Source: a virus. From it: a DNA stretch of 43,939 nucleotides. Positions 1 to 43,939 of this stretch are shown here, piece by piece; positions within the stretch are counted from its first letter, which is position 1; every line of letters begins with the position of its first letter. The position numbers and the translations under genes were made by a program. The stretch lies in IMG/VR virus record IMGVR_UViG_3300025881_000029, positions 1 through 43,939 of that record. The stretch is one strand, 5' to 3'. Under the pieces are notes generated by a model that saw only the letters and a program-made list of their open reading frames with translations, was not told the origin of the DNA and did no database searches.

Positions 1-587
1 GCAACAAGCAAGTGTACAGCTATTCTGACATCATCGTATTCCTTGAGAAGATCTTGAAGCAACAGCCCGTAGACGGTGTATTCGTTGATCCCTACAACAG
101 CCTGAAGCTGGACATGAAGAACAGCAGCATAGGTGTACATGACTACCACTACGAGGCTGCCTCTGAGTTCCTTACATTCTCTACTGCACATAACGTAGCT
201 GTTTGGCTTAATATGCATGCTGTCACTGAAGCACAACGTAGGAAAGGCCCTGACGGACTGCCTATTGCTCCGTTCGCTGAAGACACAGAAGGCGGAGGCA
301 AGTTTGTCAACCGATCGGACTGTTTCATTACGGTACACCGTAGGGTTCAGCATCCTGACTTTAATGAGCGGAAGACGACTGAATGGCACATCCGTAAGGT
401 TCGTGATGTTGAGACAGGTGGTGAGCCAACTGCGCTAGAAGACCCAATACGCTTTACTATTAACACATCAAGGACAGCCTTTCGGTTAAATCATACTCAA
501 AAGGAATTGTTCCAACCCATTGGTTTACAGTTCAAAGAGTATAAAGTCTTCAACCTTTCCTCAAACGAGTCGTTTTTACAAGATTAA
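1..587 (+). CDS. Replicative DNA helicase, RecA/DnaB-like ATPase, C-terminal part (cut by window start)
   Basis: The reading frame is open from the left edge (codons begin at position 3) and runs to a TAA at 585-587, so the N-terminus, including any Walker A loop, lies outside the window. What remains looks like the second half of a RecA-fold hexameric helicase of the kind found in Bacteroidetes phages. A hydrophobic strand ending in VFVDPYNS is a plausible Walker B. It is followed by a sensor-type strand (VAVWLNMHAV), a DTEGGGKFVNRSD stretch, and a conserved-looking IRKVRDVETGGEPT segment near the end. The role would be unwinding DNA at the phage fork. It heads a plus-strand replication group followed closely by an endonuclease. 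A related RecA-fold ATPase such as a primase-helicase is the main alternative. The GTG at 12 is internal, not a credible start. Confidence 0.8.
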   Translation, partial: NKQVYSYSDIIVFLEKILKQQPVDGVFVDPYNSLKLDMKNSSIGVHDYHYEAASEFLTFSTAHNVAVWLNMHAVTEAQRRKGPDGLPIAPFAEDTEGGGKFVNRSDCFITVHRRVQHPDFNERKTTEWHIRKVRDVETGGEPTALEDPIRFTINTSRTAFRLNHTQKELFQPIGLQFKEYKVFNLSSNESFLQD

Positions 588-603
588 GCTGTAACTTACC
601 CAT

Positions 604-1095
604 GTGAAGCGAAGCAAAAACGGAACCCCCAAAAGGAAATCCGCCAAAAAGAAAAATTTAGGTAAATACAAGAGCGGGTTGGAGAAAACCTGCGCTGACC
701 TTTTAGCTGAATCGGGGATAAAATTTGCCTATGAAACCGAGGAGTTTGTCTTAGTCGATAAGTTTAGATACGACGGGATATACTTTAAGATGACAGCAAA
801 GGGCAAAGACTTATCTGATAGGAGTAATGCCATTGTTCTTCCTATCAGGTATACCCCCGACTTCTTGGCGTTAGATGGAAGCTGGATTATAGAGACTAAA
901 GGGTACACGCCCTCTCACCATGATTTCCCTATGCGATGGAAACTCTTCTTGAGGCATCTCATGGACTTGGACAAGCCCGTTCCCGCTCTCTTCATCTGTA
1001 AGAATAGACATCAGATTGCACAAGCAATTGAAGTAATAAAAAAACTAGATCATGGGAAAGGAGCTAACAAAGGAGCAGCTCGGCGCAACGTATAG
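604..1095 (+). CDS. T7-type endonuclease I, Holliday-junction resolvase
   Basis: This 163-residue protein has the order of catalytic motifs known from T7 gp3 endonuclease I: a basic N-terminus, then SGLEK with the first acidic residue, YTPDF with the catalytic Asp, and IIETKGY with the E-x-K pair, about 30-75 residues apart. In T7 the enzyme resolves branched replication and recombination intermediates so that DNA can be packaged, and helps degrade host DNA. Compared with T7 there is an insertion of roughly 30 residues between the first Glu and PDF. The start is GTG at 604; the ATG two bases upstream runs straight into TGA. The last 44 bases overlap the next gene. Motif order and spacing make the assignment fairly firm. 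Confidence 0.82.
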   Translation: MKRSKNGTPKRKSAKKKNLGKYKSGLEKTCADLLAESGIKFAYETEEFVLVDKFRYDGIYFKMTAKGKDLSDRSNAIVLPIRYTPDFLALDGSWIIETKGYTPSHHDFPMRWKLFLRHLMDLDKPVPALFICKNRHQIAQAIEVIKKLDHGKGANKGAARRNV

Positions 1096-1333
1096 AATTG
1101 CGACGGTCAGGCTTCATAATCTAATAACTGAGTTCTACGAAGAGCTCTTTGATTTCGATGGGGATCCGCGATTGGATCCAGGGAACGTAGCCAATATGAT
1201 ATCTGGCATGCGGGTCGCTATGAATCAGGAGCTAGACCTTATCAAGGAGGCTTCATACCAACATTTTGAAGCCAACACAGATGATAAGTCAGAACAGGAA
1301 AGCCTATTCGGGTTCAACAGGAAGAGTAGCTGA
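1052..1333 (+). CDS. Small hypothetical protein in the nuclease cluster
   Basis: I do not recognise this 93-residue protein. It is mostly predicted helical, acidic in its middle and end, and has no membrane segment, signal peptide or cysteines. It begins at an ATG inside the end of the endonuclease I gene and ends inside the start of the next gene. The three genes therefore form a tightly nested series, which usually means they are translated together and used at the same stage. The context suggests an early protein connected with DNA metabolism, but nothing in the residues shows an activity. Confidence 0.75.
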   Translation: MGKELTKEQLGATYRIATVRLHNLITEFYEELFDFDGDPRLDPGNVANMISGMRVAMNQELDLIKEASYQHFEANTDDKSEQESLFGFNRKSS

Positions 1334-1781
1334 AGTACGGTTTGCTCGCGCCGCTAGAGCGCTTAACCTTCAAGTAACTAAAGCCAACCGCAAGGACGAT
1401 GTCCATCTGCACGTTGACTATTGGATGACATATGAAGGAAAGGAAGGAAGGTGGGGCGTTGATGTGAAAGGCAACAACATGCCCGATGAGATTTGGTGCG
1501 AGTTTAAAAACGTCGGGGGCAACCCTGGCTGGATGTATGGAGGCGCACAGATTATCGCTTTCGATATGCCCGAAGAAGGAGGCTTTAGTGTTGTTGACCG
1601 AGAGGAGTTAAGACTTTTTTGCGAAGAGAATGTAGAGGATACACTCGTCACAAACAAAGCAAATGCGTACCTTAAAAAGTACCAAAGAAAAGACAGGTTA
1701 GATATTATAACCAGTCTAAAACTTCCAGACTTAAGACGTTTAGAGACGTACAGAGTGTGGAAGTACTTTACGGACTATTGA
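1281..1781 (+). CDS. Putative PD-(D/E)XK-type nuclease
   Basis: The 166-residue protein has a pattern compatible with a PD-(D/E)XK nuclease core: a conserved-looking helix with Glu18 (GRVAEVRFARAA), a strand with Asp46 (HLHVDYWM) and a strand with Asp61-x-Lys63 (WGVDVKG). Aromatic residues and a C-terminal helical tail follow. The nearest exact family is not clear to me; resolvase-like and restriction-like enzymes share this core. I chose ATG at 1281 over the TTG at 1266 because it is the first ATG and still overlaps the preceding gene. If it is a nuclease, two enzymes with related folds lie within 1.2 kb, both before nrdB. The assignment rests on residue spacing only. Confidence 0.55.
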   Translation: MISQNRKAYSGSTGRVAEVRFARAARALNLQVTKANRKDDVHLHVDYWMTYEGKEGRWGVDVKGNNMPDEIWCEFKNVGGNPGWMYGGAQIIAFDMPEEGGFSVVDREELRLFCEENVEDTLVTNKANAYLKKYQRKDRLDIITSLKLPDLRRLETYRVWKYFTDY

Positions 1782-1812
1782 CTACCTTAGTAGTCCGCGT
1801 TTAAATTTTTTA
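1780..1812 (+). terminator. Possible weak terminator or attenuator before nrdB
   Basis: At the stop codon of the putative nuclease gene a perfect 6-bp stem, GACTAC (1780-1785) with GTAGTC (1790-1795) and a 4-base loop, is followed after CGCG by TTTAAATTTTTT. An alternative pairing, GGACTA (1772-1777) with TAGTCC (1791-1796), would exclude the first. The T-tract starts several bases after the stem, so termination would be inefficient. It may only separate the nuclease group from nrdBA. Confidence 0.35.
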
Positions 1813-1827
1813 TTACCCCATTCCCCT

Positions 1828-2808
1828 ATGACTTCAATCTTTGAAAAGAGGCTGAGCTACAAGCCCTTTGACTATTCTGAAATAACTGACCCACTAATTA
1901 ATGCTATGTGGGCATCGCACTGGACTCATAACGAGTTCAACTTTAAGTCTGATGTGCAGGACTACTTTACGTCTATCTCTGAAGAGGAGAGAGGTATTAT
2001 CAAGCGAGCGATCCTGCTTATCTCTCAGGTAGAGGTAGCGGTTAAATCGTACTGGGCTAACATAGGACAGCTTCTGCCTAAACCAGAGATTGCTGATATG
2101 GGTGCTGTATTCGGAGGTGTAGAGGTTATCCATTCTCGTGCGTACTCAGAGATCCTAACCAAGCTAGGACTAGAGGATGAGTTCACTACGTTGCTCGATC
2201 ATGAGTTCGTAAACAACCGAGTACAATACCTCAACAAATATGTAGATAAGGTATACGAAGATGACCGTAAGCAAGTGCTATACAGCTTGATCCTGTTTAC
2301 GTTGTTCACTGAGAACGTATCGCTGTTCAGTCAGTTCTATACCATCCTTGGCTTCAATAGGTTTAAGGCTGTTATGAAAGACACAGCGAATGTAGTTCAG
2401 TACACAAGCAAGGAAGAGAACCTTCATGCAGAGGGAGGTATGGCGCTGATCAATCAGATTCGCATTGAGCATCCTGAGTTGTTTGACGATGAACTCAAAG
2501 CGCGTATCGCAGACGAAGCTAAAGAAGCTATGATTGCAGAGCGAAGACTTATAGACTGGATCCTGCAAGGGTTTGAGAATGAGTTCCTTAGCGACAGTAT
2601 CTTAAACAATTACTTGAAGAACAGAGTAAACATCAGCATGGAGCGTATCGGTATTGATCCTCAGTTTGATGTGAACTTAGATATCCTCAAGAAGACCGAA
2701 TGGATGGATGAGGAAGTGTATGCCTCAGCTTTATCTGACTTCTTTCACAAGAAGCCTATCGACTACACAAAGAACAACAAATCATTTAACGCAGACGAAT
2801 TATTCTAA
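1828..2808 (+). CDS. nrdB: Class I ribonucleotide reductase, small (beta) subunit NrdB
   Basis: This ferritin-like subunit holds the dimetal cofactor that starts the radical used by NrdA to make deoxyribonucleotides. In 326 residues the expected metal ligands are visible: Glu69 (in QVEVAVKSYW), Glu99-x-x-His102 (EVIHSRAY), Glu162 (TENVSLF) and Glu197-x-x-His200 (KEENLHAEGG). Tyr106 sits where E. coli Tyr122 lies. The C-terminus ends in an acidic/aromatic tail (SFNADELF) typical of the peptide that docks onto the large subunit. The first ligand is Glu rather than the Asp84 of E. coli. That segment resembles what I recall of the Flavobacterium NrdB assigned to the superoxide-activated dimanganese class Id, so the metal is uncertain. 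It overlaps nrdA by one base (TAATG), indicating coupled translation. Confidence 0.95.
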   Translation: MTSIFEKRLSYKPFDYSEITDPLINAMWASHWTHNEFNFKSDVQDYFTSISEEERGIIKRAILLISQVEVAVKSYWANIGQLLPKPEIADMGAVFGGVEVIHSRAYSEILTKLGLEDEFTTLLDHEFVNNRVQYLNKYVDKVYEDDRKQVLYSLILFTLFTENVSLFSQFYTILGFNRFKAVMKDTANVVQYTSKEENLHAEGGMALINQIRIEHPELFDDELKARIADEAKEAMIAERRLIDWILQGFENEFLSDSILNNYLKNRVNISMERIGIDPQFDVNLDILKKTEWMDEEVYASALSDFFHKKPIDYTKNNKSFNADELF

Positions 2809-4460
2809 TGGACAAGCAATTATTTTACTGGGTAACACCAGAGACCCGAACATTTATGGAGCGAGGATACCTCGACGAAGGGCAGTCCGTTGAGGAGCGT
2901 GTACGTGAGATAGCAGAGCGAGCAGAAGAGATCCTTCAGATGGAGGGTTTTGCCGATGAGTTCGAGCATTGTATGTCTAAGGGCTGGTTCAGCCTATCGA
3001 CACCTGTATGGGTAAACTTCGGTAAAGAGAAGGGCTTACCTATATCCTGCTATGGAACTACGCTTCAGGACGACGTCATTGATATCCTGCGCGGTAACGC
3101 TGAGATCGGAGCTATGAGTAAGGTCGGTGGCGGTACAGCTACTTACTTTGGTGAACTCCGTCCTCGTGGGGCTAAGATATCTACAGGAGGAGAGACTAAC
3201 GGCGCTGTATCTATGATGGAGTTGTTTAACACGACAACGAATGTAATCTCTCAAGGCAAGGTGCGACGAGGGTCATGGGCGGCTTACCTTCCTGTAGATC
3301 ACGGAGACATCGAAGAGTTCTTGCAGGTGCGTAGTGAAGGGCATCCTATCCAGGATATCTCTATGGCTGTATGCATTCCTAACTATTGGATGGAAGAGAT
3401 GATTGGGGGCGATGTTAAGAAGCGTGAGATTATGGCTAAGATCCATAAGAAGCGTAGCGAAACAGGCTACCCCTATATCTTCTTCACTGACAACGTCAAC
3501 GATGGCAAGCCTCAGTGGTATAAAGACCAAGACATGGAGATCAAGCACTCACAGCTCTGTGCTGAGATCATGGAGTATACCGACGAGGATAAGTCTTTCG
3601 TTTGTTGTTTATCATCTATGAACCTATTACATTATGACGAATGGAAGGGTACAAACGCAGTCAGAGTTCTAACTAACCTGTTAGAAGCCGTGTATTCTGA
3701 GTTCGTCGAAAAAGCATCAGGCGTTCCTTTCTTAGAGAAGGCTGTCCGCTTTGCCGAGGATCATCGCAGTATCGGAGTAGGGGCTCTAGGGTATCATTCT
3801 TACTTACAGAGTAAGCGTATCCCATTCGAGAGCCTTACCGCTAGACTCATAAACAAAGAGATGTTCAGGGTCATCGACACAGAGACACGAAGCCAGAGCG
3901 AGGCCTTAGCCGAGAGTCAAGGAGAGCCAGCCGTTTTAAAGGGGTATGGAGAGCGTTTCAGCACCCGCATGGCTATTGCCCCTACTACGTCGTCTTCGTT
4001 CATCCTAGGGCAGGTATCGCCTTCTATTGAGCCGCTACAGTCTAATTACTTCACTAAGGATCTAGCTAAGGGTAAGTTTACTTACAAGAACCCATACTTA
4101 AAAGACCTGTTAGCTGAGAAGGATATGGACACCCAGGAGGTATGGAGACAGATTATGCTCTCTGGCGGATCGGTGCAGGACTTAGACTTCTTAAGTCAAG
4201 AAGAGAAAGACATCTTCAAGACCTTCGGTGAGATTTCACAGATGGAAGTTATTCAGCAAGCAGCCGATAGGCAAAGGTACATTGACCAAGGGCAATCGCT
4301 TAACGTTATGATTGGAGACGAGGTCCCCTTGAGAGACGTTAACAAGCTCGTAATCGAAGCATGGAAGCTAGGCGTTAAGACGTTGTACTACCAGCGAGGA
4401 GCTAATATGGCTCAGCAAGTAGGGCGAGACATCCTTAACTGTGCTGTTTGCGAAGGTTGA
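2808..4460 (+). CDS. nrdA: Class I ribonucleotide reductase, large (alpha) subunit NrdA
   Basis: This 550-residue subunit carries the active site that reduces ribonucleotides. Key residues can be placed: Cys81 (ISCYGTTL) and Cys266 or Cys267 (FVCCLSS) as the redox pair, Cys251 and Glu253 in SQLCAEI as the thiyl radical site and general base, Tyr527-Tyr528 (TLYYQ) for radical transfer, and Cys545/Cys548 in the C-terminal CAVC for re-reduction. The usual Asn of the N-x-C-x-E motif is Gln249 here. The protein starts directly at the catalytic barrel and lacks the N-terminal ATP-cone, so dATP shut-off of the classical kind is unlikely. This suits a phage that wants sustained dNTP supply. It follows nrdB with a one-base overlap and ends just before a terminator. 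Confidence 0.95.
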   Translation: MDKQLFYWVTPETRTFMERGYLDEGQSVEERVREIAERAEEILQMEGFADEFEHCMSKGWFSLSTPVWVNFGKEKGLPISCYGTTLQDDVIDILRGNAEIGAMSKVGGGTATYFGELRPRGAKISTGGETNGAVSMMELFNTTTNVISQGKVRRGSWAAYLPVDHGDIEEFLQVRSEGHPIQDISMAVCIPNYWMEEMIGGDVKKREIMAKIHKKRSETGYPYIFFTDNVNDGKPQWYKDQDMEIKHSQLCAEIMEYTDEDKSFVCCLSSMNLLHYDEWKGTNAVRVLTNLLEAVYSEFVEKASGVPFLEKAVRFAEDHRSIGVGALGYHSYLQSKRIPFESLTARLINKEMFRVIDTETRSQSEALAESQGEPAVLKGYGERFSTRMAIAPTTSSSFILGQVSPSIEPLQSNYFTKDLAKGKFTYKNPYLKDLLAEKDMDTQEVWRQIMLSGGSVQDLDFLSQEEKDIFKTFGEISQMEVIQQAADRQRYIDQGQSLNVMIGDEVPLRDVNKLVIEAWKLGVKTLYYQRGANMAQQVGRDILNCAVCEG

Positions 4461-4475
4461 CTATATTTGTATAGT
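4460..4475. repeat. Inverted repeat ACTATA-TTTG-TATAGT at the convergence point
   Basis: Two perfect 6-base arms (4460-4465 and 4470-4475) flank TTTG, right after the nrdA stop. The same bases contain TATATTTG on the plus strand, the sequence that marks promoters on the other strand elsewhere in this window. There is no good upstream TTTG at the usual 19-21 base distance. It could be an operator, a promoter for a very short transcript ending at the 4517 hairpin, or chance. Confidence 0.35.
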
Positions 4476-4500
4476 TACACCGACATCGTGCGGGGTTACG

Positions 4501-5640
4501 TTACCTTAAATCTAGGAAGGGGCTTCGGCCCCTTTCTTTGTTTATTGTAGGCAACGGATCCTCTCTGTAAAAAGGATCAAGTTCAGCGCCGTAACATGCT
4601 ACTCCCCAGTAAGATAGCAGCACTTGAAAATCCATTACGTTAAAGTAACCATCTCCATTGATATCTCCATCATCCCAGTATGGATTGTCCCAATTAGCAA
4701 GCATAAGCATAAGGTCTTCTGTGCCTACTACGTGGTCTCCATCAAGGTCTCCCACACAGTAAGGATCTTGACTTGTAATCCCTGGGCGTGATATAGGAAG
4801 TATGTCGTGGATCCGTTCAATTTGACCAGGAGTAAAATTGGTTCTACAAGAGTCTACGTAGTAATCCATATGATTATTCGGTTCATACCCATACAAAGCT
4901 GGAGGGCATATAGGATTTTCGCAACTCCAATTAAGCTTCGTTGGTGGGGTGTCGCAAACGAAGTCACCTACGTTTAAGCAATCATCCGTGTCTTCGCCGC
5001 AGAAGTCTACATTTCTAAACACATGGTGCAATCCCACAAAGTGGCCCACCTCGTGAATAAGTGTTTTGTTTTCGGTTCGTGTAGAATCAGAAAGATGCTG
5101 TCCGTATCTCCCTATCATGTCAGATCTAACCCAAACTCCGTCAAGGTCAGTGCTAGAGCTGTAAGCCGTCCAAGCAAAACCTAGTATGCTTCCACAAAAA
5201 TCAGGGAATATATGTACGTTCATGTACGCTTCTCTGTCCCATATCAGGTCTTCTATATAGTCTTCCATCCAGTTCCAACCGTTAGAGCTGTAAGGTATAC
5301 AGGTGTTGTTTTGTCCTAGTATTTCAGGAGCCACCCAAAACTCATCAAAGTCATGGTATGCAATTGACACAAGATCAAAGCTGATCATAGCTTCATCGAA
5401 CTCCTCGTTCAGGTGGTCGTGAGCATCCATGATAATATCCTCGGCTATGTAACTGTTAGGAAAGCTGTCGGTGTAGTATATGTGGTATACGTAGTCGATC
5501 TCTTCCCATTGAACTGGTTCTGGGTTGTAGCCCATCATCCTTGATTGAAGATTGGATTCCCCAAACACAACGCAAGTATCCTGACCTGCGGCTACGTACT
5601 GTAAGAGCAGGCACAGCAGGGTGATGAGGCTTAACTTCAT
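4501..5640 (-). CDS. Secreted M43 (pappalysin/cytophagalysin-like) zinc metalloprotease with C-terminal dockerin-type repeats
   Basis: The 379-residue protein begins with a classic signal peptide (KLSLITLLCLLLQYVAAG, likely cut after Gly19), so it should leave the cytoplasm. The catalytic metzincin motif HEVGHFVGLHH (residues 196-206) supplies His196, His200 and His206 as zinc ligands and Glu197 as the base. A CDTPP block (229-233) and a Met-turn at Met258 (NHMDYY) fit family M43. Several cysteines suggest disulfides. Residues 298-319 and 326-346 are two D-x-D/N-x-D-x-x-x-x-x-x-D loops, each followed by a hydrophobic helix, as in a type I dockerin duplicated calcium-binding module. It is the last gene of the late minus-strand module, 7 bases after the gene at 5648-7303. 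Possible jobs are envelope or matrix degradation at lysis or entry, or processing of virion proteins; the sequence does not decide. Confidence 0.88.
   Translation of the reverse strand: MKLSLITLLCLLLQYVAAGQDTCVVFGESNLQSRMMGYNPEPVQWEEIDYVYHIYYTDSFPNSYIAEDIIMDAHDHLNEEFDEAMISFDLVSIAYHDFDEFWVAPEILGQNNTCIPYSSNGWNWMEDYIEDLIWDREAYMNVHIFPDFCGSILGFAWTAYSSSTDLDGVWVRSDMIGRYGQHLSDSTRTENKTLIHEVGHFVGLHHVFRNVDFCGEDTDDCLNVGDFVCDTPPTKLNWSCENPICPPALYGYEPNNHMDYYVDSCRTNFTPGQIERIHDILPISRPGITSQDPYCVGDLDGDHVVGTEDLMLMLANWDNPYWDDGDINGDGYFNVMDFQVLLSYWGVACYGAELDPFYREDPLPTINKERGRSPFLDLR
4517..4545 (+). terminator. Rho-independent terminator of the nrdBA operon
   Basis: A 7-bp stem, AAGGGGC (4517-4523) with GCCCCTT (4528-4534), closes a stable TTCG loop and is followed on the plus strand by TCTTTGTTTATT. 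It lies 57 bases after the nrdA stop. It also lies inside the last codons of the convergent protease gene, so the stem is translated from the opposite strand. On the minus strand no T-run follows it. Confidence 0.8.
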
Positions 5641-5647
5641 AGTTTTA

Positions 5648-7303
5648 TTATTTTCTCACCTTCATACCGTACTTGGCTTTCTTTTTAAGACCAACTCTTC
5701 CTCCTCTCTCTAGCTTTTCTACAATAGGCATCGGGAACTCTAAGCTTATAGTTGCTTCATCAAGAGAAGAGAGAGAGAGGTTTTTATGAGTTTTTACTTT
5801 AGTTGGGGGAAGTCCTCGTTTAGCAAGGGCAGGATCTATATATGTTTCTTTAATATTCATTAAGAAATCATTCGCCTCTTTTTTTGAACTAAACCCAGTG
5901 GCCGTAGCTGTACCTCTGTGAGAAAGCATTCCGTCCTTAATAACTTTGTCAAGATCAGCCTTAGGGATCTTAAAGTAATTACTAAACTTACCCATTGTAT
6001 TTAAACCAGCATAATCAATGGAAGCTGGATTTTCTAATAGCTTTGACCCTTGCTTTTTTCCTCCTTTCTCTAAATACTTTTCGCCCTTCTCTAGTTGCTT
6101 GAGATAAATAGGGTATGAGTCCTGACTTAAGCTTCCTGGGTTTATCAAATCACCAGACTCTATTGCGTCAAACATTGTAGTGATAAGATTATGGTGCTCT
6201 CTAGAAGACCCAGTAGTAAACAATTCCTCCCCATAGTCTCCTAAGACAGGGTCTCCTTTTTTAAACTTTACAGCGCCAGTAGCTTCGTCTATAACGTCGG
6301 CCTGGTGCAGCACAGGTATTTTAGGTTTGTTTTCCAAAACCATATTCATCTGACTAACGGACCTGTCAGAGTATTGCTCTATAAAACTCGGATCTTCAAG
6401 AGCGCTGTGCTTATCGTGACGCCATTCTTTTGCGACATCTTCTATTGGGTTAGTAGTTAAATCAATGTAATCGCCACCGCCATAATCTCCAAATGCTCCA
6501 TCAACTTCACCGTAAGTTATCGACCTTGTGTTTCCCCTAGACATATCCTGGAGCTTAAAATTGCCAATTGATTCTGGCAGCTCTTTGTTTTTTTCCATAA
6601 GGGCTTCCGCTCTAATTCTTTCTGGAGTTTTTGTAGGAGCTTCGTTTTTTTCTATAGCATACATTAAGTCCGTCAAGAAGTCTTTTTCCTGTAAAGTAGC
6701 CTCCATAGGCGCAAACTCATCATCTACTAGCTCTAGGTATTCCGCTAATTCAGCAGTTGCCTGATCCCTTTGAGATGGACTGCTTAAAAGGTTGTTGTCT
6801 GATAAGTGAGCAAAAGCGTTATCGACATCTACGTCTTTTTTAATCAACTCGCCAATTTCCCCAACTATACGATTCTCCTCTCCTGGGTATCTACCTGCAA
6901 AAGACCTAAAGGAACTTGCGTTACCAGGCACAAAAGCAAAAGCCGCTGCTGCGGCGCTGAGCCCAGCCCCTCCAGCTGCCTGTCTTAAATCACCTTCTTT
7001 AGCTCCTTTATACAGCATCCGAAGCCCCTCAGCCATGTCCATCGCGTCTCCTACTGGAGAAACAAATTTCATAGGAGAGACCATCTCTGCTGATCCAGAG
7101 GCCATAGGGTCGAACCCCAACTCTTTATTCTGTCTCTCTTCCTCTCCTTTACCGATTAAAGTCCTCTCAAAAGCTTGCATCTCTTGCTGTCCCTGTAAAC
7201 GGGGATCCATAGGTACCTGAGTCCTTGTAGACTCAGAGGTTGCGTATCTGGGAGGATCTGTAGGCAAGTGAACCCCACCGTGATTAAACTTTTGTAACCT
7301 CAT
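5648..7303 (-). CDS. Putative virion (internal/ejection) protein
   Basis: This 551-residue protein has no enzymatic motif I recognise. It starts with a short basic peptide (MRLQKFNHGGVHLPTDPP) and ends with RGGRVGLKKKAKYGMKVRK. Glycine-rich GGRV-type motifs at chain ends are also present in the 306-residue virion protein further upstream. An Ala-rich stretch around residues 108-127 could be a hydrophobic helix; the rest is acidic and helical. Its start overlaps the stop of the holin gene (ATGA), so it is probably co-translated with it. Position after the ejection proteins and holin suggests a protein carried in the capsid or released at lysis. A toxin or secreted effector cannot be excluded. 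Confidence 0.7.
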   Translation of the reverse strand: MRLQKFNHGGVHLPTDPPRYATSESTRTQVPMDPRLQGQQEMQAFERTLIGKGEEERQNKELGFDPMASGSAEMVSPMKFVSPVGDAMDMAEGLRMLYKGAKEGDLRQAAGGAGLSAAAAAFAFVPGNASSFRSFAGRYPGEENRIVGEIGELIKKDVDVDNAFAHLSDNNLLSSPSQRDQATAELAEYLELVDDEFAPMEATLQEKDFLTDLMYAIEKNEAPTKTPERIRAEALMEKNKELPESIGNFKLQDMSRGNTRSITYGEVDGAFGDYGGGDYIDLTTNPIEDVAKEWRHDKHSALEDPSFIEQYSDRSVSQMNMVLENKPKIPVLHQADVIDEATGAVKFKKGDPVLGDYGEELFTTGSSREHHNLITTMFDAIESGDLINPGSLSQDSYPIYLKQLEKGEKYLEKGGKKQGSKLLENPASIDYAGLNTMGKFSNYFKIPKADLDKVIKDGMLSHRGTATATGFSSKKEANDFLMNIKETYIDPALAKRGLPPTKVKTHKNLSLSSLDEATISLEFPMPIVEKLERGGRVGLKKKAKYGMKVRK

Positions 7304-7734
7304 TTTCTAGTTTTTTCAATAGTTCTTCCAGCAAAATAAGCTCCAAAGACAGTAAGCATAAGTATCTCTAACAAAGATATGTAACTTTCTCTAGGCATAA
7401 ATTCATTGTCTAGACCGTCCCATATCATAACCCCCATAAAGAACACCATTAAAACAATCAACACCGCAGGGCGGATAACCTTAGCGAGCTTAACATCGCT
7501 AGACATATCGGCCTCCCACCTGCGGGATACATTGTTCTGGTACTCTATTTCAGCCTGAATCGCTGCCTGGGCCGCCGCAGGATCTACCCCTGGTTCTTTA
7601 CTAAGCAAGTTCTTAACCACGCCTAAAGCCCCGCTATCAGGAAGCAAGCCCCCTACGGTAGAGAGAACACCAGGGGCATTAGCCGCAAGCCAAATCCCTA
7701 GCTTCGTGTCCCTTATTTTCTTTTTTTCTTCCAT
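7300..7734 (-). CDS. Holin of the 3-TM / gene-transfer-agent holin type
   Basis: The 144-residue protein has an N-terminal amphipathic stretch with a hydrophobic segment (about 12-32), then a helix containing SRRWEADMSSDVKLAKVIRP, then two clear membrane helices (about 87-108 and 117-136) and a short charged tail. The RRWEADM-S-D-x-x-L-x-K-x-IRP signature before the first strong helix is what I associate with the 3-TM holin family known from gene-transfer agents and many marine phages. Holins permeabilise the inner membrane at lysis. It lies 3 bases downstream of the giant ejection protein gene. No endolysin is visible next to it. Confidence 0.8.
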   Translation of the reverse strand: MEEKKKIRDTKLGIWLAANAPGVLSTVGGLLPDSGALGVVKNLLSKEPGVDPAAAQAAIQAEIEYQNNVSRRWEADMSSDVKLAKVIRPAVLIVLMVFFMGVMIWDGLDNEFMPRESYISLLEILMLTVFGAYFAGRTIEKTRK

Positions 7735-7736
7735 GA

Positions 7737-10700
7737 TTATCTGTCAAATCCTAATTCTTCGTACTCTCCTAGAAGTATTTGATCTATCCTAGACTTCGAG
7801 ATGTTCCCGTACTCTCGCATAGCTTTTTTTATGTCTTCATAGGGGACCCCTAATCTTACAGCTGAAAGAGCTAAATCTTTTATTTCCGCCTCAATAGACT
7901 TCAATGTTTTATTTGCTTCGTCTAAAGAGGATTTCTCAAAAAAAGGACTTCCCTGTTTGTAATCTTCATATCTAATCTTTCTGGCGTCAGCGATTTGCTT
8001 TTTAAAGTTTCTCATCTTATATCCAAATTGCTTTGAGATATCAACATCAAACCTTTTAAATCCAGTAGTCTGTCCGACGGCCTCGTTGATAGGGGTGTCC
8101 GACCCTGCAATCTTCCGAATAGAAGTCATTGTTCCTGGCTCAAAAACAGTATACACATAAGCAGAGATATCTTTCATTTGCTCGTCAATAGACTGAGATT
8201 CATTGTAAATCTCTTTCCCGTAATCGTCTTTGTTAGATGCTATATTAGCGAATCGTCTAGTAGCTATATCCATACCTACAAACGGCTCAACGGTTTGTCT
8301 CATAGCGCTAACAAAGCCCTCTATAGGGTTGTCTTCTGACGTTGCTGAATTTAAAATCTTGTCTATATTTCCAAACGGATCAGAAGCTGAAAGGTCTCTG
8401 TAAGCCATCTTACCTTCAGCTAACTCTTCCATCCAGAGCTGAGATTTTTCAGACCAGGGAGGTAAAAACTTTCTTGCGTCCGCCTCTTTTTGAAGCTGAG
8501 CCTCATCCGAGGTAGCTGCTCCAGCCAGCCCTGTAGCCCCCATGCCTAGTCCAGCGGCAGCGGTAGCTACAAATCCAGTCTTAAACGCTTGATAGCCAGT
8601 CAATCCTGCCATTCTTTTAGCTCCAATTTTTCTTACTTCTGGGTTCTCAGAGCTAAGTTCAGTTCTTGCTAGGTTAACGATATTCCATGCGGTTCTATAC
8701 GACTCAGCTTGGAAAGAAACAAAATTACCAACTAAAGGGTTTATCTTAAGTAGCTTTACTAACTCAGGCACCCTGCTGTACGTAGGGTATGTATTCTTTA
8801 CTATTTCTGCTACTTTAGAATCTAGCTGAACCGATTGGTCTGCGGTTAACTTCTCTGGAGGTAATCCAAACTCGGCTAAAGAATAACGAGCCCTTTCGTT
8901 TTCGTAAGCAATAATTTTAAAGAAATCATCCTCAGCCTGATAAGTAGCCTCGGCAGCCGCCTTGCCTTTCTTTGCTTTAGCCTTTGCTTGACCAGCCTTG
9001 GCCGTAGCTTTATTTGTACCTTGGTCAGGGTTGGTTTGAAGCCTTGAACTAACGATATCATCAAGAGAGCCCATCTTTAAGAGATCCCTAAATTCACCGA
9101 GGTCAGCGTTCTGACGTACTATCCCAAGCTCTATATACTTGTTCATCTTGTCCTGCAATGCCTGATCGCCCATTGGAGACAAGTCCTCTTTAATAACCCT
9201 GAAAGTCTCTCCTACTTTTGATAGGTCGGTATGACCGTTAGAGGCCATAAAACCAAAGTTTCCTACAACGTTCTTAAAGTGAGTCCCTACAGATCCGATT
9301 GTCTTCACCCACTTGACTGTTCCTAGGGTAGCCATATAGCTGTCCCCTAACGATTTCATTACATACTCAGCGCTCCCTGGTTTTGGTTCTCCTTTTATGG
9401 TTGACTGGAAAGAGTCTGCGATTTCTTGAGTGGTATACAGGCCATTTAATGGGCTTTTAGTATCTGAGCCTTCCGAAGCAATCTGAACACTAAAGGCTCC
9501 CGTGGGTTCTGAGAAAAGATAAGTTCCCATGCCCGCATCTTTTACGCTTTGGAGCATCCTATTTGACTCAGCCAACTGACTCATTTTAAGCACTGTCTGA
9601 GCGTAATTCTGTACAGGATCGGTAAACTCTCCCATAAGTGCTCGAATTTCTAAAGGAATAGTCTCTCTCTCTTGGAGCACTCCCAAGTCCTTAGATACCG
9701 ATGGGCTTGCGGAGAAGCCTTGACCCTCCTCACCTAATAAGTTGTCTATCTTACCCTGTATTCTTAACTCTATAAAGTCCTCAAGGGAAAGGTTTTGCGG
9801 ATTGGCTTCGGGCTTTAGGTAGTCCGCTTTGGCTTTTTCTAGAAGCACTTTATCTGTCTGTCGAATGAAGTTCTTTGCTCTATTTACAATGCCCTGACCA
9901 TCCTCTGTTTTAAGCTGTTCCTTCCAATTGCTCTGCTCATAGAGTCTATATGACCTGTTCATGTACTCTCCCATATTAGAGATAAAAGCATCAACCGCGC
10001 TTGCCTCTACAACTCCCTGATTCACCAGGTCCATAGTAAGAGCATCAATGTCAGATCTCATTTTGTCAGCTAAGAGAGTTGCTTCGTTAGATAATGAGCC
10101 ACGCTCACCCCCTCGGATATAATTATCAAACTCTTCAGCAAACTGGTTCCGTTGGTCTTTAGGGACAGCCTTCTCTAAACTATTAAAAGCCTTTACGTTT
10201 TTTTGAATAACGTTCATAGACTTAGAGAGCTTTGCGTCTTTTTTCTCTGTAGCTCGGAATACGCTCGTTGGCATAAATTTTCTTGCCTGTAGCCAGCGCC
10301 TCTGAAAGGCTGTTCTCCCTTTAATTATGTCCGCCGCTATTCTTTTTATAGAGAAGGGCTTTTTAAAGTAAACTCCATCCTGTTCAGCCTTGTCCTGAAG
10401 CTCTTGGGCTGCCGCAAGCCTTTCCTCTTCGTTCATTCTCGTCCCTTCAGCCTCAGCTTCCTCAACTATCTTTTCTTCTTCGTTTAAATTGCTTGGCACA
10501 GGAGTGTCAGGATCTGGAGGATTGTAACCCTCTATAGTAGAGTCAATTTCTTCTTGGATTTGCTTCCTTCTGTTATCTGCTGTTCTAGTAGTAGCCCCTT
10601 CTAAGTTGCTTAATTGAGTCTCTAGCTCTATAAGCCTAGCCCTAGTTTCTCCTGTAATAGACTCGTCTATCCCCAACTCTATCTCTGCCGCCTTCATCTT

Positions 10701-12188
10701 TTGGCTGATCATCTCAGAGACTTCTTGATCGTTTTGGATATCTATATTTGCTTTCTGGATCTGATCAGGGTCAGCCGTTTCTACAAAGTCTATGAGAGTG
10801 GCTTTATCTACATAGCCACCATTAATCATATACTCGGTCTTATTTCCTGCTGCTCTTTGGTTCTTTTGAACCTGCATCCCTAAATAAGTAGAAGCTAAGT
10901 TAGTAGGAGTAGTGGTTATAGGACCGATCAACATTTCCATGCCAATCTCAGAGGCACTAAGTTCTTGATCGGCATTAAGTCTCGCTAAAGTTTCAGATGT
11001 GGCGCCGCCTGCTACGTCTATACCTATTTGAGCGGCAACCAGTGGAACGTCTTTAATCTTGTTAGCGACTCTTAAGCCACGTAAAACGCCAGACCCGACA
11101 CTTCCGAAAACAGCATCCACAGCCATAACGCTGTTACCTCTAGATATGGCTCTGTTTCGTAACCTTTTATATGCATCATCATCGCTAATTACAGACCAGA
11201 TATTCTCCTCTGTAAATTCCAATCCCTGTGCTTTTAGTTCTTCGTTCAAGAACTCCACAGAGGATGAAATAACTTCAACCTCTTTGGACATGGCTGCCAT
11301 AGCAAAAGGTATAGAAGTTGTCATCCCAAGGGCCATTCCTGGTAAAGCTCCAATACCTCCAGCAGGGGCGGTTAAAGATCCGCCAAGTGTTGCGCCTCCA
11401 GCGCCTCCAAGGGCCACTATTTCAGCCCCCTTATTAAGAACGTCGGTCTCTAAAAGCCCTACACCAGAAGTTAAAAACACCTCAGGGGCAACATCTAAGT
11501 TGCTAGCAAATGCTTTAAAGAAACCAAACCACTCCCCATTTTCTTTTTGATATTTAGCAAGGTCTGACTTGTAAGCCTTCATTTCCGCGCTCTCGCCATA
11601 CTCAGCAACACGAGCTTGATGTTCTGTCATAGACTTGTAAAAAGCAGAAACAGACTCTTGATCTCTGGAACCAAACATCCACCTGGCCTCATCGCGTGTC
11701 TGTACGTCGCTCCACCCAACGGCACCCGCCCTAGCCATATCATCAATAAATCCACCCAACACAGGGATAGAATTAACGATAGATCCTGTAGTTCCTTTTA
11801 GGAATTGACGCTCCTCACTAACTTCAAACTCTCCTATATTGAGTTTAGGTCTTACAGTGTAATCCGAATCTCCACTCGTAGGAATTTGTTCCTGATTTGT
11901 ACCCGACAAAGATTCCGTAGAAACCTCTTCCAAGGGAGATACCTCCGTTGATTCGCCCCCTTCCGTTGATTCTTTTTTTTTTACCCCGAAGAACTCACTT
12001 GTGAATTCGTCAAGGCTGTTCCCCACCTCAAATGGTAAATCATCAGAAACGCCGAGTGTTTGGTAAAGCTTATTGGGGTTCTTACCGCCCGTGGTGTAGC
12101 TCTCCATAAAGGACTCTGGAGTACTGCCCTCTGCCAAAAGGTTAGACGCCTCTAGGTACCCGTATAACTGCTGAAACTTATCTTCCAT
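7737..12188 (-). CDS. Giant internal virion / DNA-ejection protein
   Basis: At 1483 residues this is the second largest protein of the window and one of three consecutive long helical proteins after the tail hub, the place where podoviruses encode proteins that are injected with the DNA. It is rich in Glu, Lys, Gln and Ala. It contains glycine/alanine-rich hydrophobic stretches near residues 130-155, 255-305 and 1195-1230 that could insert in membranes, and charged coiled-coil segments in the middle. A C-terminal third with YSRVPELVKLLKINPLVGNF and FQAESYRTAWNIVNLARTEL resembles internal core proteins of marine podoviruses as I remember them. No transglycosylase motif is obvious. A run of ten A on the coding strand (11973-11982) encodes the Lys triplet around residue 70-72. 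Confidence is high for a virion protein and moderate for ejection. Confidence 0.75.
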   Translation of the reverse strand: MEDKFQQLYGYLEASNLLAEGSTPESFMESYTTGGKNPNKLYQTLGVSDDLPFEVGNSLDEFTSEFFGVKKKESTEGGESTEVSPLEEVSTESLSGTNQEQIPTSGDSDYTVRPKLNIGEFEVSEERQFLKGTTGSIVNSIPVLGGFIDDMARAGAVGWSDVQTRDEARWMFGSRDQESVSAFYKSMTEHQARVAEYGESAEMKAYKSDLAKYQKENGEWFGFFKAFASNLDVAPEVFLTSGVGLLETDVLNKGAEIVALGGAGGATLGGSLTAPAGGIGALPGMALGMTTSIPFAMAAMSKEVEVISSSVEFLNEELKAQGLEFTEENIWSVISDDDAYKRLRNRAISRGNSVMAVDAVFGSVGSGVLRGLRVANKIKDVPLVAAQIGIDVAGGATSETLARLNADQELSASEIGMEMLIGPITTTPTNLASTYLGMQVQKNQRAAGNKTEYMINGGYVDKATLIDFVETADPDQIQKANIDIQNDQEVSEMISQKMKAAEIELGIDESITGETRARLIELETQLSNLEGATTRTADNRRKQIQEEIDSTIEGYNPPDPDTPVPSNLNEEEKIVEEAEAEGTRMNEEERLAAAQELQDKAEQDGVYFKKPFSIKRIAADIIKGRTAFQRRWLQARKFMPTSVFRATEKKDAKLSKSMNVIQKNVKAFNSLEKAVPKDQRNQFAEEFDNYIRGGERGSLSNEATLLADKMRSDIDALTMDLVNQGVVEASAVDAFISNMGEYMNRSYRLYEQSNWKEQLKTEDGQGIVNRAKNFIRQTDKVLLEKAKADYLKPEANPQNLSLEDFIELRIQGKIDNLLGEEGQGFSASPSVSKDLGVLQERETIPLEIRALMGEFTDPVQNYAQTVLKMSQLAESNRMLQSVKDAGMGTYLFSEPTGAFSVQIASEGSDTKSPLNGLYTTQEIADSFQSTIKGEPKPGSAEYVMKSLGDSYMATLGTVKWVKTIGSVGTHFKNVVGNFGFMASNGHTDLSKVGETFRVIKEDLSPMGDQALQDKMNKYIELGIVRQNADLGEFRDLLKMGSLDDIVSSRLQTNPDQGTNKATAKAGQAKAKAKKGKAAAEATYQAEDDFFKIIAYENERARYSLAEFGLPPEKLTADQSVQLDSKVAEIVKNTYPTYSRVPELVKLLKINPLVGNFVSFQAESYRTAWNIVNLARTELSSENPEVRKIGAKRMAGLTGYQAFKTGFVATAAAGLGMGATGLAGAATSDEAQLQKEADARKFLPPWSEKSQLWMEELAEGKMAYRDLSASDPFGNIDKILNSATSEDNPIEGFVSAMRQTVEPFVGMDIATRRFANIASNKDDYGKEIYNESQSIDEQMKDISAYVYTVFEPGTMTSIRKIAGSDTPINEAVGQTTGFKRFDVDISKQFGYKMRNFKKQIADARKIRYEDYKQGSPFFEKSSLDEANKTLKSIEAEIKDLALSAVRLGVPYEDIKKAMREYGNISKSRIDQILLGEYEELGFDR

Positions 12189-12200
12189 TATTGATTGTTA

Positions 12201-14102
12201 TTAAAAGCCTTCGGTTGGAAAGTTGGCGTTGTGTTGCTTTTGCATCTCCCTGTATGTAAAGTCTTGACCAAAAGCGTCCTGAAGCATAGGCAACAAGGCT
12301 GGTTTTAACTCGCTATCAGAATTCAAGTCTATATAGACAGGAGGTAACTGCCTGTTTCCTTTTACTCCGCTTTGATTCGTCCAATTAGAGAGCTCTAGTA
12401 TGGGCGTCCCGTCACCTCTATAGAAAAGCTTTAACTGACCTGGAGTAGCCTCTACGCTAATGATAGGGCCTGCTTGTGGAACGACTTTCTGTTGCTCCTC
12501 ATCCCAAACACTCTCCCCTTCACCTCTAGAAAATTCATCTGGAAGGTAATTCGTTAACTTGAGCTTCCCTTTAAGGTTGTTGCCCTGGAATTGAGAAATC
12601 TCAAACTCTTCGTCTCCTTTTAGTCCGAGCTGCTGGGCTGTTCTACTGGAAGCGATCTCCGCACCAAGGGGAGCGGCAACAGCATAATCCTTAGAGGATG
12701 TAAGGAAGTTGTTTTTTTGCTGCTGCGTTCTAATTTCACCTTGCGTTGGCCCCTTCTCTTGTGCTTCCTTCTCTGCTTTTGGAGCATCAAAGCTACCTTC
12801 GTACAGCCCTAAAACCTGTTCAAGGAAAGCTGAGTTAGCTTCTGATTCGTTGTAATCTACCCCTTCGTTAGCTTCTTCCCAGCTGTTTTTAGCCGTAGCC
12901 CTGGCCCTTTTGTCAAGGTCCTTATTACCTGTAGCAAAAACGTTATTTACTCTTTCAGTAAACGCCGCTGTTTTCTGCTCTACAGTCATATCTTTTTTCC
13001 CGTTTACTTGATTAAAGATCCTAGAAAGTCTTTGCTCTGCATAATCTCCAGCAATTAAAGTCTGCTCTAGCACGCTTTGTTTAGCGTTATAAAGAGAAAG
13101 GCTTTTTTCTGCGTAGTCTTGAATAGCCTCCGCTACTTGACTTTCATTTAGCTCCTCTTGAGGACCCATACCTTTCTTCTCTTTAAAAAGGTTCTTAGCT
13201 GTTCTAGCTGCTGAACGTTGCTCAGGAGTTCTAGGGTTAGACAGTTCTGATAAGATAGACTCTTCAAATGATGCTTTTTTAGCACTAGAAGAAAGATTAG
13301 CGTCTGAGTTAAGAGCCGTAACCATCTTGTTTTTTACTTCAAAAACGTAATCACTGGGGCTTATATCAGCTCTTTCTCTAGTTGCGCTTTCCATACCCCA
13401 GAAACCATTCTGGTTCCCTAACTTATAGTAAGGAGCCTCAGCTATATCGCCTTTCTCAACTTGGCCGTTCTCACCCATCAACGGATTGCCTTGAGCATCT
13501 AGGTATTCGGCTACTATAACCCCATCTACGAGCTCTAATGTGTCTTGATTAAATCCGCCTAAATTACTTATCGCTTTCATCTGTAAAGCGTTATCCTCTG
13601 TAGCCACCCACTCTAAGTCTTCGTTGCTAAAGGTCTGTGGCTCAAAAACAAAACCCATATACTCATCCTCTCTTTTGGAATTCAGTTCTGCTGCGTTTGT
13701 AAATAAATCGTCGTACTTATCAAGAGCCCCTAATGTCGAAGTCCAAGAGTCGTTATCGGTAGCGTCGTCTGCAATAGCCGCTTTAGCTGAATTGGCTAAC
13801 ATCTCATATGCAGCCCTCTGTGAAGGAGTATAGTTCTCAGCAGAGTACCCTTGGACATCCTTATACCTTGCGTCTTCTTGTTTCTTAGCTACCTTTTGAG
13901 CGTCATAATTCGCTTTTGCATTTGCTCTATCTGCGGCTGCCTGTCTGTCAAGTTGCTTTTGAACAATACTCTGCTCAAACTGAGCTTGTTGCTGATCTCT
14001 CGCTGCCTTGGCCTGCATTCGTTGTTGCTGGAAGGCCGCTTGTTCCCCTATAACGTCCGTAAACGTTTTTCTTTGCCCTACTGGAGCTATGTAATCCGCC
14101 AT
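12201..14102 (-). CDS. Internal virion / DNA-ejection protein
   Basis: The 633-residue protein has an N-terminal third made of Gln/Ala/Arg-rich heptad-like sequence (residues about 15-90), which predicts a long coiled coil. A mixed, acidic C-terminal region follows, with beta-like segments near 500-600. There is no signal peptide or membrane helix. It starts exactly in the stop of the preceding gene (TAATG) and ends 12 bases before the giant ejection protein. Such runs of coiled-coil proteins downstream of a tail hub gene usually form the internal core or ejection apparatus in podoviruses. The exact family is not recognised. Confidence 0.65.
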   Translation of the reverse strand: MADYIAPVGQRKTFTDVIGEQAAFQQQRMQAKAARDQQQAQFEQSIVQKQLDRQAAADRANAKANYDAQKVAKKQEDARYKDVQGYSAENYTPSQRAAYEMLANSAKAAIADDATDNDSWTSTLGALDKYDDLFTNAAELNSKREDEYMGFVFEPQTFSNEDLEWVATEDNALQMKAISNLGGFNQDTLELVDGVIVAEYLDAQGNPLMGENGQVEKGDIAEAPYYKLGNQNGFWGMESATRERADISPSDYVFEVKNKMVTALNSDANLSSSAKKASFEESILSELSNPRTPEQRSAARTAKNLFKEKKGMGPQEELNESQVAEAIQDYAEKSLSLYNAKQSVLEQTLIAGDYAEQRLSRIFNQVNGKKDMTVEQKTAAFTERVNNVFATGNKDLDKRARATAKNSWEEANEGVDYNESEANSAFLEQVLGLYEGSFDAPKAEKEAQEKGPTQGEIRTQQQKNNFLTSSKDYAVAAPLGAEIASSRTAQQLGLKGDEEFEISQFQGNNLKGKLKLTNYLPDEFSRGEGESVWDEEQQKVVPQAGPIISVEATPGQLKLFYRGDGTPILELSNWTNQSGVKGNRQLPPVYIDLNSDSELKPALLPMLQDAFGQDFTYREMQKQHNANFPTEGF

Positions 14103-15022
14103 TACGCTTCGTTAAATTGTGGTTGGCTAAAGACCTCATGAACAGCATCGTATAAACTCTGAAGCTCCTCTAGTGAAGGTTCTGCCCCTTCCTGGATCAT
14201 TTGAGCAATAGCCTCATACTGACCTTTAATAGCGTCTCCCTGCTCTGAATTTATAATATACTCTCCTCCTGTCGCTTCTGCTTCTTTTTCTCCCGTCTCT
14301 TCATCTACGATCGCCTTTTTGTTGGTGTCGTGATTTTCTTCTCCTTCAGTTTTTTGAACTACAGGCTGTCCTCCTCCTTTGTTCTCCGCCATAATTTGCT
14401 GCAACAGCTCTGGGGGTATCTGCCCTCCCTCAGCGAAACTCACTCGGCCTCCGTTCTTTTTTTCTTCCATGAGTGACGGCAAAAAACTCATTATGTTGCC
14501 CACTGCACCAGGTATTACGCTTTGTTTTTGAGCCTCTAAGCTTGCTATGTTTTGACCTAGTTGCTGTTGATTTGTTAAAGCCCCTTGCAGTTTCATCGTG
14601 TCAACGCTCCTGTCTAAGTCTACGTTGCTTCTATCAATGCTTTCTTGGTTAGCGGCAAGGCCCTGCATAGCTTCTTTCTCAAAACCAAGAGCTGTATTCT
14701 GTGCGCCTTGCACTCCCTCATTGTACCCCTTCAGCAAATCACCCGCTGAGCCCTGTAGCGTCCTCTGGTCCATACCCCCCATAAGAGTAGAAAGGCCAGT
14801 ATCAAGCCCGCTAGTGTCAGCATCCTGAAGGCCTAACATTGCCGCATCTCTAGTCGCCTGAGACTGCTTGTACTTATTGCCCTTAAGGTCTGAATAGCCT
14901 TTATTTACCTTGGCGTCAATGGCGGCTTGCTTTTTTTTCTCTTCGTCTAATTTTTTTTTAGTCATAAAGTAATCAACCCCGCCACCGATAAGCGATGCCG
15001 CCGTGCCTATTAATCCTATCAT
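14102..15022 (-). CDS. Internal virion protein with N-terminal hydrophobic segment
   Basis: The 306-residue protein opens with a short hydrophobic stretch (IGLIGTAASLIGGGVDYFM). A Lys-rich helix and a long Gln/Leu/Gly region follow, similar in style to internal virion proteins. Near residue 190 it carries GGRVSFAEGGQIPPELLQQIM, a glycine-framed motif also seen at the ends of other virion proteins here. A further conserved-looking GGEYIINSEQGDAI segment follows at about 250. It precedes two longer helical proteins with a TAATG overlap. I infer a component of the ejection machinery; there is no catalytic motif. Confidence 0.65.
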   Translation of the reverse strand: MIGLIGTAASLIGGGVDYFMTKKKLDEEKKKQAAIDAKVNKGYSDLKGNKYKQSQATRDAAMLGLQDADTSGLDTGLSTLMGGMDQRTLQGSAGDLLKGYNEGVQGAQNTALGFEKEAMQGLAANQESIDRSNVDLDRSVDTMKLQGALTNQQQLGQNIASLEAQKQSVIPGAVGNIMSFLPSLMEEKKNGGRVSFAEGGQIPPELLQQIMAENKGGGQPVVQKTEGEENHDTNKKAIVDEETGEKEAEATGGEYIINSEQGDAIKGQYEAIAQMIQEGAEPSLEELQSLYDAVHEVFSQPQFNEA

Positions 15023-15063
15023 TTTAGTATCATTTTAGTTCTTGCCTCCAAAGTGTAGCAAAT

Positions 15064-16116
15064 TTAAGCATTTTGAGTTAAACGTGAGTCCAGCCGAGAA
15101 AAAGAGTAATCTACATTAACGGCATGAAGCTCAAAAGATTCCGAAGTGTTTGTTCTTAACTGCACTTTAGCGTATGGGCCTCTCATGCTGTCCCCGTTTA
15201 TTTGGGAAGGAGAAGTCGCGTAATGATTGTAATTAACCCAATTAGATCCTCCGTCTACCTCCCCAAAGAGATTCATAAAAGCCTGCGAAAATAAACCTAC
15301 GTTTGAAACTTCCAATGTACCTATGTCAGTAAACATATTAACGGGCGCGTAAACGGGAAGAAAGTTCCGACCAGTAGTCGGGTTTACTGACGGGTTGTCA
15401 CGAATTAATAACGGAGTCATTGACGTACTCCCAGACGAGCCTACGATAAGCATTTTTGTCTGATCGCCAAAAGGAACCGAAACATTCGAAACAGGGGTAG
15501 AGCAAGGCACTGTAATTTTATAGTAAAAGACACCGTCTATTGATTCAGAAGTCCAAATGTTGTTGCCTGAATCAACATAATTAAATAATTGACTATAGAC
15601 CGTCCCCAAACCTTCGACTGCGACAGAGTATACACCCATGATCTGGCTATGCCCTTCAAGCCAATCAAACCTTTCCGATTCTTCTGATTGTGGTGGCAGA
15701 GAAGGGCTTGGAAAAGGCGATATAGGTATGATGTTAGAAGTAGAGTTTAAAGTAGATTTAGGCATACTCGCATACTTAAACCCTTCTTTATTCTTAAAAG
15801 AACTAATAGAGCCTTCTTGTTTTTCTGATCCCGCGTATTCTTCGTTTGTGTAAACATTAGCGCTCCATCCTGTTCCGTTGGTCTCTAAAGAAACAGCGTT
15901 AAAAGATTTTATAGATGAAGGATCCTGGTTAGAATACACAGTCAATCCCGCTTGATTGGCGGCTCCGTAAAAATTGCAATAAAAACTGCTTACGTCATGC
16001 CTCCAAACGCCAGTTTTAGCGGATACAAAATAATTATCTGTACAAGCATAACAGGTAGGCTCAAAGCTATATCGAGTTGTCCAAACCTTGTTTTTATCAG
16101 AGTACGCTATAGTCAT
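15064..16116 (-). CDS. C-terminal part of the tail stabilization (hub) protein, encoded as a separate gene
   Basis: The 350-residue beta-rich protein begins with TIAYSDKNKVWTTRYSFEP, then a HDVSSFYCNFYG segment and a PSSIKSFNAVSLET segment. In tail stabilization proteins of Bacteroidetes phages, as I recall them, these blocks form the end of one long chain, directly after a GGYDP-type block. Here the GGYDP block is in the upstream gene and this part is separate, 14 bases downstream. It should therefore assemble with the 1743-residue protein in the short tail. There is no signal peptide. An alternative is an independent tail protein with a borrowed domain. Confidence 0.65.
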   Translation of the reverse strand: MTIAYSDKNKVWTTRYSFEPTCYACTDNYFVSAKTGVWRHDVSSFYCNFYGAANQAGLTVYSNQDPSSIKSFNAVSLETNGTGWSANVYTNEEYAGSEKQEGSISSFKNKEGFKYASMPKSTLNSTSNIIPISPFPSPSLPPQSEESERFDWLEGHSQIMGVYSVAVEGLGTVYSQLFNYVDSGNNIWTSESIDGVFYYKITVPCSTPVSNVSVPFGDQTKMLIVGSSGSTSMTPLLIRDNPSVNPTTGRNFLPVYAPVNMFTDIGTLEVSNVGLFSQAFMNLFGEVDGGSNWVNYNHYATSPSQINGDSMRGPYAKVQLRTNTSESFELHAVNVDYSFSRLDSRLTQNA

Positions 16117-16130
16117 GTTTTGTGTGTTTT

Positions 16131-19100
16131 TTAAATATCTCCTGTTTCGTCATCTGTTTCGTCGCTTGTTTCGTCATCTGCGGGGCCAACAGCAGGGGCA
16201 AACGTACCTGTAAGGTCTCCGCTGTTTCCACCATAAGTAGATAAAAACAACAGTAAATCCGAAGTTCCAACATCCGCACTACGATCAAGGTCAGCATAGA
16301 ATCCTTGGTTCATATTACCTGAAAACGCACTGTCTATGTTGTTTAAAAAGTCTCTAAGGTTTTGATAAGACAAACTTTGTCCCGCTTCGCTCCATCCCGA
16401 CTCTCCGTTTTGAAGTATTTGACTTAATAAATCTCTATTGCTAGACAAGTTTACAGTTCCTTCTCCTGTTCCTCCAGTAGGTAAAAGAGTAGGCTCAAGG
16501 CCTGCTGCTTCAAATAAAGATAACACACCCTCTGGAGTACTTGGATCGATATTGTTTGCCGCAGCGTATGCGGTAATCATACCTGTCAAAACATCCTCAT
16601 TATCGCCTGTATCCCCACCAGCAGAAACAGAACTCCCTATAGCGTATAAAGCAGACCACAAATTGTTTGAATCCTCTATGGCAATGTAATCAGCTGCGTT
16701 TTCGAGTCCCTGCAAAGACAGATCAATAACTGTCTGCCCCTCTCCTGCCACTTGAACATTTAACCCTTGCTGTTGAATAAAATCTTCAACCGTAATGAAT
16801 CCGTCGTTATTCTGGTCCGTGACGTTAACACCTGTTATAGGTGAGTCACCATCGTCATCTTCTGGGTCTGTGTCTGTCTGTACAAAAGATTGAGGCTGAG
16901 TGACATACTGGATCGTCCCGTCAGCAAGTTTTGTTGACTCAATTAGAGTGACTAGATACTCTTCTTTAACGGGGTCGTAACCTCCGATAATCTTTAGGAT
17001 TGAGTTAGGACCCAAGCTCGAATAAAGGTTCTGAATCTCGGCTCTAATTAAAGAAGCCACCCCTTTATCTGAAATAACCTGAACGCCCTTTGCTTTATTA
17101 GCTTTAATAATCTTTCTCGAAGATTTGTCCGCAAAAAATACCGACCCGTTATTCTCAACAACAGATGATGCAGAGTCAGACCCTATATTGTCTGTTAAAA
17201 AAACAGAATCACCTAAAACTTCTTTTGAAGAGATTAGACTTTGACTTCCAGAAGCGTCAGAAAGAACGCCTCGGTTTACTGGAATCATAGTCGTTTTATT
17301 CTCTTGAATAGCAATTAAATATTCTCCTAAGTTTGCGATATAAGTTAGGTTACCGTAGTTTTCAGAAAGATCTTTAAAGTTGGAGTTAGATAAGTTAAAC
17401 GACGAATAATTAGTCCTATTAAGCGAAGCGTCAGTTGGATCTGAATAAGTAATTGAAGACTCCCGTATAACCTCCGAAGCTGTTTCTAACACAAAGTTAG
17501 GGCGCCCGAAACCCACCGAGTTAGATTCAATTAAGTCGTTAGCCGACATGGTCTCTAAATATACGTCCTTGAAATTAGAAGAAGGGGCAGCCTCTTCTCC
17601 GTCATCATCAAATATTAAATCTTCAAATTGCCCTTGGTCTCTTAGGTTTACTGGCACCTTTCTAAACCATACATCCCCTTTGTCTAAAGTAATTGTCGAA
17701 GGGTCGTGAATTAAATTGCCGTCTAAATTAAATATAACATCCCCTGTTTCAGACATTTCGTAATAGATACGCTCATCTGAGTCTTTTGTTTTGAAAGGAG
17801 AGAATACTTCAAATATACAGTTATGTTTCCAATGATCAGAGCTAGAGGCAACAGACGTATAATTAAAGCCGAAAGCAAAAGGATTGTTTCTTAAAATTAA
17901 GAATTGACCTTTTTGATTTGATGCGGGTTCCAGCGCAAGCGGGTTTTCAGTATCCCCCAATAGTGTAGTGCCTATAACCTCGAAATCGTAATTATTAAGG
18001 TACTCTCTGTTTCCGATATTGTCATATGAGATTATTCTAAGTTTATCTCCCTCCTGAAACTTGTAAAAATTCATCCCCCCATCTATAGATCTAGCTCCAA
18101 ATGAAGAAGAATAAGAAATCGGGTGACCCTGTAAGTAGTTTAGGGACACATATATATTTTGATTTGCCTGAGAAATTTCTTGATCTTGCACATCATGAAC
18201 AAAAGCCCCTCCCGCTGAATACTGAACAAAATCTTGTGCGCTAGTATTTTTTGAGTAAGCTATTTTATAGTTGTGAGCCCAGCTTGGCGGGGCGTGTTCC
18301 AACTTTAGATCTATAGAAACAGCGCCAGGAGGTCCGTTGCGCTCTACGTTAGAGTACCCAGGAACATACACCGACTTAAGCGGGTTTACAAATCCGCTTC
18401 GCCCCCTTTCGTCGTAGTAAACAATACCAAAGTCGTGATTTGCGCTAGTCTTAAAAGACCTGGTTTTTAATTGCTTTTGATTAACAAAAAACAAAAGGGT
18501 AGAAATTTCAGCAAAAGGATGAAGTCTTTTAAAATCAATTCTATACGCATAATATACATCATCATTGTCAAGGAAAGATGGTATAAAATAAGATCCATGA
18601 TCATTGAACCCAGACAATGCCGACACCTCATCGTTGGAGTAGTCTGTTCCTGACACTTTTATTGAACCACGCCAGAACGCTGTATACCTAGATCCAACAT
18701 AAGGAGCGGACCCGCTTCGGCGAGCTATCGTAACAGAACCCTGATTCCACATATAGTACTCGTCGAATTGGGGAATTTGCTCCCCAATAGGCCCTCGTGC
18801 TTTACCGCCCCCTGGACCTCCCTCGCCGTCTAATAAAGAGTGCCTCAAAAGCTTTTGGTTGGAAACATCATCTCCAAAAGTTTTGTAAAAAGGGGCTGCT
18901 CCTTCGTTGTCTGAGAAATCTAGATAGCCTATCTGCCTTAAATAACCATGGTCCACCGTATCATACTGTTGATTTGCAACTAGAAATTCTTCGTTGGTGG
19001 CATCCCAAGGACTTGTAAGCGCGTAGTCTAGATTGCTTGGGAGACCATGAGTCTCAAGGAAACTGCTAATGGTAAAACTATTATCTGATAACGTTTCCTT

Positions 19101-21362
19101 TGTTGCAACAATCCAAAAATTATTGAGACTATTTGTTAATGGCGCGGGATGCATACAGGTAACTGCGTCTACATTACTAACGGTTTTTATCCCGATTCTA
19201 AACTGAGGTCTTAGAACGTCATCGTTATCAATTTTTTCTAAGTTAAAAACAATGTCGGCCTTGTTTACAATAAAATAACCTATAGGGGGGCTACCGTATA
19301 CGGAGTTGTCATCGAGGTAATTCCCATTCCCGACAGCGACAATAAGCTTAGCTAAAGGGCTAGTAATTCCATCGGGGTCGCCGATTCTTGACTGAGGAAT
19401 TATTGTTCCGTCTGTTAGGCCTAAATTTATATTTACTTCTGTTTCATCCTTCCTTGAGTTCAAATGAAAGATTTTATCATCGTCTTCATTATGTAAAAGA
19501 TTATTCTGAACTTGATTAAAAGATATAGAATTGTATTCAGTGTCTGTGCCACCGACAGATGGAATTATATCTGCTAGGCGAGCAGATATAACATCGGAAA
19601 TAGCCTGGGCTATTAACCCTCTCCCCCCAGAGGGTGTATCGTTTTCAAAAGAAAAATTAGCTGTAAAACTAACAGGAGCGCCTTTAAATATAAGAGGAGC
19701 CCCCGCACTTGAGCCAATTCTGGCTTTCCTGTTTTCGCCAGCAAAATCACCGTCACATGTCTTCCATTTGATGTAACCATCGTTATATTGGTCCCCCTGC
19801 GTATTGCCCAAGCCTCTTTTCCCGAACATACTAAGGTATGCTGAACCCATTTCATCGAGTCCATATTCTCCTGCTAAATCAAGGTCCTCAAAAAAGTCTT
19901 CCGCTGTAACGTTTAGCCCAGTTTTAAGTCCGTCAGGAGATTCTTGCTCTACCGCACCTATAAATGGAGACTGATGATAAGACGAAGCATTTTTGTTATA
20001 TAAATGCCAATTTCTGTCTGGGGCTATAGAAATAGAAAAATTTACCGTATCACCTGCACTGTAAGAGTCGGGTATGTTATTAAAATCTAACTCAAATCCA
20101 ACAGCCTTATTATTAGTACTTACTAAGCCTGAGTTTGTGTAGTCGTCCAGGTTGGTTTCTGCACCATCTACATAAAAAATACCAGGCTTTACCGTAACGC
20201 CTATATCTACAAAATCATTGGGCCTGTCAGCATAATGAATTGTAGCGGTGCAAGAAGTAGGCACGTTATCGTACCCCTCAACATAATCACCGTACATAAG
20301 CCTATTAGAGGTAACGGACTGAGCTTTTGCCTTCTTAGGTACGTTGTCAAATTGCTTATTTACTTCACTAGAAGGAACTCCTTTTACGACCCTGTCGTTA
20401 AAGAAATGATAAACATAGTCTTCGTTTACAAACGGCTTTATCTCGTCTATTACAAATAGGTTTGATGAGTTGCCTTTTTTTCCTAGTATTTTTATTCTGT
20501 CTATCTCTGGCCCTTGCTTAGGAATTGTTAAAACACATCGATTAAAAATAGAGTGATCAACGTCAGCGCTCCCTTGGCTAATGATAGTAGGAGGGAAAGC
20601 TACATCAGAGTAACAGGATATAGCAGACTCAAATCCATCGATGTAAATATTCTGATAAGCAAATTGAAATCCAGGCTCAGTCTTAAAATTACTTACCGAC
20701 CTGCTTTCATCCTTGTTAAATTCAAAAGTAATAGGCTTGACAGGGGCTTTGGGACATGCCGTAATAAAGTCAGCTTCATCATATATGTTTGTTCCGTGAA
20801 TCTGAAATGAATTACTAGACTCAAAAGCTCTATATGCGTTTATTTTTCTAGGCTCGTTAATACCATCAGTAAAATAGATGATAGCGTCTTTTTCAAACTC
20901 AGCGCCTTTATCCTGAAAAGTTCTTTTATTAACGTGAACAACGTCGCCCTTAACAAAGCCCTGAGAAGAGAAACCGAATTGCTTACTTCTATAAATAAGT
21001 CTAACTCTTTCAACCCCATCCCCCGATAATTTACCTTCTGGGTCATAAGCCCACACGCCGTTACGATCCGCTGAAGTGCTGTAAACAAATAAGTAAGCAA
21101 TTCCAGTTTTAGGATCAATAACACTCCCTATAACTCTAGAACTGGGTCCGAAGGCTTCAGGAGCAAGACTTCCTGGGGTAACGTCAGTAGCAGTACCCAC
21201 AGGCACTTTCAAGTTTCCCTTGATGTTTTTTAAAACACCTTTATTCCCTCCATCTGAGTCGCCAGAATAAAGATTCAAAGCGTCCAGCATAGACGTTTTA
21301 TTCAACAGCTTACCGTCAGAATCCGCGTCAAGCTGTCTGGGCGTTATTTTATCAATCGGCAT
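16131..21362 (-). CDS. Giant tail stabilization / tail hub protein with dockerin-like C-terminal extension
   Basis: This is the largest gene of the window (1743 residues). The N-terminus (PIDKITPRQLDADSDGKLL) and the YFTDGINEPRKIN block near residue 180 are what I recognise from tail stabilization or tubular hub proteins of podoviruses that infect Bacteroidetes. Repeated beta segments follow up to an IIGGYDPVKEEYLVTLI block near 1460. Beyond about 1490 the chain changes to an acidic, Gly/Asp-rich extension of about 250 residues. The extension has an EF-type loop DQNNDGFITVEDF (about 1513) and a second loop DLDRSADVGTSDLLLFLSTYG (about 1689-1712), both resembling dockerin half-modules, and then a DDETSDETDDETGDI tail. 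It overlaps the adaptor gene upstream by one base and is followed by what looks like its own missing C-terminal part. Confidence 0.75.
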   Translation of the reverse strand: MPIDKITPRQLDADSDGKLLNKTSMLDALNLYSGDSDGGNKGVLKNIKGNLKVPVGTATDVTPGSLAPEAFGPSSRVIGSVIDPKTGIAYLFVYSTSADRNGVWAYDPEGKLSGDGVERVRLIYRSKQFGFSSQGFVKGDVVHVNKRTFQDKGAEFEKDAIIYFTDGINEPRKINAYRAFESSNSFQIHGTNIYDEADFITACPKAPVKPITFEFNKDESRSVSNFKTEPGFQFAYQNIYIDGFESAISCYSDVAFPPTIISQGSADVDHSIFNRCVLTIPKQGPEIDRIKILGKKGNSSNLFVIDEIKPFVNEDYVYHFFNDRVVKGVPSSEVNKQFDNVPKKAKAQSVTSNRLMYGDYVEGYDNVPTSCTATIHYADRPNDFVDIGVTVKPGIFYVDGAETNLDDYTNSGLVSTNNKAVGFELDFNNIPDSYSAGDTVNFSISIAPDRNWHLYNKNASSYHQSPFIGAVEQESPDGLKTGLNVTAEDFFEDLDLAGEYGLDEMGSAYLSMFGKRGLGNTQGDQYNDGYIKWKTCDGDFAGENRKARIGSSAGAPLIFKGAPVSFTANFSFENDTPSGGRGLIAQAISDVISARLADIIPSVGGTDTEYNSISFNQVQNNLLHNEDDDKIFHLNSRKDETEVNINLGLTDGTIIPQSRIGDPDGITSPLAKLIVAVGNGNYLDDNSVYGSPPIGYFIVNKADIVFNLEKIDNDDVLRPQFRIGIKTVSNVDAVTCMHPAPLTNSLNNFWIVATKETLSDNSFTISSFLETHGLPSNLDYALTSPWDATNEEFLVANQQYDTVDHGYLRQIGYLDFSDNEGAAPFYKTFGDDVSNQKLLRHSLLDGEGGPGGGKARGPIGEQIPQFDEYYMWNQGSVTIARRSGSAPYVGSRYTAFWRGSIKVSGTDYSNDEVSALSGFNDHGSYFIPSFLDNDDVYYAYRIDFKRLHPFAEISTLLFFVNQKQLKTRSFKTSANHDFGIVYYDERGRSGFVNPLKSVYVPGYSNVERNGPPGAVSIDLKLEHAPPSWAHNYKIAYSKNTSAQDFVQYSAGGAFVHDVQDQEISQANQNIYVSLNYLQGHPISYSSSFGARSIDGGMNFYKFQEGDKLRIISYDNIGNREYLNNYDFEVIGTTLLGDTENPLALEPASNQKGQFLILRNNPFAFGFNYTSVASSSDHWKHNCIFEVFSPFKTKDSDERIYYEMSETGDVIFNLDGNLIHDPSTITLDKGDVWFRKVPVNLRDQGQFEDLIFDDDGEEAAPSSNFKDVYLETMSANDLIESNSVGFGRPNFVLETASEVIRESSITYSDPTDASLNRTNYSSFNLSNSNFKDLSENYGNLTYIANLGEYLIAIQENKTTMIPVNRGVLSDASGSQSLISSKEVLGDSVFLTDNIGSDSASSVVENNGSVFFADKSSRKIIKANKAKGVQVISDKGVASLIRAEIQNLYSSLGPNSILKIIGGYDPVKEEYLVTLIESTKLADGTIQYVTQPQSFVQTDTDPEDDDGDSPITGVNVTDQNNDGFITVEDFIQQQGLNVQVAGEGQTVIDLSLQGLENAADYIAIEDSNNLWSALYAIGSSVSAGGDTGDNEDVLTGMITAYAAANNIDPSTPEGVLSLFEAAGLEPTLLPTGGTGEGTVNLSSNRDLLSQILQNGESGWSEAGQSLSYQNLRDFLNNIDSAFSGNMNQGFYADLDRSADVGTSDLLLFLSTYGGNSGDLTGTFAPAVGPADDETSDETDDETGDI
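16143..16890 (-). other. Acidic calcium-loop extension of the tail hub (part of the 16131-21362 gene)
   Basis: The last 250 or so residues of the hub protein carry two D-x-N/D-x-D/S-type loops (around 16780-16822 and 16230-16296 on the DNA) and an Asp/Glu/Thr repeat at the end. The second loop shares VGT-x-DL and the following hydrophobic helix with the first dockerin loop of the M43 protease. This is a domain-level annotation; the boundary is judged by composition. Confidence 0.5.
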
Positions 21363-22144
21363 TAGTACTTAGGTGCTAGGAAGAAGTTCTTACGGCTTGT
21401 CTTAAGAGCCTCTTCTTTGGTGAAGTTGCTGAGGCGAGCGTTAGCCTTTCTCCTTTCGTTGTAATACTCAGACCTAGCCCTAGATTTCTCGTTTGAAGGG
21501 ACAGTTGATTTTCTTTCTACAATCTTGTAGTACATATAAGCTCTGAGAGCGTCCTCAGCGTACACATGGACTTCTGGGTCAATAGACCTTGCTTCGTCGG
21601 CTACGTACTCTATAACAACCTCTGAACTACCATCATTGGCCTCTATTTCGATTCTGTCCTCGTCTAGATTAAGTCTATAGTAGCCAGGAGTTTCTCCCCC
21701 GCCCATACCATAAAGACTTCCAGTTCCGCCCTGATGGACGTAATTGTTAAAGATGTAAGGATAGTTACTGCTAGTAGCCGAATTATCCGAAGTAGATGTC
21801 TTAGAGTCTGTCCTTTCAGCCGTTAAACTAGAAGGATCAGCAGAAGACATAGAGTAGTTGATGTTCTTGTTATTTCCAAAAACTCTTACATTACCGTCAG
21901 AGTCAACGACTCCTACCTTAAGTAAGTCTACAAAATCTACAGGTAAGGCAATTGTATTGTTAGCTTGTATCGTAAGCTTTAGAGATCGGATTTTTTTACC
22001 TAAGTCAAATCCAATTTCTCTAATTCCTCTAAGAGCAAAGTTCTTAATAGCAAAGTCAGAGGCTGAACTAGCGTAATCATCACCGTCAAGTGTGACTATA
22101 AAATCGCTAATAATTTGGGATAGTTTTACTTTATTATGTGCCAT
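21362..22144 (-). CDS. Putative head-tail adaptor (portal-ring) protein
   Basis: The 260-residue protein has an N-terminal helical region and then a RSLKLTIQANNTIALPVDFVDLLKVGVVDSDG block. That block is a beta arrangement common in connector proteins that sit under the portal of Bacteroidetes podoviruses, in my recollection. A variable Ser/Thr/Tyr/Gly-rich middle follows, and a YVADEARSIDPEVHVYAEDALRAYMYYKIV region with a basic tail. It lies between another adaptor-like protein and the tail hub, and overlaps both by one base (TAATG). The assignment rests on position and general appearance. Confidence 0.6.
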   Translation of the reverse strand: MAHNKVKLSQIISDFIVTLDGDDYASSASDFAIKNFALRGIREIGFDLGKKIRSLKLTIQANNTIALPVDFVDLLKVGVVDSDGNVRVFGNNKNINYSMSSADPSSLTAERTDSKTSTSDNSATSSNYPYIFNNYVHQGGTGSLYGMGGGETPGYYRLNLDEDRIEIEANDGSSEVVIEYVADEARSIDPEVHVYAEDALRAYMYYKIVERKSTVPSNEKSRARSEYYNERRKANARLSNFTKEEALKTSRKNFFLAPKY

Positions 22145-22911
22145 TATTCAGATGCTTCTTCTTGGGCTGCAAAAGATGTAACGTTAGGGTCTCGCAACCT
22201 TACCCCTATGAGCTTTGCCATCTCCATGACGACTTCAGTCAAGTAATGAGGAGGCAAATGAAAATCTCTAGAGTTGTTAGAGTTAAAGAACTCAACGTCC
22301 TGTCCGCCAAAAGCAGAAGCTACAAAAGCGTAAGTCGGCGGGTCATCAGTTAAAACTCCAGAAGAATCAAAGGAAGTAGGTTTTCCGTAGTAAGTAAGCT
22401 CGACCTGTTCTACGGTGTCTGGAAACACTTCCAATTTGTTTCCGCTAACAAGCATTACTGGAAAATTAAGGCTAGGAGCAGAAAGGTTACTGCTCTTTAA
22501 GTAATTCATTTTTTCAGGATCGTAAACGATCTGACACGGAACGTAATTGACGACATCAGAATCTTCCGAGTCTAGCACAGAGTCCGCTAAAGCGCTAATT
22601 ATCTTAGAAAGATCTGAAGGCTTATCAATGTAAAGTGTTTCTTCGCCGTAGATGCTTAGGGTAAAAGACTTTCTTTTAATAAAAAAGGAAAGGTCCTCTA
22701 GCTTTTGCTTTCTTACAGACTTGTCTCTACCAGGATCAAAGTTCTGCCTTGATATCTTTCTAGCATCAACAAGCTCGCTAAACATCTCATTGTAGATATT
22801 CATCTGAGCTAAAGAAGCAAAGTTGTTAAAAACCTGAGGCGTAATAAACCCCTTCTGCTCTTTATTAGCTAAATCCTTTAAGGATTGGTATACTTGATAC
22901 ACGCTTACCAT
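22144..22911 (-). CDS. Putative head-tail connector protein
   Basis: The 255-residue protein starts with VYQVYQSLKDLANKEQKGFITPQVFNNFASLAQMNIYNEMF, a segment I associate with neck/connector genes of flavobacterial and gut Bacteroidetes phages. Later come a strand-turn-strand block FPVMLVSGNKLEVFPDTVEQVELTYYGKP and a helical end. It starts right after a promoter-like TATATTTG placed 4 bases before its ATG and is coupled to the next adaptor gene by TAATG. The most likely role is part of the ring between portal and tail hub. Confidence 0.6.
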   Translation of the reverse strand: MVSVYQVYQSLKDLANKEQKGFITPQVFNNFASLAQMNIYNEMFSELVDARKISRQNFDPGRDKSVRKQKLEDLSFFIKRKSFTLSIYGEETLYIDKPSDLSKIISALADSVLDSEDSDVVNYVPCQIVYDPEKMNYLKSSNLSAPSLNFPVMLVSGNKLEVFPDTVEQVELTYYGKPTSFDSSGVLTDDPPTYAFVASAFGGQDVEFFNSNNSRDFHLPPHYLTEVVMEMAKLIGVRLRDPNVTSFAAQEEASE

Positions 22912-22915
22912 GACA

Positions 22916-22923
22916 CAAATATA
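22916..22923 (-). promoter_or_regulatory. Late promoter element TATATTTG, 4 nt before ATG
   Basis: The minus strand reads TATATTTG-TGTC-ATG. The octamer fits the Bacteroidetes -7 consensus TAnnTTTG. With transcription normally starting a few bases after the box, the mRNA of the connector gene would have almost no leader. No clear -33 TTTG is seen. Confidence 0.65.
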
Positions 22924-22943
22924 CGAAAAATGAAATCAGCGCT

Positions 22944-24545
22944 TTAAACGTGCTGGTGCTTGTAATGGTCGTAGAGCTGAGTAGCTACATTCCTGCACAT
23001 CAGGTCTCCTATGTCTTTCTTAATAATACCAAACCTAACCAACCTTAATTGAGGAGAGGAAGTGTCAAAAGGTAAAACAAGTCCAAATATTTTAGCGTTG
23101 AACTTAGAACTTAACTCGTCGTCAGAAGCTATTCTATTGCCTATTAGCTCTCCATCCCTAGAGTATATAAAAATTTCTCTATTGATTGTTCTTCTTATAA
23201 CAAAAGAAAACAAATTGCCTTCGCTAGTCTCTCTGCCATCAATATCTGATTTATAAGAAAAAGTAGGCTCAACGGCTTTAAAAGAAGGGGTTTGAGTGGC
23301 TATGTTATAGTTAGGAGAGTCAGGTCCGTGGCTTACCTCAAACTCATCCCCAATGGAATTAAAAGGGAAAGGACCCATTTGGTCCGTATAAGTTTCGTTT
23401 AGTGAGGCTGGATCGCTATCGCCTCTGTTATTGGCGTAAACGGGATTTATTAAAGCCCCGTTAGGTATTACTACGGTGACATAAGTCACATAGTCAACTA
23501 AAGGAAAAGGAAGGTCTGGAGTAGTTGGGCTAGTAACAAAATTAAGAGTACAATCGTAAAACTTCGTTTCCAGATGTTCTTCTAGAACTGTAAAATTTAC
23601 TGCACCATTGGTCTCAAAGGCTAGAAGAATCACATCTCCAGCTTTGATTCCAGCACCTACATTAACTACCTCTAAATTCGTTACATTACCCGAAGCATCG
23701 GTAGAAACTTTAAAGGTAGGAGCTATATAGTCTGTGCCTGCCACCAAGGTGCCGCTCACCGCCGCAAGAACAGATGGCTCGTCAGTCAGGTTTGCGTCTA
23801 ATAAATTTGGAGACGCTAAAACAGCGACCGAAGCAAAATTGTAAGAAGCCTTTAAAGCTCCTGGCGAGTTAAAGCTAAGGCTTTTCTCACTGCAACTCTC
23901 ATCGACACCGTAACAAACAGGAATCCCGTTAAACCCTGTTCCTGGGTTCGCCGTAGCAGGATAATCAGTTCCCGCTGTACCTGAGTTAACAAGAGACAGA
24001 ACTGGCTTTCCTTCGGCGACCGTGATTGACTCCGCAGCGTAATCAACAAAAGGTTTGTTTTCTACCTTTAGAAAGTCAATAGAGTTTACTACCGCGTTTG
24101 CGTCTAAGCCAGTAATTACAGCTTCCGTCCCTACAAGGCCCCGTTCAACTGGTCGGGCTCTAACCTTAGCGTCTATAACAGGTGACGGTGAGATCTTACC
24201 AAATGTGCTAGAATCACCAATCGCGTCAAATCGCATAACATTAACAGAGGTGCTTCTATTGATAAAGTCAATTATAGCCTCCATAAATTCAGCTTCTTTA
24301 CCTGTCTCGCACGAAACTTTAATACTTGTCTTCTCAAAGGACTCGTTAGAGAGTGTAAGGCTGTTCTCTTCAAACGGGGCGGAGTCATTGAAGTACAATG
24401 ATATAGCTCCTTTTTCGGCAGCCATGTAAGCTAAGTTAGATACAGGCAAAGAGATTACACTAATACCCTTTCCGTTATCTGAAAATACAGCACCGCCAGA
24501 TACCGACGGGTCTTTACGCTTGAACAAAAAGAACTTTTGATCCAT
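22944..24545 (-). CDS. Hypothetical structural (virion) protein
   Basis: I do not recognise this 533-residue protein. It is beta-rich with many Asn, Ser, Pro and Val. It begins MDQKFFLFKRKDPSVSGGAVFSDNGKG and contains repeated loop-like segments in the middle, but no membrane helix or signal peptide. The start is the ATG at 24545: an upstream TTG in frame would lie inside the promoter element and is rejected. It sits between the capsid genes and the connectors with its own promoter and a terminator in front. This suggests an abundant head or neck component such as a decoration or tail-sleeve protein. Confidence 0.7.
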   Translation of the reverse strand: MDQKFFLFKRKDPSVSGGAVFSDNGKGISVISLPVSNLAYMAAEKGAISLYFNDSAPFEENSLTLSNESFEKTSIKVSCETGKEAEFMEAIIDFINRSTSVNVMRFDAIGDSSTFGKISPSPVIDAKVRARPVERGLVGTEAVITGLDANAVVNSIDFLKVENKPFVDYAAESITVAEGKPVLSLVNSGTAGTDYPATANPGTGFNGIPVCYGVDESCSEKSLSFNSPGALKASYNFASVAVLASPNLLDANLTDEPSVLAAVSGTLVAGTDYIAPTFKVSTDASGNVTNLEVVNVGAGIKAGDVILLAFETNGAVNFTVLEEHLETKFYDCTLNFVTSPTTPDLPFPLVDYVTYVTVVIPNGALINPVYANNRGDSDPASLNETYTDQMGPFPFNSIGDEFEVSHGPDSPNYNIATQTPSFKAVEPTFSYKSDIDGRETSEGNLFSFVIRRTINREIFIYSRDGELIGNRIASDDELSSKFNAKIFGLVLPFDTSSPQLRLVRFGIIKKDIGDLMCRNVATQLYDHYKHQHV

Positions 24546-24549
24546 GATA

Positions 24550-24557
24550 CAAATATA
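24550..24557 (-). promoter_or_regulatory. Late promoter element TATATTTG, 4 nt before ATG
   Basis: The minus strand reads TATATTTG-TATC-ATG, immediately after the terminator of the preceding gene. The combination of terminator then promoter then ATG shows a transcription unit boundary and fixes the start codon of the 533-residue protein. Confidence 0.7.
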
Positions 24558-24560
24558 CAA

Positions 24561-24587
24561 AAGAAAAGCCCCCTGTTAAGGAGGCTT
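24561..24587 (-). terminator. Rho-independent terminator after the AT-hook-like protein gene
   Basis: On the minus strand AAGCCTCC and GGGGGCTT form an 8-bp stem (one G-U pair) around TTAACA and run straight into TTTTCTTTT. It stands 24 bases after the stop at 24611. The stem is perfect only in the minus-strand transcript, which fixes its orientation. Confidence 0.8.
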
Positions 24588-24610
24588 CTCGTAGTGGATG
24601 TAAGGCTGTC

Positions 24611-25420
24611 TTAGCCTAGCTGACGTTCGATCTCTCCAACGACTGGGGCTGCTGCCTCGGTCATACAGTAACGAACAAAAACATCAACAGGATCTTGTCC
24701 CACAGGGACGGAGATAATGTGCTTATTGGTGTCGAACCACTTAATCGCATCGCTGTCAGTTTTAATAATTTGATAGGATACAGCCTGCTTAATCTTAGAC
24801 TTCATAGATACCACAGGGTTGTCGAATGATTCGATAAACACCTTAGGTGAAGCTTTTGCCTTAAGAAGCAAGTCGTGCTTTATCTCAGAGGTAGGACGAT
24901 CGATATCTATGCCGAACGCTAAGGCTACAGCAAAAAGTTCATCAAGTTCTTTAGAACGAAGCAAAGAGACAGCATCATTAACAAGGAATTCCTTATCGAT
25001 ATCTACCTCTACCTTCTTTAAATTGTCTACCACTTCAAAAAGAGAACCTCCGTTGGATTTATTCTGAGGATGGATTTCCAAGAACGCCCTTAGGTTAGGC
25101 TGTCTTTCGTTTACGAATAGCACCCCCATACGGAAGATGACTGGGGTCTTTACAGACCGATCAGCTTGTTCATCTTTCCAGATAGAGTTTTCATTCTCGC
25201 AATAGCGAATCTCTCGCACCATACCCGATTCCTCATCAAAAACCGTGATGCCGCTCTGCATAAGCATCATTACAGCTCCGCTACCGTTGGCTTTGTATTC
25301 CTGAGTAGCAGATATCTTCTCTTGACGTCGAATAGGCTTCTTCTTAGTCTGTCGCTCCATTACTGGGGCATCTTCTGTCTTTTTAGGCCGTCCAGGAGGG
25401 CGCTTAGTTGATTGATTCAT
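24611..25420 (-). CDS. Hypothetical protein with N-terminal AT-hook-like motif
   Basis: The 269-residue protein starts with NQSTKRPPGRPKKTED, which contains the G-R-P core flanked by basic residues that defines AT-hook minor-groove binders. A further basic segment follows, and then a mixed alpha/beta body. No catalytic motif is seen. It lies between the capsid-proximal small gene and the structural protein at 22944-24545 and ends with a strong terminator. A DNA-binding protein encoded among head genes could be packaged with the genome or regulate late genes. A virion protein with an incidental basic tail is equally possible. Confidence 0.6.
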   Translation of the reverse strand: MNQSTKRPPGRPKKTEDAPVMERQTKKKPIRRQEKISATQEYKANGSGAVMMLMQSGITVFDEESGMVREIRYCENENSIWKDEQADRSVKTPVIFRMGVLFVNERQPNLRAFLEIHPQNKSNGGSLFEVVDNLKKVEVDIDKEFLVNDAVSLLRSKELDELFAVALAFGIDIDRPTSEIKHDLLLKAKASPKVFIESFDNPVVSMKSKIKQAVSYQIIKTDSDAIKWFDTNKHIISVPVGQDPVDVFVRYCMTEAAAPVVGEIERQLG

Positions 25421-25462
25421 AATAAGATTAAATTAAAGTTTGAAAAAGTAGTAAGAGAGTAA

Positions 25463-25474
25463 GGGCCGAAGCCC
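25463..25474 (-). terminator. Small UUCG hairpin after the 109-residue gene
   Basis: In the minus transcript GGGC-TTCG-GCCC forms a short, stable tetraloop hairpin about 23 bases after the stop at 25497. The following bases (TTACTCTCTTACTACTTTTT) are only moderately T-rich, so it may be a weak terminator or a 3'-end stabiliser. Confidence 0.4.
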
Positions 25475-25496
25475 AAACTCAATTACCGATATAGTG

Positions 25497-25826
25497 TTAT
25501 CCAGCGCTAGTGGCTTTTACACCTGAGAGAATTACCCAAGCAGAGTCATTCCACATGGCTGTCACTTGCTCTCCGAGAGCGTCCAATCCAATCAAATCCG
25601 CAGCCGCATTAAACGGGGAAGCAAACGTGACATTAGCATCATTCGTGGCGTGAGCGTTAATAATAACCATCATTTGCCCTGGGATAGTTCCAGCGGCTAC
25701 AGTGTAGGCCACGTCAGCTGATCCTGGAGTAACAATGTGATAGCTAGTAGTTACCGCTAGTGCTCCAGGAGCAGCCGTCGAAACAGCGGCTGCATCAAGG
25801 AATAAAGGAAATATATGCTTTGACAT
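25497..25826 (-). CDS. Small putative head decoration protein
   Basis: The 109-residue protein is rich in Ala, Val and Thr, with alternating hydrophobic residues typical of a small beta-sandwich. Segments such as TSYHIVTPGSADVAYTVAAGTIPGQMMVIIN and AMWNDSAWVIL recall short phage surface or decoration proteins whose last strand contains a Trp. It follows the major capsid protein, from which it is separated by a strong hairpin. Position and composition suggest a capsid decoration or stabilising protein; no specific family is recognised. Confidence 0.6.
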   Translation of the reverse strand: MSKHIFPLFLDAAAVSTAAPGALAVTTSYHIVTPGSADVAYTVAAGTIPGQMMVIINAHATNDANVTFASPFNAAADLIGLDALGEQVTAMWNDSAWVILSGVKATSAG

Positions 25827-25850
25827 TTGTTCTAGATATTATGAAGATCA

Positions 25851-25876
25851 GGAGGGGAAACCAAAGCCTCCCCTCC
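25851..25876 (-). other. Strong 8-bp hairpin between capsid gene and the next gene
   Basis: GGAGGGGA (25851-25858 on the plus strand) pairs perfectly with TCCCCTCC (25869-25876) around a 10-base loop, 16 bases past the capsid stop. No T-run follows on the minus strand. It could attenuate transcription, protect the capsid mRNA 3' end, or mark an RNA processing site that sets the ratio of capsid to downstream protein. Confidence 0.6.
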
Positions 25877-25891
25877 GTTACTTCAGATTAA

Positions 25892-27259
25892 TTACTTAAG
25901 GATAACGTGTTGATTAGCAGCACGAGTCACCAAGTTACACTCAGAACGGTAGTTAAAGATAGCAGTATCCTTACCGTTTGCAGCGTTATTGTGACCGAGT
26001 ACTCCACCACCAGTTACCCAATGCTCCATCTCACGAGAGTAGTTTCCAGCAGCCTTATAGTTCATCTCCAAAGCTGGCGCCTTAACACCAGACTTAGCGT
26101 CAGCAACTTGAGCCAAAGGAATCATAGCACCCTTGTGGATGTTGTTTAAACCACCCAATGTAGGATCGTTCAACAGCTTCCAGTCATGCTTGTGGAAAGT
26201 ATACCCACCACGAGTAAACGACTTAAAGCCAAGCTGTACAGCCATATCAGCGTCGTTGTTAAACGCACCGAACTGACCAGCCAAACCAGCAGTCACCTGT
26301 GTGGCGATACCAGTAGCAAGCATATCGTCGATATCCAAAGATGTTGCTCTGTTGACGTACATAGCGTACTCAGCAGGAGCCCCTTCTTTGTCGAGTTCAA
26401 GGATGATTGTGTCAATATCGCTCATAGAAGCGAATGAACCTTGAGCACCACCAGAAACTTGAGCTGTAATACCTCTTTCCTCTACAGCAGAGAAATAGCC
26501 TTGAGATCCAACAATCTTATCGTCAGAGCCAACTGTTACTCCTCCGAGAGCGCCGTCAGCGACTTCAGAATACAACAACATCATCTCACGTTGGTTCATG
26601 AATCGCTTGCGAGCATCCATCTCATTCTTCAAGTACCATCTGTAATCACCGTTCACGTTCAACCAACCCACGTTAGTGGCTTGTGAACCACTAACCTCAT
26701 ACATCTCTTTAGTGATGATGTACGGATTTTCGCGCTTCTTCAAGCCAGTCTGGTAGAAAGCTGATGGTTGATTAGTTCCTTGACCGTAAATGTTACCGAT
26801 AATAGCAGCAGTTCCAGTATTAGGGGTGTCAAGGTCAGCAAGAGCAGATCCGTCCAGGTTCGCCACAGTAAATGTAGTTCCAGTTGTGTCTTGATCTGTA
26901 ACAACCGCTCTAACACCGCTAGAGAACAACAAAACGTCATTCAAACGAACGACAACAGGGTCGTTTTGTGCAACTGTAACAACAGAGTTCTCCAAGGCGG
27001 TAAAAGTAACTGTCTTGTGCAAGCGACCCTCTTCGTACCACTCAACTTTGTCAGAAGTACCTGCATTCTTCTTAGCGCCTGTAAGCTCCAAGAATCCAGT
27101 GATACCTTGATCTCCATAAGTAGAAACGTAAAGGTCTCTTACGTCTGGTTTTGTTGGATCGATAAGGTCCGCTAAAGTAACGTAGTTATCTGGTCCTGTT
27201 TTTAATCCGCCTGTAGTACCTACAGAAGCGTCTGCTGGGTTGCTAATAGTATTAGCCAT
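25892..27259 (-). CDS. Major capsid protein
   Basis: The 455-residue protein lies directly after a scaffold-like gene and before small decoration-like genes. Its residues look like the capsid proteins of Bacteroidetes podoviruses: NYVTLADLIDPTKPDVRDLYVSTYGDQGI near the N-terminus, then KKRENPYIITKEMYEVSGSQATNVGWL and WYLKNEMDARKRFMNQREMMLLY in the middle (a long helix like the HK97 spine helix). The C-terminus has a LEMNYKAAGNYSREMEHWVTGGGV block with small polar residues. No protease-processed N-terminal domain is obvious. Assembly is presumably guided by the 369-residue protein encoded upstream. Translation starts after an A/T-rich leader without a Shine-Dalgarno sequence. Confidence 0.85.
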   Translation of the reverse strand: MANTISNPADASVGTTGGLKTGPDNYVTLADLIDPTKPDVRDLYVSTYGDQGITGFLELTGAKKNAGTSDKVEWYEEGRLHKTVTFTALENSVVTVAQNDPVVVRLNDVLLFSSGVRAVVTDQDTTGTTFTVANLDGSALADLDTPNTGTAAIIGNIYGQGTNQPSAFYQTGLKKRENPYIITKEMYEVSGSQATNVGWLNVNGDYRWYLKNEMDARKRFMNQREMMLLYSEVADGALGGVTVGSDDKIVGSQGYFSAVEERGITAQVSGGAQGSFASMSDIDTIILELDKEGAPAEYAMYVNRATSLDIDDMLATGIATQVTAGLAGQFGAFNNDADMAVQLGFKSFTRGGYTFHKHDWKLLNDPTLGGLNNIHKGAMIPLAQVADAKSGVKAPALEMNYKAAGNYSREMEHWVTGGGVLGHNNAANGKDTAIFNYRSECNLVTRAANQHVILK

Positions 27260-27278
27260 AATATTTGTTTTTTAAAAA

Positions 27279-28388
27279 TTAGATAAAACCAAATCCGCTA
27301 CTATTTTGACCAAGCGCTTGTTTTAGTTGCTCAGTCAAAGAGCTAGATTGGTTGTTAGAATTGTTTTGTTTAGGGGTATCTGTAGATACGTTAGCAGCTG
27401 TATTAAGTAAATTCTTCTGACCGTCACCAAGTCCTTTAGTATAAGCGGACTTAACAATCTTGTCAATGTTATCTACTACAGCCCTGTCAGAAGACAGTTT
27501 ATCGTAATCCCATCTACCATCCTGATTGATATACTCGTCAAAATAACTATCTAGACGAGCATGTTTGTTTTTTAACTGACTCTTGTAGTCCTGGTCTAAT
27601 CCAAATTCAAAAGTTTTGTCTTCCCCTAGGTCAAACTCCAGACCTGTGAGAGCATCCACTTCTTTGGACATACTAGCAATCCAATCGTCGTTAATAATAG
27701 ATTGAGGTTCAGAAGGGGCCTCATTAACTTCTGGCGCAGCATAATTGCTACGAATACTGTTAATTTCAGACCTGGCTTTTTGGCCGTCAATCTTAAGTTG
27801 CAATTGAGATAAGCGAACCTCATCCTCTGTATAGAGGTCAGGGTCAACTTTGTACTTACTAGAAGACAATAGGCTTAGTTCTTCGAAAGAAAGGTTCGGG
27901 TAAGAGTTAGCTAATTCAATTCGAATAGCCGTCATGTCATCCATACTCTCTGGATTTAATGACTGATACCTAAACCAATCCTCTGGAGATCGGCCCGTGT
28001 CTTCAACGAACTTTGCAATTGATGCAATTCTTTCGTCTAAAGCTACGGTCTCTTCTTGCTGAGCACTCGATAAATCGTCAATAGAGCTAATCTGTCTTCC
28101 TAATTTCTCACTAAGGAAGCCCATGACTGCGCTCTCAACATCACTATCCGAGTACTCTATATTAGTAGGCGCAGCAACGGTCTCTTGTTGTGGTACGCTT
28201 TCTTGTTCTTGTGTAGGCTGTTCTTCAACTGGGGGTAGCGTCTCTTGAGTTGGCTCATTTACCACCTCCTGAACAGGAGCTGACATTTGACTTACCTCTT
28301 CATCAGAAACAAACGAAAAACTAGGCGTCTGCGCTTGCTCTTCAATTGGAGCCGCTTGGTCCATTGAATTTGTGTTATTCTCTTCCAT
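27279..28388 (-). CDS. Putative capsid scaffolding protein
   Basis: The 369-residue protein is very acidic and Gln/Glu/Pro-rich in its first 90 residues (repeated EEQ, PTQE, PVEE), then predicted helical, with a Ser/Asn/Gln-rich C-terminus ending GQNSSGFGFI. It ends 19 bases before the capsid gene. A disordered acidic N-terminus, helical centre and position immediately upstream of the capsid are the usual signs of a phage scaffold that fills the procapsid and leaves or is degraded later. No prohead protease is seen nearby, so it may be recycled rather than cleaved. Recognition is by composition and context only. Confidence 0.7.
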   Translation of the reverse strand: MEENNTNSMDQAAPIEEQAQTPSFSFVSDEEVSQMSAPVQEVVNEPTQETLPPVEEQPTQEQESVPQQETVAAPTNIEYSDSDVESAVMGFLSEKLGRQISSIDDLSSAQQEETVALDERIASIAKFVEDTGRSPEDWFRYQSLNPESMDDMTAIRIELANSYPNLSFEELSLLSSSKYKVDPDLYTEDEVRLSQLQLKIDGQKARSEINSIRSNYAAPEVNEAPSEPQSIINDDWIASMSKEVDALTGLEFDLGEDKTFEFGLDQDYKSQLKNKHARLDSYFDEYINQDGRWDYDKLSSDRAVVDNIDKIVKSAYTKGLGDGQKNLLNTAANVSTDTPKQNNSNNQSSSLTEQLKQALGQNSSGFGFI

Positions 28389-28409
28389 TAAAATTAAATT
28401 ATGTGTTTA

Positions 28410-28814
28410 TTAGGCCAAAGTCACAGCAGAGCTATCCAATCCGAATACCCCATACTCAACCATAGTATCTACTCTCGTGGCGTAGCATTTAAATGTTTTA
28501 TCCACTGCAACTGGAATAAAAGCAAATTCTCCACCACCGATCTTGGCTACAAGATCATCGTTATCCGTGTCTTGATAGACATAGATAAAGTTTTCTTTCT
28601 CGGCATCTAAATTCTGAACATACAAATACGCAGACGTTAACTTGTCATCTGCCTTGTATACAACAAGAGCATTTGCATTTACAGCGGTTTGAGCCACTTT
28701 AGCTCTAATCATACTTCCCGCGTCGGCAACAAGGCTAACCGTAGCGGTCAATGCAAGCGCACTAGAAAGTACGTCAGAACTATTTAAAGAAAGAGAGGCT
28801 CTTACTGTAGCCAT
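28410..28814 (-). CDS. Beta-rich head-associated protein, paralogue of the next gene
   Basis: This 134-residue protein shares its opening (MAT-x-x-A-x-L-x-L-x-S-x-D-x-x-x-x-ALALT-T) and its length with the 133-residue protein encoded immediately upstream. Both end in strands that read VEY. The two genes are therefore likely a tandem duplication that has diverged. It is beta-rich, with no Trp in the tail and no membrane segment. It overlaps the upstream copy by one base (TAATG) and lies before the scaffold gene. A virion surface or decoration role is inferred from context. Confidence 0.6.
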   Translation of the reverse strand: MATVRASLSLNSSDVLSSALALTATVSLVADAGSMIRAKVAQTAVNANALVVYKADDKLTSAYLYVQNLDAEKENFIYVYQDTDNDDLVAKIGGGEFAFIPVAVDKTFKCYATRVDTMVEYGVFGLDSSAVTLA

Positions 28815-29215
28815 TATGCTTCAAAGATTACCATGTACTCAACAGTCATGTTGACTGCGCTGGTATCAATGTCAATGTCGTTTGCACCGTCCCAAGGGAA
28901 CAAGCACCAATCACCCGCATACAGGCTGCCTAAGTTTAAGTTAGCAGCTCCGAGCTCAATAGTAATAAACTCAGCAGCAGTAGTTGATGTGTTCTTGATG
29001 TAAACTTTATGGGCTTTTGCGTCTGTAAAGTCAGCAGCAGCGATTAAGTTAGCCGCTGTAGTAGCAGAAGCATAGAATTTACGAGCCACACCAGTAGTTT
29101 GGTCTAGTCCAGTTGTAACTCCAGCCTTGGTTAAAGTAGCTGTAGTATTGAGTGCAAGAGCATCACCAGTTAGGTCAGCGCTTGAAAGTGTTAATGTTGC
29201 AGTGGTTGTAGCCAT
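28814..29215 (-). CDS. Beta-rich head-associated protein, paralogue of the downstream gene
   Basis: The 133-residue protein is Ala/Thr-rich with an alternating hydrophobic pattern. It contains HKVYIKNTSTTAAEFITIEL and YAGDWCLFPWDGANDIDI, features common to small phage surface proteins that expose a beta-sandwich. It pairs with the 134-residue copy downstream. A TATATTTG promoter element lies 20 bases before its ATG, which would make it the first gene of a unit that continues into scaffold and capsid genes. The specific family is not recognised. Confidence 0.6.
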   Translation of the reverse strand: MATTTATLTLSSADLTGDALALNTTATLTKAGVTTGLDQTTGVARKFYASATTAANLIAAADFTDAKAHKVYIKNTSTTAAEFITIELGAANLNLGSLYAGDWCLFPWDGANDIDIDTSAVNMTVEYMVIFEA

Positions 29216-29235
29216 TGTTCTTAGTTATATGAATG

Positions 29236-29243
29236 CAAATATA
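29236..29243 (-). promoter_or_regulatory. Late promoter element TATATTTG upstream of the head genes
   Basis: TATATTTGC on the minus strand, 20 bases before the ATG at 29215. It should start a short-leader transcript covering the two paralogous proteins, the scaffold and the capsid gene. Confidence 0.6.
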
Positions 29244-29276
29244 GCGATTTGTTTTTATCCTAAAAAAAAGACTAAA

Positions 29277-29540
29277 TCAGATGTAAGCAACAACATTTGC
29301 TCCAGCTGTATTAGGAACGCCGATAGCCGTAAACTCACCCTCAACTTCTTGCCCAGCCACTAAAACCATGTCGTACCCGTTGTTGTCAAGAGTCCCATTC
29401 ACATAGAGCATTGGAGAAGTAACGCCGTAAGTTCCCGCAACTGACACAATAAACTTTTTAAAGGACTTGCCTGTGGGGGCCGTCAGTGTAGTATTAATTG
29501 CTCCATAGTGAACTTCGTTAATTGATCCTGGATATCCCAT
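29277..29540 (-). CDS. Small putative structural protein
   Basis: The 87-residue protein is Gly/Val/Thr-rich and predicted all-beta, with INTTLTAPTGKSFKKFIVSVAGTYGV and VLVAGQEVEGEFTAIGV segments. This kind of short beta protein often decorates capsids or forms small head fibres. It has its own TATATTTG element 18 bases before its ATG. No family is recognised. Its position just ahead of the paralogous beta-rich genes supports a role in the particle. Confidence 0.6.
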   Translation of the reverse strand: MGYPGSINEVHYGAINTTLTAPTGKSFKKFIVSVAGTYGVTSPMLYVNGTLDNNGYDMVLVAGQEVEGEFTAIGVPNTAGANVVAYI

Positions 29541-29558
29541 AATTCTTTACTTTAAATG

Positions 29559-29566
29559 CAAATATA
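29559..29566 (-). promoter_or_regulatory. Late promoter element TATATTTG
   Basis: TATATTTGC on the minus strand, 18 bases before the ATG at 29540 and 5 bases past the stop of the 47-residue gene. A near-identical leader distance occurs at the 30755 element. Confidence 0.6.
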
Positions 29567-29570
29567 TAAC

Positions 29571-29714
29571 TTATTTCTTGGAGCTATTTTCAATGTCTTT
29601 GGCGCTCTCAAGGATCTTTTTGGTTGGCTTTTTTCCAGAACCTTTATTTGCTCTTATGTTATCCCACAAGCCCCTGGGCGAAAAACTACCGTCTTTTCTT
29701 TTAATAAGATTCAT
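29571..29714 (-). CDS. 47-residue basic phage protein
   Basis: This short gene starts with an ATG that overlaps the stop of its neighbour (ATGA at 29711-29714) and ends with TAA at 29571-29573. The product begins MNLIKRKDGSFSPRGLWDNI and continues RANKGSGKKPTKKILESA, ending in a Lys-rich helix. I recall very similar short proteins (basic, with a GSGKKPTKEM-like core) in many marine phages, always near structural or packaging genes, with no known function. The overlap with the upstream gene, the complete frame and this resemblance argue for a real gene despite its size. Confidence 0.75.
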   Translation of the reverse strand: MNLIKRKDGSFSPRGLWDNIRANKGSGKKPTKKILESAKDIENSSKK

Positions 29715-29896
29715 GAGTGGCTTGCTATTTTGAACTTAGCTTCCTTAACGGCATTGGGATGCGGGGCGTAATCACCCTTCATCAAGAAGTATCTCCCACC
29801 TTCTTCCATCCAGTGAAACCCATCAGGTGCAGGGACAGCTTTTGTGTCCTGCGTAATCTTTAGTTTACCGCCTTTATTAAGCTTGACAGCTTTCAT
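29711..29896 (-). CDS. 61-residue hypothetical protein, conserved-looking
   Basis: The product starts MKAVKLNKGGKLKITQDTKA and contains a compact GGRYFLMKGDYAPHPNAVKEAKF block. It is basic, without a membrane segment. It overlaps its upstream neighbour and its downstream neighbour with ATGA at both ends, so three to four small genes (30104 to 29571) form a coupled micro-operon under the promoter at 30402. I recall similar small proteins in marine Bacteroidetes phages but no function. Confidence 0.7.
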   Translation of the reverse strand: MKAVKLNKGGKLKITQDTKAVPAPDGFHWMEEGGRYFLMKGDYAPHPNAVKEAKFKIASHS

Positions 29897-30102
29897 TGTA
29901 CTTGGTTCTTAGCAAGCAGAATCTTGATCTCCTGGATGTCTTTCATCATCTGACGTACATCCTCTTTGAATTCTGTGTTATCCGTCTCAAGGACAGCTAC
30001 ACGAGCAGACAGCTTATTGTAATCTGCCTGGAACTTAATCCAGCCGCCTATAAGCGATCCCGCTACGATTAGAAATTCGAAATGACTAATATGCTCTACC
30101 AT
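29893..30102 (-). CDS. Small membrane protein with coiled coil, holin-like
   Basis: The 69-residue protein has one hydrophobic helix near its start (FEFLIVAGSLIGGWIKF, residues 8-24) followed by a heptad-rich charged helix (about 25-62: VAVLETDNTEFKEDVRQMMKDIQEIKILL). One membrane helix followed by a coiled coil is typical of small phage lysis or membrane-anchored accessory proteins, for example holin partners. The 3-TM holin encoded at 7300-7734 makes this a possible second holin or antiholin. It lies in the coupled group of short genes, separated from the upstream gene by one base. Confidence 0.6.
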   Translation of the reverse strand: MVEHISHFEFLIVAGSLIGGWIKFQADYNKLSARVAVLETDNTEFKEDVRQMMKDIQEIKILLAKNQVQ

Positions 30103-30103
30103 T

Positions 30104-30397
30104 TTACCACTTTGCTTTGTCGGCCCAATAAGCTGCGCTCATCTTACCCTTTGCTATATTTCTAGCGTGTCTAGCTTTAAAACTAGCTCGCTTCTTCTTC
30201 ATCTTGTCGCTTTCCCCTTCTTTAGGGGCGCCCGCTGTGCTAGCTCCTTGCTCGCCAAAACGGATTAAACGAATCTTATCCCCTACCTTAGCCAAGACTA
30301 CATGAGACTTTTTAGCATGAGACGGAGTACGCTTAGGCTTGTTAACCCCGCTTAATCCATGCTTCTTAAGAAGTCTCTTTACTCTAGGGATTGCCAT
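30104..30397 (-). CDS. Basic conserved phage protein (KARHxxNIxKGKMSAAYW type)
   Basis: The 97-residue protein has a basic N-terminus (IPRVKRLLKKHGLSGVNKPKRTP), a central strand pair KSHVVLAKVGDKIRLIRFGEQG, and a highly charged C-terminal segment, SFKARHARNIAKGKMSAAYW followed by ADKAKW. I recall this C-terminal block in many marine podoviruses and pelagiphages, where it is encoded near terminase or head genes without an assigned role. The high positive charge suggests nucleic-acid contact. A TATATTTG element stands exactly 4 bases before its ATG. Confidence 0.8.
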   Translation of the reverse strand: MAIPRVKRLLKKHGLSGVNKPKRTPSHAKKSHVVLAKVGDKIRLIRFGEQGASTAGAPKEGESDKMKKKRASFKARHARNIAKGKMSAAYWADKAKW

Positions 30398-30401
30398 AAT
30401 G

Positions 30402-30409
30402 CAAATATA
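30402..30409 (-). promoter_or_regulatory. Late promoter element TATATTTG, 4 nt before ATG
   Basis: The minus strand reads TATATTTG-CATT-ATG, preceded by a terminator. This repeats the arrangement at 24550-24587 and implies a nearly leaderless mRNA for the small-gene group. Confidence 0.7.
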
Positions 30410-30411
30410 GG

Positions 30412-30441
30412 AAATAAAAAAAGCCCCATTTCTGAGGCTTC
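30412..30441 (-). terminator. Rho-independent terminator after the 90-residue gene
   Basis: In the minus transcript AAGCCTC and GGGGCTT pair over 7 bp (one G-U) around AGAAAT, followed by a run of seven T (TTTTTTTATTTCC). It lies about 23 bases past the stop at 30464. Confidence 0.8.
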
Positions 30442-30463
30442 TTAAACTATAAGGTACTAGAAA

Positions 30464-30736
30464 TCAAGAATCTAGAGTCGCCTCAGGGAATGCCTGTGCG
30501 ATCGCAGCATCGACAATTACGTCGAGATCTGTCCCTCCTGATGCGTTATTATACTGTACGTTTAGGTTGTGTACGAATACACCTCCATTCTCTACTGCTT
30601 TCATACTGATGTATACGTTCTCTTCATGAACGCTCACCTGCATAACAGATAGGCTTGGGTTTAGAATCGTAAAATGATTCTCGAACTCTTTTTCGCCTGC
30701 GATAGACCAGGACTTTGATTGAAATGAAAATGCCAT
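30464..30736 (-). CDS. 90-residue hypothetical protein
   Basis: I do not recognise this protein. It is a mixed alpha/beta sequence with FSFQSKSWSIAGEKEFENHF at the start, a strand pair VSVHEENVYISMKAVENGGVFVHNLNVQYN, and an acidic helical end (DVIVDAAIAQAFPEATLDS). There is no membrane segment. It is framed by its own TATATTTG element (18 bases before the ATG) and by a terminator after its stop, so it is probably expressed as a single-gene transcript, which suggests it is needed in an amount of its own. Location next to the adhesins hints at a tail or chaperone role. Confidence 0.65.
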   Translation of the reverse strand: MAFSFQSKSWSIAGEKEFENHFTILNPSLSVMQVSVHEENVYISMKAVENGGVFVHNLNVQYNNASGGTDLDVIVDAAIAQAFPEATLDS

Positions 30737-30754
30737 AACTGATGTTTAATAGTG

Positions 30755-30762
30755 CAAATATA
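30755..30762 (-). promoter_or_regulatory. Late promoter element TATATTTG
   Basis: TATATTTGC on the minus strand, 18 bases before the ATG at 30736 and directly after the LamG-type gene. Confidence 0.6.
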
Positions 30763-30763
30763 C

Positions 30764-31444
30764 TTAAATGAATCTATTCTTTAACGCGTTGTAGTTTTGG
30801 AGGACTTCGGAAGCGGTGAGGGCGCGGTTGTAGATTTTTATTTGTGCTATATTTCCGTTTAAATACAATCCTATTGTTTCCCTTCCAATATTGGTTGATA
30901 TTGTTCCGCCAGTACTAAATGAGCCCACATCTTCAGTTGAGGAAACATCTAATTGACCGTTTAAGTATATTTTATAATCATTGCCTGATTTTGTTCCTGT
31001 AACACAATACCAAGTATTTACTGATAGAGAGGTAGTAGTGGACAACACCTTATCTGCGGAAGGCGTTAGAAATATATAGTTAGCTTTGTTTGAATTAATT
31101 CTAAATTTGCTGAAGATGTGAGTTAACCCGTCTCTTTCTGAATACAAGGTTTGATTTGAACTAATGTTTGACCCTGTTTTAAACCAAATTGATATACTAG
31201 AGTTTGTAGTCCCCGCAGTAGTTGCAGGAGGGAATGATATAGACGTATAATCATTCACTCCATCGAAGTCAATACTACCCCCATTCGCACTATCATATGT
31301 AGGCCCGTTAGTCAACGTCCCATCATTACCCCCAATCAAATCTGACCACGTAGTACCCGTCCCAGGATAGCTCTTATCGTTTCCTGAATCCACATAGAAT
31401 ACCAGCCCATCCGTCACTATGCTTGGTCCATATTTGTAACTCAT
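30764..31444 (-). CDS. LamG / concanavalin A-like receptor-binding protein (copy 2)
   Basis: This 226-residue protein is one beta-sandwich domain of the LamG/concanavalin A-like type, which in phages often binds glycans on the host surface. Typical elements are VTDGLVFYVDSGNDKSYPG, the GSIDFDGVNDYTSI strand, the SISIWFKT strand, a YKIYLNGQL strand and the end block GNIAQIKIYNRALTASEVLQN. It overlaps the upstream paralogue by ATGA. The two proteins agree strongly at both ends and differ in the middle, the pattern expected if the binding loops diversify while the scaffold is kept. It is likely a tail fibre or tip component. Confidence 0.8.
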   Translation of the reverse strand: MSYKYGPSIVTDGLVFYVDSGNDKSYPGTGTTWSDLIGGNDGTLTNGPTYDSANGGSIDFDGVNDYTSISFPPATTAGTTNSSISIWFKTGSNISSNQTLYSERDGLTHIFSKFRINSNKANYIFLTPSADKVLSTTTSLSVNTWYCVTGTKSGNDYKIYLNGQLDVSSTEDVGSFSTGGTISTNIGRETIGLYLNGNIAQIKIYNRALTASEVLQNYNALKNRFI

Positions 31445-31510
31445 ATGAATCTGTTTTTAAGGGCATTGTAGTTTTGGGTGATTTCTGTGGAGGAGAGGGC
31501 GCGGTTGTAG
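30818..31510 (-). repeat. Tandem duplication of LamG genes with an identical 16-base block
   Basis: The 3' coding ends of both LamG genes contain the identical plus-strand string GAGGGCGCGGTTGTAG (30818-30833 and 31495-31510). Similar stretches flank it (GTTGTAGTTTTGG and ATTGTAGTTTTGG) and occur at the 5' coding ends. The GC-rich block stands out from its AT-rich surroundings and could support recombination between copies. Confidence 0.7.
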
Positions 31511-32139
31511 GCTTGTACTATAGCTATATTTCCATCAACATAGTCTAATCTATTATTAGAGCTATCTATACGACTCCCTATAGACCAACTTTGAGAAGAA
31601 GCTGGTTCACCAGAGGTGTCACTTGTAGCTACTGAACCAAAAGAGACTCCATCGATCCAACACTCATAGCTAACTCCTTGGTTAAAATTAACAACTATAT
31701 TATGCCATGTGCTTGAAGTGATGACAGGGGTTGTAGAGAAATCTCCGAGTGAATTGTCTCCTTGTGTTTGAATAAACAGTTCGCCTGTAGTGTCATAAAT
31801 AGCTATCCCATTAAATTGGTCCCAAAAAAATAATCCTTGAGAGATACCTGAAACGTCAAGGACATCAACCTTAAACCAAATGTTATATGATTGTGCCGTG
31901 CTAGACCCCCCTCCATTGGATATTCCTGTGCCTCCAACATAATCATCAGTCCCATCAAATACAATACTACCCCCATTTCCAGAGTCAAATGTAGGGCCAT
32001 TAGTCAATGTTCCATCATTGCTACCCGCTAAATCTGTCCAAGTAGTCCCACTACCAGGATATGAGTTACTGTTCCCTGCGTCTACATAGAATACTAGCCC
32101 ATCGGTTACGATAGGTGCGTTATTTGCAAAACCACCCAT
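31441..32139 (-). CDS. LamG / concanavalin A-like receptor-binding protein (copy 1)
   Basis: The 232-residue protein has the same plan as its neighbour: VTDGLVFYVDAGNSNSYPG at the start, GSIVFDGTDDYVGG, YNIWFKV, WHNIVVNFNQG, and the end block GNIAIVQAYNRALSSTEITQN. It begins immediately after the stop of the 85-residue gene with no gap. Central residues differ clearly from those of the second copy. The probable function is glycan recognition on the host envelope or capsule. Which carbohydrate is bound cannot be read from the sequence. Confidence 0.8.
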   Translation of the reverse strand: MGGFANNAPIVTDGLVFYVDAGNSNSYPGSGTTWTDLAGSNDGTLTNGPTFDSGNGGSIVFDGTDDYVGGTGISNGGGSSTAQSYNIWFKVDVLDVSGISQGLFFWDQFNGIAIYDTTGELFIQTQGDNSLGDFSTTPVITSSTWHNIVVNFNQGVSYECWIDGVSFGSVATSDTSGEPASSQSWSIGSRIDSSNNRLDYVDGNIAIVQAYNRALSSTEITQNYNALKNRFI

Positions 32140-32397
32140 TTAGATAAGCTCTGCGTTAGGATCAGTCCACTCGTCCCCAGCTAAGAAAGCCAATATCTCT
32201 TCGTGAGAATACTCCTGACTGCGTGTAGCGAGAGCCACAACAGAAGGGGGTTGGTCCCCTTCGTACTTTACGAAACTCTGCGTGTTAGCTAAGTTATTTC
32301 TCAGTGTATCTGCCGATGTCTCCATGACTTCAGAGAAGTCGATTGTATCTACCTCTGATAGGTCGAAGACTACGTAATGTCTGTTTTCAAAATGCAT
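32140..32397 (-). CDS. 85-residue hypothetical protein in the fibre cluster
   Basis: The acidic 85-residue protein begins HFENRHYVVFDLSEVDTIDFSEVM and ends with an Asp/Glu-rich helix. Short acidic proteins that sit between fibre genes and start with a YVVF-D-x-SE-type strand are seen in several marine phages, in my recollection, and may help fibre folding. There is no signal peptide or membrane segment. It directly abuts the first LamG gene and follows another 85-residue gene after 4 bases. No function is claimed. Confidence 0.65.
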   Translation of the reverse strand: MHFENRHYVVFDLSEVDTIDFSEVMETSADTLRNNLANTQSFVKYEGDQPPSVVALATRSQEYSHEEILAFLAGDEWTDPNAELI

Positions 32398-32401
32398 TTT
32401 A

Positions 32402-32659
32402 TTATGGTTTAATTCCGTATTCGCCTGGCTCTAAAGTGTAAGTAACCTCACCTCCGTTTATCATATCAAGATAAGTATATGTTTTTGGTGACGCTACCTC
32501 CATAGAACTATATGTTGCCCTCCATGTGTTTTCGTCTATTTGAACGCATTCTTCAATGGTTTGCTGATCGAAAGCGAAGCCAAAGTTTGGGCAAGAGGAA
32601 TCTAACCAGTGCTCTTTAAGCTCTTCCTGAGAGCTAATATTTATTGTGTATTGTGCCAT
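32402..32659 (-). CDS. 85-residue hypothetical protein in the fibre cluster
   Basis: The product is acidic and beta-rich, with AQYTINISSQEELKEHWLDS at the start, two cysteines (residues 23 and 37) and a TYTYLDMINGGEVTYTLEPGEYGI end. It lies 5 bases after the RCC1-like gene and 4 bases before the other 85-residue gene. I recognise no family; a small tail-associated protein or fibre assembly factor is plausible from context. Confidence 0.6.
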   Translation of the reverse strand: MAQYTINISSQEELKEHWLDSSCPNFGFAFDQQTIEECVQIDENTWRATYSSMEVASPKTYTYLDMINGGEVTYTLEPGEYGIKP

Positions 32660-32664
32660 AAGTG

Positions 32665-34041
32665 TTAAGTTGAGTAGAAAAAAACGAACGTAGTCGGTGC
32701 TCCATTTTGATTATCAGACAAACCCCAAACATCATTAGACGCTATTGCTCCAGAAGAGACAAGGGTCGGCGATGTGACATAATACCCAGTAGTCCCTCCA
32801 ATCCTGCCGTAAAGCTCATAACCGACATAAAACAAATTGCCTCCTTTTTTTATAACAGAGCTGGTCATAAAGTTGTAATCCCTCAATACGGACAAACCTT
32901 CCCAGTCGGAGTCCGTGCCTGACCTTACATGGTCGCCACTCTTTTGGTCTGTGGTGTTGCCCGTCATGGCGACGTAATAATTACCGTCTCCAGCAAAATA
33001 AAGATGCCCGCTTGTGTTTATGAGTAAACTAAAGTTATCGTTAATCGCAATGTCGGACCAGTCGGTCTGAAGAGTCCCGCCAACCGTACCTATTTGAACA
33101 GGTATTGTTTGAGTTGTCGTAATGTTACCACCCATAGGTTCATTACTAGCGCATTTCCCCCAAGCAAAAGCTCTTCCGTTCTGTAGAGCTCCGACGTTGT
33201 TTTGACTTCCTCTTAATAGAGTAAAACCAGAATTCGTTCCGCCGACTAAATTCGTGCTATCTACGGCGGTCCAGGTGGTTTGGTTGCCAGAAGTGGCTCC
33301 GTTTCCATTCATCCCGTTCGTATTACTTCCGCAAGCGTAAAGAACGTTGTTGCTTGTTTTTATAGCGTAAGAGTTATATCGAGCAGTAAAAACACTAACC
33401 CAGTCAGAGTCGGTACCTATCTGAACGAAGAAATTATTGGAATAAGCGGCAGTGGTATCTCCCCTGCCCAACGATCCGTAGCCATTTGAACCGCCAGCGT
33501 AAAGCTTTCCGCTATTTATGCCAAGCCAAGCGTTCTCGTTCGTTACATCTATATCTGTCCATGCAGTGTCTGAATCACCCACGCCCGTCACTTGGTTCCA
33601 AACCCTCCGATCTACATTAGAGCCGCCGCTTGTTGAGTTCCCTCCATAATTTGCGCTCGTTGCAATTCTCCAAAGTTTCCCCGCATTATCAATTATCCAC
33701 GATGAATACTTAGCATAAACAATTTTAGAGGGTGTCCCCATCCCAACGGGTAAAACGTCTTTTACTATCTGTAGAAGACCGTCAACATCCGAAGCTGTAT
33801 TAACCACCTGATCAGTGCCTAAAACAAACCCAGGACTATTATCGGAATAAGACCCTCGACTTCCGTCTATTGAATTAACGTTATGCCCCCCTCTTTTTAT
33901 AAGCCCAGTTGTAGGTACGGTTTCTGTATACGTTCCAGCCCCCGTTAACGGGTTGTAAGCCCCTCCAGAGGCGATGTCCTGACCGTTTATCGAAGCTATA
34001 TTTGCCATGTCTATTCCGTTATATGATGTGATATCTGGCAT
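32665..34041 (-). CDS. RCC1-type beta-propeller tail protein
   Basis: After an N-terminal segment of the MPDITSYNGIDMANIASINGQ kind, known from tail-tip proteins of marine phages, the 458-residue chain has repeated strands of the RCC1 propeller style. Examples are LWRIATSANYGG, LYAGGSNGYGSLGRGD, LYACGSNTNGMNGNG, AFAWGKCASNEPMGG, LYFAGDGNYYVAMTGN and LFYVGYELYGRIGG, each roughly 50-60 residues apart. Six or seven blades would close a propeller. In eukaryotes RCC1 binds chromatin; in phages such propellers are probably binding platforms at the tail tip. It is coupled to the collagen-like fibre gene (TAATG). An additional TATATTTG lies 135 bases upstream inside the fibre gene. Confidence 0.75.
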   Translation of the reverse strand: MPDITSYNGIDMANIASINGQDIASGGAYNPLTGAGTYTETVPTTGLIKRGGHNVNSIDGSRGSYSDNSPGFVLGTDQVVNTASDVDGLLQIVKDVLPVGMGTPSKIVYAKYSSWIIDNAGKLWRIATSANYGGNSTSGGSNVDRRVWNQVTGVGDSDTAWTDIDVTNENAWLGINSGKLYAGGSNGYGSLGRGDTTAAYSNNFFVQIGTDSDWVSVFTARYNSYAIKTSNNVLYACGSNTNGMNGNGATSGNQTTWTAVDSTNLVGGTNSGFTLLRGSQNNVGALQNGRAFAWGKCASNEPMGGNITTTQTIPVQIGTVGGTLQTDWSDIAINDNFSLLINTSGHLYFAGDGNYYVAMTGNTTDQKSGDHVRSGTDSDWEGLSVLRDYNFMTSSVIKKGGNLFYVGYELYGRIGGTTGYYVTSPTLVSSGAIASNDVWGLSDNQNGAPTTFVFFYST

Positions 34042-36821
34042 TACGCAAGTACAATGAAGTCATTAGACGGGTTAAAGTAAACAATATTAGTAGCGACTTT
34101 ATACCCAGCGATTCTTACGACATCACCTGTGGTATAACCACTAACGTCATTAGTTAACTTCCCCGTAGTTGTATGCAAATATACAGGATCCCCTACACTA
34201 CCGCCAGAATCTGTAGCTAAATAAACGAACCCTTTAATAACCATCCCGTTTACGTCAGAGTCTGTCCCTGCGGCAACGGCTAACATACCCTTAGAAGTAG
34301 CGACAGCATCCGCGTCTGTAGCTGCCCAGTTCCCTGAGCTATCTAAGTAATAGACATCTCCAGCTGTAGGCGTTGAGGTCCCTTGATACCAGACCTCGCT
34401 TCCTTTACCGTAACTACCAGCAGACGACAGCCCTCCGTCTTCTACTTTAATGCTAGGCATAATAACACCCTGATCTTCGTCTACCTCTAGAAGAGGAAGT
34501 CCAGACACATCGTTAACACTAAACAGCGTGCCCGTAGTTGTAGTATCTACTTGGAATAAGTCGTGCGTACCGTCGTGTATTGTAAAGGTATCCGCAGTGC
34601 CTGTTGGGTCGAGTTCTATATCGAGGTTAAAGCCGTTTGTGTCAATGGTTCTGTCTGCGTCAAGCGTCTGATCAGCTGTACCTATTCCTCCTCCACCTCC
34701 GCCTCCTGCTGCTGCAAAAGCAAGGTCTCCACTAGCGTTTACCGAAAGTATCTGACCTGTAGTTCCTGTAGCCGCTGGCAAGGCGTATCCTGTACCTGCT
34801 GGATCACCTACCTGTAGCGTACCGTTTACTCTAAGGATGTCATTATCAAACTCCCCATAGATAAGCGGGGTGGTGGAGTTGCTGTTCTCTATGTAGAGTT
34901 TGTTAGAGCTTGGAGTTGCTAAGTTTCCAGCATTGTCACCAATGAAAACGTTATACGAACCAGAGGTAATAGAGCTTCCAGCATAACTCCCAAGAAAAAC
35001 GTTATTGCCCCCCGACGAAAGGGCGGCACCCGAACTTTTACCTATAACAACATTTAAGGTTTTTGTAGAGGACCCAGTGTTGTAAGGACCAAGGGTAGTT
35101 CCATGCCCTATAGCTACGTTGTTATCGCCCCCTGCATTAGAAGCAGCTGAATGACCAATACCTACAGTTCCGCTTCCTCCAAACCTGTTTGCTCCATAAC
35201 CTAAAAGTGTTACTTGTCCCTGATTCCCTGACGACGTTCCAATGTCGGCACCGACCATCACGGACCCCGTATGCGTCTGCCCTGATGTGGTATAGGAAGC
35301 CGCACCAGCACCAATAACAACCGCTGAATAACTATTATTCCCAGCGTTACCTTTAGCAGCGTTCACACCTATATATGTGTTGTTTGTCTGATAAGCGCTC
35401 AAATATCCAGCGTTAGACCCTATAAAGGTATTACCTGAATTCGAGTTGCTTGTAGATCCAAGGCTTTTACCAGCTTGATAACCTATTAATGTGTTGTTAC
35501 CCTGAGTTACAGAGTTTCCCGCTAAGTAACCAAATAACGTATTGTTAGATGAGGTAGTCAAAGCAGATCCAGCTTGATACCCAACTGCTGTATTACCTGC
35601 CCCAGTAGTTAAAGCTGTTAAAGCTTGGTAGCCTACTGCGACTGTGTTCGCGAATGTAGAGGCTCCTGAAACGCCCATTGCGGCGCTTCTGCCTATCGCA
35701 ACATTCTGACCCCCCGTTGTATAACGTGAAGAGTCATAACCAATCACGACGTTATCTCCAGCGCTTGATTGTTGACCAGCCTGATAACCAAGTATAACGT
35801 TTCTAGGGTTAGTTACTGGGCTAAAATCTTGATTTCCAGCAAAATCCCCAAGAACGACGTTGTACCCACCATTCATGCCTTTTGCGGTTCTAAAACCTAG
35901 GGCGATGTTGTAACTAGCCGTACTTCTTGAAAGAGCCTCATTTCCGATAGATACATTTTTTTGAGCGGAAGCACTTAACTGTTGCCCAGCGCTGCGACCT
36001 ATCCTTACTGAAACCTGTGAGGTCTCACTAACATAATTACTTGGGTTAGAGGTAATTAAAATGCCGTCATTAGCGCTCGCGCCTTGGTCTATCACGAGAA
36101 CTCCTCCGTCAATCCTAACCTTTCCGTCTACATGCAGTGGCTCATTAGGTGTCGTAGTTCCGATACCTACGTTACCTGTGTTGTAGTAGATGTCGCTACC
36201 TGTAGTAGTCCAAGGAGAGGAATCTATTACAGACCATTCAGTGTTATAGTCTGTTGCGTCGATCTTAACTAGAGCTTGACCCGTAGTGCCTCCAGCTGGG
36301 ATGCCAACGCCATCAGTACCGTCATCACCAGCAACACCCTGAATACCTTGAATACCCTGAGCGCCTGTATCACCTTGCAATCCCTGAGGTCCTGTAGCTC
36401 CAGTATCACCAGTATCACCTGTATCACCCTGCACTCCCTGAATCCCCTGTATGCCTTGGATACCCTGAGGGCCAGCAACTGTAGAGTCAGCCCCAGTCTC
36501 CCCTTGAATACCTTGTATGCCTTGAATCCCCTGATCACCAGTCTCCCCTTGTATACCCTGCACCCCTTGTGTCCCTTGAGGGCCAGTAGGTACAGAGAAA
36601 TCAAAGACAGCATCCTTAGTTGTACCAGAGTTTACAATAACAGCAGCCTGACCAGCAGACAGAGTCGTTACGGTTCCTACGGATATAGTTGCAGCATCAC
36701 CCTTTTGGCCTTTATCAGTAACCGTCACCGATAAGTTTGCAGGTTTAATTACGGTTACCGTTGTTGGCGCAGGAACGGTAATATTTACCTTGTTATTATC
36801 GCTGTCGAAGTTTATAGCCAT
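34041..36821 (-). CDS. Collagen-like tail fibre with YadA-head-like repeats
   Basis: The 926-residue protein has four visible parts. Residues 1-78 form a beta-rich attachment domain. Residues about 79-171 are G-x-y triplets dominated by GIQ, GPQ and GDT, broken once by an ADSTVA insertion, and predict a trimeric collagen-like rod. Residues about 215-660 hold an NVGIGTTTPNEPLHVDG block and then about fifteen repeats of the N-x-x-x-GY-x-AG type, as in the left-handed beta-roll heads of trimeric adhesins. The C-terminal 200 residues are beta-rich and probably form the tip (GMVIKGFVYLATDSGG). There is no intramolecular chaperone signature. It is coupled to the neighbouring fibre gene and to the RCC1 gene. 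Confidence 0.85.
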   Translation of the reverse strand: MAINFDSDNNKVNITVPAPTTVTVIKPANLSVTVTDKGQKGDAATISVGTVTTLSAGQAAVIVNSGTTKDAVFDFSVPTGPQGTQGVQGIQGETGDQGIQGIQGIQGETGADSTVAGPQGIQGIQGIQGVQGDTGDTGDTGATGPQGLQGDTGAQGIQGIQGVAGDDGTDGVGIPAGGTTGQALVKIDATDYNTEWSVIDSSPWTTTGSDIYYNTGNVGIGTTTPNEPLHVDGKVRIDGGVLVIDQGASANDGILITSNPSNYVSETSQVSVRIGRSAGQQLSASAQKNVSIGNEALSRSTASYNIALGFRTAKGMNGGYNVVLGDFAGNQDFSPVTNPRNVILGYQAGQQSSAGDNVVIGYDSSRYTTGGQNVAIGRSAAMGVSGASTFANTVAVGYQALTALTTGAGNTAVGYQAGSALTTSSNNTLFGYLAGNSVTQGNNTLIGYQAGKSLGSTSNSNSGNTFIGSNAGYLSAYQTNNTYIGVNAAKGNAGNNSYSAVVIGAGAASYTTSGQTHTGSVMVGADIGTSSGNQGQVTLLGYGANRFGGSGTVGIGHSAASNAGGDNNVAIGHGTTLGPYNTGSSTKTLNVVIGKSSGAALSSGGNNVFLGSYAGSSITSGSYNVFIGDNAGNLATPSSNKLYIENSNSTTPLIYGEFDNDILRVNGTLQVGDPAGTGYALPAATGTTGQILSVNASGDLAFAAAGGGGGGGIGTADQTLDADRTIDTNGFNLDIELDPTGTADTFTIHDGTHDLFQVDTTTTGTLFSVNDVSGLPLLEVDEDQGVIMPSIKVEDGGLSSAGSYGKGSEVWYQGTSTPTAGDVYYLDSSGNWAATDADAVATSKGMLAVAAGTDSDVNGMVIKGFVYLATDSGGSVGDPVYLHTTTGKLTNDVSGYTTGDVVRIAGYKVATNIVYFNPSNDFIVLA
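34176..34183 (-). promoter_or_regulatory. Possible internal promoter element TATATTTG within the fibre gene
   Basis: TATATTTGC on the minus strand lies 135 bases before the RCC1-like start, inside the coding end of the collagen-like fibre. It could provide a separate transcript for the RCC1, small and LamG genes, or be chance; one similar intragenic match (17810) has no gene start near it. Confidence 0.35.
36309..36587 (-). repeat. Collagen-like G-x-y coding repeat, fibre 1
   Basis: About 31 Gly-x-y triplets, rich in GIQ, with near-repeated 9-base units (CCTTGAATACC, CCCTGTATGCC and similar on the plus strand). A break reading ADSTVA occurs one third of the way. The same plan and an almost identical break occur at 39494-39850. 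Confidence 0.8.
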
Positions 36822-39800
36822 TAGTAGATGCTGTAGTATGTGTTGATGTTAGACTGAATAGCAGCCCGCTCAGAAGACTTGTCACCGTCAAGAATAATAA
36901 TCTCCTGTACGTTACCACCAAATGAGTACTGTTGATTATTCCAGGTATTAAGAATTCTATCCCCTCTAAAATCTCCAGATCTATTGTAACTAAATGTAGA
37001 AGCAATACTATTCTTTTGTGCTGTAGTAATATTGCTAGAGTCTCTCCTCACGTTAAATACCATTTGCCCCATTTGATACCATCGAAGAGTGTTACTTCCA
37101 TCGTCATTAAAGTTGCGGAAGTTGTCCGTTTCGCCGTTGTTTAACTCAAAATTCATTTGATAATCTCTAATCCAAATCCTGTTGTCGTTACCTGTTTGAG
37201 TTCCAAAAATTATTCCGTGGTTTCCGTTGTTTACGGTTTTTTGACACACCATGAAAACATCAAACTCACCAGAAGCACTAAACTCAGATTCCATCAACAT
37301 ACCAGCGTCAATTGTTTCTACGCAGGGTTTTCCGTTGTCTGTAATGACAGACCCAGCAGACACAATCTGTGGCTTTCTGCTTGAGTACGAGGTGCTGCTT
37401 TCCCACGTGGCGTCATTGCCATCACCAGTGGAGCCGCCTTGGGCCTGATCATACCACTTCACAAGGTACCCATCGCCGCTACCGCAGTGGGTCAAGAGGG
37501 CTGTAGTGTCTAACTCAAGGCTAGAACTAAAGCCTATGTCAGCTTCTACGTTGCTATCGTTGACAACTCTTATTGCGGCTCCTCCATAAAGATTATTTAA
37601 AAGCCTTAGACTATAAGCGACAGAGGTTCCGCCAAACCCGTTTGCGTCGCCTACAACAAGACCTGAAGCTCCGAGTTGACCAGCGATAACGATCTTAGTT
37701 GAAAGGGGAGGCGTACCAGTAGACTGAGCATTTAAAAAGGTGTCAGTAGACTGAGATATAGATGAGGCCAGAGTGGTAGATGTATAGGTTGTTCCCTGTG
37801 TCCAATCAGCTGCTGTGTCTGGGTCCGCGAAAGCCTTGTCAGAATAGTAGCTGGTTCTAGTCAAGGTCTGACCAGAAGCTGGAAACGCACCAAGTTGTCT
37901 TTGGAAACTTCCCTGCCCGTCAGCTCTAGCTGTGTAGTAGTATTCAATATCCTCTGTAGCACCAGTAACCTTTGACTCAGCGTCAGAATTAAATTTATTG
38001 TAATAAAGATTCGGCGTTGTATCTAGGAGTACGTTACCAGAAAGTGCTGGCAAAATGATGTTGTTGGCCGAAGAGTTGCCTGTCACCATAATAAAGGTGC
38101 CAGGGTTGGTGTTGTTTATGTTATGGCTTGTTGGACCAGAAAGCCCCGCTGGACTCGTTGAATCCGAAAAGTGAATGGTCTTCAGGGAGCTGCCAAGGAT
38201 AAACGAATCACCCTTGGTTACCGCTGGTCCAGAATTGAAGCCATTCCAGTTCATGGACCCACTGAAATATGCGTTACCGCCCGTCCTGAAGTGATTTGAT
38301 TCAAGCGTCCCTATAACCTCTACCTCACCGTAAGACCTAAGCCCCTGCTGAAAAACAGCCTTGTTAGATACTCTCGACTCTAGGTCTAACTCGTAATGCT
38401 TCTTGTCTAAACGAATTATCTGATCGTTAGTATTAAAGAGCACATAGAAATAATCTGGCGTAGAGAAAAGACCAGAAGGCCATGCAAAGCCTTCCTGATT
38501 CCAAGAGGGGTATTGTGTGCCAAAAGCTTGCTCTATATAGCTCTGTTCAAGATGAACTGGGGTTTGATCATCTGTATATGTAGATAGGTCAAATGCGGTA
38601 GAAAGAGTAAGAGTATGCAGGTCGTGATGCTGCCTTCCAGAGACATAAGCTTTGGTTCCGTTTTCATTAAATGTCAACCCGATGACGTAACCTTCGTTAT
38701 TTCCATACGAAGCCTCTGTTACAGAGAGTGTAACAGACTTAGAGGCGTTGTAAACCGCCGTAGATAAATCCCAAGATGTAGAAAGGTCAAAATGAGAAAA
38801 GGTGTTAGGGTTTCCAGCCCTTCCGACGTACATTACGCTCCCGTCAGGGTTGAATGTAACTGAGTACACGCTATTTCCGTGTGAGGTTGATTCTATATCT
38901 AGATATGCTGTTGGGGTGGCAGACATAGTGGATAAGTCCCAAGCCGTAGTGCAGGTATACTCCTGAACCTCATCCCGTTGGTCGCCAGAAATAAAGAACT
39001 TTTTTCCATATGTTGCTGTATCGCTAGGATCATTGGCAACGTGCATATTGTACAAGCTGCCTTCACGACCTTCACCCCCGATAGATGAAGATCCAAGAAG
39101 ATCAACCGAGGTAACTGTAGCGGTTGAGGATATAGAGCTCAAATCCCAAGCTGTAGGTAAGTCTACAGATTGTATGTCGTCGCGACCACTTCCAACAATA
39201 AACAACCTTGTTCCGTCAGGCTTAAAAAATAAATCTCTTGGGTGTCCTTCACCAAACGGAACCTCAACGCCGCTTGTGTTATAAGACCCCACACCAATAA
39301 TCTGCTCGCTTCTTACCAGCCAATTCCTTGGGTCTTCGGTGTCTACATAAGAAGATGAAATACCATCAATCCCTACACTTCCTGGCTCCCACTCGCTATT
39401 CGTGTTGTTCCACACTAAAGCCTGGCCGTCTGCTGGGGCTGCCGTAGTGGTGTCTACATCGTTTAAATCATCAATGCTTGAAGTTGAGATATCGCCAGCA
39501 GGACCCGTTGAACCTGTATCTCCCGTAATCCCCTGTATCCCCTGAGCTCCTGTCTGACCCGTAGGTCCTTGAGGCCCTGTAGGTCCAGTAGAACCCGTAG
39601 CGCCAGTATTTCCTTGAGGGCCTGTATCGCCTGTAGGTCCTTGTGGCCCTGTAGCTCCAGTATCACCTGTGTCGCCCTGTATGCCTTGAGGGCCAGCAAC
39701 CGTAGAATCGTCTCCAGTCTCTCCTTGTATACCCTGTATACCCTGTATGCCCTGAGGACCCGTAGGCCCTTCAACGCCTTGGATTCCTTGAATTCCCTGG

Positions 39801-39883
39801 ATGCCTTGATCACCCTGAGGACCCGTAGCTCCAGTACCTCCTTTAGGGCCTTTCTTCTCTAAAGTAATAGTGACTTTAGCCAT
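36821..39883 (-). CDS. Collagen-like tail fibre with beta-propeller and arabinofuranosidase-like lectin domain
   Basis: The 1020-residue protein begins with a short strand ([11 protein letters not shown]) and a collagen-like G-x-y rod (residues 12-130, interrupted once by DDSTVA). [23 protein letters not shown] linker follows. Residues about 215-480 contain at least four blades of the type GH-x-x-x-LFF-x-PDG-x-x-LFI-x-G...WDLS, a YVTN/WD-like propeller. The last 260 residues start with [18 protein letters not shown] and continue [23 protein letters not shown], a pattern I associate with the concanavalin-type domain of GH54 alpha-L-arabinofuranosidase. They close with [24 protein letters not shown]. 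Whether this domain is a catalyst or only a carbohydrate binder is unknown. It is probably the main receptor-binding fibre. Confidence 0.82.
39494..39850 (-). repeat. Collagen-like G-x-y coding repeat, fibre 2
   Basis: About 39 Gly-x-y triplets encoded by short, nearly repeated units (CCTTGAATTCC, CCTGTATACC and similar on the plus strand). The [17 protein letters not shown] stretch corresponds to [17 protein letters not shown] in fibre 1, so both rods share an ancestor or exchange sequence. Confidence 0.8.
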
Positions 39884-40356
39884 TATACAGCAGTTGAGAT
39901 GTCTTCTTTAACAGTGAAGTTTCCTCTTAAAATAGTAGTCACTTTTGAAAAACCATCTACAAGGACTTTGTACTGCAAGTCATAAGTGAAGCGACCAACA
40001 GGAAGCCTGGAAGTTGATTCCGCTGTTGCTCTTAGAGTTACATTGCCTAAGTCGTCTATATTCTCAAAAACAAAAATAGGAGCCTCTGCATCTTTAGTAG
40101 TAGAAACCCCCTTCGTAGCCGACTCTGTCAAAGCAGACCCAGCAACCAGAGTTCTTTTTTGAGAAGAGATTTGAGATCCTTGGGGCTGTACACTGTTTAA
40201 AGTTTTTATCTGTATGATGAATTCATATCCGTCAGTAAGCAAAGGAAGAGCTGCGGAAGCACTATCCTTTATGTTTAAAAACAACTCAAATGAATCACCT
40301 CTTTTGCAAGATACGTCCAGCTTCTCTGATACGTCTAGGTTAGCTTTTTGTGCCAT
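39883..40356 (-). CDS. Putative tail/baseplate-associated protein ahead of the fibres
   Basis: The 157-residue beta-rich protein has [16 protein letters not shown] near the N-terminus, a [10 protein letters not shown] strand, and a [34 protein letters not shown] end. This beta layout resembles the N-terminal domain of baseplate upper proteins, which links fibres to the tail. It is placed between portal and fibre 2 and is coupled to the fibre gene (TAATG), consistent with an adaptor for the fibres. The comparison is from memory of the fold pattern. Confidence 0.6.
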
Positions 40357-40357
40357 A

Positions 40358-42784
40358 TTAAATAAATGATTGATTCATAGGTTCTTGAATTTCACCTCTA
40401 CTCCCGTCGCGCTGAGAGATAAGTTTGCTTTGTTCTGCTGATTGCTTTTTCACTCTAGTATCTTTTCGGTCCTCTTTAAGAACTTCAAGTTTTTGCTTAA
40501 ATTCCTGGTCGTCCGTTTTAATACCGAGAACAGCCTGAGCTTTAATCATCTCAATTTCTTTTCTGAATTGATGCTTTACCTCTTCGAGCTGAGCTTCTAG
40601 CTGAGTCTCTAATTGCATTTTCTGAGTGTCTATCTGAGCCTGCATTTGGATCTCTTGCATTTTAGCCTGAGAAGCAGCCTGAGAAGCAGCCTGAGCTTGC
40701 TGAGCTTGAGCTTGAGAGTTTTGCATAGCAATAGCTTGTTGCTGTGCTATTCTTTTCTTTCTCCTCACAACTAACAGCCTCTCTGCTTGGTTTACATCCT
40801 TAAGCTGTCTTACTGCAATAGCATCCTCTAGGTCCAGTTCTTTCTGCTGCAAAGCCATCTGTATATTCTGCTCTAAGTAAGCTTTGTCTTTATCCTCCAT
40901 TTCCTTTACCACCTGAACACCGAAGTTGTACATAGGAAGGTCATTAAACGAAGACAGAACAGACATATTCTCTTTACCAATAGCGTTAGCATATATGCTA
41001 TAAATAACAGAATCAGGAGGTAAGATCTGTAAACACTTAACTATATCCTCGCAAACTTCCTTGAACAAAACCATAGAAGCATTCGTGATGTCATAGATAG
41101 CGTTATTGCCTGCCGCAATAGCGTTTTGCTGAACACCTACAAGGGTATCCCCTTTAGGAGTGGAGGAGTCCATCATTTCATTAACACCCGTAGCATCACG
41201 GATCATTTTTAAATAATGATTGTACAAACCAATCAGCTCGTTTACATTTCTGATAGAGTTACCAATTTCTCTAACGGGTGGGTTTTGGAACCCTCCTTCT
41301 GGATTTTTGCTTCTGTAATAGAAAACTCCAGTCTGTTCATAGATATCATGCAAGTCAAGAGGCTGTAAATCACCCCCTTTACCTAACTGCACATTTTCAA
41401 GCCCTTCAATATCAATAATGAGACCGTCTGGTTTTGCTTTTGCAATAGCCTGCTGAAGCTTTAAGTGAGTTAATTGCAACATGTCCGCAAAGCCCATACA
41501 CCCGTCTACCATAGACTTAGGCATCATATTACGGATGTTAGTTGCAACGACCGAATAAGAAAGTCTAGCCTTGGAAATATCTTGAAGGTTTTTAGGGGAG
41601 TTCTTAACTCTACCGTAATTAAAAATTACATCCTCTCCAAGTACATAGCTCCCACCGTAAACAGTGCTAACCTCCATTTTGTGAGGCTTTCTCTCAAAAA
41701 CACTCCCCTGCTTAGACTGATAATCAAAGCCTTTCATAAAGAAATTAGTGTTCCCAAACTTGTTTTCTTTCTCTTCGAAATAAATACAATCGACAGAGAT
41801 AAACTCAAAATCAAGGACATCAACCATGTACTCGTCGTAACCGTACTCGCTGCGGCTAAGAGACTTGTTGTAGCTACTCCTGTTCAACGAGGCTGAGCTA
41901 TTGCCGTTCTTCCCGCTTACGTTAGTTGCGATTTTTTTAAAGACGTCTTCTTCAATTTCGTGACCACCTAACCTCTTAAGCTCTCCGATAGAGATACGCT
42001 TTACATGGCCCCCATATATAAGGTCTTGAAAGCTAGGGTCTTCTGTATAGCTATGAATAAAGTTGACTGGATCAACGTACTCTGTCTTAATCCCTTCATT
42101 TGGATCATTGCTTCTTTTCGTGACGGCCATGCCTAGCGCCACGATATCATTAACGCACCGTCTAAATGTTCCGTCAGTAAAATTGTTCCAGGACAGAGTC
42201 ATGTTTGTACCTATCTGCGCAGCAATCTCAGCATCAGTTTTTATGTTTGTCCCCATAAAAATCTCAGCCTCTTCAGCGGTGTCAGGCAATTGATCGGGAT
42301 CGATATCTAGAACTAAACCGTTCTTTTCCTTAAGCTTTTTAAGCTGCTCTTTAGATGCAATTTGCCGTTCAATTTTTGCTTTTTTCTGGTTCTTTTCAGA
42401 AGAAGAAAGCGGATCAATAGCCTCAAGATTCGGATAAGGATTTCTTGAAAGGATTTTATTTACTACAACCCTAACAAACTTAGGCAGGATAGGCACAGGA
42501 GTGTAATCCATATTAACTAAACTTCCGTCCCCGTCATTAGGATTTAGGGACCTTAAAAGTTTTTTGTATATAGACGTATCCTGAACGCCATTAGCATAAT
42601 CTCTATTCTTTTCAAATACAGCAGATCTTTTGCCGTATAAAGAATTAGATTCAGATATCTGACCCCACTGAGACTCAATGGCCTTAGCGTACTGTAATCC
42701 ATACTGCTGAGTTTCTTTTTGTGAAGTTTCAGCCAACGGATCTGGGAAAGACATGCCTTTATTCTTGTTGTCCTGATTGTTCAT
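40358..42784 (-). CDS. Portal protein
   Basis: The 808-residue protein directly follows the terminase gene, the standard place for a portal. The N-terminal part contains RDYANGVQDTSIYKKLL and an MDYTPVPILPKFVRVVVNKIL segment, and the middle a VDPVNFIHSYTEDPSFQDL block, similar to portals of Bacteroidetes podoviruses as I recall them. The C-terminal 170 residues are a long Gln/Ala/Lys-rich heptad region with short repeated AQAQQAQAASQAASQAK units, likely a helical barrel or crown inside the head as in P22-like portals. The dodecameric portal forms the DNA channel and docks the terminase. A TATATTTG element lies 27 bases before the ATG. Confidence 0.85.
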   Translation of the reverse strand: MNNQDNKNKGMSFPDPLAETSQKETQQYGLQYAKAIESQWGQISESNSLYGKRSAVFEKNRDYANGVQDTSIYKKLLRSLNPNDGDGSLVNMDYTPVPILPKFVRVVVNKILSRNPYPNLEAIDPLSSSEKNQKKAKIERQIASKEQLKKLKEKNGLVLDIDPDQLPDTAEEAEIFMGTNIKTDAEIAAQIGTNMTLSWNNFTDGTFRRCVNDIVALGMAVTKRSNDPNEGIKTEYVDPVNFIHSYTEDPSFQDLIYGGHVKRISIGELKRLGGHEIEEDVFKKIATNVSGKNGNSSASLNRSSYNKSLSRSEYGYDEYMVDVLDFEFISVDCIYFEEKENKFGNTNFFMKGFDYQSKQGSVFERKPHKMEVSTVYGGSYVLGEDVIFNYGRVKNSPKNLQDISKARLSYSVVATNIRNMMPKSMVDGCMGFADMLQLTHLKLQQAIAKAKPDGLIIDIEGLENVQLGKGGDLQPLDLHDIYEQTGVFYYRSKNPEGGFQNPPVREIGNSIRNVNELIGLYNHYLKMIRDATGVNEMMDSSTPKGDTLVGVQQNAIAAGNNAIYDITNASMVLFKEVCEDIVKCLQILPPDSVIYSIYANAIGKENMSVLSSFNDLPMYNFGVQVVKEMEDKDKAYLEQNIQMALQQKELDLEDAIAVRQLKDVNQAERLLVVRRKKRIAQQQAIAMQNSQAQAQQAQAASQAASQAKMQEIQMQAQIDTQKMQLETQLEAQLEEVKHQFRKEIEMIKAQAVLGIKTDDQEFKQKLEVLKEDRKDTRVKKQSAEQSKLISQRDGSRGEIQEPMNQSFI

Positions 42785-42811
42785 GTTGATGTCGCAGTCT
42801 TACGTATTTTG

Positions 42812-42819
42812 CAAATATA
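42812..42819 (-). promoter_or_regulatory. Late promoter element TATATTTG upstream of the portal gene
   Basis: TATATTTGC on the minus strand, 27 bases before the portal ATG and just after the terminase stop. The leader is the longest of the set. Confidence 0.55.
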
Positions 42820-42827
42820 ACAAATAC

Positions 42828-43939
42828 TCAGTAGACCTTATATCTCCTGAAAAATTGCTTGTCTTCAAAGTTAGAACTTACCTTTTCTTTCTTAAATTTC
42901 TGTGCACCCAGCAAGGCTAGCCCAGAACTAATTGTTAAGTCAAACTTAGTTCTCTTGTCTATCTTGTAGCCAATCCAGTCCTCTAAAGTCCTGTTAAAGT
43001 ACATATTGCCAAACTCATCAGACTCTGGCTTTATACCTACGTGATCGTGGATATAAGCCTCGATAGCCTGAGCGTGAGACTGGATAACATCCTGAGAGTT
43101 AGAAGGAATACCTTTAGTCCTTACGTTTATAGAGGAATTGCTAGTTTTAAGGTGCTCTGGCCGATCCATGAGATAACCGTCATATCCTCTCGACTCAAAG
43201 TACCTTACGATGCCGTACTTATTGTTCTCCACCAGTAAAGGATACCCATAAAAGAAAGCGCACATAAGGACGTCTTCATAGAAGATACTGGCTAGGTCTG
43301 GACGAGAAGCATACTCCACTACAAACATATTTGCAGGGACATCCATGTTGAATTTGTTGTACATATGGAGAGCTCCTTTAGACCCTCTACCATCCACTGT
43401 AGCGTCTAGGTCATATGAGTCAACCCCGCCTACCCCGATATGTTTATTAGGGGCGATCTTCTTGCCTCTTTCGTCAGCCTTGTTGTTCCTAAGATGATCA
43501 GGCGGCATCCAGGCAACTCGGAACCTTCCGTTTGGATCTGGAGAGAACACTACTTCTTCATCTTTCTTTCGCCACACAAAGTTGCCCTGTACGACAGGAT
43601 TGGGGTATAGGTCGTCATTAAACTCTATCTGCTGATAGATCTTACCTATATTAAATAAGCTTCCTTCTATGCTGTCCCTAAATGCCTCGTCTGTAGTGAA
43701 AGGGAACTGCCTAATAACCTCATTGAGCTCCGAGGGGTCATCTTTAAAAGATTTCCTATCGTTTTTCAAGTAAGTCTTACTCCCTTGGTCAATCATTTCC
43801 CCGTCAATCCCTTCTACAGGTTTTTCTGGATCTTCTATAACCGCATTACCGTGCTTATCGAAAAACCCTTCTAACGCCTCATAGGCTGGTATAAAAATCC
43901 TGTACATCCCAGAGCGCGTCCGTCCGTTATCGTTTCTCT
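42828..43939 (-). CDS. Terminase large subunit, C-terminal nuclease part (cut by window end)
   Basis: The frame continues past the right edge (codons before the Met at 43907 read NGRTRSG), so only about 369 residues are seen and the ATPase domain is outside. The visible portion fits the RNase H-like nuclease of phage terminases. It has GRTRSGMYRIFIPAYEA at the ATPase-nuclease linker, GVGGVDSYD with the first catalytic Asp, an FVVEYASRPD strand with the second acidic residue, and TKFDLTISSGLALLGA with the third. The FYGYPLLVENNKYGIVRYFESRGYDGYL block is typical of terminases from Bacteroidetes phages. The enzyme cuts concatemers and pumps DNA through the portal encoded next. Confidence 0.88.
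   Translation of the reverse strand, partial: RNDNGRTRSGMYRIFIPAYEALEGFFDKHGNAVIEDPEKPVEGIDGEMIDQGSKTYLKNDRKSFKDDPSELNEVIRQFPFTTDEAFRDSIEGSLFNIGKIYQQIEFNDDLYPNPVVQGNFVWRKKDEEVVFSPDPNGRFRVAWMPPDHLRNNKADERGKKIAPNKHIGVGGVDSYDLDATVDGRGSKGALHMYNKFNMDVPANMFVVEYASRPDLASIFYEDVLMCAFFYGYPLLVENNKYGIVRYFESRGYDGYLMDRPEHLKTSNSSINVRTKGIPSNSQDVIQSHAQAIEAYIHDHVGIKPESDEFGNMYFNRTLEDWIGYKIDKRTKFDLTISSGLALLGAQKFKKEKVSSNFEDKQFFRRYKVY

Follow-up and report, generated by a model that had tools for sequence, protein, structure and literature searches.

A phage-encoded M43 (pappalysin-family) metalloprotease with a predicted export signal, encoded as the last late gene of a Bacteroidota podovirus

Pappalysin-type zinc proteases are known from bacteria and humans. 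The bacterial members (peptidase family M43), among them mirolysin of Tannerella forsythia, ulilysin and cytophagalysin, share with the phage protein described here a common fold, an HExxH zinc site, a Met-turn with a tyrosine switch, a two-disulfide core and a short prosegment bearing a cysteine. In promirolysin, Cys23 of the 34-residue prosegment ligates the zinc (PMC6949598), and a T9SS domain has been suggested for cytophagalysin (PMC11674741). A secreted metzincin of phage origin is encoded after the holin and lysin in Listeria prophages and raises sensitivity to phage lysis (PMC8235301). This system, Mtz-Tim, resembles the present locus in that a secreted metzincin is encoded with phage lysis genes and an accessory lysis role has been proposed (PMC8235301), but it belongs to a host with a Gram-positive envelope and includes a TIMP-like partner, the likeness lying in the metzincin fold. 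Cryophage is likewise a Bacteroidota phage coding for exported enzymes; its T9SS cargo, for which the authors suggested effects on inter-strain competition or superinfection, comprises an endoglucanase, a GH39 and a PA14 protein with type A sorting domains (PMC7468147), whereas the protein studied here is a protease lacking such a domain. In gut phages, T9SS sorting domains occur near BACON proteins (PMC6949934). Finally, the zinc metallopeptidase of the Maribacter phages Molly and Colly is a metzincin-fold protease in flavobacterial phages, but differs in its length of only 199 aa, its lipoprotein-type N-terminus, its annotation as a matrixin family member and its weak structural match (Molly; PMC8776804).

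The window analysed here, a 43,939-base IMG/VR virus contig taken at its full length (IMGVR_UViG_3300025881_000029), belongs to a Bacteroidota podovirus akin to Cellulophaga phage phi38:1. The nearest named relatives of its terminase and capsid are the spring-water podovirus MW202828, Maribacter phage Panino, the Flavobacterium phages vB_FspP_elemo and the Cellulophaga phages phi38:1 and Calle, relatives that make a Bacteroidota host very probable. The late structural genes share the minus strand with the M43 gene; helicase, endonuclease and class I ribonucleotide reductase genes occupy the opposite strand. The late region also includes two large tail-fibre-like proteins with collagen triple-helix repeats (PF01391; 34041–39883), an RCC1-like repeat protein among the structural genes (32665–34041) and two adjoining LamG/concanavalin-like lectin proteins (30764–32139), which may be carbohydrate-binding parts of the virion.

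The M43 coding sequence (4501–5640, minus strand; 379 aa) closes the late operon of this tailed phage, near the holin gene (7300–7734, minus strand; phrog_3427, E=1.1e-17). The original prediction had placed it right after the holin region as the last late gene. Its place at the end of the late operon holds, but in the window an open reading frame for a 551-aa late product with no assigned role (5648–7303, minus strand) separates holin and M43, the start codon of the latter lying 7 nt past its stop. A homologue of this gene occupies the same place in L029 and L289; in most relatives the M43 gene follows the holin directly. An assembly join at the locus, considered at the outset, was rejected: the M43–nrdA junction is 99–100% identical in L014/L038 (a contig of another sample), and relatives keep the gene order. 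Mis-binned bacterial DNA was rejected as well, as the same record carries portal, terminase, capsid and holin genes.

The open reading frame almost certainly encodes an exported, phage-borne M43 zymogen. The predicted membership of this family was confirmed by a Pfam match to Peptidase_M43 (PF05572; 62.5 bits against a cut-off of 23, E=5.7e-17) and by sequence matches in the PDB to pappalysin-1, pappalysin-2, mirolysin and ulilysin. An AlphaFold2 model built on an alignment of 96 homologous sequences (pLDDT 87, pTM 0.80) adopts the pappalysin fold, its top Foldseek matches being mirolysin (3.2e-14), PAPP-A2 (3.4e-14) and ulilysin (8.4e-13); a model built with only 16 close relatives reached a pLDDT of 30 and was discarded. 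Profile, alignment, model and fold match together place the metzincin catalytic domain at residues 46–288 (4777–5505; this and all further parts of the protein are encoded on the minus strand). All of the motifs named in the original prediction are present, namely the zinc-binding site HEVGHFVGLHH (residues 196–206; 5023–5055) with Glu197 as the general base, the block VCDTPPT (228–234), the Met-turn Met258 within NHMDYYVDSC, and two calcium-type loops. Across the 96 sequences H196, E197, H200 and H206 are invariant, and the zinc motif HExxHxx(G/N/S)xxH is satisfied, position 203 being mostly Gly, Ser or Asn. The Met-turn and S1' region (residues 254–266; 4843–4881) contains Met258 (94/96), Tyr260 (96/96), Asp263 (71/96) and Cys265. 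By spacing, Tyr260 and Asp263 align with the tyrosine switch (Tyr286) and the S1' aspartate (Asp289) of mirolysin, from which cleavage before Lys or Arg is predicted.

Residues 1–19 (5584–5640) form a predicted Sec signal peptide that is likely cut before Gln20. The N-terminus is hydrophobic, the model shows a helix at residues 2–18, and the Gln at the likely +1 position is invariant in 16 relatives; the secretion proposed earlier thus stands as a predicted export. The short prosegment that would follow (residues 20–45; 5506–5583) carries Cys23, the likely cysteine switch, which is found in all 57 sequences covering this position. The mature protein contains 11 cysteines, which are also present in nearly all close relatives. 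Two pairs are near-universal among the 96 sequences (C214–C245 in 95, C240–C265 in 96) and occupy the counterpart positions of the two conserved disulfides of mirolysin and ulilysin, so that bonds are presumed here too. Furthermore, C114 and C149 co-occur (both in 44 sequences, neither in 19, mixed in none), as do C221 and C229 (both in 72, mixed in two), and C295 and C349 frame the dockerin-like module. Five disulfides are predicted in total, and those at 114–149, 221–229 and 295–349 would be additions to the bacterial pattern. Since ten cysteines pair and Cys23 is left over, in parallel with promirolysin, the protein has the appearance of a cysteine-switch zymogen, although Gly is absent after Cys23: the Cys-Gly motif of bacterial pappalysins reads Cys-Val in the window protein, the second residue being Val, Ala or Ile in its family and Gly in deeper phage relatives such as L077, L294 and L214.

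The window enzyme further departs from bacterial pappalysins, apart from being encoded by a phage, in a module at residues 295–349 (4594–4758) with two F-hand-type calcium loops within about 55 residues, DLDGDHVVGTED (298–309) and DINGDGYFNVMD (326–337), both of which are retained in nearly all family members. This region had been taken for a dockerin module. The conserved loops and a match of the M43 family profile to a solved dockerin in the PDB (2y3n, E=2.1e-4) speak for that assignment, but the window protein alone stays under the curated cut-offs of the dockerin profiles (PF00404, 15.4 bits against 22.9; NF041540, 15.3 against 29), and judged by its sequence the module is best called dockerin-like, short of a proven dockerin. 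In other systems dockerins serve for docking, and the neighbouring late genes are structural, as might be expected of a virion-borne protease that cuts surface or matrix protein during entry; however, a signal peptide would take the protein out of the cytoplasm, the site of virion assembly, and no tail or baseplate domain is fused to it, which leaves such a role quite improbable. For the processing of virion proteins in the periplasm, also suggested originally, nothing was found in its favour here.

The C-terminal tail (4501–4593) begins with a conserved GAELDPFYRE and is variable thereafter in the alignment, with low model confidence. A profile search of the window protein for T9SS C-terminal sorting domains of type A, B or C found none, and by the tests run the protein appears to be no T9SS cargo, in which it would differ from cytophagalysin. 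The 3' end of the coding sequence additionally contains, on the plus strand, a terminator-like hairpin of the facing nrdAB operon (4514–4537), a strong hairpin with a TTCG loop and a T-rich tail. The same stretch encodes the last M43 residues, ERGRSPF; the hairpin is retained in some relatives (L001, L002, L004, L007), and others have unrelated tails.

Far from being a one-off, the M43 gene recurs within a single uncultured group of phages. Scans of IMG/VR revealed 19 and then 58 loci that carry it, in the same gene order in many independent contigs, full copies being 40–77% identical; the gene is present in related phages. The family alignment shows no or almost no variation in the zinc ligands, the CDTP block, NNHMDYY and the two calcium loops. 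Pairwise dN/dS of the catalytic domain, taken from pairs without saturated synonymous sites, is about 0.03–0.11, which indicates strong purifying selection on the catalytic part. Broken copies with frameshifts or stops exist in otherwise similar phages (frameshifted in L018/L067 and L019/L078/G404) and may reflect either loss or assembly error. The original view that M43 enzymes are no standard phage component is borne out by PHROGs, which contains no such family, and by 50,697 annotated phage records, which contain no close relative and a single weak match, an unannotated 7.6-kb fragment (MT837139) that was set aside.

In a tree of 104 catalytic domains the window family falls into a phage-only clade of 27 (SH-aLRT 99), longer phage M43s form a second phage-only clade (n=16; SH-aLRT 96), and the sampled enzymes of Bacteroidota, Planctomycetota and Acidobacteriota lie outside both. 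Separate origins of the two phage clades do not follow from this tree, a single clade not being rejected (p-AU 0.588). Genome contigs scanned with family peptides yielded no cellular relative, and the cellular M43 enzymes were located by a zinc-motif scan instead. Of 396 Flavobacteriales genomes, 157 have an M43 match, the closest enzyme being 39% identical over part of the domain; given the limited cellular sampling, an unsampled cellular donor is possible. With many M43 genes in hosts and a few broken copies in phages, the gene could be regarded as passively captured host cargo with no selected phage function, but the strong purifying selection, the phage-only clade and the conserved position make it very hard to credit.

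Beyond the original prediction, related phages have M43s with a T9SS-like tail, and further secreted proteins, at this junction. Downstream of the holin and on its strand there is an M43 gene in 32 of 56 distinct holin loci and a T9SS-type protein in 8 of the 56, and none of the 40 occupied loci has both; since M43 served to find most of the loci, the counts express no frequency and only the non-overlap is informative. In relatives without the short M43, the post-holin slot is often filled by a secreted protein of 686–806 aa with Cys-rich repeats and a type A T9SS tail, for which TIGR04183 scores are 32.9 (L456) and 36.9 bits (L457), and 19.9 and 20.1 bits in two others, against a cut-off of 23. 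Behind it lies a secreted protein of about 345 aa. Such signal-peptide proteins adjoin the T9SS-type protein of the slot at L454:1785-2831, L455:3033-4076 and L457:3028-4062, end in an aromatic/hydrophobic strand (GINYVII, GINYILL) that may mark a phage-encoded outer-membrane beta-barrel, and gave no usable match in Pfam.

Several kinds of tailed phage carry the long M43s (about 580–640 aa), as adjoining portal, terminase, tape-measure or amidase genes confirm. Most end in a YDxxGRxV...GVYIxKW...TKKxFVQ tail of T9SS type A-like appearance; the tail scores under the curated cut-offs, with any match at all in 3 of 15, and is called T9SS-like solely for the conserved motifs GR, GVY and TKK that it has in common with the sorting domain. 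The gene directly downstream frequently codes for a protein with a signal peptide and a type B sorting domain, in several cases above cut-off (PF13585, 50.5–60.5 bits against 27; TIGR04131, up to 45.1 in L454 against 35). At L205:3015-5556 and L294:909-3467 M43 genes occur as a tandem pair whose second member has a T9SS-like tail, and upstream of both pairs lies a third, small protein (about 250 aa) with a signal peptide and a calcium-loop motif at its end. Among 50 capsid-matched records, nine contain the short M43 (one of them broken) and four the long form; two more weak matches cover a dockerin-like stretch only. The short form is located on the late strand and the long form on the replication strand. 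This placement of the long enzymes on the replication and nucleotide-metabolism side, together with the wide use of M43 by hosts of this kind, would suit an auxiliary nutritional role, in which the infected cell would break down external protein and put the amino acids into phage production. It remains improbable for the window enzyme, which is the last late gene near the holin, with little time left, and has no T9SS tail.

That secreted proteins are repeatedly kept at this spot suggests that phages of this lineage reshape the exterior of the cells they infect. The alternation of the short M43 with T9SS-tailed secreted proteins points to the cell exterior as the common theme, and surface remodelling against adsorption ranks next after a role in release: the protease would strip the cell surface of receptors or other proteins and so keep both co-infecting phages and the phage's own progeny from adsorbing to the dying cell and its debris. 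The effects suggested by the authors for Cryophage cargo are in line with this (PMC7468147). Nevertheless, a late gene is late for exclusion, and the window form, having no T9SS signal, may not reach the cell surface before lysis; we judge this explanation unlikely. A broader proposal, to which we give some credence though the balance is against it, is that this Bacteroidota phage lineage reserves cargo slots where its late and replication operons converge, in which a Sec-exported pappalysin or type A/B T9SS proteins alternate as a small secretome that reshapes the cell exterior before lysis.

The identity of the protein is secure; what we infer is its role, be it release, entry or host alteration. 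The reading we prefer, held at a little short of an even chance, is that of a Sec-exported zymogen protease made late, which has envelope or surface proteins of the infected cell as its targets and probably helps release. From the fold, catalytic residues, conservation, purifying selection and gene position described above, we infer an export route, a latency, a timing, a target and a benefit as follows. The host Sec machinery would export the zymogen by means of its signal peptide, with Cys23 of the prosegment sitting on the catalytic zinc; removal of the prosegment would activate the endopeptidase, which would then cut before Lys or Arg. Since M43 is the last gene of the late strand, the protein would build up as infection ends, either in the periplasm or outside, and would there most likely cut envelope or surface proteins and thereby help virions to get out.

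A role in release is favoured by the M43 assignment with all catalytic residues invariant and a low dN/dS, by the presence of Cys23 wherever covered while the ten other cysteines pair, as in the mirolysin cysteine switch (PMC6949598), and by the short gap to the preceding late gene and the position downstream of the holin in loci mostly found through M43. The Listeria prophage metzincin (PMC8235301) provides a precedent, and in this lineage the same slot also holds other exported proteins. Conversely, those other occupants look like surface proteins and not lysis proteins, no TIMP-like partner was recognised for the window M43, and adjacency to the holin fits co-function or the mere end of a late operon. 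Moreover, an M43 of any type occurs in only 13 of the 50 capsid-matched records, which are partly fragments, and this, together with the frameshifted copies, implies that the gene may not be essential.

Reports of secreted proteases in phages of Gram-negative bacteria are rare, and the papers and annotated phage records searched here yielded no phage pappalysin. The T9SS-tailed relatives make phage hijacking of a host secretion system directly testable. If the proposed role in release is true, phages of abundant marine Bacteroidota would attack the host envelope at its protein layer, be it from the periplasm or from outside, which would help to explain how the outer membrane is opened and how virions exit from cells coated with secreted proteins.
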